This document shows, in pieces, positions 1-36,814 of a stretch of DNA of 36,814 nt. Every line of letters begins with the position of its first letter. Within the stretch, counting starts at the first letter, position 1. The position numbers and the translations under genes were made by a program. Location: the IMG/VR virus record IMGVR_UViG_3300042868_003804, positions 1-36,814 of that record; one strand, written 5' to 3'. Under the pieces are notes generated by a model. The model saw only the letters and a program-made list of their open reading frames with translations. It was not told where the DNA came from and searched no databases. Source of the DNA: a virus.

Positions 1-400
1 GTTCTACAGGATCAGTTGTCTTTTGAACGTCATAAGTTTCTTGCGACTGGGTACGACTGGTAGCCCATTCGGTATTGTCAATAGCCCTAAGCAGGGTGTC
101 TGAATCCCACTGGTTAACAAAGGCATCGTTGAAAATGGATTGAAGTTCAGGGATGTTATATAGGTTTGCTGTCGAACCATATATTTTTTTTGATTCCTCA
201 AAAACTTTTCCAGATAAAACCATTTCGGTTCTTTTGGCTTTGCCTCTATAGTTTTGAACGGCAGCTAAACGAGCAGCGGCTTTAGTGCCTTTGGGTTCAA
301 GTTTCCCGTTGTCGGTTAGATACGCCCTAACAGATGTGTACTTGGTACCAAGTCTTTTGTTTGTTTCGGCAAGGAAAGCTTTGTCTTGTGCGGTAGCCAT
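1..400 (-). CDS. Virion-operon protein, partial (C-terminus outside window)
   Basis: An open frame runs from an ATG at 400 to the window edge without a stop, giving 133 residues that begin MATAQDKAFLAETNKRLG. The start overlaps the stop of the upstream gene as TAATG, a coupling used repeatedly in this operon. The visible part is hydrophilic, Lys/Ala/Thr-rich and probably helical, with no signal peptide, membrane segment or recognised catalytic motif. It lies after the portal and large virion protein genes and, if the genome is circular, ahead of the capsid gene, so a structural, scaffold or internal-virion role is likely. That role is inferred from position only. Confidence 0.75.
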   Translation of the reverse strand, partial: MATAQDKAFLAETNKRLGTKYTSVRAYLTDNGKLEPKGTKAAARLAAVQNYRGKAKRTEMVLSGKVFEESKKIYGSTANLYNIPELQSIFNDAFVNQWDSDTLLRAIDNTEWATSRTQSQETYDVQKTTDPVE

Positions 401-1212
401 TAGAGGTTGTACTTCTTTTCAATCGCTGTTAGGTATGACCCAAACTGTCGGGCATTGGTATCTTCGGGAAACATTTCTTCTAGTTTGTTTTGTGTGAATG
501 TTTCTACTTGTGGGGCTTGAACAACTTCGGCTCCAGAGGCTTGTCCTGCGGTTCTTTCAAGGTCACGGTATAAACCAGAGAGTCTGTTGAGATCGCCTTC
601 CCCTAGTTTGCGACCAAGGGTTTGTTGAGAAACTTTGTTCATTATTGCTCGAACATCTGCGTCATTGGATACACGGTATTGGTTTAGTTGACCCCCACGG
701 ACAGATGCTCCGCCTGAAGCAAGACGGGTGATGGTTGTATAAAAATCTTCTCCGTAACCATTTGCTGTAGAGAGAAGGCTTTTATATGCTGAGGTCGTTT
801 TGGAGTCAACCACTCCAGGTGAATACCCTTTCCCAAGTTTTCCTACATTGTACATAGCGTTTTGTAAGCTAGACAATGACTCAACCGACAAACTGTATAG
901 TGCGTCTTCATCGCCTGCAAAGTATTTAGGTTCAGACAACTCGCCCGTTGCTGGTGACTTGTACTTGTATCCTTCGTATTTAACAAGTGCGCCTTTGCTG
1001 TTGTAGATTCGACGACCAGAAACACCCAAAGCATATTGCCCACCGTCAGAAGACAAGGTAGCTGGGTTTTTTAGAGTTGGCGCTATTGACGATGGGACAT
1101 CGTTTTGAGTCGGGACAGTAGTAGTTGTCACACCAGGTCTAGGAATCGTTGGTTGTGTTGGAGGGGCAGTGGTCGTCGGTGTTGGGTTAGGTGCCATTGG
1201 GTTAGGTGCCAT
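400..1212 (-). CDS. Hypothetical virion-associated protein, 270 aa
   Basis: The product has a Pro/Thr-rich disordered N-terminus (about residues 1-45) followed by a soluble, mainly helical body ending in AIEKKYNL. The chosen ATG at 1212 follows an AAAGGAT ribosome site. A second in-frame ATG five codons later comes from a 15-bp tandem duplication, so either could be used. The gene lies 11 bases after the 1553-residue virion protein and overlaps the next gene by TAATG. I do not recognise a family. Position suggests an internal-virion or tail component. Confidence 0.75.
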   Translation of the reverse strand: MAPNPMAPNPTPTTTAPPTQPTIPRPGVTTTTVPTQNDVPSSIAPTLKNPATLSSDGGQYALGVSGRRIYNSKGALVKYEGYKYKSPATGELSEPKYFAGDEDALYSLSVESLSSLQNAMYNVGKLGKGYSPGVVDSKTTSAYKSLLSTANGYGEDFYTTITRLASGGASVRGGQLNQYRVSNDADVRAIMNKVSQQTLGRKLGEGDLNRLSGLYRDLERTAGQASGAEVVQAPQVETFTQNKLEEMFPEDTNARQFGSYLTAIEKKYNL

Positions 1213-1213
1213 T
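1184..1213. repeat. 15-bp tandem duplication spanning a start codon
   Basis: Two adjacent copies of gggttaggtgccatt each contain the reverse complement of an ATG, so the protein begins MAPNPMAPNP and has two in-frame start codons. Only the upstream ATG has the AAAGGAT site at normal spacing. Confidence 0.85.
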
Positions 1214-1223
1214 GTTGATCCTT

Positions 1224-4200
1224 TTAATCTTCTACTTCTACAGAAATAAATTCACGAGACAAAACATTCTGCCACAAGTTCACAAACTGAGGATACTTTT
1301 CAGCAAGGCGTTCACCCTCATCCCACAAAGCCTGACGCAAAATAACGGCACCACTAATCTTGGAAGCAGATGACCAGTTATCTTCTGTTACCTGCGGAAA
1401 GTTACTGACTGTATATGCCACGTTTGCATCACGGTATTTGAAGTATTCAGTAGCTGCCTTAACAGAATCGTTATCTTGGACAGAAGGTTCAGCAATAAAT
1501 TTGCGGGCTTCAATCAACTGGACACGACGGTTACGTTGAGAAGCTGTCGCTGCTGATGCCCGATCCCAGTTAGGGTAAGCCGCTTGAACCGCTTTAGTTT
1601 GTATCTTTTTCTGTTCTTTAATTTGAAGATTAGCCAAAGTACCAAACATGTCATCAGGAGAAATGCTGTCCATGACTTCCTTCATGTTTCTGTTAAACAC
1701 AAAGTTGGCAATAGCTGATTCAAGGTTGATAGCAAATTGTTTAGGGTCTTTGTATTTTACATCGCCAGCAAGTTTTTGGATATTCCAAACATCAGGGTCA
1801 AGTTCACTTGATTTAGGACTGAAATAGCCAGCAACGTTTTGGTATTTGTCAACAACAGATTTGTTTTGACGATACCAATCGTAGTATTCCTTCGTCGATG
1901 AAGAACCAACAACGCTTCTGTCTGTGATGGGCTGCATGAAAGCAACAAAGTTTTCATTGCCGAACTCTTCTACAAGCATTTCAAGTTTGTCTTGGTAGTC
2001 AAGCCCGTTCTTGTCACCCATCTTGTCGATCTGATTCCAGCGTTGAGCGATTACACCAATAAGGACGTTTCCTTTTTTGCTTTTAGCTGTCCACTGGGCA
2101 ATAGGGGCACCAGGTAGGAACAGCCCAGCCCAGCCAATAAGACCGTAAATTTTAGTTCCCAGTTCTTTACCGTCGGCTTCCCATTGCGCACGGGAATCAT
2201 AACCAGTAGGACCTTGTTGTCCAGGTGTTACAGGATCGTAGTCTTTTGTTGCTGAAGCAACTTGCAAAGCACGAATAACAGATTGTGCTGCTTTTTGTCT
2301 GTCTTCTACTTTAGAGAATAGTTCAAGACCGTTCGATCCAAGGATTCTCATTACCTGATCTGAAGCACCAGGTAAAACAAACTGTGCAATATCTGGGCTG
2401 GATAAATCTGGGATTCCGAAAGGGGCAATAAGGTCACGTATCTTGTCAAAATCTGAAGAGTCTGGAAGCATTTTGATTAACGGAAATGAAACCACTGGAC
2501 CAATACCAGGGTATGCGGTTGTAATCATAGAAAGACCACTGAGACTGTTGCCTACTCTAAAGTCAAGACCGTTCTTGCGCCATTCTTTTAGGAACCCACC
2601 GCCAACACTAACGGCGTACATTTCTTCACCTGATACTGGGTCTTTGTAAAGGAATGAATCTTTCTTTCCGTCACCGTCAATGTCTGTACCAAAGAAAGTG
2701 TTTTGGCGTAGCTCACCCATAACTTGATCTGCACGGTGAATGACTTTAGGGTTGGTCGCTAACTTTGCAGCTGAACCTGTCAACTCAACAAAGGCATCGA
2801 AGAAAGGAAAAATCTTTCTGTGTGACGCACCAAATTTTGTTTTGCGAGAAGCGTCAAAATAAGTATCTTTTGTGAAACGTGTAGCGAATAGCTCACCAAG
2901 AAGGTTTACATCTTCGACAGTCATTTCACCTTGGGCTGATGCAGCTGCTTCAATAATGTCGTCTTTTAATGATTGCAGTATGTCTGTTTTCTTTACGGTT
3001 TCTACAAGAAGGTCTGCTTGTGCTTTGTCCATTACTGGCACTAATTCAATTATACGTTGCCATTTGGCTTGGTTCCATGTTGGGACACGGGCAAGCTTGT
3101 CTGATGCTGCACCATATACACCGTCCCACGCAAAAGAAAGAAGTGCGTCATATCTGTTGCTAATTCTTGTTCGTGCATTTCTAGTGTCATTTGCACTATC
3201 AAAGACAGAAGGAAAATAATTTATACGTGCTGGAGCAAGATCACTTTCTGAATACATCTTTTTGATGTAACTTTTAAGAAGATTGTTTGGTTTGAAATCA
3301 AGATTTTTATCTCCTGTGTAGGCTGAAAAACCTCTACGACCTGATAGTTCTTCTCCGTCAAATTTGTTTTTTGCTATTGCTTCAAGGATTGAATCGTCGT
3401 CCATTGCATATAACTGGATGTCGTCGATATTTGTTTTAACAAAATTTCTTACGCCGTCAAAGTCCCAAATATAGTTAGGATCGATTCTTCCTTGGTTTTT
3501 AATGTATTCAGCAAGAACTGGTTTAAGATCTCCTGTGTGGAATCGTGTTGTGATTTCATCAATAGATTTTCCATCTATTAAATCTTGGGCTATTTTTCTT
3601 ATGTAACCGTTTGATGCCCGTTCAGCAATGCGTTGTGCAAATGCTGTAGCCCAAAGTTCTGGGTTAACTAACCGTTCAACCGATTGGACATGACCTCTAG
3701 ACACAGCCCCGCTTACAGCCGCTGGGTTTTGCATTAAATCATATGCCTTGTTTGATTGACCACGCAAAATAGCATCGTCCATGCCAGGTAGTTCATCTAC
3801 GATTCTTGCGTCAAATACAACTAGACCTTCTTCTAATGAACTAATTTTGTTTATTTGTGAAGCAATAACATCATCAACAGGAAGATTATAAAGAGTTGTT
3901 GTGCCAGCATCTTTTAAGTTTTCAAACTTACGAAGAAGACGGTTTGCTTCAGCAAGTTCGGCTTCCATTTTAGAAGCTTTACGTGCGGTTCTAATGACAC
4001 GACCCATTGCGTCAATGTTGTTTGTATCGCTAAACAACTGCATGAAGTATTGGTAGTGGTGGTCAAAAATACCTGAAAATGACAAACGGGCAAGTTCTTC
4101 TGGAAGGGTTTTAATTAGATACTTTGGTCTAATAAGAACATTAGCCTTCCAGACTCTTGACATTGACCAGTCAACAAGATCACCAGTTGCTTCAACGAGT

Positions 4201-5885
4201 GCCATTGGAGTATTAACAAGTTTGTTTGGTTTGGTTTCTAAAATAATTTTTTCACCTGTAACGGGATCAATTGTTTCTTCTACTATTGTGCGTCTAGCTT
4301 TTTCAAGTCGTGAACGTACAGGTCCCAATCTGTCTGCAATCTGTCGAAGGTCAACAGGGTCAATAAGAATAGGGTTAACTTTTAATTGCTGGCTAATAAG
4401 AAGTGGACCATAACCGCCTCTAGATCCACCAATAAGCCAAGGTAAAGGTACTGATGAACCAGCACTATCTGTTACATATCCAGAAACAGTTGCTTCAAAT
4501 TTTCTTTTCCAAGAAGCAATGCGGCTAATTTCATCGTCGGTGTAATCCCATTTTTTTAGTTGGTCTTTGATAACAACATCTTCAAATTTGTTTAGCCATT
4601 CAAAAATTACCGTATCATCGGATTGGTCAAATGCTTCAAACATTTCTGTCATTAAACGGTTACGTAAAGGAAGTGGTACTTCAAGAACACCCATAACACT
4701 GTCAGCGTTTTTGGCGGCAGTCAAAGGATTATTTAATGGAAAATCTGTTGACTCTGGAAGAGTGTCGGCAAAAGGGCGATACCTTGATACGTTTCCTTTG
4801 ATAGCTACACCAGTTTTGGTGACAACAGGGCGAGGGTCAATTCCAGGCATTGTGCGCATATGGGTCATCGGATCGGCTGAATATACAGCATCATCAAAAA
4901 CTGCTATTACTTCATCAAGAGTATTAGCTTTTTGAAGTTTTACTGCTGTACCTGGGGGAATTGCTCCTCCAGATCTGCGCCAAATTTCTGCTGCTGTTCC
5001 AGACTCAGGACCAGCAAACGATTCAGCCCACTTCTTTCCCTTGGGTGTTAATTTGAAAGCTTCCCAGTTATTTGGGTTTACAGTGCGTCGACCATTATTG
5101 ATTCCACCAGCTTCATCAAGAACTAAACGTCCTTCTTCTACTGCTGCTTCAAGAACTTTCTTTGATTCTTTTGACAGAGTGGTGGTAACTTTTGCTCGTT
5201 TGCCAGCTCTGGCTCCAGCGGATATTGGTATGTCGCCAAGTTTTCCAAGATCTAATAATGCACCAGCAGGTACGATATTTACTGGGTCGGCAACCAATGT
5301 GTATGTAGCATCTACTGCGCCAGAAATAATATTCCATGCTGTTCCGCCTGGTTCGATAAGACCCATATCTGCAAGTGGTGCAGCAAAGGCTCTACCTACA
5401 GTAAATGTATGTCCATAAATTTGTGGTTGTGTTTCAACTTTTCCTTCTGCGACATCTTGTTGGGTGCGACCTTCAACAAAGAATCCGCTTCCAATATCAA
5501 GTTTGTCTCCACCTGGTAGAGCGTCAGCAATTACTTGACCAGCTGTTGTGTTTGTAACAATACCTTTAAGTTGGTCTAGATATGAAGATTGATTTTTTTT
5601 GAATCCAGGACCACGATCATTTTTCATTAATGGGGCATACAACTCTGGGTTGTTATACAGAAAAGCTAAGGAGTTTGTTAAAGCCTGAATAGGAAAATCA
5701 ATTCCAGCTGATACTGTTCTTGTCCCTACTTTTGTTCCCAAAACAACAGGGGCTGCTATTTTTCCAAGTTCTTCACGAACTGGATCAGGTATAGTTTCTA
5801 CCGCCGATTCGCCTCTTGAATAAATAAATTGCAGAGCCGTATCTTTGATGTCATCAATAAAATCAAAAGGATTTTTCCAACCCAT
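1224..5885 (-). CDS. Very large internal-virion/ejection-type protein, 1553 aa
   Basis: This is the longest gene of the window, in the head operon after the portal and two small genes, and its ATG overlaps the upstream stop as TAATG. The sequence is mostly soluble and mixed helical, with Ala/Gly-rich stretches near residues 40-75 and 185-215 that could contact membrane. No signal peptide is seen. Near residues 1065-1075 it carries DIDGDGKKDSF, a DxDxDG calcium-binding-type loop. Podoviruses often encode a very large virion protein here that is ejected with the DNA or forms part of the conduit. The function is inferred from size and position, not from a recognised domain. I see no polymerase, lysozyme or protease motif. 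Confidence 0.75.
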   Translation of the reverse strand: MGWKNPFDFIDDIKDTALQFIYSRGESAVETIPDPVREELGKIAAPVVLGTKVGTRTVSAGIDFPIQALTNSLAFLYNNPELYAPLMKNDRGPGFKKNQSSYLDQLKGIVTNTTAGQVIADALPGGDKLDIGSGFFVEGRTQQDVAEGKVETQPQIYGHTFTVGRAFAAPLADMGLIEPGGTAWNIISGAVDATYTLVADPVNIVPAGALLDLGKLGDIPISAGARAGKRAKVTTTLSKESKKVLEAAVEEGRLVLDEAGGINNGRRTVNPNNWEAFKLTPKGKKWAESFAGPESGTAAEIWRRSGGAIPPGTAVKLQKANTLDEVIAVFDDAVYSADPMTHMRTMPGIDPRPVVTKTGVAIKGNVSRYRPFADTLPESTDFPLNNPLTAAKNADSVMGVLEVPLPLRNRLMTEMFEAFDQSDDTVIFEWLNKFEDVVIKDQLKKWDYTDDEISRIASWKRKFEATVSGYVTDSAGSSVPLPWLIGGSRGGYGPLLISQQLKVNPILIDPVDLRQIADRLGPVRSRLEKARRTIVEETIDPVTGEKIILETKPNKLVNTPMALVEATGDLVDWSMSRVWKANVLIRPKYLIKTLPEELARLSFSGIFDHHYQYFMQLFSDTNNIDAMGRVIRTARKASKMEAELAEANRLLRKFENLKDAGTTTLYNLPVDDVIASQINKISSLEEGLVVFDARIVDELPGMDDAILRGQSNKAYDLMQNPAAVSGAVSRGHVQSVERLVNPELWATAFAQRIAERASNGYIRKIAQDLIDGKSIDEITTRFHTGDLKPVLAEYIKNQGRIDPNYIWDFDGVRNFVKTNIDDIQLYAMDDDSILEAIAKNKFDGEELSGRRGFSAYTGDKNLDFKPNNLLKSYIKKMYSESDLAPARINYFPSVFDSANDTRNARTRISNRYDALLSFAWDGVYGAASDKLARVPTWNQAKWQRIIELVPVMDKAQADLLVETVKKTDILQSLKDDIIEAAASAQGEMTVEDVNLLGELFATRFTKDTYFDASRKTKFGASHRKIFPFFDAFVELTGSAAKLATNPKVIHRADQVMGELRQNTFFGTDIDGDGKKDSFLYKDPVSGEEMYAVSVGGGFLKEWRKNGLDFRVGNSLSGLSMITTAYPGIGPVVSFPLIKMLPDSSDFDKIRDLIAPFGIPDLSSPDIAQFVLPGASDQVMRILGSNGLELFSKVEDRQKAAQSVIRALQVASATKDYDPVTPGQQGPTGYDSRAQWEADGKELGTKIYGLIGWAGLFLPGAPIAQWTAKSKKGNVLIGVIAQRWNQIDKMGDKNGLDYQDKLEMLVEEFGNENFVAFMQPITDRSVVGSSSTKEYYDWYRQNKSVVDKYQNVAGYFSPKSSELDPDVWNIQKLAGDVKYKDPKQFAINLESAIANFVFNRNMKEVMDSISPDDMFGTLANLQIKEQKKIQTKAVQAAYPNWDRASAATASQRNRRVQLIEARKFIAEPSVQDNDSVKAATEYFKYRDANVAYTVSNFPQVTEDNWSSASKISGAVILRQALWDEGERLAEKYPQFVNLWQNVLSREFISVEVED

Positions 5886-6208
5886 TACTGGTTATCCATC
5901 ATTGATTTTGTTAATCCTTTAAGACGACGATTAGCAGTTACACGATCAGATGGAGACATTCCTGCGTCAGCCATTTTTTCAGCTGCAATAGTGGCGGCAT
6001 CTTGGACTAAATAGTTTGCACCGTTAAGAATCAAAGCAGCAGTGATTTGTGGGTGTAGCCAATTAAAATTACTAGCTGCATCAATTAGTTCTTGTGCAGT
6101 GTTTTGGCTGTAAATAGATTTGTATGTGTTGATACGTTCTGCTCGTTGTGTTTCCCATGTTTGAACATCTTCAAGGTTCAACGGGAGATCTTTAGTTATG
6201 AAAGCCAT
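5885..6208 (-). CDS. Small head-operon protein, 107 aa
   Basis: A soluble, helical, Ala/Asn-rich protein beginning MAFITKDLPLNLEDVQTWET. Both ends overlap neighbours by TAATG (start with the 131-aa gene, stop with the 1553-aa gene), so it is coupled to virion structural genes. No known motif is visible. A chaperone or minor virion component is possible. Confidence 0.75.
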   Translation of the reverse strand: MAFITKDLPLNLEDVQTWETQRAERINTYKSIYSQNTAQELIDAASNFNWLHPQITAALILNGANYLVQDAATIAAEKMADAGMSPSDRVTANRRLKGLTKSMMDNQ

Positions 6209-6603
6209 TAAGACCTTTCAAGTTCGGCAAGAAACATCAGTAAGACTGGAGATGGATAAGAGTCTGCAATAGCTCGTACTCGTTCAACCATGTCTTGTTT
6301 TGAACCTATGGCTGGAACTGTTGGTCGTGCGCCTAATGCTTCAGGTCCAGGTCCAGGTCCTACCATTGATCCAAGTGTTGCTAGTTCATCAGGGCGTTCA
6401 GTTGTGCGGTTAAGTTGACCGAGTGAACCTGGTTGTACTGGTGGTGCTTGTGGAATAGCGTTAGATGTTGGTGATGGTGCCATCGGTACAGCGGCTTGTG
6501 CAGCCATTTGTTTTCCTGCTTCACCGTATGTTTGTCCTGTTGCAGCCATCTTGGGTACTTTGCCCCCTCGAAGATCTGAACGATTTGGATAATCCTTAGC
6601 CAT
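6208..6603 (-). CDS. Pro/Gly/Ala-rich virion-associated protein, 131 aa
   Basis: The product starts MAKDYPNRSDLRGGKVPKMA, contains GQTYGEAGKQMAAQ, has a Pro/Gly/Ala-rich disordered middle (about residues 40-100) and a short helical C-terminus. Proteins of this style commonly sit directly after the portal in phages. It begins two bases after the portal stop, and its own stop overlaps the next start. A portal-accessory or scaffold-like role is inferred from position and composition. Confidence 0.75.
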   Translation of the reverse strand: MAKDYPNRSDLRGGKVPKMAATGQTYGEAGKQMAAQAAVPMAPSPTSNAIPQAPPVQPGSLGQLNRTTERPDELATLGSMVGPGPGPEALGARPTVPAIGSKQDMVERVRAIADSYPSPVLLMFLAELERS

Positions 6604-6605
6604 TG

Positions 6606-8444
6606 TTATGCCCCTCCAAGACTATTAGCAAGTGCCATTACTCCACCTGGTGATTGTGGCTGTGCTGATGCTCCAGCTCCACCACCTAGTTGACCTAGTA
6701 ATGATTCTAGCGAAGGTGGACCGCCAGCACCAGGCGGAGGTCCTGCTGGTTGTTCAGCACCCATTCCTGGCATAGCCAATCCTGGCATTGTTTCAGGCGA
6801 ACCTGCTGGTGCTTGTTCTGCTTGTCGTGCTTGCGCACGTTTCTGTGCAGCCATGATTGCTTCAGGAAGTGGCATCTTGTTAGAACCAACTTGTTCTGCA
6901 ATGTATGCAAGGTCGTCTGGTTGGTATGGACCGTTAGGATCTGCTGCTTGTGCCTGAATAGAAGACAACAATGCAGCTTCAATTCCTTCAGCCACGATGC
7001 GGTCCTTTTCCATCTCTGGATCTGCAATAAGAGGATCGGCTTCACGGGCTGATTCTTTAGACATAAGCCCTGTACCAAGACGTTGACCAAGACCCACGAT
7101 AAGGCTGTTCACATCTGAACCTGCTGCGGAGTATGAAACATAATGGAAGTCTGTTTCCCATAGTTTGTTTGGTGTGTAGTCTTTGATGCCACCACCCATT
7201 CCTGATATGAAGAATGATTTGGCGTTATTACCCCAATAGGCTTTTTCGATTCCGATAGCAATCTTGTCTTCTTCAACCATTGACGAAGCAAACAAATCTT
7301 GGGCTTCTTGTACACGGAAGTCAACTGTGGCTGCAAGGATGTTTTCGCCACGGCGACCAGTACGAATGTTAGTGCCTGATTCTCCACCGAACTCTGCTGG
7401 GATAGAACCTTCGAGGCGTTCTTGGCGTTCAAGACGGTCAAGAGCTACGTCTGTTTTGTATCCAGGTGAGATGTTTTGTACCTGAATATCTCCACCCTTA
7501 ACAACACCAAGTTGCCCTGTTTTACCGTCTGCAACCTGGATAATCTCTGGGTTTTCGCCTGGGCGAGCAATAAGGTATTCGTCAGGGAAGATGCCACGCT
7601 CGATAGCAATTTCGGTGAGGGCTTGCAATCTTGCACGGGTGTAGTACATACCCATCAGACCGTCAAATTGTCCGTGTGGCTTATCAAGGGTGATGCGTTG
7701 TGGCACCACTACAAGTGGCATACCTGTTTTGTTGCTGATTCGTTCTAGTTCAACAACGTGGGAACCCATGAATGGTGCGCCCGATTCCATTGCCATCCCT
7801 TTTTCAGACCCGATAACACAGGTAACTACTTCGTTGTCGCAGACATATTCAAGGATTTTGAACATTGTGTCCCACGATGGGTTGCCTACACGAAGGATTC
7901 CGTTTACTTTGTCGCCGTAGTTTTGGGTTAGCCAACGGTATGTTCGAGCGTATGTGAAGATGCAGTTATCTGGGACTGGGTTGTCAAGATCTACAGATGG
8001 TGCAGGGAAGGTATCAAGTGGGTTGCGTAGCTGCCATTCAGGGATGCGCTTATCAAAGTTAGGTTTAATAAAAATAGGAGAGTTGCTGTATGCAAGTAAG
8101 TGTCTGGCACGGCGGCGCATCTTCATATTCATGCGGTTCTGATCCCAGATGGCAAGCATAGCTCGCTTACGGTCACGAGCAAGTTGCATAGAGCGATCTT
8201 GTCCTTCACGTAATGCAGGGAAATAAGGCGATGGCATGGTAGATGCAACACGCATAGACATCTGATCTAGACCTTGAACTAGCAGGTTAGCTACAGAAGA
8301 ACGAGCTGAACGGTCAAGTTCATTGAGGGGGACAACAACATCACCGTTAGCTAGGCGACGGACCTCACGCATTTGATTGAGAATCGGACCTTGCGCTTCA
8401 AGACGCTCTCTGTATAGATCAACGATTTCTTCAACTGATTTCAT
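6606..8444 (-). CDS. Portal protein, 612 aa
   Basis: The portal forms the dodecameric ring at the packaging vertex, engages the terminase and later anchors the tail. The call rests on its position directly after the large terminase, its length, and its internal character. A basic helical N-terminal region (about 85-120, rich in Arg and Met) is followed by a mixed alpha/beta body and a long Pro/Gly/Ala-rich disordered C-terminus (about 535-612). The segment around SIPAEFGGESGTNIRTGRRGE resembles the loop regions of podovirus-type portals. The ATG at 8444 lies 38 bases after the terminase stop. Confidence 0.8.
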   Translation of the reverse strand: MKSVEEIVDLYRERLEAQGPILNQMREVRRLANGDVVVPLNELDRSARSSVANLLVQGLDQMSMRVASTMPSPYFPALREGQDRSMQLARDRKRAMLAIWDQNRMNMKMRRRARHLLAYSNSPIFIKPNFDKRIPEWQLRNPLDTFPAPSVDLDNPVPDNCIFTYARTYRWLTQNYGDKVNGILRVGNPSWDTMFKILEYVCDNEVVTCVIGSEKGMAMESGAPFMGSHVVELERISNKTGMPLVVVPQRITLDKPHGQFDGLMGMYYTRARLQALTEIAIERGIFPDEYLIARPGENPEIIQVADGKTGQLGVVKGGDIQVQNISPGYKTDVALDRLERQERLEGSIPAEFGGESGTNIRTGRRGENILAATVDFRVQEAQDLFASSMVEEDKIAIGIEKAYWGNNAKSFFISGMGGGIKDYTPNKLWETDFHYVSYSAAGSDVNSLIVGLGQRLGTGLMSKESAREADPLIADPEMEKDRIVAEGIEAALLSSIQAQAADPNGPYQPDDLAYIAEQVGSNKMPLPEAIMAAQKRAQARQAEQAPAGSPETMPGLAMPGMGAEQPAGPPPGAGGPPSLESLLGQLGGGAGASAQPQSPGGVMALANSLGGA

Positions 8445-8482
8445 GCGTCACCTTTGGTTACAAACAATGCAACGATAACACA

Positions 8483-10453
8483 TCATAGCCATTTTGGTCG
8501 CCACTGCCTTGGTGGAGCCTTGGCTTGTGTGAGGTTTGGCAGGTTCAAAATTGCCATCCATAATGCCATAACAATATCTGTTCCGTTCTTTTTATCTCTA
8601 GCCCATTTAGTTAACTCATCGGTTGCTGCCAGGGTTTTCCAGTTACCACTCATCGAAGGCAAACGAAGTGCGCCTGACCTGATAACTGCTGGCAGTAAAG
8701 CTTCAACACCTAGCGATTCATCCAGCTTGTTTCGGCTAGTGGTATGTGGTATCACATTGACTCGGTGCAAAGCCTGCCATTTGCGTACAAAGTCGTGAGC
8801 TAGAAGGAACCGTTGGGCTGCGTTGATCTCAACCACCCAGTGTGAGATGGGATAACCCATTTCATAGGATCGTTCTTGCATCCTGTCCATCAAACCTGAG
8901 TATTCACCAGTCATAGTGTCATAACCAAGGACTTCTTCAGCGGATAATTTGACACGCTCGATATCCACTACGTGATAAAGGTTGGTGTTTGGCTGGTAAA
9001 TAATCCAAACAAACGCCCAAAACATAGTCGGGGACGGGTCTACAGCAACAATACTGATCCACGGGTGGGCTAAACCTTCGGGAATATAACCTGGTTGGCG
9101 GTGGTTATCTATACACCCTTGGTAATCCACCCCATCTGGTCCTATGCCACCAGTAATCCAGGTGCGATGTACAAGTTTCGTGTCAAGATCCAGGTCTTCT
9201 TGCTGATATACAACTTTGAACACGTCTGGTTTGTTGTATCTAATAAAAGATAGGTCTTTCCACGGTAGACGCTTCGGGTCTAGCAGTGGACCGTCAGGAT
9301 ACGGCAGCGATTTGAAAGACCGTGACTCTTTACCTGTGTCTAGTTCTTCGTAATATGCCCTATAGATAATGTGGCGGTACTTTAATTGTTTAGCGGGTTG
9401 CCCAGCTTGAACATCTTCAGGTGTTTCAACATCCGACCCGTCATATTGGAGATCTTCTTCAATGTCGTACGTTTCTTTAGCGAGACAGTGGGCGTAGAGG
9501 TCGCCTGATCCGAGTCTCTGTCCAACAACAGCCAGTAAACCACCTGGGTCGCAACGTGCTTCTGCGACTCCATCCCACCGTTCAAGTAATTTATCCCTTG
9601 CGACTGATTCACGGGCGTTGTCTGGTGAGGCAACGTCGTCGAAGAGGCATAGGTCGGCTCGGTGTCCAATGAATTCTGCTTCAATTCCGTAGGCACGTAC
9701 AGTTGGCTCTTTGTTGTCCAACCCGTTTCCGTCAAGTTGCTCGACGACAAATTCTTCTGCCCGCCATAAGGCACCTTTGTCCACTGGTTTGAATCGTCCA
9801 TAGTCAATTGTTAAACATCCTTCTGCATCTATTGCTAACCCCTTTTGAACCATCATCGGATCGGGAAGAATTGGGGAAACCCTTTCGAGCGTTTCACGAA
9901 TACGACGGGAATACATCTTTGCCATGTTCTGTGAGACTGATCCGATCATTACACGGATGCGACGGTTGCGTACTATCGCCCACACAGCTACATCGTGGAA
10001 CAAAGTGGATTTTCCTGCACCTGGTGGGACGTTAAGAACTACAAATTCTTTTTCTTCGGACTCCAACAGGTTCACTAAGGTGATAGCTGCTTCTACTTGC
10101 CACGGTGAAGGGACACGCCCTAGATATCTGCGCCTGAAGTAATCAAAATCTTCTAACCCTCGAAGGGCTTCCTCACACAACATATCGTGCGGGATGGCAG
10201 ATGGCAAGTCAATGGTGTCCATGAAATCCATGTGCGCACGTTCTTGGCGACCACCGTTACCTGCACCAGTGTTAGCTCGATGGTTTGCTTCTTTACGGTT
10301 CGCTTCTAGCTCTTTGGCTCGTTTCAACCAGCGGGAACCCGTATTTACGTGTACCCCTGTCTCGGCACAGGCATCTTTAATGTTTCGTCCTGAAGCTATT
10401 AAAGCGAAGAACTTGGCTTTGTCCTGAATTGGGACAGCTCTTTTTGTTCCCAT
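8483..10453 (-). CDS. terL: Terminase large subunit with N-terminal HTH
   Basis: This is the DNA-packaging motor: the ATPase drives translocation and the nuclease cuts the concatemer. Residues about 10-45 form a helix-turn-helix of the kind seen in small terminases (SGRNIKDACAETGVHVNTGS). A Walker A motif PPGAGKST lies at 143-150 and Walker B LCLFDD at 268-273. An RNase H-like nuclease start, AVDPSPT, is at about 470-476 with a likely metal-binding Asp472. Length (656 aa) fits a TerL carrying an extra DNA-binding domain. No separate small terminase was recognised nearby, so the N-terminal HTH may replace it. The gene follows three small basic-protein genes and precedes the portal. Confidence 0.93.
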   Translation of the reverse strand: MGTKRAVPIQDKAKFFALIASGRNIKDACAETGVHVNTGSRWLKRAKELEANRKEANHRANTGAGNGGRQERAHMDFMDTIDLPSAIPHDMLCEEALRGLEDFDYFRRRYLGRVPSPWQVEAAITLVNLLESEEKEFVVLNVPPGAGKSTLFHDVAVWAIVRNRRIRVMIGSVSQNMAKMYSRRIRETLERVSPILPDPMMVQKGLAIDAEGCLTIDYGRFKPVDKGALWRAEEFVVEQLDGNGLDNKEPTVRAYGIEAEFIGHRADLCLFDDVASPDNARESVARDKLLERWDGVAEARCDPGGLLAVVGQRLGSGDLYAHCLAKETYDIEEDLQYDGSDVETPEDVQAGQPAKQLKYRHIIYRAYYEELDTGKESRSFKSLPYPDGPLLDPKRLPWKDLSFIRYNKPDVFKVVYQQEDLDLDTKLVHRTWITGGIGPDGVDYQGCIDNHRQPGYIPEGLAHPWISIVAVDPSPTMFWAFVWIIYQPNTNLYHVVDIERVKLSAEEVLGYDTMTGEYSGLMDRMQERSYEMGYPISHWVVEINAAQRFLLAHDFVRKWQALHRVNVIPHTTSRNKLDESLGVEALLPAVIRSGALRLPSMSGNWKTLAATDELTKWARDKKNGTDIVMALWMAILNLPNLTQAKAPPRQWRPKWL

Positions 10454-10465
10454 ACTGGGTTTATT

Positions 10466-10726
10466 CTACCACTTAACTTTGTTAGCCCAGTAAGCGGCAG
10501 ACATTTTTCCTTTAGCAATGTTAGAAGCATGACGATCCTTAAACGCTTTGTTACGTGCAGACCCGTCAGGTGAACCCGACACACCCTGTTGACCAAACCG
10601 TATTGTTTTTACTTGGTCGCCTACTTTGGCTACAACCACGTGAGATTTAGTCGGATGCTTAGGGGTTGCCTTTGGTTTGTTGTACCCAGATACACCTGCC
10701 CGTTTAAGACGAGAATCTTCAGGCAT
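10466..10726 (-). CDS. Small conserved phage protein, 86 aa (SAAYWANKVKW end)
   Basis: A basic 86-residue protein starting MPEDSRLKRAGVSGYNKPK with a conserved-looking core (THR/Lys-rich HPTKSHVVVAKVGD, then IRFGQQGVSGSP) and the C-terminal ending SAAYWANKVKW. Proteins with this layout recur in many marine and freshwater phages next to terminase genes, but no biochemical function is known to me. The ATG overlaps the stop of the preceding 38-aa gene (TAATG), and the gene ends 12 bases before terL. Confidence 0.8.
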   Translation of the reverse strand: MPEDSRLKRAGVSGYNKPKATPKHPTKSHVVVAKVGDQVKTIRFGQQGVSGSPDGSARNKAFKDRHASNIAKGKMSAAYWANKVKW

Positions 10727-10842
10727 TACTTCTTCTTTTTAGGAGCCATCACCATTTTTTTGCCAGACTTCTTAGCCGCTGCTTTAGCGTCTTTCATTCC
10801 AGTGGCGGTGTATGGGAACTTCTTTTTTCCTACCTGTGGCAT
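10726..10842 (-). CDS. Tiny Lys/Ala-rich protein, 38 aa
   Basis: A 38-codon frame beginning MPQVGKKKFPYTATGMKDAK and ending in a run of lysines. Its TAA overlaps the ATG of the next gene (TAATG), and an AAGTAAC sequence precedes its own ATG by a few bases. Similar very small basic proteins with a KKFPYT-type N-terminus occur beside packaging genes in other phages. Nucleic-acid binding is plausible from charge only. Confidence 0.7.
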   Translation of the reverse strand: MPQVGKKKFPYTATGMKDAKAAAKKSGKKMVMAPKKKK

Positions 10843-10843
10843 G

Positions 10844-11008
10844 TTACTTTCCTTTTTTCGTTCGGGATGCAGCCATGTTATCAACAAGATTCGGGTACGG
10901 ACGACCAGCCTTTTTCGCCCTTGCTTTTGCTGAAGCTTTCTGTGCCGAAGACAAAGGAGTCGACTTCTTCTTCGGGTTTTCTTTTTCCCAAACAGGTTTT
11001 TGTTTCAT
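10844..11008 (-). CDS. Small basic protein, 54 aa (PYPNLVDN motif)
   Basis: A basic Lys/Ala/Ser-rich protein starting MKQKPVWEKENPKKKS and containing AGRPYPNLVDNMAA near the C-terminus. That motif recurs in small phage proteins beside terminase genes. The frame stays open upstream to an ATG at 11155, but that extension (Cys/Pro/Trp-rich) looks unlike the conserved core, so I prefer the ATG at 11008. The start is uncertain because no strong ribosome site precedes it. It is the first gene of the packaging operon that I can support. Confidence 0.6.
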   Translation of the reverse strand: MKQKPVWEKENPKKKSTPLSSAQKASAKARAKKAGRPYPNLVDNMAASRTKKGK

Positions 11009-11747
11009 GTTGGAAACACTAACACCATCTGCTACTATAAAACCAACTTCACAAGACCTCCACGCTGGGATAGCGTCAAGGCAGGCAAGGCTGTACATCG
11101 GTTGCATGATGCGGGGCAATTCACACCAGGGAACTGGGGTAGATGAATCCTGCAATCAGACAATACCGTTATGTAATTATTGATCCTATTGTGTAAGAGA
11201 TTCAAGCAGCGTAATGAACGTCATCTCATTAAAACTTTCGGGTGTCGGCTAAACATGGCTACGGCGACCTTGGTATCACTTTGGTATCTAAACTGTGGGG
11301 GAGCTAAACCCAGACTGTCACGATCTGGTTCCGCTAAAGCGGCTACCGCCCTCGCTTCGCATCGGTTGCTTGCAAAGAAGTGACGTCACGATGTCACGAT
11401 GCGGGTTCAAGTCGGTTGTTTTCTTTTTTTCTTTCTCTGCCAACATATTTAGAACAACCTCCAAGCTGGTGTACTTCTCCCCCGCCCGAAACGTACAACA
11501 CTCAGGACAACCACAATCAGTAGTCAACCACCACACACAGTGAACACCCCCCACCAACCAAACCCTCCACACAACAAAAGAGTGAGAACGTAGCTTTCCA
11601 GGTACATATATATACCCCCCTATGAGCCTCGGCAGACCCCCAGTTGAGGTTTAGCCTACCGTCTGGTAGGTAGGGAGCCTTTCCTACTGTCCCCCGCTTT
11701 TTTTCGTGAGCTGATATCGGCAACGCCTAGCCCCTCCCCCTTGTGGA

Positions 11748-11763
11748 TGTTTCACGTGAAACA
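11748..11763. promoter_or_regulatory. Perfect chromosomal-type parS site
   Basis: TGTTTCACGTGAAACA is a complete 16-bp palindrome identical to the consensus bacterial chromosomal parS (the Bacillus/actinobacterial ParB-binding centromere). No ParA or ParB gene is visible in the window, so a ParB from the host or a co-resident element would have to act on it. It lies about 80 bp from the first iteron. Confidence 0.85.
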
Positions 11764-11842
11764 TAGTTGCTCTTGTTCTTTGGTGGTGCTTGCTTTTGTT
11801 AGCGGGTTGCTGTCTGTTGTTTGCAAAGGGATCTTTTTGGGG

Positions 11843-11974
11843 AGTCGGTGACTGTTGGGGGAATAGTCTGTGTCTGTTCGTGAAGAGTCGGTGACTGTTG
11901 GTGTGGTGGTCGGTGGTTACTTGGGGAGAGTCTTGGACTGTTGGTGTTTTTGGGGTTTAGTCGGTGACTGTTGG
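11843..11974. repeat. Six iteron-like direct repeats, AGTC-N3-GACT-TGTTGG type
   Basis: Exact copies of AGTCGGTGACTGTTGG start at 11843, 11886 and 11959. Variants start at 11865, 11908 and 11929. Start-to-start distances are 22, 21, 22, 21 and 30 bp, so the first five fall on one helical face. The 11929 copy changes the central three bases (GGT to TTG) yet keeps AGTC and GACT as an inverted pair, which suggests a dyad protein-binding site. An AT-rich run follows the last copy. A replication origin or a cooperative operator is likely. Confidence 0.75.
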
Positions 11975-12045
11975 AAAGTTTTTTTGGATTATTTTGTGAG
12001 CCTTATTCCGTAAGGGTTTCACGGGGTGTTTTTGTTTCTTGAATG

Positions 12046-12074
12046 TTGTAACTAGCTTCTAAGTGTTGTACGTT
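12046..12074 (+). promoter_or_regulatory. Early promoter P1 (TTGTAA-17-TACGTT)
   Basis: A -35-like TTGTAA at 12046-12051 is separated by 17 bp from TACGTT at 12069-12074, which fits the actinobacterial TANNNT -10. ATATCGAG begins exactly 10 bp after the start of the -10 box, as in the second promoter at 14223-14251. It would drive the early operon starting at 12123. Confidence 0.55.
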
Positions 12075-12122
12075 TTCTATATCGAGTTACAAGGACTTGA
12101 TAGAGCTTGAAGGGGCTACAAC

Positions 12123-12350
12123 ATGGCAATGAGCAAGAAAGACTACGAACTAATAGCGGGGGTGTTCTCTGAACACGTCAAGAGCTATCGGGAGCAAGGT
12201 CACACCAAAGAGATATCGGACAAGATAAACGCTATCGGCACGGTAGTTTCGGCATTAGCACGAGAACTAGAAATAGAGAACCCACGTTTCACCCATGACC
12301 GTTTCGTCACGGCTTGCGGGTTCACTCGCCTATCTTGGGTAGGTCGGTAA
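12123..12350 (+). CDS. Small conserved phage protein (KDYELIA / ENPRF type), 75 aa
   Basis: The first gene of the rightward early operon, preceded by a GAAGGGGC ribosome site and promoter P1. The sequence MSKKDYELIAGVFSEH followed by IENPRFTHDRFVTACG matches a widespread small-protein pattern of actinobacteriophages. The N-terminal segment is helical and the C-terminal NPRF-x3-RF-x2-ACG segment is conserved. No function is established to my knowledge. An internal ATG two codons on (MSKKDY) is an alternative start. Confidence 0.85.
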   Translation: MAMSKKDYELIAGVFSEHVKSYREQGHTKEISDKINAIGTVVSALARELEIENPRFTHDRFVTACGFTRLSWVGR

Positions 12351-12353
12351 GTC

Positions 12354-12569
12354 ATGGATATACAGGTACAGGTACGAAAGTACAAGGTAACAGTAGGAGA
12401 CATCAACGGCAACGTCTCTGCTCTATCCACTAACCATATGGAAAGGGCAGAGAATTACGCCTCAAAAATGTTGGGGAGGGAATGGGGAGATGACCGTATG
12501 GTCACTGTCGCCACGTTCTACGAGTGGACAGGTACGGAATATAAATTCCATAGTGAGATGGAGTTCTAG
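12354..12569 (+). CDS. Small early protein, 71 aa
   Basis: Begins three bases after the previous stop. MDIQVQVRKYKVTVGDINGN and the C-terminal EWTGTEYKFHSEMEF suggest alternating beta strands, with a central amphipathic helix (HMERAENYASKML). The layout, a strand, then a helix rich in Ala/Glu, then a strand, resembles the next gene, and the pair may be distant paralogues. No catalytic motif is visible. Confidence 0.75.
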   Translation: MDIQVQVRKYKVTVGDINGNVSALSTNHMERAENYASKMLGREWGDDRMVTVATFYEWTGTEYKFHSEMEF

Positions 12570-12571
12570 AC

Positions 12572-12733
12572 ATGCAGAGCTATACGGTTCAGGTAGTAGT
12601 CGGCAACGTCTACGAGATAACAGTCAAGGCAGACACGCCAGAAAAGGCACAGGAGCTCGCTTTAGAGTTCGCCTACGACGGGGAGCTAATCGAAGCGGGG
12701 CGGGCAGTCTTAGAGATAGCTGAAAACAACTAG
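12572..12733 (+). CDS. DpnD/PcfM-like small protein, 53 aa
   Basis: A 53-codon frame starting MQSYTVQVVVGNVYEITVKA. It shows strand-strand-helix-strand character with TPEKAQELALEFAYDGELI in the middle. This resembles the small DpnD/PcfM-type domain (Y-x-V strands, then an Ala/Glu helix, then a short strand). The start is two bases after the previous stop. The family match is by eye only, and the domain has no assigned biochemical activity. Confidence 0.7.
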   Translation: MQSYTVQVVVGNVYEITVKADTPEKAQELALEFAYDGELIEAGRAVLEIAENN

Positions 12734-12739
12734 CCGAAA

Positions 12740-12775
12740 GCCCGCAAGGGCTCTGGCGGGGATAGTCTCCCGCCA
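12740..12775 (+). other. Tandem RNA hairpins just upstream of a start codon
   Basis: GCCC-GCAA-GGGC (12740-12751) is a short hairpin with a GNRA tetraloop. Directly after it, TGGCGGG (12754-12760) pairs perfectly with CCCGCCA (12769-12775). The second stem ends six bases before the ATG at 12782 and would occupy the ribosome site. There is no T-run, so a terminator is unlikely. Confidence 0.6.
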
Positions 12776-12781
12776 CTGACG

Positions 12782-13186
12782 ATGGCAGACAAAAAAATAC
12801 CGAAGGGGTACGACAAAATGATAACCAAAAAAGGGATCGAAATATCCAAAGTGCTTAGCACGGCGGGTCTTGAATGGCAGTGGGGAGACAGGGACGAAGT
12901 GCTAGACACGCTCTCGCTTATCTGTCGCCACACGAAGACATACACCCGCCTCCATGAGATTTTTGCGGGGGACGATACGCACTCTGGCGAGTGGGTCAAT
13001 GCCAACTACAAGTGGCTAGAGAAGCGGGACGAACAGCTCACCGCACGTCTAGAGGCTCTGGGTCGCCAGTTAGCTATCTGGTGCAGTGCTGGCAGTCCAG
13101 TCCTAGAGCTAAAGAGTCTCTACGGCGTGACCGTAACTGTCACTGATGCCAACGGCATACCACGTACACGGGACATGGGGGAATGA
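12782..13186 (+). CDS. Hypothetical early protein, 134 aa
   Basis: The largest product of the first part of the early operon. It is soluble and charged, with a helical middle (about residues 35-105) and a beta-rich C-terminus ending TVTDANGIPRTRDMGE. The start follows two hairpins and lacks a clear Shine-Dalgarno. An internal ATG at 12818 is an alternative. Its TGA overlaps the next ATG (TGATG). I recognise no family. Confidence 0.7.
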   Translation: MADKKIPKGYDKMITKKGIEISKVLSTAGLEWQWGDRDEVLDTLSLICRHTKTYTRLHEIFAGDDTHSGEWVNANYKWLEKRDEQLTARLEALGRQLAIWCSAGSPVLELKSLYGVTVTVTDANGIPRTRDMGE

Positions 13187-13347
13187 TGAAGCGGTACACG
13201 ATTAGCAGAGACGGTGCCGAGCTGAGTCACCATGAGACATACCTAGACGCTCTCGGTCAGCTCCACCGCCTACAAGGGCAGTCAGCAGAATGGGCAATGA
13301 AGCACGAAGGCTACGCCATCGAAGTAACAAAGGAGACAGAACAGTGA
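13186..13347 (+). CDS. Hypothetical early protein, 53 aa
   Basis: A 53-codon frame (MKRYTISRDGAELSHHETYL...) whose ATG overlaps the upstream TGA and whose own stop overlaps the next GTG as GTGA. A short strand, an amphipathic helix and a final strand (GYAIEVTKE) are likely. Coupled overlaps on both sides and codon use like its neighbours support a real gene. Function is unknown. Confidence 0.7.
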   Translation: MKRYTISRDGAELSHHETYLDALGQLHRLQGQSAEWAMKHEGYAIEVTKETEQ

Positions 13348-13535
13348 GTCAATCAGGACATGAACCTAACCCACGTGGAGTGGGCTGGCGGGTGCTAGTC
13401 ACCCAAAACAACGGGGAACAGTGGAGTCGGGTGTTCTCTTGTAGAGAGTTCTCAATCGGAGCCGACCATTATGCACGTGTAGTTCACGAGCTAAAGGGCT
13501 GGAAAACAGAAGTCATAAAGGAGACAAAAAAGTGA
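13344..13535 (+). CDS. Hypothetical early protein, 63 aa
   Basis: I choose the GTG at 13344, which overlaps the previous stop as GTGA and has AAGGAGA seven bases upstream, over an in-frame ATG at 13290 inside the preceding gene. The product is MSQSGHEPNPRGVGWRVLVT..., with strand-forming segments and a single Cys. It ends with another GTGA overlap. No family is recognised. Confidence 0.75.
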   Translation: MSQSGHEPNPRGVGWRVLVTQNNGEQWSRVFSCREFSIGADHYARVVHELKGWKTEVIKETKK

Positions 13536-13711
13536 GCGAAGTAACTAGCATCACGTGTCCAGAGTGCCACGCCGAGATCGGTGAATGGTGTTTCGACATG
13601 GAAGCAAAATATAGCTTTCCGCCGTATCAGTACGGCAAAGTAGTTAGGGCTGGCGTACTGCTGGCACATCCCGCAAGGCGTAGAGCTACGACTCAGGAGG
13701 TGACACGGTGA
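13532..13711 (+). CDS. Small zinc-finger-like protein, 59 aa
   Basis: GTG start overlapping the previous stop, with AAAGGAG upstream. Near the N-terminus CPECHAEIGEWC provides C-x2-C and a third Cys in the CP-x-C-x-A-x-x-G-x-x-C pattern that recurs in small zinc-binding proteins of actinobacteriophages. The C-terminus is basic (AHPARRRA). Zinc-dependent nucleic-acid binding is plausible but inferred. It ends by GTGA overlap with the next gene. Confidence 0.75.
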   Translation: MSEVTSITCPECHAEIGEWCFDMEAKYSFPPYQYGKVVRAGVLLAHPARRRATTQEVTR

Positions 13712-13932
13712 CAAGTGTTGAAGCATACTTTTCGAGCATGATGTACACGAGTGGACACGTTCACTTGGTAACGGATCAGAACGGCGACACGGTGGACATA
13801 GTGACATTCTGCTCCGATACTTGTCACCAAAGGTGGACAGAGAACACTGGCAACGTGTATGAGGGCTGGTACGGGTGTCAAGAGATGCCTAGCCCCGCCA
13901 CTTGTGCCTCTTGTGAAACGGTGTGGAAATAA
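13708..13932 (+). CDS. Cys-rich putative zinc-binding protein, 74 aa
   Basis: GTG start with AGGAGG eight bases upstream, overlapping the previous stop. The protein has FCSDTCHQRW in the middle and CASCETVWK at the end, giving two C-x2/3-C pairs that could form a treble-clef or MYM-like zinc site. It also has an additional Cys in GWYGCQE. Function is unknown, and a regulatory or host-takeover role would suit an early operon. Confidence 0.75.
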   Translation: MTSVEAYFSSMMYTSGHVHLVTDQNGDTVDIVTFCSDTCHQRWTENTGNVYEGWYGCQEMPSPATCASCETVWK

Positions 13933-13934
13933 TT

Positions 13935-14165
13935 ATGGCTACTCCGTACGATCCAGAACTGGACAACATTGAAGAGTCTGAATACGTCATCAACGCCCCA
14001 GAGATTAGAGGTCTTTATTTTGTGAGCAAAGGGGGTGACGGTATGTGGTACGTAACAAAACAATCGAACTTTTATACCTTCAATCCCGAACAAGATGAGA
14101 TAGATATGAACTTTGGTAGTTCTGACGAAGCTATTCAATGGGTGAAGAAGACAAGGTGCCTATAA
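13935..14165 (+). CDS. Hypothetical acidic early protein, 76 aa
   Basis: Starts at an ATG two bases after the previous stop (MATPYDPELDNIEESEYVIN). The product is acidic, with beta-strand-like aromatic segments (GLYFVSKGG, MWYVTKQSNFYTF) and ends QWVKKTRCL. It is the last gene before the second promoter. No family is recognised. Confidence 0.7.
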   Translation: MATPYDPELDNIEESEYVINAPEIRGLYFVSKGGDGMWYVTKQSNFYTFNPEQDEIDMNFGSSDEAIQWVKKTRCL

Positions 14166-14222
14166 AAATTAGTTGTAGTGTGCAATCATTCTAAGCCTTG
14201 TGGGGTAAGGGAAAAATAATCC

Positions 14223-14251
14223 TTGACACCACACTTGAATTGTAGTACGCT
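14223..14251 (+). promoter_or_regulatory. Early promoter P2 (TTGACA-17-TACGCT)
   Basis: A consensus TTGACA (14223-14228) and TACGCT (14246-14251) are separated by 17 bp, and ATATCGAG starts 10 bp after the first base of the -10 box, exactly as in P1. It lies in a 129-bp gap between genes and precedes the ATG at 14295. Confidence 0.75.
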
Positions 14252-14294
14252 TGATATATCGAGCTGAGGAGCTTGAACAAAAGAAAGGGAAAAT

Positions 14295-14567
14295 ATGAAG
14301 ACATCAACAAAGAAAAAATGTGAAGCATACGCTGCACAACATTTCATAACGATAACTGTACGTCGCTTCAGTGGCGTTTGGTATTCAGTGGACTTACCAG
14401 AGGGTCTAATCACCGAGAGTGGTAACACTGGTAAAGGCGGTGAAGTCGATGATTGGGAAGACGTGAGCATGGCTGAAATCTGGGGTGCCATCATGGATGA
14501 CATGAAGACGCTGGTATGGGAAAAATGGATAGTCAATCCTGACTGCAATCTGGAGGTGGCATCGTGA
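14295..14567 (+). CDS. Hypothetical early protein, 90 aa
   Basis: First gene after promoter P2, with an AAGAAAGGGA ribosome site. The N-terminus is basic (MKTSTKKKCEAYAAQHF) and the rest acidic, with a helix around AEIWGAIMDDMKTLVWEKW. It overlaps the next start by GTGA. No recognised domain. Confidence 0.75.
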   Translation: MKTSTKKKCEAYAAQHFITITVRRFSGVWYSVDLPEGLITESGNTGKGGEVDDWEDVSMAEIWGAIMDDMKTLVWEKWIVNPDCNLEVAS

Positions 14568-14893
14568 AGAAGTCACTAGAGCAACAGCTCATAGACCAGT
14601 GTGCCGAGCTGAAGATCGAGCTGGACATAAGCGAAGATCGAATATGGGTGGACGCTCCGCCTCATCACCAGTTCGGGACGAACGCCACCGAGTATGAGCA
14701 TTGCATAATTCCCAACAGAGGAGACTGGGAATTCGACAACAGAAAGAACAGCAAGAAGTACAACTACAACACGAACCGTAACGAGTCAATCAAAATAATA
14801 CTGGAAGCGGTCAGCACGTTGATGCTCATGGGTGACGACGAAGAGTGTGAGAACGAAGACTGTGAGAAGTGCTACGAGCAAGAAGAAGAATGA
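14564..14893 (+). CDS. Hypothetical acidic early protein, 109 aa
   Basis: GTG start with GGAGGTG a few bases upstream. Overlaps the previous gene by four bases. The C-terminus is strongly acidic and Cys-containing (CENEDCEKCYEQEEE), which could bind a metal. The central segment is polar with many Asn and Tyr. It is followed by a structured non-coding region. Function unknown. Confidence 0.7.
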   Translation: MKKSLEQQLIDQCAELKIELDISEDRIWVDAPPHHQFGTNATEYEHCIIPNRGDWEFDNRKNSKKYNYNTNRNESIKIILEAVSTLMLMGDDEECENEDCEKCYEQEEE

Positions 14894-14906
14894 TCTAACA
14901 ACGTGG

Positions 14907-14990
14907 TGGTCACGCCAGCAGAAGGTGACCATAATTGAGGGGAACCTAATCCCCGTGCGCAGAGATTAGCGGGTGCGCCAGCCACAATTA
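14907..14990 (+). ncRNA. Structured intergenic RNA region
   Basis: Several stems can be drawn between two early genes. TGGTCAC (14907-14913) pairs perfectly with GTGACCA (14925-14931). TAATTG (14932-14937) pairs with CAATTA (14985-14990), enclosing GGGG/CCCC (14939-14942 with 14951-14954) and a GCGC/GCGC stem (14957-14960 with 14975-14978). This looks like a folded RNA upstream of the tRNA-like element, perhaps a leader or processing structure. No known riboswitch class is recognised. Confidence 0.4.
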
Positions 14991-14992
14991 GA

Positions 14993-15053
14993 GGATGACT
15001 GGGAGTTGTTACGACAGCTCAGACAGTTAGGTTCGAGTCCTGACCATCCACCA
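14993..15053 (+). ncRNA. Truncated tRNA-like element ending in CCA
   Basis: GGATG (14993-14997) pairs with CATCC (15045-15049), followed by A and CCA. A T-arm is clear: TTAGG (15027-15031), loop TTCGAGT, CCTGA (15039-15043). Between them is one hairpin, GAGTTGT-TACG-ACAGCTC (15003-15020, one wobble), instead of separate D and anticodon arms. It is therefore about 61 nt, too short for a normal tRNA. It could be a D-armless or decayed tRNA, a tRNA mimic used for RNA processing, or the 3' tRNA half of an attachment site, although no integrase was found. Confidence 0.4.
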
Positions 15054-15105
15054 TATCGAGCCAGAACGGTGAGATAGTAGGTAATCCTTGAAGGGGGAAT
15101 ACACA

Positions 15106-15402
15106 ATGAAATATCAGCAACTAAGGGACTACGCACTCCAGTGTTCACTTGAACACCACCTGTGCAATGTCGAAGACTTACTTAACGAAGGTAAGACACT
15201 CGAAGAAATCATGGCAATGGTCGAAGAGCCAGACAATACCGACGTGGTTATCTATGAGCCATACGAATACTACGAGTCGTCTTCATTGCTCGAAGCGATT
15301 GAGGATGCACGGGGCGTGAAGGTTCACGAGTTCATGGATGTCTTGACCAAAGTGAACGGCGAAGAGTGGGCAACCAGTTATAAGAAAGAAGCAGAGGCTT
15401 AG
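15106..15402 (+). CDS. Hypothetical acidic early protein, 98 aa
   Basis: The ATG at 15106 follows AAGGGGG at good spacing, which I prefer to an in-frame TTG at 15088. The product begins MKYQQLRDYALQCSLEHH, is acidic and mostly helical, and contains a YEPYEYYESSS tyrosine-rich stretch. It is the first gene after the tRNA-like element. No known domain. Confidence 0.75.
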   Translation: MKYQQLRDYALQCSLEHHLCNVEDLLNEGKTLEEIMAMVEEPDNTDVVIYEPYEYYESSSLLEAIEDARGVKVHEFMDVLTKVNGEEWATSYKKEAEA

Positions 15403-15404
15403 AG

Positions 15405-15563
15405 ATGAAAACATTCAACATCGTTTTTTGTTACTCAGTACAAGAGACAGCACAAGATCAAGAGACAGCACAAGATAATGCGTGGCAAGCGTTCGCACAG
15501 TCGAACCCAACTAACTACCGTGACTTTGCTATGACCGCTGAAGAGATGGAGCCAGAAGCATGA
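15405..15563 (+). CDS. Hypothetical early protein, 52 aa
   Basis: A 52-codon frame starting two bases after the previous stop (MKTFNIVFCYSVQETAQD...). Residues 12-24 contain an imperfect internal repeat (QETAQD twice) from an 18-bp duplication. The C-terminus NPTNYRDFAMTAEEMEPEA is acidic. It overlaps the next gene by ATGA. No family recognised. Confidence 0.65.
   Translation: MKTFNIVFCYSVQETAQDQETAQDNAWQAFAQSNPTNYRDFAMTAEEMEPEA
15441..15476 (+). repeat. In-frame 18-bp tandem duplication
   Basis: CAAGAGACAGCACAAGAT occurs twice back to back inside the 52-aa gene, keeping the frame and duplicating six residues. The copies are identical, so the duplication is probably recent. Confidence 0.9.
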
Positions 15564-15859
15564 AGACTCAGCTACTACTAACAATCGAACATGATGAAGA
15601 GTCATCAGTTGATGGACTTATCACTTACTCCATTATTCCAATGGTTCAAGACATCAACAGCGACACACCCAATAACTATTCAATCACGGTTGAACGTTTA
15701 GAAACAACAAAGTGTATTCATTGTGGACGTACAATTACCACAACGCCAACGGGCTGGGCAGATATGGAAGCTACGGGGGACGACACGATATGGAAATACA
15801 CGTGTGATGAAAATGACACCTTCCCGTCAGACCATGAAGCAGAGGGAAGGGACAAGTAA
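15560..15859 (+). CDS. Putative zinc-binding early protein, 99 aa
   Basis: ATG overlaps the previous stop. The N-terminal 55 residues look beta-rich, then CIHCGRTITTTPTGWADM and YTCDEND supply a C-x2-C pair and a third Cys (with possible His/Asp ligands), suggesting a zinc ribbon. Ends in TAATG overlap with the next gene. Function is unknown. Confidence 0.75.
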   Translation: MKTQLLLTIEHDEESSVDGLITYSIIPMVQDINSDTPNNYSITVERLETTKCIHCGRTITTTPTGWADMEATGDDTIWKYTCDENDTFPSDHEAEGRDK

Positions 15860-16104
15860 TGAAACGCTATTCACCTAACCACCCCGCCGTAATGTCAGCC
15901 GACATTCGTATCCGCACACAAGCGGTACGAGACAGGCTAGGACACGAACCACGACAGATGAACTACAAGGCACGGTCATTCAGTGGCATGCTGTTCTGTC
16001 TCGCTTCGTTCTACACGATGGAGTCCTCATTTCTGGTGAGCCTCATCCTCATGGGTCTGGCTGGCTGGTGCTGGATTAGCTCAGTGAACGAGTACAACAG
16101 ATGA
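15859..16104 (+). CDS. Small membrane protein, 81 aa
   Basis: A basic N-terminal half (residues 1-40) is followed by a hydrophobic segment of about 30 residues (FSGMLFCLASF, then SFLVSLILMGLAGWCWISSV) that would form one or two membrane helices. The ATG overlaps the preceding stop (TAATG). A small inner-membrane protein in an early operon could serve superinfection exclusion or host modulation, but that is inference. Confidence 0.7.
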   Translation: MKRYSPNHPAVMSADIRIRTQAVRDRLGHEPRQMNYKARSFSGMLFCLASFYTMESSFLVSLILMGLAGWCWISSVNEYNR

Positions 16105-16283
16105 GCCTGCACCTCTCTCTGATCTGTGACAAATGCGAAGCACAATCAACCCCCCGACATGGCACCGCAACAGATGCACGGGTGGCAGAGTTCAAGAACG
16201 GATGGTTCTTCGATGGTGACGTGGATCTGTGTCCAGTTTGTTCAGGGCGTGACCCTGACTACTGGAAGACAGAACCGTTCTAG
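16101..16283 (+). CDS. Zinc-ribbon protein, 60 aa
   Basis: ATGA overlap with the previous gene. CDKCEAQ near residue 10 and CPVCSGRDP near residue 46 give two C-x2-C pairs separated by about 30 residues, the classic zinc-ribbon layout. WFFDGDVDLCPVC is typical of small phage and bacterial zinc ribbons. Ends by TAGTG overlap with a downstream GTG start. Nucleic-acid or protein binding is inferred. Confidence 0.8.
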   Translation: MSLHLSLICDKCEAQSTPRHGTATDARVAEFKNGWFFDGDVDLCPVCSGRDPDYWKTEPF

Positions 16284-16543
16284 TGCGCAATGTCTTACGC
16301 CGTCTACGGTCATGGAAAATACGACGTGCCAAACCTGCACAACACCGTTGGGTAATCACACTGGGATCATTCGACTTCGGCTCGACAAATAAATACTTCA
16401 GGTATGAATGGGAAGAAGTATGGGGCTGGACATCTTCAGCTCGCTACGCACAAAAGTTCAGGTCGCCTGACCTAGCAGAAGAAGCAGCACAGTCATGCTC
16501 TCTGTACTACAAACAAACGTATAGCATAAAACAACTTTACTAA
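16283..16543 (+). CDS. Hypothetical basic early protein, 86 aa
   Basis: Last gene of the rightward operon. The GTG at 16283 overlaps the previous TAG. The N-terminus is very basic (RRLRSWKIRRAKPAQHRW), the middle aromatic (FRYEWEEVWGWTSS), and a helix rich in Ala/Glu follows (PDLAEEAAQSC). The aromatic/Ala pattern resembles a short strand-strand-helix fold. Unknown function. A terminator lies 20 bases downstream. Confidence 0.65.
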   Translation: MRNVLRRLRSWKIRRAKPAQHRWVITLGSFDFGSTNKYFRYEWEEVWGWTSSARYAQKFRSPDLAEEAAQSCSLYYKQTYSIKQLY

Positions 16544-16563
16544 CATTCTGGTACAATCAGTCT

Positions 16564-16603
16564 GCCCTAGTCGTCGGTTCCCCTTCCTGACGGCTAGGGC
16601 TTT
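16564..16603 (+). terminator. Intrinsic terminator between convergent operons
   Basis: GCCCTAGTCGTC (16564-16575) pairs with GACGGCTAGGGC (16589-16600), one G-T wobble, followed by TTT. It ends the rightward early operon. The minus-strand whiB stop codon (16594-16596) lies inside the stem. On the minus strand no T-run follows, so termination of leftward RNA is less certain. Confidence 0.7.
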
Positions 16604-16857
16604 ACCCGTTGCTGGTAGTAGACATGTTGGTCACGTTCTTTGGGTGTCATGCCCGCCCAGAACCCGTTACGACGTCCCGTTGCCTCTTCGAATGGGAGTA
16701 CAAAGTTGAGGCAGTCGTCAATGACAGGGCAGACAGCACAAAAGCTTCGTGCTTCTTTCCATACACGTCCCGTCCCGTAATCTAAAGAGGCATCAGGAAA
16801 AAATATCTCTGACGATACGCCTTTGCAGTGTGCTTTCTCGTGCCACGCATCTCTCAT
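16594..16857 (-). CDS. whiB: WhiB-like (Wbl) iron-sulfur transcription regulator, 87 aa
   Basis: Wbl proteins bind a [4Fe-4S] cluster and associate with the principal sigma factor to alter promoter choice. The four ligands are visible at Cys11, Cys40, Cys43 and Cys49 (C-x2-C-x5-C), followed by the signature turn GFWAGMT at 65-71. Length fits the short phage Wbl class, such as that of mycobacteriophage TM4, which inhibits host WhiB2 function. The family is typical of Actinobacteria and their phages, so it also points to the host. The C-terminal basic tail is short (QQRVKP). It is the last gene of the leftward regulation/recombination operon. Confidence 0.93.
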   Translation of the reverse strand: MRDAWHEKAHCKGVSSEIFFPDASLDYGTGRVWKEARSFCAVCPVIDDCLNFVLPFEEATGRRNGFWAGMTPKERDQHVYYQQRVKP

Positions 16858-16884
16858 TTTTTTGTTGCCCGTTTCTTGGGGGTG

Positions 16885-17127
16885 TCACTCTGCACTGTAT
16901 TTGTTGCGCCACATCGAAGGTGAATGGTTCTCTTCGACAGCTGCCTTGATCTCCAGTGTTTCGTACAGGCGTACAACATGGACACATGGGTCGTTGCCTT
17001 CTTCGAACTCTTCTTCTTCTTCTAGTGTCATGGGTATACCATCGTGGGTAGAACAGATTGGGGCACCCGCAAATCCTTGCGTGACCCCAATCTTCATCCA
17101 CTCATCAAAAGATAGTGGTGTTGCCAT
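16885..17127 (-). CDS. Small conserved-type phage protein, 80 aa
   Basis: Acidic protein, MATPLSFDEWMKIGVTQGFAG, with THDGIPMTLEEEEEFEEG and a Cys pair (PIC-S, DPC-V). The layout FDEWM-x-GV-x2-GF followed by C-x2-HDG-x-P-x-T-x-EE recurs in small actinobacteriophage proteins of unknown function. Its ATG overlaps the ssb stop (TAATG), and the whiB gene follows 27 bases later. Confidence 0.75.
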   Translation of the reverse strand: MATPLSFDEWMKIGVTQGFAGAPICSTHDGIPMTLEEEEEFEEGNDPCVHVVRLYETLEIKAAVEENHSPSMWRNKYSAE

Positions 17128-17531
17128 TAGAAAAAGTCGTCAGCTGCCTGAACGGATGCACCAGGAAAGATCTGTCCTACTTGTGCCATCGTAGCGTTGG
17201 TCTGGTCTTTGAGCCAGACGTTCCAGCGTAGTGACACACCAATTTCGTCGGCAATGATCTTGATTGACTTGCCTTTGGTGCCGTCTTTTTTGGTGAACTC
17301 TTCTTGTTCTAGGCGTCCAGTGACGATCACGGTGTCCCCTTTTGACACACTGCTGGCAAAGTTTTCAGCAAGTGATCCGAAGGCGGTGATGTTGTGCCAT
17401 GTCGTTTTCTTCTTGTCGTCTTTGCCGTAGGTGTCTGCTATTGAGAATGAGATGACAGCCATTTGGCTACCTGTGTATCGCATCTCTGGTTCTTGACCTA
17501 TCTTGCCGTGTACGGTGATGTGGTTACTCAT
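17127..17531 (-). CDS. ssb: Single-stranded DNA-binding protein, 134 aa
   Basis: An OB-fold SSB that coats ssDNA during replication and recombination. The N-terminus MSNHITVHGKIGQEPEMRYT, then VISFSIADTYG and HNITAFGSLAENFASSVSKGDTVIVTGRLE, are typical SSB strands. The C-terminus ends ADDFF, resembling the acidic tip that recruits partner enzymes. The ATG at 17531 follows GGAAGGGG, and an upstream extension to 17585 lacks SSB similarity. It works with the exonuclease and annealing protein of the same operon. Confidence 0.93.
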   Translation of the reverse strand: MSNHITVHGKIGQEPEMRYTGSQMAVISFSIADTYGKDDKKKTTWHNITAFGSLAENFASSVSKGDTVIVTGRLEQEEFTKKDGTKGKSIKIIADEIGVSLRWNVWLKDQTNATMAQVGQIFPGASVQAADDFF

Positions 17532-17691
17532 TGTTGTCCCCTTCCAAGGGTTGTAATGGTTTATGTTGGTTCGCAGCCTTGGCACAACGGTGTTGTGGTG
17601 GGGTTGAGAGGGTTACGTAGGTAGTCACAGCTACTTTGCAGCGTGGGCAATGCCAGTGTTGTTTCAGCGAGATGCCCTTCATGCCGTTCAT
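17524..17691 (-). CDS. Small zinc-ribbon protein, 55 aa
   Basis: From an ATG at 17691 the product is MNGMKGISLKQHWHCPRCKV... with HCPRC followed by HRC about 20 residues later, consistent with a small zinc-binding fold. The ATG lies one base after the HNH gene stop, and the end overlaps the ssb start. A longer frame to 17829 would overlap the HNH gene and is Thr/Pro-rich, so I reject it. Confidence 0.6.
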   Translation of the reverse strand: MNGMKGISLKQHWHCPRCKVAVTTYVTLSTPPQHRCAKAANQHKPLQPLEGDNNE

Positions 17692-17692
17692 G

Positions 17693-18124
17693 TTATAGGT
17701 GGGGTGTGTCAATGTCAAGAAGTTTTCTTGCTTTTCTACAGGCTCTACATTCTCGTGATCCGTTGGGTTTGTTGTAGGTGTTGGCTTCGTTGTATTCGTG
17801 TCCCCTTGGGCAGTGTGTTTTGTTGGCATAGAAATGTCTGCCTCGATCTACTACGTCTTTCATGTTGTCGGTCTGTGTGCCACCTTCTAGGTGGTTGGGG
17901 TTTACACAGATTCGGTTGTCGCATTTGTGGCGTACAACTGGCGGGTAGTAGTAGTTAGCTAGGAAGAATGAGAAGCGGTGAGCTGATCTGTGTTTTCCTT
18001 GTGCGTATAACTGCCCGTAACTGTCGCCTCGTAGGGAGCCTTGCCATTCCCAACATTCTTCGGGGGTGAGGATGTTTACTTTATTCCAGAAGCGTTTGCT
18101 AGTTCGGTATGTAACAGTATCCAC
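17693..18124 (-). CDS. HNH endonuclease (HNH_3 type), 143 aa
   Basis: A homing-type HNH nuclease. CWEWQGSLRGDSYGQLY, AHRFSFFLANYY, then HKCDNRICVNPNHLEGGTQTDN carry the beta-beta-alpha metal motif with its His and Asn residues. A C-terminal CPRGHEY...CRACRKA adds a zinc-binding extension. GTG start at 18124, four bases after the SLT gene stop. Such free-standing enzymes nick or cut specific phage DNA and may be selfish. Here it separates the lysozyme from ssb. Confidence 0.9.
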   Translation of the reverse strand: MDTVTYRTSKRFWNKVNILTPEECWEWQGSLRGDSYGQLYAQGKHRSAHRFSFFLANYYYPPVVRHKCDNRICVNPNHLEGGTQTDNMKDVVDRGRHFYANKTHCPRGHEYNEANTYNKPNGSRECRACRKARKLLDIDTPHL

Positions 18125-18128
18125 AGGC

Positions 18129-18563
18129 TTATCCCCCTATGCGTGATACTTTTACCTTAGCAGTTGGCTGTTGGAATTTGCCTGATGTGGCTTTCCAGTG
18201 CGCTAGTCCTCCGTTTTTGTATAGGTAGCGAGCGACCTTTAGGTTGCAGTCAAGGATGAGAAGGGATTTTTTTGTCTGTCCCCAAGGGCGTTTGCATACT
18301 TGGGATGTGACTGTCACCCAGGTGCTATTCACTTGGAGTGCGCCGATGTCAATGGAGCCGTTGCTGTTCTCTCCTGATACTGATAGGGGGTTGCATCGTG
18401 ATTCTCTCCACATGATGTATGAAAAGTATTTCACTGGTAGTCCGTGCTTGCGGAGTGCTTTTTCGTACTTAGGGCAGGTCTGTGTGGTGTCCTGTTTGGC
18501 GTGTACGGGGGACGCTGATAGTAGGGATAGGGCAATGATTGTTGTGAGGATGCGTGTGCGCAT
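18129..18563 (-). CDS. Secreted SLT-type lysozyme / lytic transglycosylase, 144 aa
   Basis: A Sec signal peptide (MRTRILTTIIALSLLSASPVHA, cleavage near Ala22) precedes a transglycosylase/lysozyme-like domain. MWRESRCNP carries the likely catalytic Glu54, and IDIGALQVNSTW matches the S/D-x-G-x-x-Q-x-N motif. ARYLYKNGGLAHWKA resembles the C-terminal helix of SLT enzymes. Length is close to a minimal domain. It has an AAGGAGAACC ribosome site. The enzyme would cleave peptidoglycan glycan strands after export, without needing a holin. Its place in the recombination operon, away from the main lysis cluster, is unusual. Confidence 0.88.
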   Translation of the reverse strand: MRTRILTTIIALSLLSASPVHAKQDTTQTCPKYEKALRKHGLPVKYFSYIMWRESRCNPLSVSGENSNGSIDIGALQVNSTWVTVTSQVCKRPWGQTKKSLLILDCNLKVARYLYKNGGLAHWKATSGKFQQPTAKVKVSRIGG

Positions 18564-18652
18564 GGTTCTCCTTTGTTCAGGGGATGGGTCATTTAGGTGT
18601 CATAGTTCTCCCAACTAGGTACTGTGTAACGGATTGAAATAGTTTAGCAGTG

Positions 18653-19222
18653 CTACTGCAAAAGCCTTAGTGCATTGACTGGCGCATACCAGGTTTTCTC
18701 ATTGAACTTCCACTCGTCACGCTTTGCTTCATGTCCATACAACCAACCGACAGCAACGTAAGGTTCACCCAACCAGTCAGGTGCTACTCGACGTGTGCGT
18801 TTTGCTAGACCACCAATGACCAGTGCGTACTTCAGTGTCTCATCATCGTGGATAGTCATGCGTAAACCATTGATTTGACCATAAGTTGCAGGGAACCCAC
18901 GTGGGAACGCATAGCGAACTTCTCCGTAGCCTGGTATATCTAATGCACTCTTGAACTTATTGACGTGAGGTTCGAATTCGTTCATGCCCATCATGCGGGC
19001 AAAAGCTAGTTCACTTCCTGCACAGATCATGTGTTGTAAAGATTCCCATACGTCACCTTCGGAGTAGTTCATGTTGCGTTGTGGTTGTCCGAGCATTGGT
19101 TCTTGGCGTAACCACCCAACTCTGGCGCAGATGGCTTCTTCGGCAACGGTTAGTTGGTATGACCAGCGTGATCCGTCATTCGGTTTGTTACCAGTCACGG
19201 TAACGCTCGCCAAGTAATACAC
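18653..19222 (-). CDS. Putative PD-(D/E)XK-like phage protein, 189 aa
   Basis: The layout VAEEAICARVGWLRQ..., CAGSELAFARMMGM, IPGYGEVRYA, LRMTIHDDE, YALVIGG, YVAVGWLYGHEAKRDEW resembles a family of small phage proteins. In that family a helix with a Glu (SELAFARM) is followed by D-x-G-x-EVR, hydrophobic strands and a GW-x2-G turn, suggestive of a PD-(D/E)XK nuclease fold. A clear E-x-K is not visible, so activity is uncertain. GTG start at 19222, inside the 28-aa membrane peptide gene. Confidence 0.6.
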   Translation of the reverse strand: MYYLASVTVTGNKPNDGSRWSYQLTVAEEAICARVGWLRQEPMLGQPQRNMNYSEGDVWESLQHMICAGSELAFARMMGMNEFEPHVNKFKSALDIPGYGEVRYAFPRGFPATYGQINGLRMTIHDDETLKYALVIGGLAKRTRRVAPDWLGEPYVAVGWLYGHEAKRDEWKFNEKTWYAPVNALRLLQ

Positions 19223-19274
19223 CGCAGGTGAATACTGCTGTGACCATGATTACGATTACAAAAAAATCAAGCAT
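19188..19274 (-). CDS. Tiny single-pass membrane peptide, 28 aa
   Basis: MLDFFVIVIMVTAVFTCGVL is followed by LGERYRDW and a stop. Almost the whole chain is one hydrophobic helix with a basic end. The ATG overlaps the upstream gene end and the frame overlaps the next gene start. Composition and coupling support a real small ORF, but no homologue is known to me. Confidence 0.5.
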   Translation of the reverse strand: MLDFFVIVIMVTAVFTCGVLLGERYRDW

Positions 19275-19467
19275 TAGGTACACCTTCTTGACGGTCATAT
19301 TCCATGTGGGCTATACCACTGTTACCTAGTTCACGAGCCAACACTAAAGCTGTTCGCTTCCATTGGTCACGCTCGGCTTGTACTTTGGCGAAGTCTTGCT
19401 CTGCGAACTGGATACCTTTTTCTTGGAGCCATTCGTACGCATCGTCTTGGTGTATGTATTCACTCAT
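19267..19467 (-). CDS. Hypothetical helical protein, 66 aa
   Basis: Starts MSEYIHQDDAYEWLQEKG and continues as a charged helix (EQDFAKVQAERDQWKRTALVLAREL), possibly coiled coil. TGATG overlap with the upstream nuclease gene. The pattern of an aromatic N-terminus followed by an AERDQWKR helix is common in small phage proteins of unknown function. Confidence 0.75.
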   Translation of the reverse strand: MSEYIHQDDAYEWLQEKGIQFAEQDFAKVQAERDQWKRTALVLARELGNSGIAHMEYDRQEGVPNA

Positions 19468-19802
19468 CAGTAGCCTGCTTCCTTCAATAAAGCTGCGAAG
19501 ACACGGGCAGGCATGACTGCATACCAGTCTCCGACATCCATCGTCCCTCTTTTTTTTGCGATAACAGCACCCATAGTTACTTCGGCGTTAGCCATCTCAA
19601 CCTTCAATTCTTTCATCCATTCAGACAACGTAATTGTCTTGTGGTCTTTTACTTCTATTACGACTGGCGCACCCATGTTGATGTCGCCCTTGTCAAGATT
19701 CCCTGACAACGCACGACGCTCTGTGTAGATCCAGCCTTCACCTTTAAGCCATGTGACTACAGCAGTTTCAGCTGCCGTTCCTTTTTGTTTTGCTTTAGAC
19801 AT
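19467..19802 (-). CDS. Holliday junction resolvase-like nuclease, 111 aa
   Basis: A PD-(D/E)XK nuclease of the archaeal/phage resolvase style. KQKGTAAETAVVTWLKGEGW carries Glu12, RRALSGNLDKGDINM carries Asp40, and VVIEVKDHK gives the E50-x-K52 pair. Length fits the family. I take the ATG at 19802, which overlaps the upstream gene end. A GTG at 19823 is possible. It would resolve branched recombination or replication intermediates made by the exonuclease/annealing system. Confidence 0.85.
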   Translation of the reverse strand: MSKAKQKGTAAETAVVTWLKGEGWIYTERRALSGNLDKGDINMGAPVVIEVKDHKTITLSEWMKELKVEMANAEVTMGAVIAKKRGTMDVGDWYAVMPARVFAALLKEAGY

Positions 19803-19959
19803 TGCGCCGTGCCAGTTCGTCACTAAGACGGCGACACTCTGAAGACAACATGGCGTTAGTATCTTCGAGCAACATCAGCTTTTCTGTTAAGCGATTGTTC
19901 TCTTTAACAAGAGAAGACACAGCTTCTTGCCACATCCCGCTATCCATTTCATCGCTCAC
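19795..19959 (-). CDS. Short coiled-coil protein, 54 aa
   Basis: From a GTG at 19959, preceded by GAAGGA, the product MSDEMDSGMWQEAVSSLVKE... is one long helix with heptad-spaced Leu and Met (VKENNRLTEKLMLLEDTNAML), a likely leucine-zipper dimer. Ends overlapping the resolvase start. Function unknown. A longer start at 20016 would overlap the upstream gene by 68 bases. Confidence 0.6.
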   Translation of the reverse strand: MSDEMDSGMWQEAVSSLVKENNRLTEKLMLLEDTNAMLSSECRRLSDELARRNV

Positions 19960-20281
19960 TGTCGAAACATCCTTCATAGAACTTATGTCCAAAGATTTCA
20001 ACAGGGTGAAGACCAAAATATAAACACCACTTGTCTGCTGTATATACGCTCAACCCAGTTTGTTTCCAACGGGCAACGGTTTTACCTGGGACATTATGTA
20101 GCTGTTCTGCGTTAGTGAGAAAGTCCACCAGTGGTGCAGCATCAAGACGAACAAGACCAGCTGCACTGATAGGGCGATACTTCTTACGGGTAGAGGACAT
20201 ACCGACACGACAAACTTCGCATCGGCACCCCCTCCTGCGATACATGGATGCCCCATGTTCAGTTATTTCTTTGGCGTTCAT
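19949..20281 (-). CDS. Cys-rich, HTH-containing DNA-binding-like protein, 110 aa
   Basis: The N-terminus has EHGASMYRRRGCRCEVCRVG, the HG-x-Y-x-GCRC-x2-CR motif of a small family common in actinobacteriophages, probably zinc-binding. The C-terminal part (LHNVPGKTVARWKQTGLSVYTADKWCLYFGLHPVEIFG) resembles a helix-turn-helix of Xre-like or excisionase style. Its ATG overlaps the stop of the ribbon-helix-helix gene. A transcriptional regulator is the likeliest role, inferred from motifs. Confidence 0.75.
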   Translation of the reverse strand: MNAKEITEHGASMYRRRGCRCEVCRVGMSSTRKKYRPISAAGLVRLDAAPLVDFLTNAEQLHNVPGKTVARWKQTGLSVYTADKWCLYFGLHPVEIFGHKFYEGCFDSER

Positions 20282-20448
20282 GCTGCTACTGCTTGCCTTA
20301 CCAGGTCACGAAGAAGTTGGGATCGTTTAACCCCTCGTTCTTCACAAAGTTTTGCTATTTGTTTTAGCTGGGTGTCTGTTACTCGGATGCCGATAACTCT
20401 TACTGATGCTTCGGATGCGGTTGGGTCGACGGTTCTTTTGTTAGCCAT
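20278..20448 (-). CDS. Ribbon-helix-helix (Arc/CopG-type) regulator, 56 aa
   Basis: A 56-codon frame, coupled on both sides: its ATG overlaps the ERF stop and its TGA overlaps the next ATG. After a short tail, EASVRVIGIRVTDTQLKQIA gives the DNA-contacting strand and helix A, and CEERGVKRSQLLRDLVRQAVA gives helix B, the standard MetJ/Arc layout. Such dimers bind palindromic operators and often autoregulate. A palindrome at 22083-22096, next to this operon's promoter, is a candidate site. CopG-like plasmid regulators belong to the same fold. Confidence 0.8.
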   Translation of the reverse strand: MANKRTVDPTASEASVRVIGIRVTDTQLKQIAKLCEERGVKRSQLLRDLVRQAVAA

Positions 20449-21113
20449 CACTTGCCTTCCTGAAATGAAACAAGTTCTTTGAACGCTGACCGTAGTGCTG
20501 GTAGGTGTGATTCCATCCAGGGGTTGCCGTCGGGGATGCCAGCGTTGGCGGCTACTACTTTGGGGTCTATGCCTTTGGTTTCACAGGCGGCTGTGAACTG
20601 GTCAATTTGTGGTTGGGACAGTGGAGTTAGGGTCTTGGGTTTGGACTGCTTAGGAGCCTCCTGAGGGGCACTGGGGGCAACTGTGGGACGTGTTGCGGCA
20701 ACGCTCGAAGGTGCGTGGTCGACATCTTCCCATTCCTGCTTAGTCCATAAACTGAGACAAAATCCATACCTCATTCCGCAGTTCCTAATTAGATCGGACA
20801 CGAGTTCCTTTAGGAGATCGGGCTTGTTCGGTAGGCATGAACCAATACCAAGACGGCGTACACCATGCACTGTCATCCATCCAGCCATATGTGCCATGCC
20901 GTTTTCTACACGGTAGGCAGGCAGACCGTCAGCATCGAACGCTGTTGGCTCCCATGTCCATGCGCTATCCACTTCGAGAAGCATTTTTGTTACGTCGGCA
21001 TGCCCCACGAAGGACAACTGCGCACCGCCTTTAGGTAGCTTCCCGACAATCTTGGGATCTGGAACCCCGTATTTAGTGAGGACTTCATCAAGCCCGATTG
21101 TTTTCTTTTCCAT
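20448..21113 (-). CDS. erf: ERF-family single-strand annealing protein, 221 aa
   Basis: A phage recombination protein that anneals complementary ssDNA produced by the exonuclease. The call rests on QLSFVGHADVTKMLLEVDSAWTWEPTA, GMAHMAGWMTVHGVRRLGIG and LVSDLIRNCGMRYGFCLSLW, which match the ERF/Rad52-like core. It also rests on the gene position immediately after the exonuclease (TAATG overlap). The C-terminal third is Pro/Ala/Lys-rich linker followed by a helical tail ending AFKELVSFQEGK. Confidence 0.85.
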   Translation of the reverse strand: MEKKTIGLDEVLTKYGVPDPKIVGKLPKGGAQLSFVGHADVTKMLLEVDSAWTWEPTAFDADGLPAYRVENGMAHMAGWMTVHGVRRLGIGSCLPNKPDLLKELVSDLIRNCGMRYGFCLSLWTKQEWEDVDHAPSSVAATRPTVAPSAPQEAPKQSKPKTLTPLSQPQIDQFTAACETKGIDPKVVAANAGIPDGNPWMESHLPALRSAFKELVSFQEGK

Positions 21114-22063
21114 TATTTTTCCCCTTTCAAAAGGAAGGTACGTGTTTGTACTTCTTTGATGTATTGCTTAGCAAGGTCAGGGTGGGCAAGACGTAGTGCT
21201 TTGGAGTCAAATGATTCCCGCTTCTGTCCCTTCCACGTAGCAACCGTGACACCATTCAATATAGCGGTGTCGGCTTCACCCAACAACTCGCAAAACTCTG
21301 CTTTTAATTCATCTTCTAATTGCTTATACGACGCAAGTTCATTACGAACATGACGCAACCGTTGGATCAAGTCACCACTATCGCTAGGTAGCTCGACGGT
21401 GCGGGACACAGGACGTTGATACCTGGTCTGGATAGTTTCATATGACCACTTAACACCTGATGGTGTCATGCCCAGTTCAACACTGTTCAACCACTCGGTC
21501 ACGGCTTCGATATGTTCAGCTACTTCTTCTTCAGTGATGACCTGCTCCACCAATGTGAGGCGCAAGGTGTTGTCGAAGATTGCCCACGTGACACGTTTAG
21601 CATCAGCACAAATGTATTGAGTGATGCCCTGGATACGCCAATAGTCAGGCAGAGTACCTGAATACTCACGGCTTGTGGTCTTGACTTCGAGGATGTGGCG
21701 TGTCTCTTCGTTCCATCCGTCAAGGGTGGAGATGAGATGGCATCCGTTGTCTGTGTCGTAACAGAACAGTTCCTTTGGTGTTTCAAATTCAACACCGATC
21801 CTGTCGCCAGCCCACGAGATGATGGTGTCTTCGAGGCGGTTGCCTGTCTCCATTGCCGCATTGGGGGTGATGGGGCTAGGTGCCACGCCTGATAGTTGTT
21901 CAGCTGCGTAGTGGTCTTTCTTTACGAAAGGATGCAGACCATAGATAGCTGCTGCGGCTGAGGCTGAGATGCGTCGGTTGCCTTGGGCATCCATGTAACG
22001 TTGATCTAGCCATGCTTGTGAACCATGTGGTTCTTTGTGGATACGGTAACGATTGAAAGTCAT
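21113..22063 (-). CDS. YqaJ/lambda-Exo-type recombination exonuclease, 316 aa
   Basis: A PD-(D/E)XK 5'-3' exonuclease partner of the ERF protein. The N-terminal HGSQAWLDQRYMD and SASAAAAIYGLHPF match the viral recombinase domain. Glu78 (GNRLED), Asp115 (STLDGW) and Glu126-x-Lys128 (LEVKTT) form the metal site, and the QGITQY motif at 145-150 supports the family. The C-terminal part is helical. It is first in the operon behind the promoter at 22102-22130. Confidence 0.92.
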   Translation of the reverse strand: MTFNRYRIHKEPHGSQAWLDQRYMDAQGNRRISASAAAAIYGLHPFVKKDHYAAEQLSGVAPSPITPNAAMETGNRLEDTIISWAGDRIGVEFETPKELFCYDTDNGCHLISTLDGWNEETRHILEVKTTSREYSGTLPDYWRIQGITQYICADAKRVTWAIFDNTLRLTLVEQVITEEEVAEHIEAVTEWLNSVELGMTPSGVKWSYETIQTRYQRPVSRTVELPSDSGDLIQRLRHVRNELASYKQLEDELKAEFCELLGEADTAILNGVTVATWKGQKRESFDSKALRLAHPDLAKQYIKEVQTRTFLLKGEK

Positions 22064-22082
22064 TTAACTTCCCCTTCTCTGT

Positions 22083-22096
22083 GTAACAGTTGTTAC
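22083..22096. promoter_or_regulatory. Palindromic operator candidate
   Basis: GTAACA-GT-TGTTAC is a near-perfect dyad located just downstream of the -10 box of the leftward promoter and upstream of the exonuclease ATG. The position would let a bound dimer block transcription start or elongation. The ribbon-helix-helix protein of the same operon is a plausible ligand. Confidence 0.55.
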
Positions 22097-22101
22097 GTTG
22101 C

Positions 22102-22130
22102 ACCGTACAGGAGGGGTGTGTCAAAGTCAA
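22102..22130 (-). promoter_or_regulatory. Leftward promoter of the recombination operon (TTGACT-17-TACGGT)
   Basis: On the minus strand TTGACT (22125-22130) and TACGGT (22102-22107) are 17 bp apart. The -10 shares TACG with both early promoters. It overlaps the 3' end of the 22127-22411 gene and directs transcription into exonuclease, ERF, SSB and WhiB genes. Confidence 0.7.
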
Positions 22131-22411
22131 GAAGAAAGTAAAAGTATCTTTCTGACCATAGCTACGGGGATATAAAACAAGTTGATACCTTCACCATCGT
22201 GAATACTTTGTAGCAGTGTTATGTGGTTTTCTTTAGAGCCAGGATCACCAACAGGCACAAGGAACCCTACTGATTGCACCAGGACTTCGCCATCGTCTTC
22301 TACTTCATCAAGTGTTAGCCAGCCAGCGTCACCACCACACGCATCAGCCCAATAGATAAGAGCCATTGGATACGCAGGTGGGTCTAGCTCAATCGTCTGT
22401 AGGTTCGTCAA
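22127..22411 (-). CDS. Hypothetical protein, 94 aa
   Basis: A beta-rich acidic protein with ALIYWADACGGDAGWLTLDEVEDDGEV, a GFLVPVGDPGSK turn and a C-terminal YIPVAMVRKILLLSS. The core looks like a small sensor or antirestriction-size fold, but I recognise none. I place the start at a TTG with AGGGGG upstream (22411). An ATG at 22369 is the alternative. It overlaps the zinc-ribbon gene and ends within the recombination promoter. Confidence 0.6.
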   Translation of the reverse strand: MTNLQTIELDPPAYPMALIYWADACGGDAGWLTLDEVEDDGEVLVQSVGFLVPVGDPGSKENHITLLQSIHDGEGINLFYIPVAMVRKILLLSS

Positions 22412-22514
22412 GTGGTTCCCCCTCGGTGCGACATTCAACACAGTAACGACCTGTTTGCGACAGCCAAATTTGTCCACAACTAGGACACATGAATAGGTTA
22501 CGAAAGTTGGTCAT
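22389..22514 (-). CDS. Zinc-ribbon protein, 41 aa
   Basis: A 41-codon frame starting MTNFRNLFMCPSCGQIW with a second pair CVECRTEG, giving C-x2-C ... C-x2-C spaced as in a minimal zinc ribbon. The acidic tail EGEPLDEPTDD ends inside the next gene. Too short for confident family placement. Confidence 0.65.
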   Translation of the reverse strand: MTNFRNLFMCPSCGQIWLSQTGRYCVECRTEGEPLDEPTDD

Positions 22515-22534
22515 GTTTCAATCTTAGTTGAAGA

Positions 22535-22669
22535 TTAAGCTGCCTTGTTTTGCTTGTGTTGCAAGGCTTCTAACTGTTGTACAGCACGGAAGAATTGATC
22601 CTGTTGCGTGATAGGAACATGGATTTTAGATAGAAAATACAGGAGTGTTTCGATGGTTTCGCTTGTCAT
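22535..22669 (-). CDS. Small helical protein, 44 aa
   Basis: MTSETIETLLYFLSKIHVPI continues into a helix rich in Gln (TQQDQFFRAVQQLEALQHKQ). Only a weak ribosome site precedes the ATG. Phage genes of this size and style sit beside lysis genes. Function unknown. Start and stop are clear, but the gene call rests on composition and operon position. Confidence 0.5.
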   Translation of the reverse strand: MTSETIETLLYFLSKIHVPITQQDQFFRAVQQLEALQHKQNKAA

Positions 22670-22690
22670 AGGACTCACGACAGTATCAGA

Positions 22691-22921
22691 TTATCGGGGT
22701 CTAGTTACGTGGTCTTCAACTATAGTTAAACGATTCTCGATACGGTCAACAGCATCACGCAAAGAAGAACCGCCATTGTTTTTCATGTTCATTTCAACAG
22801 TGGTGATTGCGTTATCTAGTCGTTGTCCCCACCGAAAAAGAGGTCTAACAACACTACGATAGATAACACCGATAGAAACAATAGACCCAGCAATTGAAGC
22901 AAGAACACTAACTACCGTCAT
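22691..22921 (-). CDS. Membrane-anchored coiled-coil protein (DUF2746-like), holin candidate, 76 aa
   Basis: An N-terminal membrane segment (VVSVLASIAGSIVSIGVIY) is followed by RPLFRWGQRLDNAI and a soluble helix with NNGGSSLRDAVDRIENRL, the pattern of DUF2746 proteins found in actinobacteriophage lysis regions. The ATG overlaps the peptidase stop (ATGA). Position next to the endolysin suggests a holin or spanin-like partner. That role is inferred. Confidence 0.7.
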   Translation of the reverse strand: MTVVSVLASIAGSIVSIGVIYRSVVRPLFRWGQRLDNAITTVEMNMKNNGGSSLRDAVDRIENRLTIVEDHVTRPR

Positions 22922-23487
22922 TTCCCATCACACCATTGCCAGTGCCAGTGTTCAAACTCAGGCGACTTCATGTTGTCCCCTTGAAGATAGAACCCAAAAG
23001 CAGGTGCGTTCTCACACATCCAATTAAAGCCCTTCTTGTCGGATGCTAAGCCAACGATGTTGCCACCCTTGCCTTCTGTTGCCAGGTCAATAGCAAGACC
23101 CCAGCCGTGGTTAGAACCCGACTTGCCTGTTGGGTCTGGTGCAGCTGATGGTGCTTTACCTTTTTTAAGAATCCATGTTTTGTTGTCAAACTTGCGGGTG
23201 ACTGTCTTCGGCTTACCGAGGCGTGGGTCGTTAGGTTTGGCTACTTCATAGCGATCCATGAACATGGCGAACTGTCCGTCATAGGAACGGTAGTCACCGA
23301 TATTGCGGAGATGTACACCAGCCGCCATTGCTACGTCATACATTTTGTTGAACGCTTCGGCTGCTTCTTTATACATTTTGCCGCCAGTTTTGACACGGAC
23401 AAGGAGGTTCTTGTCAAGTCGACCATTGATTTGACCTTTCAAACCTGCTGGTACTACTAACTTTTTATATGGGAGTGTCTTTGACAT
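22918..23487 (-). CDS. M15-family (VanY-type) peptidoglycan peptidase, endolysin, 189 aa
   Basis: A zinc D,D-carboxypeptidase/L-Ala-D-Glu endopeptidase-like lysin. SNHGWGLAID at 125-134 carries the S-x-H-x-x-G-x-A-x-D zinc motif (His127, Asp134) and EHWHWQW at 179-185 the E-x-W-H catalytic/zinc motif. The N-terminal part (VRVKTGGKMYKEAAEAFNKM and GDYRSYDGQ) is typical of phage members. No signal peptide, so release would need a holin. Two or three small membrane genes flank it. Confidence 0.92.
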   Translation of the reverse strand: MSKTLPYKKLVVPAGLKGQINGRLDKNLLVRVKTGGKMYKEAAEAFNKMYDVAMAAGVHLRNIGDYRSYDGQFAMFMDRYEVAKPNDPRLGKPKTVTRKFDNKTWILKKGKAPSAAPDPTGKSGSNHGWGLAIDLATEGKGGNIVGLASDKKGFNWMCENAPAFGFYLQGDNMKSPEFEHWHWQWCDGK

Positions 23488-23489
23488 TT

Positions 23490-23672
23490 TTATTCTTCTT
23501 CTATCCCAATACCAGCAGCGATGGCAAGGATGTTAATAGCGAAAGCAACTGCGCTAATGTATAGAGCCTTGTCTAGCGTGTCGCCAGACAGGGTGATAAG
23601 CATAAGTCCAGTGCTGGTCAACCATAGTGACAAGCTGATGATAGCTCCTAGATATTTACGCATAGGTTGCAC
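23490..23672 (-). CDS. Small two-helix membrane protein, holin candidate, 60 aa
   Basis: Two hydrophobic segments (LGAIISLSLWLTSTGLMLITL and ALYISAVAFAINILAIAAGIG) separated by a short polar loop, with a basic N-terminus and acidic C-terminal EEE, a class II holin-like layout. GTG at 23672 or ATG at 23663 can start it. Directly upstream of the peptidase gene. Confidence 0.75.
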   Translation of the reverse strand: MQPMRKYLGAIISLSLWLTSTGLMLITLSGDTLDKALYISAVAFAINILAIAAGIGIEEE

Positions 23673-23676
23673 TTTA

Positions 23677-24705
23677 TCACTTTCGTTTAGTTGGGATAAC
23701 CATGAGGGATGTCATAATTGTGATGGCGATTAAGGCTCGGCGGGTGCTGACGGGGACTGTGGAACCGATAGGGACGTAGGTGTCTACTGCCCCTCCGAAT
23801 ACGTTGACTGATGCTTCAAAGGATTCTCGAACTTCTGTTGGTGCATCTTGTACGGCTGACACCAGCTGCACTAACTCGGTATCAGATAGATCATCTAGGA
23901 CTAAAGCATCGAAGACTTGGGTTGCTTCTTCAGGGGTGATGGTAGCTAATGCTTCAGGGTCGGTAGCCAGAGCCACTGCTTCTTCAGGGCTTACTACAGG
24001 AGGGACTACGATTGGTGGTGTAGTTGTGGAGGTAGTAGATGTACTTGTTGTTGTGGGTGCCAGCGTTGATGTTGTCGTGGTTGGCACGGTTGATGGAGGC
24101 ACAGTTGTTTGAGGAATGGGAACAGTAGATGTGGTGGTTGTTGGCAACACTGTGGTTGTTGTGGGCGTTTCTGTTGTGGTGGTTGTAGATGTTGAAGTGG
24201 TTGTTGGGGGCAGTGTCGTGGTCGTGGTTGTGGTTGTTGTGGTGGTGGTAGACGTAGTAGAAGTCGTCGAAGTAGTCGTCGTTGGCTCCTCAGTGGTAGA
24301 TGTGGTGTTGGCTGGTTGCCCATTGAAACTCAACTCGTACCGTTCGTTCCAACCAGGGCTACTACGCCAAACATCAGCCTGATAACAGCACGTACCTGCC
24401 CGCAGGCGGTACCGACCAGGCTGTACTTCTATAGAGATGTTGGATTGCAACCCGTAAAAGTCATCGTTAGTTACTAACTCAACACCTTGCTCGTTGTATA
24501 GCCACAGTTGAGGGTCAGAGTTAAACCCGTCAACCATGTACGTCCGTGCCTGGAACTGTGTTGGCTCGGTGTATTCAAACCAGTAATCAGTGATCCCAGT
24601 GATAATTGGATTTTCTGCACTAGCACTAGATGCCAGAAACAGAATGGAAAGTACAACCCCTACAAGGGCGTAACGGCTACCCCTTTTTGCCGAAGGCTGC
24701 TGCAA
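23677..24705 (-). CDS. Secreted Thr-rich, membrane-anchored surface protein, 342 aa
   Basis: A signal peptide (about residues 1-30, ending SASA) precedes a roughly 100-residue beta-rich domain with a CC pair (RAGTCCYQADVW). A long Thr/Pro-rich mucin-like stretch with dozens of Thr follows (about 130-240). The C-terminal acidic helical domain (EEAVALATDPEALATITPEE) leads to a hydrophobic segment and basic tail PTKRK, so the end would stay in the membrane. TTG start at 24705 overlaps the holin-like gene. The layout resembles actinobacterial surface proteins with glycosylatable Thr linkers. It may alter the infected cell envelope or receptor access. Confidence 0.8.
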   Translation of the reverse strand: MQQPSAKRGSRYALVGVVLSILFLASSASAENPIITGITDYWFEYTEPTQFQARTYMVDGFNSDPQLWLYNEQGVELVTNDDFYGLQSNISIEVQPGRYRLRAGTCCYQADVWRSSPGWNERYELSFNGQPANTTSTTEEPTTTTSTTSTTSTTTTTTTTTTTTLPPTTTSTSTTTTTETPTTTTVLPTTTTSTVPIPQTTVPPSTVPTTTTSTLAPTTTSTSTTSTTTPPIVVPPVVSPEEAVALATDPEALATITPEEATQVFDALVLDDLSDTELVQLVSAVQDAPTEVRESFEASVNVFGGAVDTYVPIGSTVPVSTRRALIAITIMTSLMVIPTKRK

Positions 24706-24904
24706 CTTCTTCTTTAGTAAGGGTGCCGTCTTCAGACCATGAACGAAGCAACGCTTCAGTTACTTTACCTGCGGCTACAACACCTGCGATAGCTGCCGAC
24801 TTCCAGAGTTCAACACCAAAGATTGCGCCACCTGCTACAGCTGCGAGTGCGGATGATCCGAATACCCCAAAGATTCGAAGAACGAGTGTTTGTAGTTTTA
24901 TCAT
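24677..24904 (-). CDS. Holin-like membrane protein, 75 aa
   Basis: MIKLQTLVLRIFGVFGSSAL continues into an Ala/Gly-rich hydrophobic segment (AAVAGGAIFGVELWKSAAIAGVVAAG), then a soluble helix EEVAAAFGKKG. Size and hydropathy fit a small phage holin or membrane-associated lysis protein. ATG at 24904 has AAAGGA upstream and overlaps the preceding stop (ATGA). Confidence 0.75.
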   Translation of the reverse strand: MIKLQTLVLRIFGVFGSSALAAVAGGAIFGVELWKSAAIAGVVAAGKVTEALLRSWSEDGTLTKEEVAAAFGKKG

Positions 24905-25197
24905 GGGTTTTCCTTTGGTATCCATCGGCAGGTTTGTTCGTCAAAGTCTACATCATCCCGATTACATGGGGCTATGAAGGCATCCCGTTGTGGGTCGTAG
25001 GTGAACCCTGGACCTGCGTAGTTTTTGCGGAAGGTGCCGTTGTATGAGGTTTGTAGGTAGGTTCCTTCACCGAACTGTTGACAAAAGGCTTGACCTATGG
25101 CTTCGGATTCGTTGCCGTTGGCATCCATGATGTCGTCGTTTCCGATGACGATGACTCTGATGACTGTGTTGTTTTCTAGTTGTGCAAAATGTGCCAT
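24901..25197 (-). CDS. Conserved phage structural-type protein, 98 aa
   Basis: Starts MAHFAQLENNTVIRVIVIGN and contains QTSYNGTFRKNYAGPGFTYD followed by FIAPCNRDD and a C-terminal TCRWIPKE. This layout, MAHFA...QTSYNG-x-RKNYAG-x-G-TYD...DAFI-P..., is widespread among cyano- and pelagiphages and some actinophages and usually sits among tail or fibre genes. Its exact role is not established. Confidence 0.85.
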   Translation of the reverse strand: MAHFAQLENNTVIRVIVIGNDDIMDANGNESEAIGQAFCQQFGEGTYLQTSYNGTFRKNYAGPGFTYDPQRDAFIAPCNRDDVDFDEQTCRWIPKENP

Positions 25198-25199
25198 GT

Positions 25200-26189
25200 T
25201 TACGGTCCGTAGTATCTGAATTGTGCGTAGCCTGAACCACCAGGAAGTCCACCAAATCCCCAGTCAATTCCTGCTCCGCCTTGTCCTGTGTTTGCTGGTC
25301 CAGCCGTTGTCGGAGTTCCATCGGTAGTATCACCATCACCGCCACCGCCGCCACCGTATCCGCTAACTCCTGCGCCGCCGTTGCCGCCAACTGAGGTACT
25401 AGGAGCGTCATTACCTGCACCACCTGCACCTGCACCACCACCACCTGCAAATCCGTTTTGAAGTCCACCAATGTTTCCGTTACCTGAGTCACCAGCCCTG
25501 TTGCCAATGCCTGAACCGTATGCGTATCCACCAGGGTTAGCAGTGACAGTAGTGGTGCCAGCAATGCTTGATGCAGTAGCAGCAGGAGAATTATATGCTG
25601 AACCACCAGCACCGATAGTAACAACAACACTAGACCCAACAGAGATAGAAGCAGAAGTAGTAACGGCTCCTCCGCCACCACCGCCACCGCTGAAATCACT
25701 AGCAGCACCAGCAGCACCACCACCTACAACAAGCAAATCTTGAATAGAAGTAATAGCCAAACCGTTAGTGCCTGATGTTGGGCGTGGGTTAGACCAAGTG
25801 CTAGAACTATTAAAAGTTTCGTACGCCTTCAACGAATAAGTAGTGAACGAACCACCAATAGAACTGGTTGTTACAAACCCGCTAGAGTTTGTGACCCTAA
25901 AACGAACATAATAAACAGTGCCATTAGACAACCCCGTGGCGTTGTAAGTACAAGCCGTACTGGTCGCACCTTGCGCAATGGTTGCGTTAGTGGAAGCAGT
26001 AAAAAAAGCCGAGTTGCCAGAAGCAAACGACGCTGAAGTGGAATACTGAAACTGAACGGAAGTAATGTTGCGATTACCTGTTGTGTTTACAGTCGCATTA
26101 AAGACAGCAGTGTCTTGGTTGTAATTAGTTGTAGACCCAATCGTTAAAGTGGGGGCTACAACTCCGCCAGAAGAAGCACCAAGAAGCAT
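25200..26189 (-). CDS. Glycine-rich fibre/adhesin protein A, 329 aa
   Basis: The N-terminal part (about 10-120) has Ig/fibronectin-like strands (TLTIGSTTNYNQDTAVFNAT, YYVRFRVTNSSG). The C-terminal part is a glycine-rich domain (LLVVGGGAAG, GGGGGGG, then many GG-x-G turns) ending QFRYYGP. Such glycine-rich domains form receptor-binding tips on phage tail fibres, by analogy to T4-like gp38-type adhesins. ATG at 26189 overlaps the upstream stop (TAATG). A paralogue with the same layout lies at 32129-33124. Confidence 0.8.
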   Translation of the reverse strand: MLLGASSGGVVAPTLTIGSTTNYNQDTAVFNATVNTTGNRNITSVQFQYSTSASFASGNSAFFTASTNATIAQGATSTACTYNATGLSNGTVYYVRFRVTNSSGFVTTSSIGGSFTTYSLKAYETFNSSSTWSNPRPTSGTNGLAITSIQDLLVVGGGAAGAASDFSGGGGGGGAVTTSASISVGSSVVVTIGAGGSAYNSPAATASSIAGTTTVTANPGGYAYGSGIGNRAGDSGNGNIGGLQNGFAGGGGAGAGGAGNDAPSTSVGGNGGAGVSGYGGGGGGDGDTTDGTPTTAGPANTGQGGAGIDWGFGGLPGGSGYAQFRYYGP

Positions 26190-27184
26190 TAGGCTACGGT
26201 GTCTCCAGTTAACACCCATTCAGTGTCAGAAATTTTAATCAAAGAAGCAACGGAATACTGAGTTCGTAGTTTCAAACCGTTAGCAGAACGCACAGTAACC
26301 GCACCAGCGCCAGTAGCACCTTCAATTGTTACCTGTCCAGCACCATAGTTGACCACGGTAATAACAGCACCATCAGTAAAATCAATAGAAGAAGTAGGAA
26401 CCGTCAAGGTCATGGCGGTTGCTTTATCGCATTGCATCGTACAGTTAGCATCAACCAAAGCAAGAGTAAAACTATCTGTCTTAGATGTCAGCGTAGGGGC
26501 TGCAAGTTTGGGGGAAGTAACAGCCGCATCAGCAAGATCGCCAGCAACAATAGTTGCATCAAGAATCTTTGCACTAGTGACAGCACCAGTAGTGAGATCA
26601 CCAGCCACAATAGAGTTAGACAAAGCTAGTTTACTGTAAGCAATAGCAGCAGACGAATTAACATCAGCATTGACAATAGCGTCATTAGCAATCTTGGCTG
26701 AAGTCACAGCTGAATCAGCAATACCAGCCTCAACAATTTGTCCCCACTTGAAACCGTTAGTAGCCGTACTGTCAGCCTGCAACACGTGAGTGTTAGTACC
26801 AACACCAAGACGGTTAATAGACGAACCATCAGTGCCAATAAGATCACCCTTGGTGGTCATCACAGAAGCAATCAAGTTAGCTTCGTCAGCTTCGTCAGCA
26901 GAAAACACAGGGTAGATAGCTGCACTAGCACTATGAGCCGCCGCAGAGGTATCATCTTGCGCTCTAACAACAGTCAATGTCACCCCAGAAATAGCTGTTA
27001 CCTTGACCTTTTCTTCCTTTGAAGTGCCAGGGTCAACAACACAATAATATGGGAAAGTAGTAGACCATCCAGTTACCGTGTCTACAATAAATGTAACGTC
27101 CGTAGTTGTATTTGAACCAGGGTTGTTGGTTAGCACAGCCTGAGCTGGTGCGCCTTTATATCCTTTTCGTACTGGTAAAGCCAT
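26189..27184 (-). CDS. Tail-fibre carrier protein A, 331 aa
   Basis: The N-terminal 100 residues look like a beta-sandwich attachment domain (DVTFIVDTVTGWST, VTLTVVRAQDDTSA). The central part repeats short A-x-I-A-x-x-A-I/L-type units (GIADSAVTSAKIANDAIVNA; VAGDLTTGAVTSAKILDATI) typical of trimeric fibre shafts. The C-terminal module ends [20 protein letters not shown]...GDTVA and is shared with the collagen-like protein. Coupled to the glycine-rich gene by TAATG. Confidence 0.8.
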   Translation of the reverse strand: MALPVRKGYKGAPAQAVLTNNPGSNTTTDVTFIVDTVTGWSTTFPYYCVVDPGTSKEEKVKVTAISGVTLTVVRAQDDTSAAAHSASAAIYPVFSADEADEANLIASVMTTKGDLIGTDGSSINRLGVGTNTHVLQADSTATNGFKWGQIVEAGIADSAVTSAKIANDAIVNADVNSSAAIAYSKLALSNSIVAGDLTTGAVTSAKILDATIVAGDLADAAVTSPKLAAPTLTSKTDSFTLALVDANCTMQCDKATAMTLTVPTSSIDFTDGAVITVVNYGAGQVTIEGATGAGAVTVRSANGLKLRTQYSVASLIKISDTEWVLTGDTVA

Positions 27185-27193
27185 TATATTCTC

Positions 27194-29041
27194 CTAGTTT
27201 TCTACAGATCGCATTGTAACAGTAGCCGTACCATCCCAAGACCAGGTGTTCCCTGTGCTGTCTGTGGGTTGCCATTCGACATCTTCAGCAATGACACTAT
27301 ATGAACTGGTGCCTAACTGGAGGGTAATGATGCGAGGGTTGCGGATAAGGTTATTTAGGTTATCTAGTTCTACTTCGGGATCCATATAAATGTCACGGTC
27401 ACGAGGACGAATCTTGGTGTGGAGAAGGACAGGGATAGAGAATACTTCTGACCTGAACGGGGCTGCGTAGGCTCGTGCCATCCAACGAGTAACTATGGGG
27501 CTGTCGGTTAATTTAACAGTTCCTTTAGTTAGTACAAGTTTGAAATCAGCTTCAATGGTTTTTGTGTCGGTGCCTTGATAAGTATGTTCAATCCCACTTT
27601 GGTCAGAGAATGTGCCAAGAGAAGCATAAGCAGAATGGTCGTTAGATATAGAAGCCGCAACAGACCCAAGTAGCGGTTCGGTACGGACATCAAATTTAGC
27701 TACGAACTTACGGTCTGGGATACCCCAACGGTGTGTGCCAAACTCTATTTCTCCTGATGGGACAACAGTTGTTGTGTCTTCACCAATAACACCAACACCG
27801 TTGATAGAGAACACCCGTTTAGAATCAAACGTAACAACACTTTGTACTACCCCCGTGTTTGTATACATTAGGTCAGTAGCGAAAGCGGGGGTGTTTGGGC
27901 TTGTGTTAACAGACAAATCTAGACGACCTAAACCGCTGGAAGTGCCGTCGTAGTTTGTCCAAGTGAACCAAACAAAGCGTCCATCGCCAGTGAAATCGTT
28001 TACCGAACCCGATGTTGGGATAATGGAACCGAGAAGTAGGTTCCCTGATGCGTCTGTGGTAGCCATACGGATACCTTTGTTTGTGCCAATAAATATGAAT
28101 CCAAGATACGAGTCAATGCTTGAAACTATTTCCCCATAAGGTAATTGCCCTGCTACAGAACAGTCATCTAAAGCGGTACCGTCAGCTTTTAATGTTGTTT
28201 TGTAGATGAGGCTTACATCGCCTGCGAACCCAGCTATATAGATGAAGCCGTTACCGCCTGCGCTACCAGCGAAACGCATGGCTGCGTTACGGTTTGTGTG
28301 TACTGTGTTACCGCCACCTGATGTGCTTACATCCATGATGATGTTTGCTTGGGTCCCGATGATACGTCCGTTGGCGTAAGCCAAAGAAGTGAAAGTGTGG
28401 GAGCCTGTTGTGTGGGAAGAAATGCTTGTACCAGCACTGTCATGCACATGAACACTGTCAGTGGCGTAGCCAATAAACACTCTTGTACCGTCAGAACATA
28501 ATGACTCAATATCTTTGGCTTGCGCACCCGTAGAAATGGTTGTCCAGCTGCCACTGCCCGTGCTGGCACGTTTCAAAGATTGCCCGTCAGCAACATAAAT
28601 GTATCCACCAGCAACACACATCAGTTGTTTGGCAGCGGTAGTTGGTGCGCCTGAACCAACATTCAATGCTGTGGTGTTCAGCAAAGAAATCTGTCCTTTG
28701 ATCCAAGGGTTGATACCTTTAGACTTGTAAAACATGTAGTCCTTGGCTTCGGCAGTGTCTGCATACTGTTGACCAGCACCAAGATGCCACGAGTCCTGCC
28801 CTCTGCGCCACAAACCACCAGGGTTAATAGCTGCCTCACCAGGTGCAGTCGAAGTGTCTTGCGAATCACGGACACGCTGCTCATGGCTACGCACATACCT
28901 GCCTGATTTCATATCAATCAGATACGGACGACCATTAATAGCAACAGGGTAAACAGATGGGACAACATTGGTTTGTGCCGTACCCGAATAAAACGCAGGA
29001 GAATCAAAAAATGGGATACTGAACGTGGGTGCTGCGACCAC
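27194..29041 (-). CDS. Beta-rich tail protein, 615 aa
   Basis: Long beta-rich protein with repeated G-x-x-Y/F-x-x-x strand patterns (GGYIYVADGQ, DGTRVFIGYATDSVHVHD, GFIFIGTNKGIRMATTD, GRFVWFTWTN), consistent with a beta-propeller or tail-tubular fold. The N-terminus resembles a virion attachment domain, and the C-terminal part (IRPRDRDIYMDPEVELDNLN) is conserved-looking in phage distal tail proteins. GTG start at 29041, three bases after the adaptor stop. Adjacent to the adaptor gene as in podoviruses with gp11/gp12-like pairs. A baseplate or hub protein is an alternative. Confidence 0.7.
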   Translation of the reverse strand: MVAAPTFSIPFFDSPAFYSGTAQTNVVPSVYPVAINGRPYLIDMKSGRYVRSHEQRVRDSQDTSTAPGEAAINPGGLWRRGQDSWHLGAGQQYADTAEAKDYMFYKSKGINPWIKGQISLLNTTALNVGSGAPTTAAKQLMCVAGGYIYVADGQSLKRASTGSGSWTTISTGAQAKDIESLCSDGTRVFIGYATDSVHVHDSAGTSISSHTTGSHTFTSLAYANGRIIGTQANIIMDVSTSGGGNTVHTNRNAAMRFAGSAGGNGFIYIAGFAGDVSLIYKTTLKADGTALDDCSVAGQLPYGEIVSSIDSYLGFIFIGTNKGIRMATTDASGNLLLGSIIPTSGSVNDFTGDGRFVWFTWTNYDGTSSGLGRLDLSVNTSPNTPAFATDLMYTNTGVVQSVVTFDSKRVFSINGVGVIGEDTTTVVPSGEIEFGTHRWGIPDRKFVAKFDVRTEPLLGSVAASISNDHSAYASLGTFSDQSGIEHTYQGTDTKTIEADFKLVLTKGTVKLTDSPIVTRWMARAYAAPFRSEVFSIPVLLHTKIRPRDRDIYMDPEVELDNLNNLIRNPRIITLQLGTSSYSVIAEDVEWQPTDSTGNTWSWDGTATVTMRSVEN

Positions 29042-29044
29042 GAC

Positions 29045-29932
29045 CTAACCTCTTTGCAGGAACGTAGGGTATTGCCGTGCAAGTTTAGCTGCTTCGGCTG
29101 TGATGCGATCACGACGCATACGAATAAGGCTAGAAACACTGGCTGATACTGCACCTGCTGTGACTTCATCTGCACGGCGGGTGTCGCCTTGGGATTCGGT
29201 GAAGTTGCGTTTCACTTCTCGTGGGGCTACCAAACGGATTTGCGCCCCGATAACAAGAAGGTCTTCAGCTGATTCAGGGAACCCAGCGTTGAGCTGGATG
29301 CCTTCTGCTTCGGTAGTTACTTTGGTAAATGGGGATCGGTAGGTTACACGGACATCGCCAGGGCGTACACCTTGGTCAAATTGGAGTGCCAGTCCTGAAC
29401 CGAAATCTTTGGTTGGCATATCACGAAGAAGTTTGACGCTGCGTACCTGTTGATAGTCAGACGATAGATACCTGGCACGGACTTCGATTATGTCTATAAC
29501 TCCTGAGACTGATGGCAGGTTGATTTGACGGTCTGAACCGTTGTAGTTCAGGTCAAGGATTTTAACTTGAAACAAGCCATTCATAGGGCTGGACAGGTCA
29601 GCTAGTTCGTCGTTGATGGCTTCAAGGATTTGCGCCCGTGGGAAACGAGGGTTGACAATGAGCAAAGAGTTGACAACATGGGCGGCTGCGACAGTAGCGT
29701 TAAAGGCTCGTTCAACGGTTACGGTTTTGGTGGCTTCTGCCACAGACCAGACATACATTTGTTCCGCATCAACCTCAATGATGGTGCCTGCACGGACCCC
29801 ACCAAGTTCGTAGGTCAGGGTAAGGGTTGTAGCCGTAGCATTAACTGCCGAAGCTAGTTTGTTACGTTCCTCAATAACTCCAGACAGCAGTTGCCGTTGG
29901 GTTCGGTTAATGACTTGGGCGACTGTAGCCAC
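29045..29932 (-). CDS. Head-tail adaptor / tail tubular A-like protein, 295 aa
   Basis: MATVAQVINRTQRQLLSGVI opens a helical region, followed by a beta insertion (GTIIEVDAEQMYVWSV) and a helical core PRAQILEAINDELADLSSP that resembles gp11-like adaptor proteins. Then come strands (VIDIIEVRAR) and a basic C-terminal helix. It lies upstream of the tail protein gene. A GTG at 29932 starts it, without a strong SD. A 7-codon ORF with a strong SD immediately precedes it. Confidence 0.7.
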   Translation of the reverse strand: MATVAQVINRTQRQLLSGVIEERNKLASAVNATATTLTLTYELGGVRAGTIIEVDAEQMYVWSVAEATKTVTVERAFNATVAAAHVVNSLLIVNPRFPRAQILEAINDELADLSSPMNGLFQVKILDLNYNGSDRQINLPSVSGVIDIIEVRARYLSSDYQQVRSVKLLRDMPTKDFGSGLALQFDQGVRPGDVRVTYRSPFTKVTTEAEGIQLNAGFPESAEDLLVIGAQIRLVAPREVKRNFTESQGDTRRADEVTAGAVSASVSSLIRMRRDRITAEAAKLARQYPTFLQRG

Positions 29933-29940
29933 TATTTCTT

Positions 29941-29964
29941 TTAACCTTTGCCTTTAGCAGACAT
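29941..29964 (-). CDS. Seven-codon mini-ORF with strong ribosome site
   Basis: ATG at 29964 is followed by codons for MSAKGKG and TAA, and AAGGAG lies at good spacing upstream. The stop is eight bases before the adaptor GTG start, which itself has no comparable site. It may be a translational-coupling or leader element rather than a functional peptide. Confidence 0.4.
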   Translation of the reverse strand: MSAKGKG

Positions 29965-29992
29965 GGGGACTCCTTGTGTTGGGACAAGGCAA

Positions 29993-31030
29993 TCATAGCC
30001 TATAGTGCGTCAGGTTTGTTTTAAGTCTTTCATCTGTTGGGTTTAGTGACACTGCTTGTGATCCGTGGAAGAACGCTTCGTCGCTGTCTCCGAGGTGGTG
30101 GCAGGATATTGCCATGAGGTCGTGTGGTAGCCATCCCCAAGCGTCGGCTTCACATAGGTAGTCAAGTGGTTTTTCGGTGATTGCTAAAGCCGAGGATGCT
30201 GCGTTTCTACATCCAAGCCAGTTGTGTTGGTTGTGGTAATAGAGAGCTAGGTCTACCCATGATTCACGTCGGGAGGGATCTTCTGCAATAGCACGGTACA
30301 GGTGGTATTCGGCTGCGTCAGGGACCATCTTGGATAGGTACCTGTGGGAAGCTGCCCGTTCTGGGAACCATGTTGCTAGGTCTAGGTGACGTGCGAAATG
30401 GTATTGAGCTAAGCCATAGTCGCCGTGGAAGTACAGTTCACGTGCAAGATAGAACTGGTTGCGGTCATCTCGTGGGTCTTCTTCTACAGCAAGTTTGAGT
30501 AGGGGCAGGTATTGGCTGCGGGACTTTGAGCTGTCTGGATGGTGGTGGATTTCTAGTCCGTCTACCCAATGTTGGGTTTCTGTGCCTAATGGTTTGAGGA
30601 CTTCGTGGACTGGGTGTTTCCATTTGTAGCCGTGTCTGCTGTGGATTTTGTCGCCACCGTAGGTCAAGCCTTCAGTCCCGTCGGGGTTCCATGACCATGT
30701 GTATTTATAGCGGGGGCGTGTAGTACCAGTAGGGATTGCTTCTAGTTTTTCACGCCAGCCTGGTTGTAGAACTTCATCCATGTCCAGTGCGATGCATAGG
30801 TCTATGTCTTGGGGGAGCATGGAGAGTGCGGTGTTGCGGGCTGTGTCAAATCGCCACGGGCTGAACTCACGGGTGACGGTGTGGATACCGAGTGAGTGGG
30901 CTAGGTGTGTGGTGTTGTCGATTGAGCCTGTGTCAAGGATGAGGAGATGGTCTGCTTCTTTAGCGGAGTCGTACCATCGTTGAACAAAGGCTTGCTCGTT
31001 TAATGCAATTGTGTATACGGCTATTTTCAT
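29993..31030 (-). CDS. GT2 glycosyltransferase with TPR-like repeats, 345 aa
   Basis: An N-terminal GT-A domain: KIAVYTIALNE (4-12 region), LLILDTGSIDNTTHLA with DTGS at 33-36, and the D-x-D-like LDMDEVLQPGW at 82-92 for nucleotide-sugar/metal binding. The C-terminal half has helical, TPR-like segments (NQFYLARELYFHGDYGLAQYHFARHL; DSDEAFFHGSQAVSLNPTDERL). GT2 plus TPR enzymes modify proteins as well as glycans. Inside the tail operon it may glycosylate virion proteins. It overlaps the upstream gene by ATGA. Confidence 0.88.
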   Translation of the reverse strand: MKIAVYTIALNEQAFVQRWYDSAKEADHLLILDTGSIDNTTHLAHSLGIHTVTREFSPWRFDTARNTALSMLPQDIDLCIALDMDEVLQPGWREKLEAIPTGTTRPRYKYTWSWNPDGTEGLTYGGDKIHSRHGYKWKHPVHEVLKPLGTETQHWVDGLEIHHHPDSSKSRSQYLPLLKLAVEEDPRDDRNQFYLARELYFHGDYGLAQYHFARHLDLATWFPERAASHRYLSKMVPDAAEYHLYRAIAEDPSRRESWVDLALYYHNQHNWLGCRNAASSALAITEKPLDYLCEADAWGWLPHDLMAISCHHLGDSDEAFFHGSQAVSLNPTDERLKTNLTHYRL

Positions 31031-32118
31031 TTGTTAGCCAATGCTAAAGCCAAATCTTTTTTTTGTTTTAATATGTCCCATTTGAATTTGTAGAATTGTT
31101 TTTCATTATCTCGATTTTCGGGAATTAAATCTAAAGCATCTTTGTAGTTGTCTAAAGAAAAGTCTCCTTCAATTTTTGCGATTCCAAGATTGTGGATAAA
31201 TTCTTGGTCGGCAGAGTCAATATCAAACTGGATTGCAGTGTCAAGATTGCCGTACTCTGGGTAGCAAGACAGCAAATTAGCAAGTGACATATGCGCCATT
31301 TTGCTTTTAACAAATCTAAGCAAAGCCTGGTTATTGTCAACAACATCGGCAGGTCGCCTACGTGCATCTGTGTTTCCTAAGAAATACTGTGCTACTTGCA
31401 TGTTGGTTTGGTCGGCTACCAGTGAACCATCAAAACTTATTTGGTTAAGGAACTCTCTAGCATCAAGAACAATTGGGTCTGTGCTGTTGAATGGGGCTTC
31501 AGCCAATGTAGCCCATTCGGTTAGCAGTCTAAACATTTCAGATAATGTAACCGTAAAAGCAGGGACTTCTTCAGCGTTAACAACAATGTCTCTAATGATT
31601 TCATCATCATTGCGATGCAGATAAACAATGTTGCCGACACCACCAATAGAAATAATTGGTTCATAAATTTTTATTTGAGCAAGTTCAGATAACAAAGTTC
31701 TTCGTTGTTCATCTTTTCCTAAGTATTTCAATGGTCCGTATGAGGTTGTGTCACAACGCCATTCATCTTTTGGGTCATGTATTGGTTGTGAATCCAAAAA
31801 ACAAAATACACCTTTGTCGTCAAAAGAAATTCCAGTATTCCAATATGGAACTATGCGTTCAAACGGTTGCACATTAACAAATTCTTCTTGACTGCCACAT
31901 TTAGCAACCAAACTATGTATTCCACGGTTATCCCAGTAGCTATAAAACGCAATCAGTAACCTGCCGTCAGGCATACGGTGTAACTCGTGTCTGTCAAATT
32001 CTTCGTCACCTGCTGGCGTTCTACGAAACAACTTTACGGAATCATCTGTAATGCTGTCTAATATATAAAACAATTTAGTATTAGATAAATTGTTGATATT
32101 GTAAAATTGTGTTTCCAT
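31027..32118 (-). CDS. Hypothetical protein in tail operon, 363 aa
   Basis: A soluble mixed alpha/beta protein beginning METQFYNINNLSNTKLFYIL. The N-terminal half is strand-rich (RLLIAFYSYWDNRGI, VFCFLDSQPIHD). The C-terminal half is helical (ARRRPADVVDNNQALLRFVK; KFKWDILKQKKDLALALANK). The region is visibly more AT-rich than its neighbours and sits beside a glycosyltransferase, so it could be a later acquisition or an auxiliary gene for surface modification. No domain recognised. Confidence 0.7.
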   Translation of the reverse strand: METQFYNINNLSNTKLFYILDSITDDSVKLFRRTPAGDEEFDRHELHRMPDGRLLIAFYSYWDNRGIHSLVAKCGSQEEFVNVQPFERIVPYWNTGISFDDKGVFCFLDSQPIHDPKDEWRCDTTSYGPLKYLGKDEQRRTLLSELAQIKIYEPIISIGGVGNIVYLHRNDDEIIRDIVVNAEEVPAFTVTLSEMFRLLTEWATLAEAPFNSTDPIVLDAREFLNQISFDGSLVADQTNMQVAQYFLGNTDARRRPADVVDNNQALLRFVKSKMAHMSLANLLSCYPEYGNLDTAIQFDIDSADQEFIHNLGIAKIEGDFSLDNYKDALDLIPENRDNEKQFYKFKWDILKQKKDLALALANK

Positions 32119-32128
32119 AATTTCCCCT

Positions 32129-33123
32129 TTAAGGTCCGTAATAACTGAACACTACTAAACCAGCAGTTCCAGCAACGGCAGTAGTGTGACCGTTTCCACC
32201 GAGTCCGTATCCTGATGTTGGTGAACCATGTGTACCTTGTGTGGCTCCAAGCGTGCCACCACCACCGCCAGAACCATATCCGTATCCATTAGTTGTTGCA
32301 CCAGCACCACCATTTCCGCCAGTGTTTGCTGAAGCATTACCGCCATTGCCAGCAACTCCAGCACCACCACCACCTGACTCATCAGAGGTTTTGAGGTTGA
32401 AGTCAGTGTAGTAAGTACCACCTGTGTATGCAGGGTTGTCACCAGTTCCAACATTTCCCGCAGCATTACCGCCGTACCCACCACCAGCACCACCACCAGC
32501 ACTAAGAGTGGTCAAGTTGGTTCCAGCAAGAGAAGAACCACCACCAGCACTAGCACCAGCACCAGTGTTTGCTGCACCACCACCGCCAACAGTAATAGTT
32601 AAAGCACCACTAGTACCATTAAAAGCACGAGAAGTTGTATAGCGATAACCGCCGCCGCCTCCACCACTATCGTTTGTTACGCCTCCACCACCGCCACCCA
32701 CAACTAAAACATTCACCAAAGCAGCAGGGTTTACACCAGAAACAGTAGGAACAGTGAAACTTCCACTAGCGGTGTACGCCAACGTAATCAATTTCCACGT
32801 GACAAACGAAGTAGAACCAGAAGTAGTAGAACCAATACTAGAAGTGGCTACAGCTCGAACATAATAAGTTGTGTTTACCGATAGACCAGTAACCGTTGCG
32901 CTAGAAGAAAACGAACCCGTACCAGACCCAGAACCCGACACTGAAGTAAAAGAACTAAAGTTAGAAGCCGTACTGTATTGAAACGAAACAGTTGTATTAG
33001 CTAAATTGCCGTTAACTGTGGCGTTAAAAACTCCACGGCTTTCCGTAAAATTAGTTGTCGCACCAATAGTTACTGAAGGTAGAAGATTTACCGCACCACC
33101 GAACACTCCACGACGGATGGGCA

Positions 33124-33124
<1 letters not shown>
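32129..33124 (-). CDS. Glycine-rich fibre/adhesin protein B, 331 aa
   Basis: Paralogue of the 25200-26189 product: same order of an N-terminal strand domain (VTIGATTNFTESRGVFNATVN; YYVRAVATSSIG) and a glycine-rich domain (VLVVGGGGGG, GGGGGGY, many GGNGG turns) ending VFSYYGP. ATG overlaps the stop of the collagen-like carrier (TAATG), the same coupling as in the other cassette. Probably a second receptor-binding tip. Confidence 0.8.
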
Positions 33125-34425
<1,301 letters not shown>

Positions 34426-34428
34426 TAA

Positions 34429-34767
34429 CTACCGAGTCACATCGGCAAGAACCGTGACAGTCCCAGACAAAATAGTAGTAATCACACCCGAAGCGTTTTC
34501 CTGCAAATCCCAATACAAAAAGCCAGGATCAAGAGCCGCAGTACCAGTAGCAGAAAAAGTAGCTGTCAACTGTCCAGCTGCACCATCAGTCACAGCACAC
34601 GTACCTGTAATACTGATAGCTGAAATGTCAGGGGTGACTCTCATCTGAGATGAATACGTGCGACCCGTGATGTTCACAGGCGTTGTACCGTCCGTAGTAA
34701 TAGTCACTTCGACGGTTTCCGTGTCACCACGAGTGATAGTTAAATCTTGTTTTGCAGGTGCAGCCAT
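34429..34767 (-). CDS. Small beta-sandwich virion protein, 112 aa
   Basis: All-beta sequence, AKQDLTITRGDTETVEVTIT, NITGRTYSSQMRVTPD, TATFSATGTAALDPGFLYWDL, resembling the small Ig/BppU-N-like attachment modules that join fibres to baseplates. It precedes the collagen-like gene by three bases and may anchor it to the virion. Family assignment is tentative. Confidence 0.7.
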   Translation of the reverse strand: MAAPAKQDLTITRGDTETVEVTITTDGTTPVNITGRTYSSQMRVTPDISAISITGTCAVTDGAAGQLTATFSATGTAALDPGFLYWDLQENASGVITTILSGTVTVLADVTR

Positions 34768-34785
34768 ATCAAGGGTATATTACCA

Positions 34786-35868
34786 TTAAACGACATATCC
34801 CGCATCGGTTAAAACCTGATGGACATTATCAGAAACAACATAGATTTGCCCTGGTTGTAGACTGTATGACTCGTTGCCGATGTCTGCTTTGACTTTGCGG
34901 TTCACTTGGATTTCAACCTTTACATCAGGCGATACCCAGTCAGGGTCATCTAGAAGGGTTCCTTCAGGGATCAGCGACAATAACCGTCGGGTGGCGTTAG
35001 ACCATGAGAAGGCTTTGGTTTCAGGGATACGAGAAATAGCGGTTTGTTTGATAGAGCCACGATTGGTGTATGCCTCCATCATCAGTTCTTCAAGAATCTT
35101 CTGGTTGGGTTCATCCCACTGCCCTACAGTCTCCGCTTTGGATTTACCGCATGGAACTACCCCGAAGGCTAAATGAGCGAACTGGGCTTGTCCCGTGCTG
35201 TCTGACACGATTGTAGGGATACCGCTGGCAATAGCCTGCAACGGCATCAGACCAAAACCTTCGCCACGGGCAGGAGCCACAAAACAATCAGCTTTGCTGT
35301 ACCAGTCACGTTGCTCGATGGGACTCATCCAAGTCCTGTTAAGAAACACCTTGTCACCAAGGTTTTGGCTAGGCACATCCTGCGCATGAGGGGCAGCTTT
35401 GATATGCAGTTCAGCATCGGGGAGGTTCAAAGCATTAAAGGCTTTAACAAGGACATCCATCCCTTTGCGTTTCCATAGCGACCCGCCACCTTGGAAACGA
35501 AACACCCCATCAGGTTTAGGCATTGGTTTCCAAAACTTGTGATCAACCCCCAACGGGCAGTAGGAAACATCTTTATGAAACTCACTGAACAGTTCCATGT
35601 TGTGTTCGCATGGGACAATCACTTGGTCAAACTGACCCAGCCACTTACGGAAATTAGATGGCAACGTATCGGTTTCCCACATAGAAAACAAAACCCGATG
35701 CTGACCCTCAAACCAACCCTTACAAGCATACGGGACCTGCATATGAACACTCACAGACGCATGGTTATCTAGCGTCACGGACTTAGGGAGCGAATCCTTA
35801 AACCCCTGAAGCATCGAACCATACCCCAACTTAGGATCATCAAAACCCTTCCAAGATTGGTAGTTCAC
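34786..35868 (-). CDS. GT-B (GT4-like) glycosyltransferase, 360 aa
   Basis: C-terminal nucleotide-sugar domain with RGEGFGLMPLQAIASG at 201-216, the E-x-F-G-L-x-P-x-E/Q-A-x-A-S/A-G signature of GT4-type enzymes, preceded by GGGSLWKRKGMDVLVKAF (substrate loop) and a DCFVAPAR strand. The second conserved acidic residue of the signature is Gln. Nucleotide-sugar and acceptor are unknown. Overlaps the upstream gene by ATGA. Modification of the collagen-like or fibre proteins is the likeliest role given the neighbours. Confidence 0.88.
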   Translation of the reverse strand: MNYQSWKGFDDPKLGYGSMLQGFKDSLPKSVTLDNHASVSVHMQVPYACKGWFEGQHRVLFSMWETDTLPSNFRKWLGQFDQVIVPCEHNMELFSEFHKDVSYCPLGVDHKFWKPMPKPDGVFRFQGGGSLWKRKGMDVLVKAFNALNLPDAELHIKAAPHAQDVPSQNLGDKVFLNRTWMSPIEQRDWYSKADCFVAPARGEGFGLMPLQAIASGIPTIVSDSTGQAQFAHLAFGVVPCGKSKAETVGQWDEPNQKILEELMMEAYTNRGSIKQTAISRIPETKAFSWSNATRRLLSLIPEGTLLDDPDWVSPDVKVEIQVNRKVKADIGNESYSLQPGQIYVVSDNVHQVLTDAGYVV

Positions 35869-36137
35869 AACGGGGCAGGAGTGCCTTCAATTTGATGGCG
35901 AGAAGTAGCCAACTGCTCAACAGCATGGCAGCCGTCAATCGTTTTAGGTTGCAAACCTTCAGCCCGTAAACGCTTATAGGCAGGCATATCTTTAGACCAG
36001 TTCTTTTCTCGCTGGTTAATATGCGCAACCGATTCACCCCTAGTGGTCGTAGAGTTAGACCCCATCTGAACCCCTGCAACCCTGCAACCAAAACAACCCT
36101 CAACATCCAAGTACGGATGTGTTTCCCTATGCTTCAC
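35865..36137 (-). CDS. Conserved phage Cys-containing protein (CFGC motif), 90 aa
   Basis: MKHRETHPYLDVEGCFGCRV gives a H-x5-V-x-GCFGC motif typical of a small actinobacteriophage family found near capsid genes, then a middle Lys/Trp segment (REKNWSKDMPAYKRLRAEGLQPKTIDGCHAVEQ) resembling the same family. Possible zinc binding. Function not established. Overlaps both neighbours by ATGA. Confidence 0.8.
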   Translation of the reverse strand: MKHRETHPYLDVEGCFGCRVAGVQMGSNSTTTRGESVAHINQREKNWSKDMPAYKRLRAEGLQPKTIDGCHAVEQLATSRHQIEGTPAPL

Positions 36138-36388
36138 GAAATGAACGCTCCATAACCAGCAGCCACAAGATCGGCTTGTTCCTGACCTGACACTGTATGC
36201 ACATGACCACCATGATACGTATAAGAAATCAAACTATGGTCAGACGGTTCAGTTTCCTGAAAAGACCCATCAGTCATTTTGAACACGTTCCGTCCACGAC
36301 GACCAGGGCGAAGATAAGCAAAGATTCCTCTTTCCTCTGGTTCAGACCAATACACAAGATTGTCTGTTGGGGTAATAAATGTTGCCAT
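36134..36388 (-). CDS. Small virion-associated protein, 84 aa
   Basis: Starts MATFITPTDNLVYWSEPEER and ends GQEQADLVAAGYGAFIS, the pattern (GG-H-V-x...L-x-AAGYG) seen in small phage proteins downstream of the major capsid gene. The ATG at 36388 lies 15 bases after the terminator. Function unknown. Confidence 0.8.
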   Translation of the reverse strand: MATFITPTDNLVYWSEPEERGIFAYLRPGRRGRNVFKMTDGSFQETEPSDHSLISYTYHGGHVHTVSGQEQADLVAAGYGAFIS

Positions 36389-36403
36389 ATCTAGATAATA
36401 ACA

Positions 36404-36431
36404 AAAGCCCCCGCCTTTCGGCAGGGGCTTT
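36404..36431 (-). terminator. Intrinsic terminator downstream of the capsid gene
   Basis: On the minus strand AAAGCCCCTGCC-GAAA-GGCGGGGGCTTT forms a 12-pair stem with a GNRA loop (one G-U wobble), followed by TTGTTATT. It ends the capsid transcript, yet the next gene starts only about 15 bases later, so it probably lets part of transcription through. Confidence 0.85.
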
Positions 36432-36454
36432 CATTAATTCCTTGTCGGAAATGA

Positions 36455-36814
36455 TTAGGCGTTTGTACCAATGCTTGAAGCTGATTCGATACGACGCAGT
36501 GCTTCCTGACGGAATACTGAGTAACCAACGAAATGCTTCCAACCAACTGGACGGAAACGCTTCAGAAGGTCTGTGATTGTTCCGTACACGATTGTTGGCT
36601 GTGAACCGTACTCGCCGCCCATAGAAACAGCCTTGGCAAGAGCCTGCTGTCCCATGATGAGGGTACCGTAAACGTCAATGGTTCCTGATGCACCAGAGTT
36701 GTTTGATGCGTCTGCGAACAGAGGCGCACGGGACGACTCCATAAAGCGAACACCTTCAAACATACCAATTTCACCGTTGTAAAGCGGCATTGCGTTGGTG
36801 TACTTGTATGAGTC
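36455..36814 (-). CDS. Major capsid protein, N4-gp56-like, C-terminal part
   Basis: The frame stays open to the right edge (DSYKYTNAMPLYNGEIG...), so the start is outside the window. The visible 119 residues contain GEIGMFEGVRFMESSRAP, VYGTLIMGQQALAKAVSMGG, then PVGWKHFVGYSVFRQEALRRIESA. That is the C-terminal pattern of N4-gp56-type capsid proteins (RF-x-E-x-x-x-AP; VGWK; RIE). The call rests on these motifs and on the terminator behind the gene, as expected for a highly expressed capsid. Confidence 0.85.
   Translation of the reverse strand, partial: DSYKYTNAMPLYNGEIGMFEGVRFMESSRAPLFADASNNSGASGTIDVYGTLIMGQQALAKAVSMGGEYGSQPTIVYGTITDLLKRFRPVGWKHFVGYSVFRQEALRRIESASSIGTNA

Follow-up and report, generated by a model that had tools for sequence, protein, structure and literature searches.

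Chromosomal-type parS sites recur in phages and suggest recruitment of the host chromosome-segregation machinery to phage DNA

The ParB-parS-SMC system organises the chromosomes of most bacteria, and the question raised by the locus described here is what a parS site of the chromosomal type does on the DNA of a virus in which no ParB is recognised. The window, i.e. the whole stretch of 36,814 nucleotides that was analysed, is a linear IMG/VR virus record that is cut inside a putative capsid gene, so that a small unseen part of the genome may remain. The genes recognised in it are those of a terminase, a portal protein, SSB, a RecE-like exonuclease, an annealing protein and a WhiB-like regulator, the last of which is a marker that points to a virus of (aquatic) actinobacteria; no integrase, repressor, replication initiator or polymerase was recognised among the window proteins scanned. 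Known phages include no relatives at the DNA level and, by the terminase large subunit (TerL), only relatives of less than 60% identity, and a search of species genomes for a TerL relative, by which the host might be identified, gave none.

A preliminary description of this DNA had pointed to an exact 16-bp parS consensus with both arms intact, and a search of the window bears this out: TGTTTCACGTGAAACA is an exact and perfectly palindromic match (table 1), and the only match across the window when up to three mismatches are allowed. An A at 11747 and a T at 11764 extend it to the 18-bp perfect palindrome ATGTTTCACGTGAAACAT, and the same A..T flanking pair is the commonest one at the other exact phage parS sites (49/147). 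By simple arithmetic, one given exact 16-mer is expected about 1e-5 times in 36.8 kb, in keeping with the earlier statement that a chance occurrence would be very small. The palindrome is identical to that of the chromosomal ParABS systems of Bacillus subtilis, Corynebacterium glutamicum and Pseudomonas and fits the actinobacterial consensus, which for C. glutamicum is given as TGTTNCACGTGAAACA and for Mycobacterium smegmatis as GTTTCACGTGAAAC (PMC7022226), a consensus taken from other Actinobacteria and assumed for the window's own host. The related Noc family binds a similar palindrome, but the sequence of the window site differs from the Noc motif TATTTCCCGGGAAATA.

The site lies in a 967-bp stretch between a candidate open reading frame (ORF) at 10844-11155 (minus strand) and an ORF at 12123-12350 (plus strand), which separates the leftward candidate ORF and terminase block from a rightward block of small genes. 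The iterons that had been described near parS are indeed present, as five AGTCGGTGACTGTTGG-like repeats; the array is found in some relatives, parS-bearing and parS-less alike, and possibly serves as an origin or is bound by a phage regulator. The conserved block that adjoins parS possibly has a packaging or regulatory role. Furthermore, an inverted repeat (11489-11505/12059-12075) with 17-nt arms, 94% complementary and 553 nt apart, encloses both parS and the iterons. Elsewhere in the window, a type II hammerhead ribozyme is called at 12732-12794 (plus strand; 48.9 bits, gathering score 37) within the gap that precedes the ORF at 12782, and is also found in one relative (L146, 2726-2788, minus strand), while a tRNA-Arg call at 2470-2568 (minus strand), within a 1553-aa ORF, is probably spurious.

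Table 1. Features of the window (positions in the 36,814-nucleotide stretch).
Feature	Position	Strand	Remarks
TerL	8483..10453	-	phrog_38, E 1.5e-61; query for relatives
Non-coding region	11156..12122		contains parS and repeats; parS is covered by no ORF of at least 60 aa
Conserved non-coding block	11520..11646		adjoins parS; kept in many parS-less relatives
parS	11748..11763		TGTTTCACGTGAAACA, perfect 16-bp palindrome; 18 bp at 11747-11764
Iteron-like array	11843..11974	+	five copies of the 16-bp unit AGTCGGTGACTGTTGG, AGTC-N3-GACT core
WhiB-like regulator	16594..16857	-	PF02467, E 8e-15

The absence of a visible ParB gene, claimed at the outset, was upheld by profile searches, since the window yielded neither a TIGR00180 match over the cut-off nor any PF02195 match, and a phage ParB was rejected for the window; no ParA was recognised among the window ORFs that were annotated. 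Beyond the window, none of 124 virus records scanned (99 from IMG/VR, either parS-bearing or relatives, and another 25 phages or relatives) encodes a ParB over the curated TIGR00180 cut-off, eight of them giving weak, partial matches below it, and PF02195 recovered one phage ParB-like protein, in Microbacterium phage KaiHaiDragon.

That the recurrence of parS in phages is non-random emerges from a survey of public records. The exact site, sought with a padded 18-mer query, is present in 315 of 50,697 phage records, in which three control palindromes gave 0, 0 and 0 matches; in IMG/VR, at least 120 stretches carry parS as against 2 for a control palindrome. The figure of 315 is to be read with the proviso that the records of one genus do not count as independent and that about one-quarter of the list is Listeria, including some unverified contigs. 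Many of the 315 are nevertheless isolated phages, and sites occur in complete genomes. The carriers comprise tailed phages (Gordonia Woes, Ruegeria DSS3P8, Lactobacillus Lpa804, Bacillus vB_BcoS-136, Glutamicibacter Voltaire, Enterococcus CUB-FM, Arthrobacter Huntingdon and Listeria P100plus) as well as single-stranded DNA phages, among them the microvirus Spiroplasma phage 4 and Bajarodino virus 3 (PQ006097.1), a 6.2-kb record classed as an inovirus. The latter holds six exact sites, which is the maximum; most parS records hold one to three.

Sites also show a strong tendency to lie between genes. Outside ORFs of at least 100 aa were found 80 of 146 exact IMG/VR sites, as compared with a background of 15.8% of bases (p ~4e-27, a value that is indicative only, given crude ORFs and related contigs); a separate binomial figure, for which 33 lineages were counted by hand and a background of 10% was assumed, is not relied on. 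Annotated phages mostly agree with this placement, and in Clavibacter CMP1 and Rhodococcus Finch the site overlaps a gene by one base and is effectively intergenic; several lineages carry it within genes, parS being coding in Quhwahvirus, Gillianvirus and Tank.

A more local comparison is offered by the TerL relatives of the virus, about 85 contigs, many of them truncated. One relative (L233) has an exact parS at -1845 from terL, and nine one-mismatch copies, all upstream of terL, were counted among the first 80 relatives: TGTTTCCCGTGAAACA in L142, L143 and L145, its reverse complement TGTTTCACGGGAAACA in L154 and L190, TGTTTCACGTGAAACG in L188 and TGTTTCATGTGAAACA in L197-L199. Contigs within a group are near-duplicates, and the independent parS lineages among the relatives number about four or five. 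None of 300 random palindromes of the same half-site composition reached nine such matches in the same 623 kb, and the reversed pattern gave no match in 50 records; a degenerate site with two mismatches (G027), apparently within coding sequence, was excluded from the count. The distance from terL varies from -969 to -3657 (about -1300 in the window), the site lying near small genes or repeats at no fixed distance, which is what a loading site that acts from afar would lead one to expect. Perfect CRP-like TGTGA-N6-TCACA boxes, of which the window has none, occur in L142, L143, L188 and L198, some adjoining the near-parS sequence.

The closest relatives (95-96% identity in TerL) are without parS, as are most others. 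Eight contigs (L123, L124 and L126-L131) conserve the sequence from 10454 to about 11380-11680, and their similarity ends before the parS block; since it is in the closest relatives that similarity is lost there, parS is not universal in this group. The preliminary description had taken absence of the site from relatives with a conserved intergenic region as evidence against its claim, and the relatives divide on this point, the nearest lacking the site and others bearing the exact copy of L233 or the nine one-mismatch forms. Because such copies exist, the site has been gained and lost and is not spurious.

Whether the sequence of the site follows the host can be asked of its variants. The chromosomal consensus of Pseudomonas aeruginosa and P. 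putida, TGTTCCACGTGGAACA (PMC7022226; PMC4368675), is present in 58 phage records, with Pseudomonas as the largest group (17); for the TTTCAC form, Pseudomonas is outside the ten commonest phage names. In Pseudomonas phages the TGTTCCACGTGGAACA site is mostly intergenic, as it is in KPP25, ventosus, Lana and Amme-3; it is inside genes in Klebsiella jumbo phages. In Psychrobacillus phage Perkons (MT325768.1), the Pseudomonas-type variant is found about 15 bp upstream of an ArdA antirestriction gene. For Streptococcus pneumoniae, whose parS is AGTTTCACGTGAAACT (PMC7022226), the prediction failed, no Streptococcus phage being among the phage records with this sequence; it differs from TGTTTCACGTGAAACA in the outermost bases only, and this change leaves four records, all with the site in Sulfolobus virus integrases. 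The phage variant may follow the host, with one variant matched (Pseudomonas) and one failed (Streptococcus).

Taken as sequence evidence, these observations suggest that phages recruit the host chromosome-segregation machinery to their own DNA. The borrowing of host ParB, already put forward in the preliminary description, is the best reading of the data because host-type parS recurs without a recognisable phage ParB; the plasmid-like prophage in which that description had partly cast it is less likely. In particular, with a probability of roughly 0.6, parS would serve in infected cells to load the host's ParB, perhaps together with SMC, onto the DNA of the phage. The palindrome would be a functional parS, taken from the host chromosome centromere site or evolved to match it. 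On chromosomes, ParB loads at parS as a CTP clamp and slides away from it, and SMC is recruited there (PMC12704722; PMC10197239); it is because these events are established at chromosomal parS that loading on phage DNA is envisaged. Host ParB would bind the phage site during infection, close as a CTP-dependent clamp and slide along the surrounding phage DNA, by which the phage genome would gain host organising machinery, namely ParB, probably SMC and possibly ParA. The most likely benefit would be that phage DNA inside the cell is positioned, condensed or disentangled during lytic growth. A lytic-cycle role is preferred to partition since parS is rare on plasmids and is present in phages of clusters without temperate functions: integrase, parABS and repressor are reportedly missing from clusters CR and CS of Gordonia phages, and Woes belongs to CS3 (PMC5559632). 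A plasmid collection of 7.3 Gb has 18 records with parS, several being megabase replicons, although that search, on a larger database, admits only 17-18-mers and is not exactly comparable with the phage search. A broader proposal, somewhat short of even odds, is that unrelated tailed and single-stranded phages have independently acquired the host centromere site and have host ParB and SMC loaded in lytic infection, as a general and so far unrecognised hijack.

The same distribution can be read differently, in the first place as that of a decoy, in which replicated parS copies titrate host ParB and stop chromosome segregation or SMC loading to the advantage of the phage. Phages expected to be lytic carry the site, plasmids, which would damage their own host, rarely do so, and several sites are present in some records (up to the six of the inovirus); but most records have only one to three, and many hosts can do without ParB (PMC7022226), so that the gain from titration is doubtful and a decoy is, on balance, unlikely. 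Rather improbable is also the partition of an episomal or carrier-state phage genome by host ParABS, even if a single parS stabilises a plasmid that is otherwise unstable in B. subtilis when Soj and Spo0J come from the host (according to the passage of PMC2346475 that cites this work), Gordonia cluster A phages partition by their own parABS (PMC5559632) and six copies in an inovirus record would suit an episomal replicative form. As noted above, integrase, repressor and initiator were not recognised among the proteins scanned, species genomes yielded no TerL relative, and it is phages of clusters without temperate functions, and only rarely plasmids, that carry parS; the plasmid-like prophage is disfavoured on these grounds.

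An operator, at which ParB or another host regulator controls a neighbouring phage promoter, would explain why parS often precedes a start codon by 20-60 bp and why CRP-like boxes stand near the site in the four relatives named, and it has a parallel in M. bovis BCG, where parS overlaps the -10 element of the gidB promoter (PMC2346475). However, the neighbouring gene and the distance to it are not fixed across lineages and no promoter is predicted at the window parS, which makes it quite doubtful; it is because of this variable position that a loading site is preferred to an operator. Finally, chance or host DNA within virus records is strongly disfavoured as a general cause, since control palindromes were absent from the phage records and rare in IMG/VR, the 300 random palindromes fell short of the relatives' count, no ParB above the cut-off turned up in any parS record scanned, and parS is present in complete genomes of isolated phages, from which the Noc-site control sets apart the suspect, unverified Listeria contigs that carry both parS and Noc sites and are the only phage records with the latter. 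Some of the 315 records are, however, probably host contamination of this kind, as sister contigs of one unverified entry ('Listeria phage LM 4-11-1', OR846756.1, with five parS sites) carry Noc sites.

Loading of host ParB at a borrowed parS would differ in several respects from known systems. Unlike chromosomal parS, the site is here on phage DNA, sporadic, in one or a few copies and without a recognisable parB. The actinobacteriophage parABS of the RedRock type also gives a phage a centromere function, but RedRock itself encodes both ParA and ParB and relies on an 8-bp repeat in eight copies (PMC7157519), whereas the window, in which no phage ParB was found, uses the host chromosomal motif. 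A further parallel is the parS plasmid stabilised by host Soj/Spo0J, likewise a foreign replicon served by host ParABS; as cited in PMC2346475, that was a test plasmid, while the carriers here are natural phages, some from clusters without temperate functions. Published work describes parABS of phages that encode the ParB themselves (PMC7157519) and surveys phage proteins of the ParB fold (PMC12704722); in the literature searched, which excluded preprints and most subscription journals, no description of ParB-less phages with a host-type parS was found.

Should a loading site indeed be present in phages across several phyla, their DNA would be a natural target of ParB-parS-SMC, which, if true, may explain the positioning or organisation of some viral genomes in the cell. 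Culturable phage-host pairs allow a direct test of the proposed recruitment and, since the variant may follow the host, the parS variant could serve as a sequence cue for host prediction.

Follow-up and report, generated by a model that had tools for sequence, protein, structure and literature searches.

A chromosomal-type parS site in a freshwater actinophage genome, probably read by the host ParB, beside operator-type dyads and a candidate structured RNA

Organization of the locus

The window, by which we mean the whole stretch of DNA analysed, is a linear virus record of 36,814 bp. Its genes encode WhiB, SSB, a RecT-like annealing protein, a RecE/YqaJ exonuclease, a RusA-like resolvase and tailed-phage packaging proteins. 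As WhiB is an actinophage marker (PMC6802176), its presence points to an actinobacterial host. A noncoding gap of ~1.1 kb (11,010–12,122) separates the leftward packaging operon from the rightward early operon, and the features described below lie within it (Table 1).

Relatives of this phage were gathered in two ways, by terminase similarity and by the core pattern of the RNA in the gap, and the family set comprised 84 non-redundant segments (285 kb). Among cultured relatives the terminase identity never exceeded about 29%, and the family terminase was absent among ~85,000 GTDB genomes searched.

Three further observations were made outside the gap. A type II hammerhead ribozyme (Rfam RF02276, 48.9 bits) lies between early genes at 12732–12794 (+), and this stretch has blastn matches in several relatives (L122, L145 and L170). 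ARAGORN called a tRNA-Arg of 99 bp at 2470–2568 (−) within a 1553-aa ORF (1224–5885), which is probably a false call. A 433-aa protein (33124–34425, −) carries collagen-like G-P-T repeats and is probably a tail fibre.

Table 1 Features of the noncoding gap and selected genes of the window
Feature	Coordinates	Strand	Remarks
Large terminase	8483–10453	−	Marker for the phage family
Candidate structured noncoding RNA	11086–11436	+	~350 nt; T-tract end 11419–11434; no Rfam match
Conserved noncoding blocks, RNA to parS	11519–11660	.	CACACAGTGA, AAAAGAGTGA, GCCTCGGCAsACCCCCAGTTG, CTACCnnCTGGTAGGTAG
parS, exact chromosomal ParB-binding consensus	11748–11763	.	TGTTTCACGTGAAACA; 16-mer
Dyad 1	11841–11855	+	GGAGTCGGTGACTGT; 2 mismatches to ACAGTCnnnGACTGT
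Dyad 2	11863–11877	+	ATAGTCTGTGTCTGT
Dyad 3	11884–11898	+	AGAGTCGGTGACTGT; 1 mismatch
Dyad 4	11927–11941	+	AGAGTCTTGGACTGT; 1 mismatch
Dyad 5	11957–11971	+	TTAGTCGGTGACTGT
Short T-rich patch	11976–12000	+	25 bp, 24% GC; lowest 0.5% of the window
Small inverted repeat	12001–12015	+	CCTTATTCCGTAAGG; kept in relative L152 as CCTTATTTTGTAAGG
First gene of the rightward early operon	12123–12350	+	75 aa, phrog_19432-like
SSB protein	17127–17585	−	Recognised replication/recombination gene
Ribbon-helix-helix (RHH) protein	20278–20451	−	57 aa; kept in 8/8 relatives compared
SSAP	20448–21113		Recognised replication/recombination gene
RecE-like exonuclease	21113–22063		Recognised replication/recombination gene

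Presence and distribution of parS

parS is the site used in bacterial chromosome segregation and is bound by ParB. The sequence-only reading had placed such a site in the gap, and this was borne out: the 16-mer matches the chromosomal consensus exactly, is enclosed by a perfect 18-bp palindrome (11747–11764) and has no second match in the window at up to three mismatches. The family set contained 11 sites, six exact and five with one mismatch, and no copies with two or three mismatches, whereas 200 control palindromes of the same composition gave means of 0, 0, 0.06 and 0.68 at zero, one, two and three mismatches respectively. Such a sharp break between 0–1 and two or more mismatches is the pattern expected from selection on a protein site. 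The one-mismatch sites fall into three classes (TGTTTCACGGGAAACA, TGTTTCACATGAAACA and CGTTTCACGTGAAACA). A 16-mer may arise by chance in a large collection, but no control did so in the family at zero or one mismatch, and parS recurs in several separate lineages; the probability of a chance match is therefore negligible.

On the terminase tree (61 rows), the presence of parS was scattered and needed five gains or losses, a count unchanged by coverage cut-offs or by the omission of short contigs. The site is missing from most relatives, including the eight nearest to the window, and is thus not essential to the phage family. Every parS whose context was read is intergenic, at differing locations. 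In six lineages (the window, L300, L339/L377, L392, L153 and L189) it lies 504–569 nt past the RNA core, and in others it is found either between early genes or inside the 5′ leader that precedes the first of them. One relative (L306:1-8134; terminase 75%) carries two exact copies 1.56 kb apart.

These varying positions would suit a loading site better than an operator at a fixed distance. We also considered a local operator or an RNA hairpin as alternatives to a ParB site, because the palindrome occurs near early promoters, lies directly 5′ of a ribosome-binding site in two lineages, and has two of its three variant classes in the middle four bases, where a hairpin would have its loop. However, there were no compensatory changes in the arms, the placement relative to the promoter ranges from upstream of operators through 5′ leaders to between later genes, and the variants match the parS repertoire of the candidate host described below, so that we regard this explanation as very unlikely.

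Exact parS was also found in at least 120 IMG/VR stretches, compared with 11 for a control palindrome of equal composition and centre. Among the matches listed, 82 of 146 fell outside ORFs of at least 100 aa, compared with 18% of random positions, and a ParB_N domain was present in only four of 40 larger parS-bearing records. These counts suggest that orphan parS sites are common in viral contigs, where the matches may include fragments, plasmids and host flanks.

Repeats between parS and the early operon

The repeats downstream of parS had been read as iterons, that is, as part of a plasmid-like replication origin. They are real: GTCGGTGACTGTTGG is present in three exact copies (at 11844, 11887 and 11960) and in two copies with three mismatches (at 11866 and 11930). 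Their spacings are unequal (22, 21, 43 and 30), and structurally they are imperfect inverted repeats instead of plain direct ones, with the units of the window reading AGTCnnnGACTGTTgg and fuller dyads in relatives reading AACAGTCnnnGACTGTT. In relatives the dyads, which number one to several in a genome, precede early promoters (L187, L197 and others) and so are not confined to a putative origin; they are missing in the nearest relatives of the window. The exact dyad ACAGTCnnnGACTGT was found 16 times in the family set, compared with 0.13 for control dyads.

A CRP-like site, TGTGACnnnnGTCACA, was counted 44 times as an exact match in the family set, against none for control dyads. Of 42 dyads with at most one mismatch, 21 had this site within 200 bp, and in 20 of these 21 the dyad lay upstream of it, often with TTGACA following. 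In the early promoters of relatives L187, L142 and L197, the site, which resembles actinobacterial CRP/GlxR sites, stands just 5′ of TTGACA; none was present in the stretch of the window's early region that was checked. From this arrangement we interpret the dyads as putative operators or activator sites of early promoters, not as replication iterons, with the RHH protein (Table 1) as a candidate binder.

An iteron origin was rejected on four grounds: the dyad form of the repeats, their occurrence at several promoters in relatives, the lack of a Rep-like match among the proteins scanned, and the lack of DnaA boxes at up to one mismatch within 10900–12130. In place of a DnaA box and an AT-rich unwinding element, the region has just the 25-bp T-rich patch; the AT-rich patch of the sequence-only reading exists at 24% GC, but is weak when taken over 60 bp (6th percentile). 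The inverted repeat was found as described (CCTTA...TAAGG), though its arms are just 5 bp. For the early promoter, no sigma-70-like match was seen in 11978–12123, so that it is placed by position only, at a site where relatives have clear TTGACA promoters. Taken together, the earlier description of the region holds in part: the case for parS is strong and the repeats exist, though they were misread, while that for both the AT-rich patch and the promoter is weak.

A conserved candidate structured RNA next to parS

On the other side of parS, the stretch of the candidate RNA is conserved in 57 terminase relatives, and its length to the T-tract is constant wherever a T-tract was recognised. An alignment of 31 sequences keeps 54 pairs intact in 98.5% of cells, and 17 pairs have changed on both sides. 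Covariation was strong, with a score of 0.260, compared with 0.114 for shuffles and 0.03–0.07 for slid partners, for a structure that was itself predicted from this alignment, which was made with MAFFT and not fitted to the structure. U–G pairs that are constant in all of the sequences fix the strand as plus. The minus strand was rejected, as the constant G–U pairs would break and the fold was weaker.

The RNA had no meaningful match in Rfam, and none in INPHARED, with no cultured relative. Its core pattern was found in at least 119 IMG/VR stretches, occurring throughout the phage family, and most of the core-pattern stretches listed also encode the family terminase (59–100% identity). The short noncoding blocks at 11519–11660 (Table 1) are likewise kept across the family. 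On these sequence comparisons, the RNA appears to be undescribed and to occur throughout an abundant freshwater phage family. It lies ~310 bp from parS, so that a noncoding RNA stands beside a partition site as in RedRock. An RNA-based origin may be one idea for its role, with packaging or regulation equally open.

Replication and integration genes

A search with the single integrase domain PF00589 gave no match in 17 family records, and this accords with a phage-plasmid. DnaB_C was likewise absent from the 17 records, and neither a phage replicase nor a CI-like repressor was recognised. Only SSB, SSAP and the RecE-like exonuclease were recognised as genes of replication or recombination. The same absence of integrase and replicase had been noted from the sequence, with the missing part of the genome named as a place where either might be found. 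In relative G003 the missing ~3 kb encodes the capsid N-terminus, scaffold and structural proteins, and a concealed integrase or replicase was therefore rejected.

The region had been interpreted as a plasmid maintenance module, in which parS and an iteron origin would sustain a low-copy episomal prophage replicating from here. A real parS, the absence of integrase and of a recognised replicase, and the position of the repeats and the short AT-rich patch next to parS are all in keeping with this, as is the precedent of the integrase-less cluster A mycobacteriophages (RedRock, Alma and LadyBird), in which parABS adjoins a noncoding RNA that the prophage requires to replicate (PMC7157519). However, the repeats are dyads that relatives also carry at other early promoters and that the nearest relatives lack, neither a Rep gene nor a DnaA box within one mismatch is present, and the family terminase was not found in GTDB genomes. 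Such a module is thus improbable, and the interpretation is partly supported: the host-type parS stands, the iteron origin does not, and a phage-plasmid lifestyle is possible.

Candidate host and the reader of parS

Neither ParB_N (PF02195) nor a ParA-type ATPase (AAA_31, PF13614) was found in any of the 17 family records, so that the phage appears to lack the ParA and ParB genes of a phage-plasmid. To our knowledge, phages that use partition carry their own ParA/ParB. No orphan or phage parS without ParB was found in the open-access literature searched.

A RecE alignment search led to a single GTDB genome in which this gene has a close relative, the Acidimicrobiaceae MAG G057. It contains a contig of the phage family whose synteny with the window extends from 29045 to whiB. 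RecE relatives were found in two of 397 genomes of the Acidimicrobiales, and one of these is the phage contig itself. The chromosome of this MAG has three exact parS sites, 40–43 bp apart, between rsmG and parA-parB. In the Acidimicrobiaceae, 64 of 121 genomes have a site with zero or one mismatch (candidate chromosomal parS), and all three of the phage one-mismatch classes recur there, often paired 60–110 bp apart. The phage repertoire is thus contained in that of the host family. The one co-binned contig tentatively points to the Acidimicrobiaceae as the likely host family.

Since the phage has no ParA/ParB and its site variants match the candidate host family, the protein most likely to read the site is the host ParB, which the phage probably uses at parS. 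The earlier suggestion of a host ParB stands as regards the host-type site and the lack of phage ParA/ParB, and ParB binding itself we infer. The occurrence of parS singly per phage genome, as opposed to clusters of two or three in the host, counts against this reading, as do its absence from most relatives and the lack of a sigma-70 consensus at the window's own early promoter.

We favour, with a probability of roughly 0.7, the explanation that a single chromosomal-type parS is read by the host ParB in a phage with no partition genes, and that the neighbouring repeats are operator dyads of early promoters. In this mechanism, CTP-loaded host ParB would clamp the phage DNA at parS and spread along it, the host would then treat the phage DNA like a partition complex, handled by ParA and SMC, and the dyads would serve a regulator of early promoters. 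A phage with the host centromere sequence alone, which was gained or lost several times and takes the same variants as in the candidate host family, points to direct use of host segregation.

What the phage gains from this is less clear. parS might act in lytic growth only, with the host ParB positioning or protecting the incoming DNA, or being titrated off the chromosome. We consider this possible, though somewhat less likely than not. No integrase or CI-like repressor was recognised, the bacterial genomes searched lacked the family terminase and almost all genomes of the order lacked RecE relatives, and a single site with patchy presence would suit an optional advantage. On the other hand, one 16-bp site is a poor ParB sponge, and the absence from genomes may reflect episomes lost in binning. 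With low confidence, we place segregation or positioning of a non-integrated genome (an episome or carrier state) slightly above purely lytic use, and the lytic-phase alternatives of positioning, DNA protection or ParB sequestration slightly below it.

A broader conjecture, which we consider unlikely, is that this widespread freshwater actinophage family is a non-integrated element with the 350-nt RNA as its origin, that the host ParABS segregates those members that bear an orphan parS, and that orphan parS is a common viral route. If true, the phage would persist while encoding neither replication nor partition proteins, the RNA origin would adjoin the packaging genes, and an orphan host-type parS would be a common viral way to tap host chromosome segregation. 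The RNA is in any case a separate lead on replication, packaging or regulation in phages with no recognised replicase.

Comparison with known systems

Actinophage stoperator and operator arrays consist of dyad-type repressor sites that lie at or upstream of early promoters in several places of the genome. The dyads of the window are like these in type and placing, although their sequence differs.

The cluster A mycobacteriophages are, like the phage of the window, tailed actinophages with no integrase or RepA, and their centromere site lies near a noncoding transcribed region, which is ~400–500 bp there; the two RNAs are compared by position, not by kinship. However, ParA and ParB are encoded by these phages themselves, and parS consists there of 8-bp direct repeats in an array (PMC7157519), whereas the window has a host-type site and no ParA/ParB genes. 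Staphylococcus phage Lacachita, a suspected extrachromosomal prophage, likewise has a partition feature without a full ParABS and lacks an integrase, but it carries a ParB-like gene (PMC10286716) where the phage of the window has the site only. The phage-plasmids P1 and N15 are also phage genomes with a partition site; they encode their own ParA/ParB and Rep proteins, none of which was recognised here.

The site of the window is also like chromosomal parS of the ParB/Spo0J type, found beside rsmG-parA-parB. It differs in that it lies on a phage, occurs once and has no ParA/ParB gene accompanying it on that molecule, yet the 16 bp are identical and the one-mismatch variants are common to the phages and the candidate host family.
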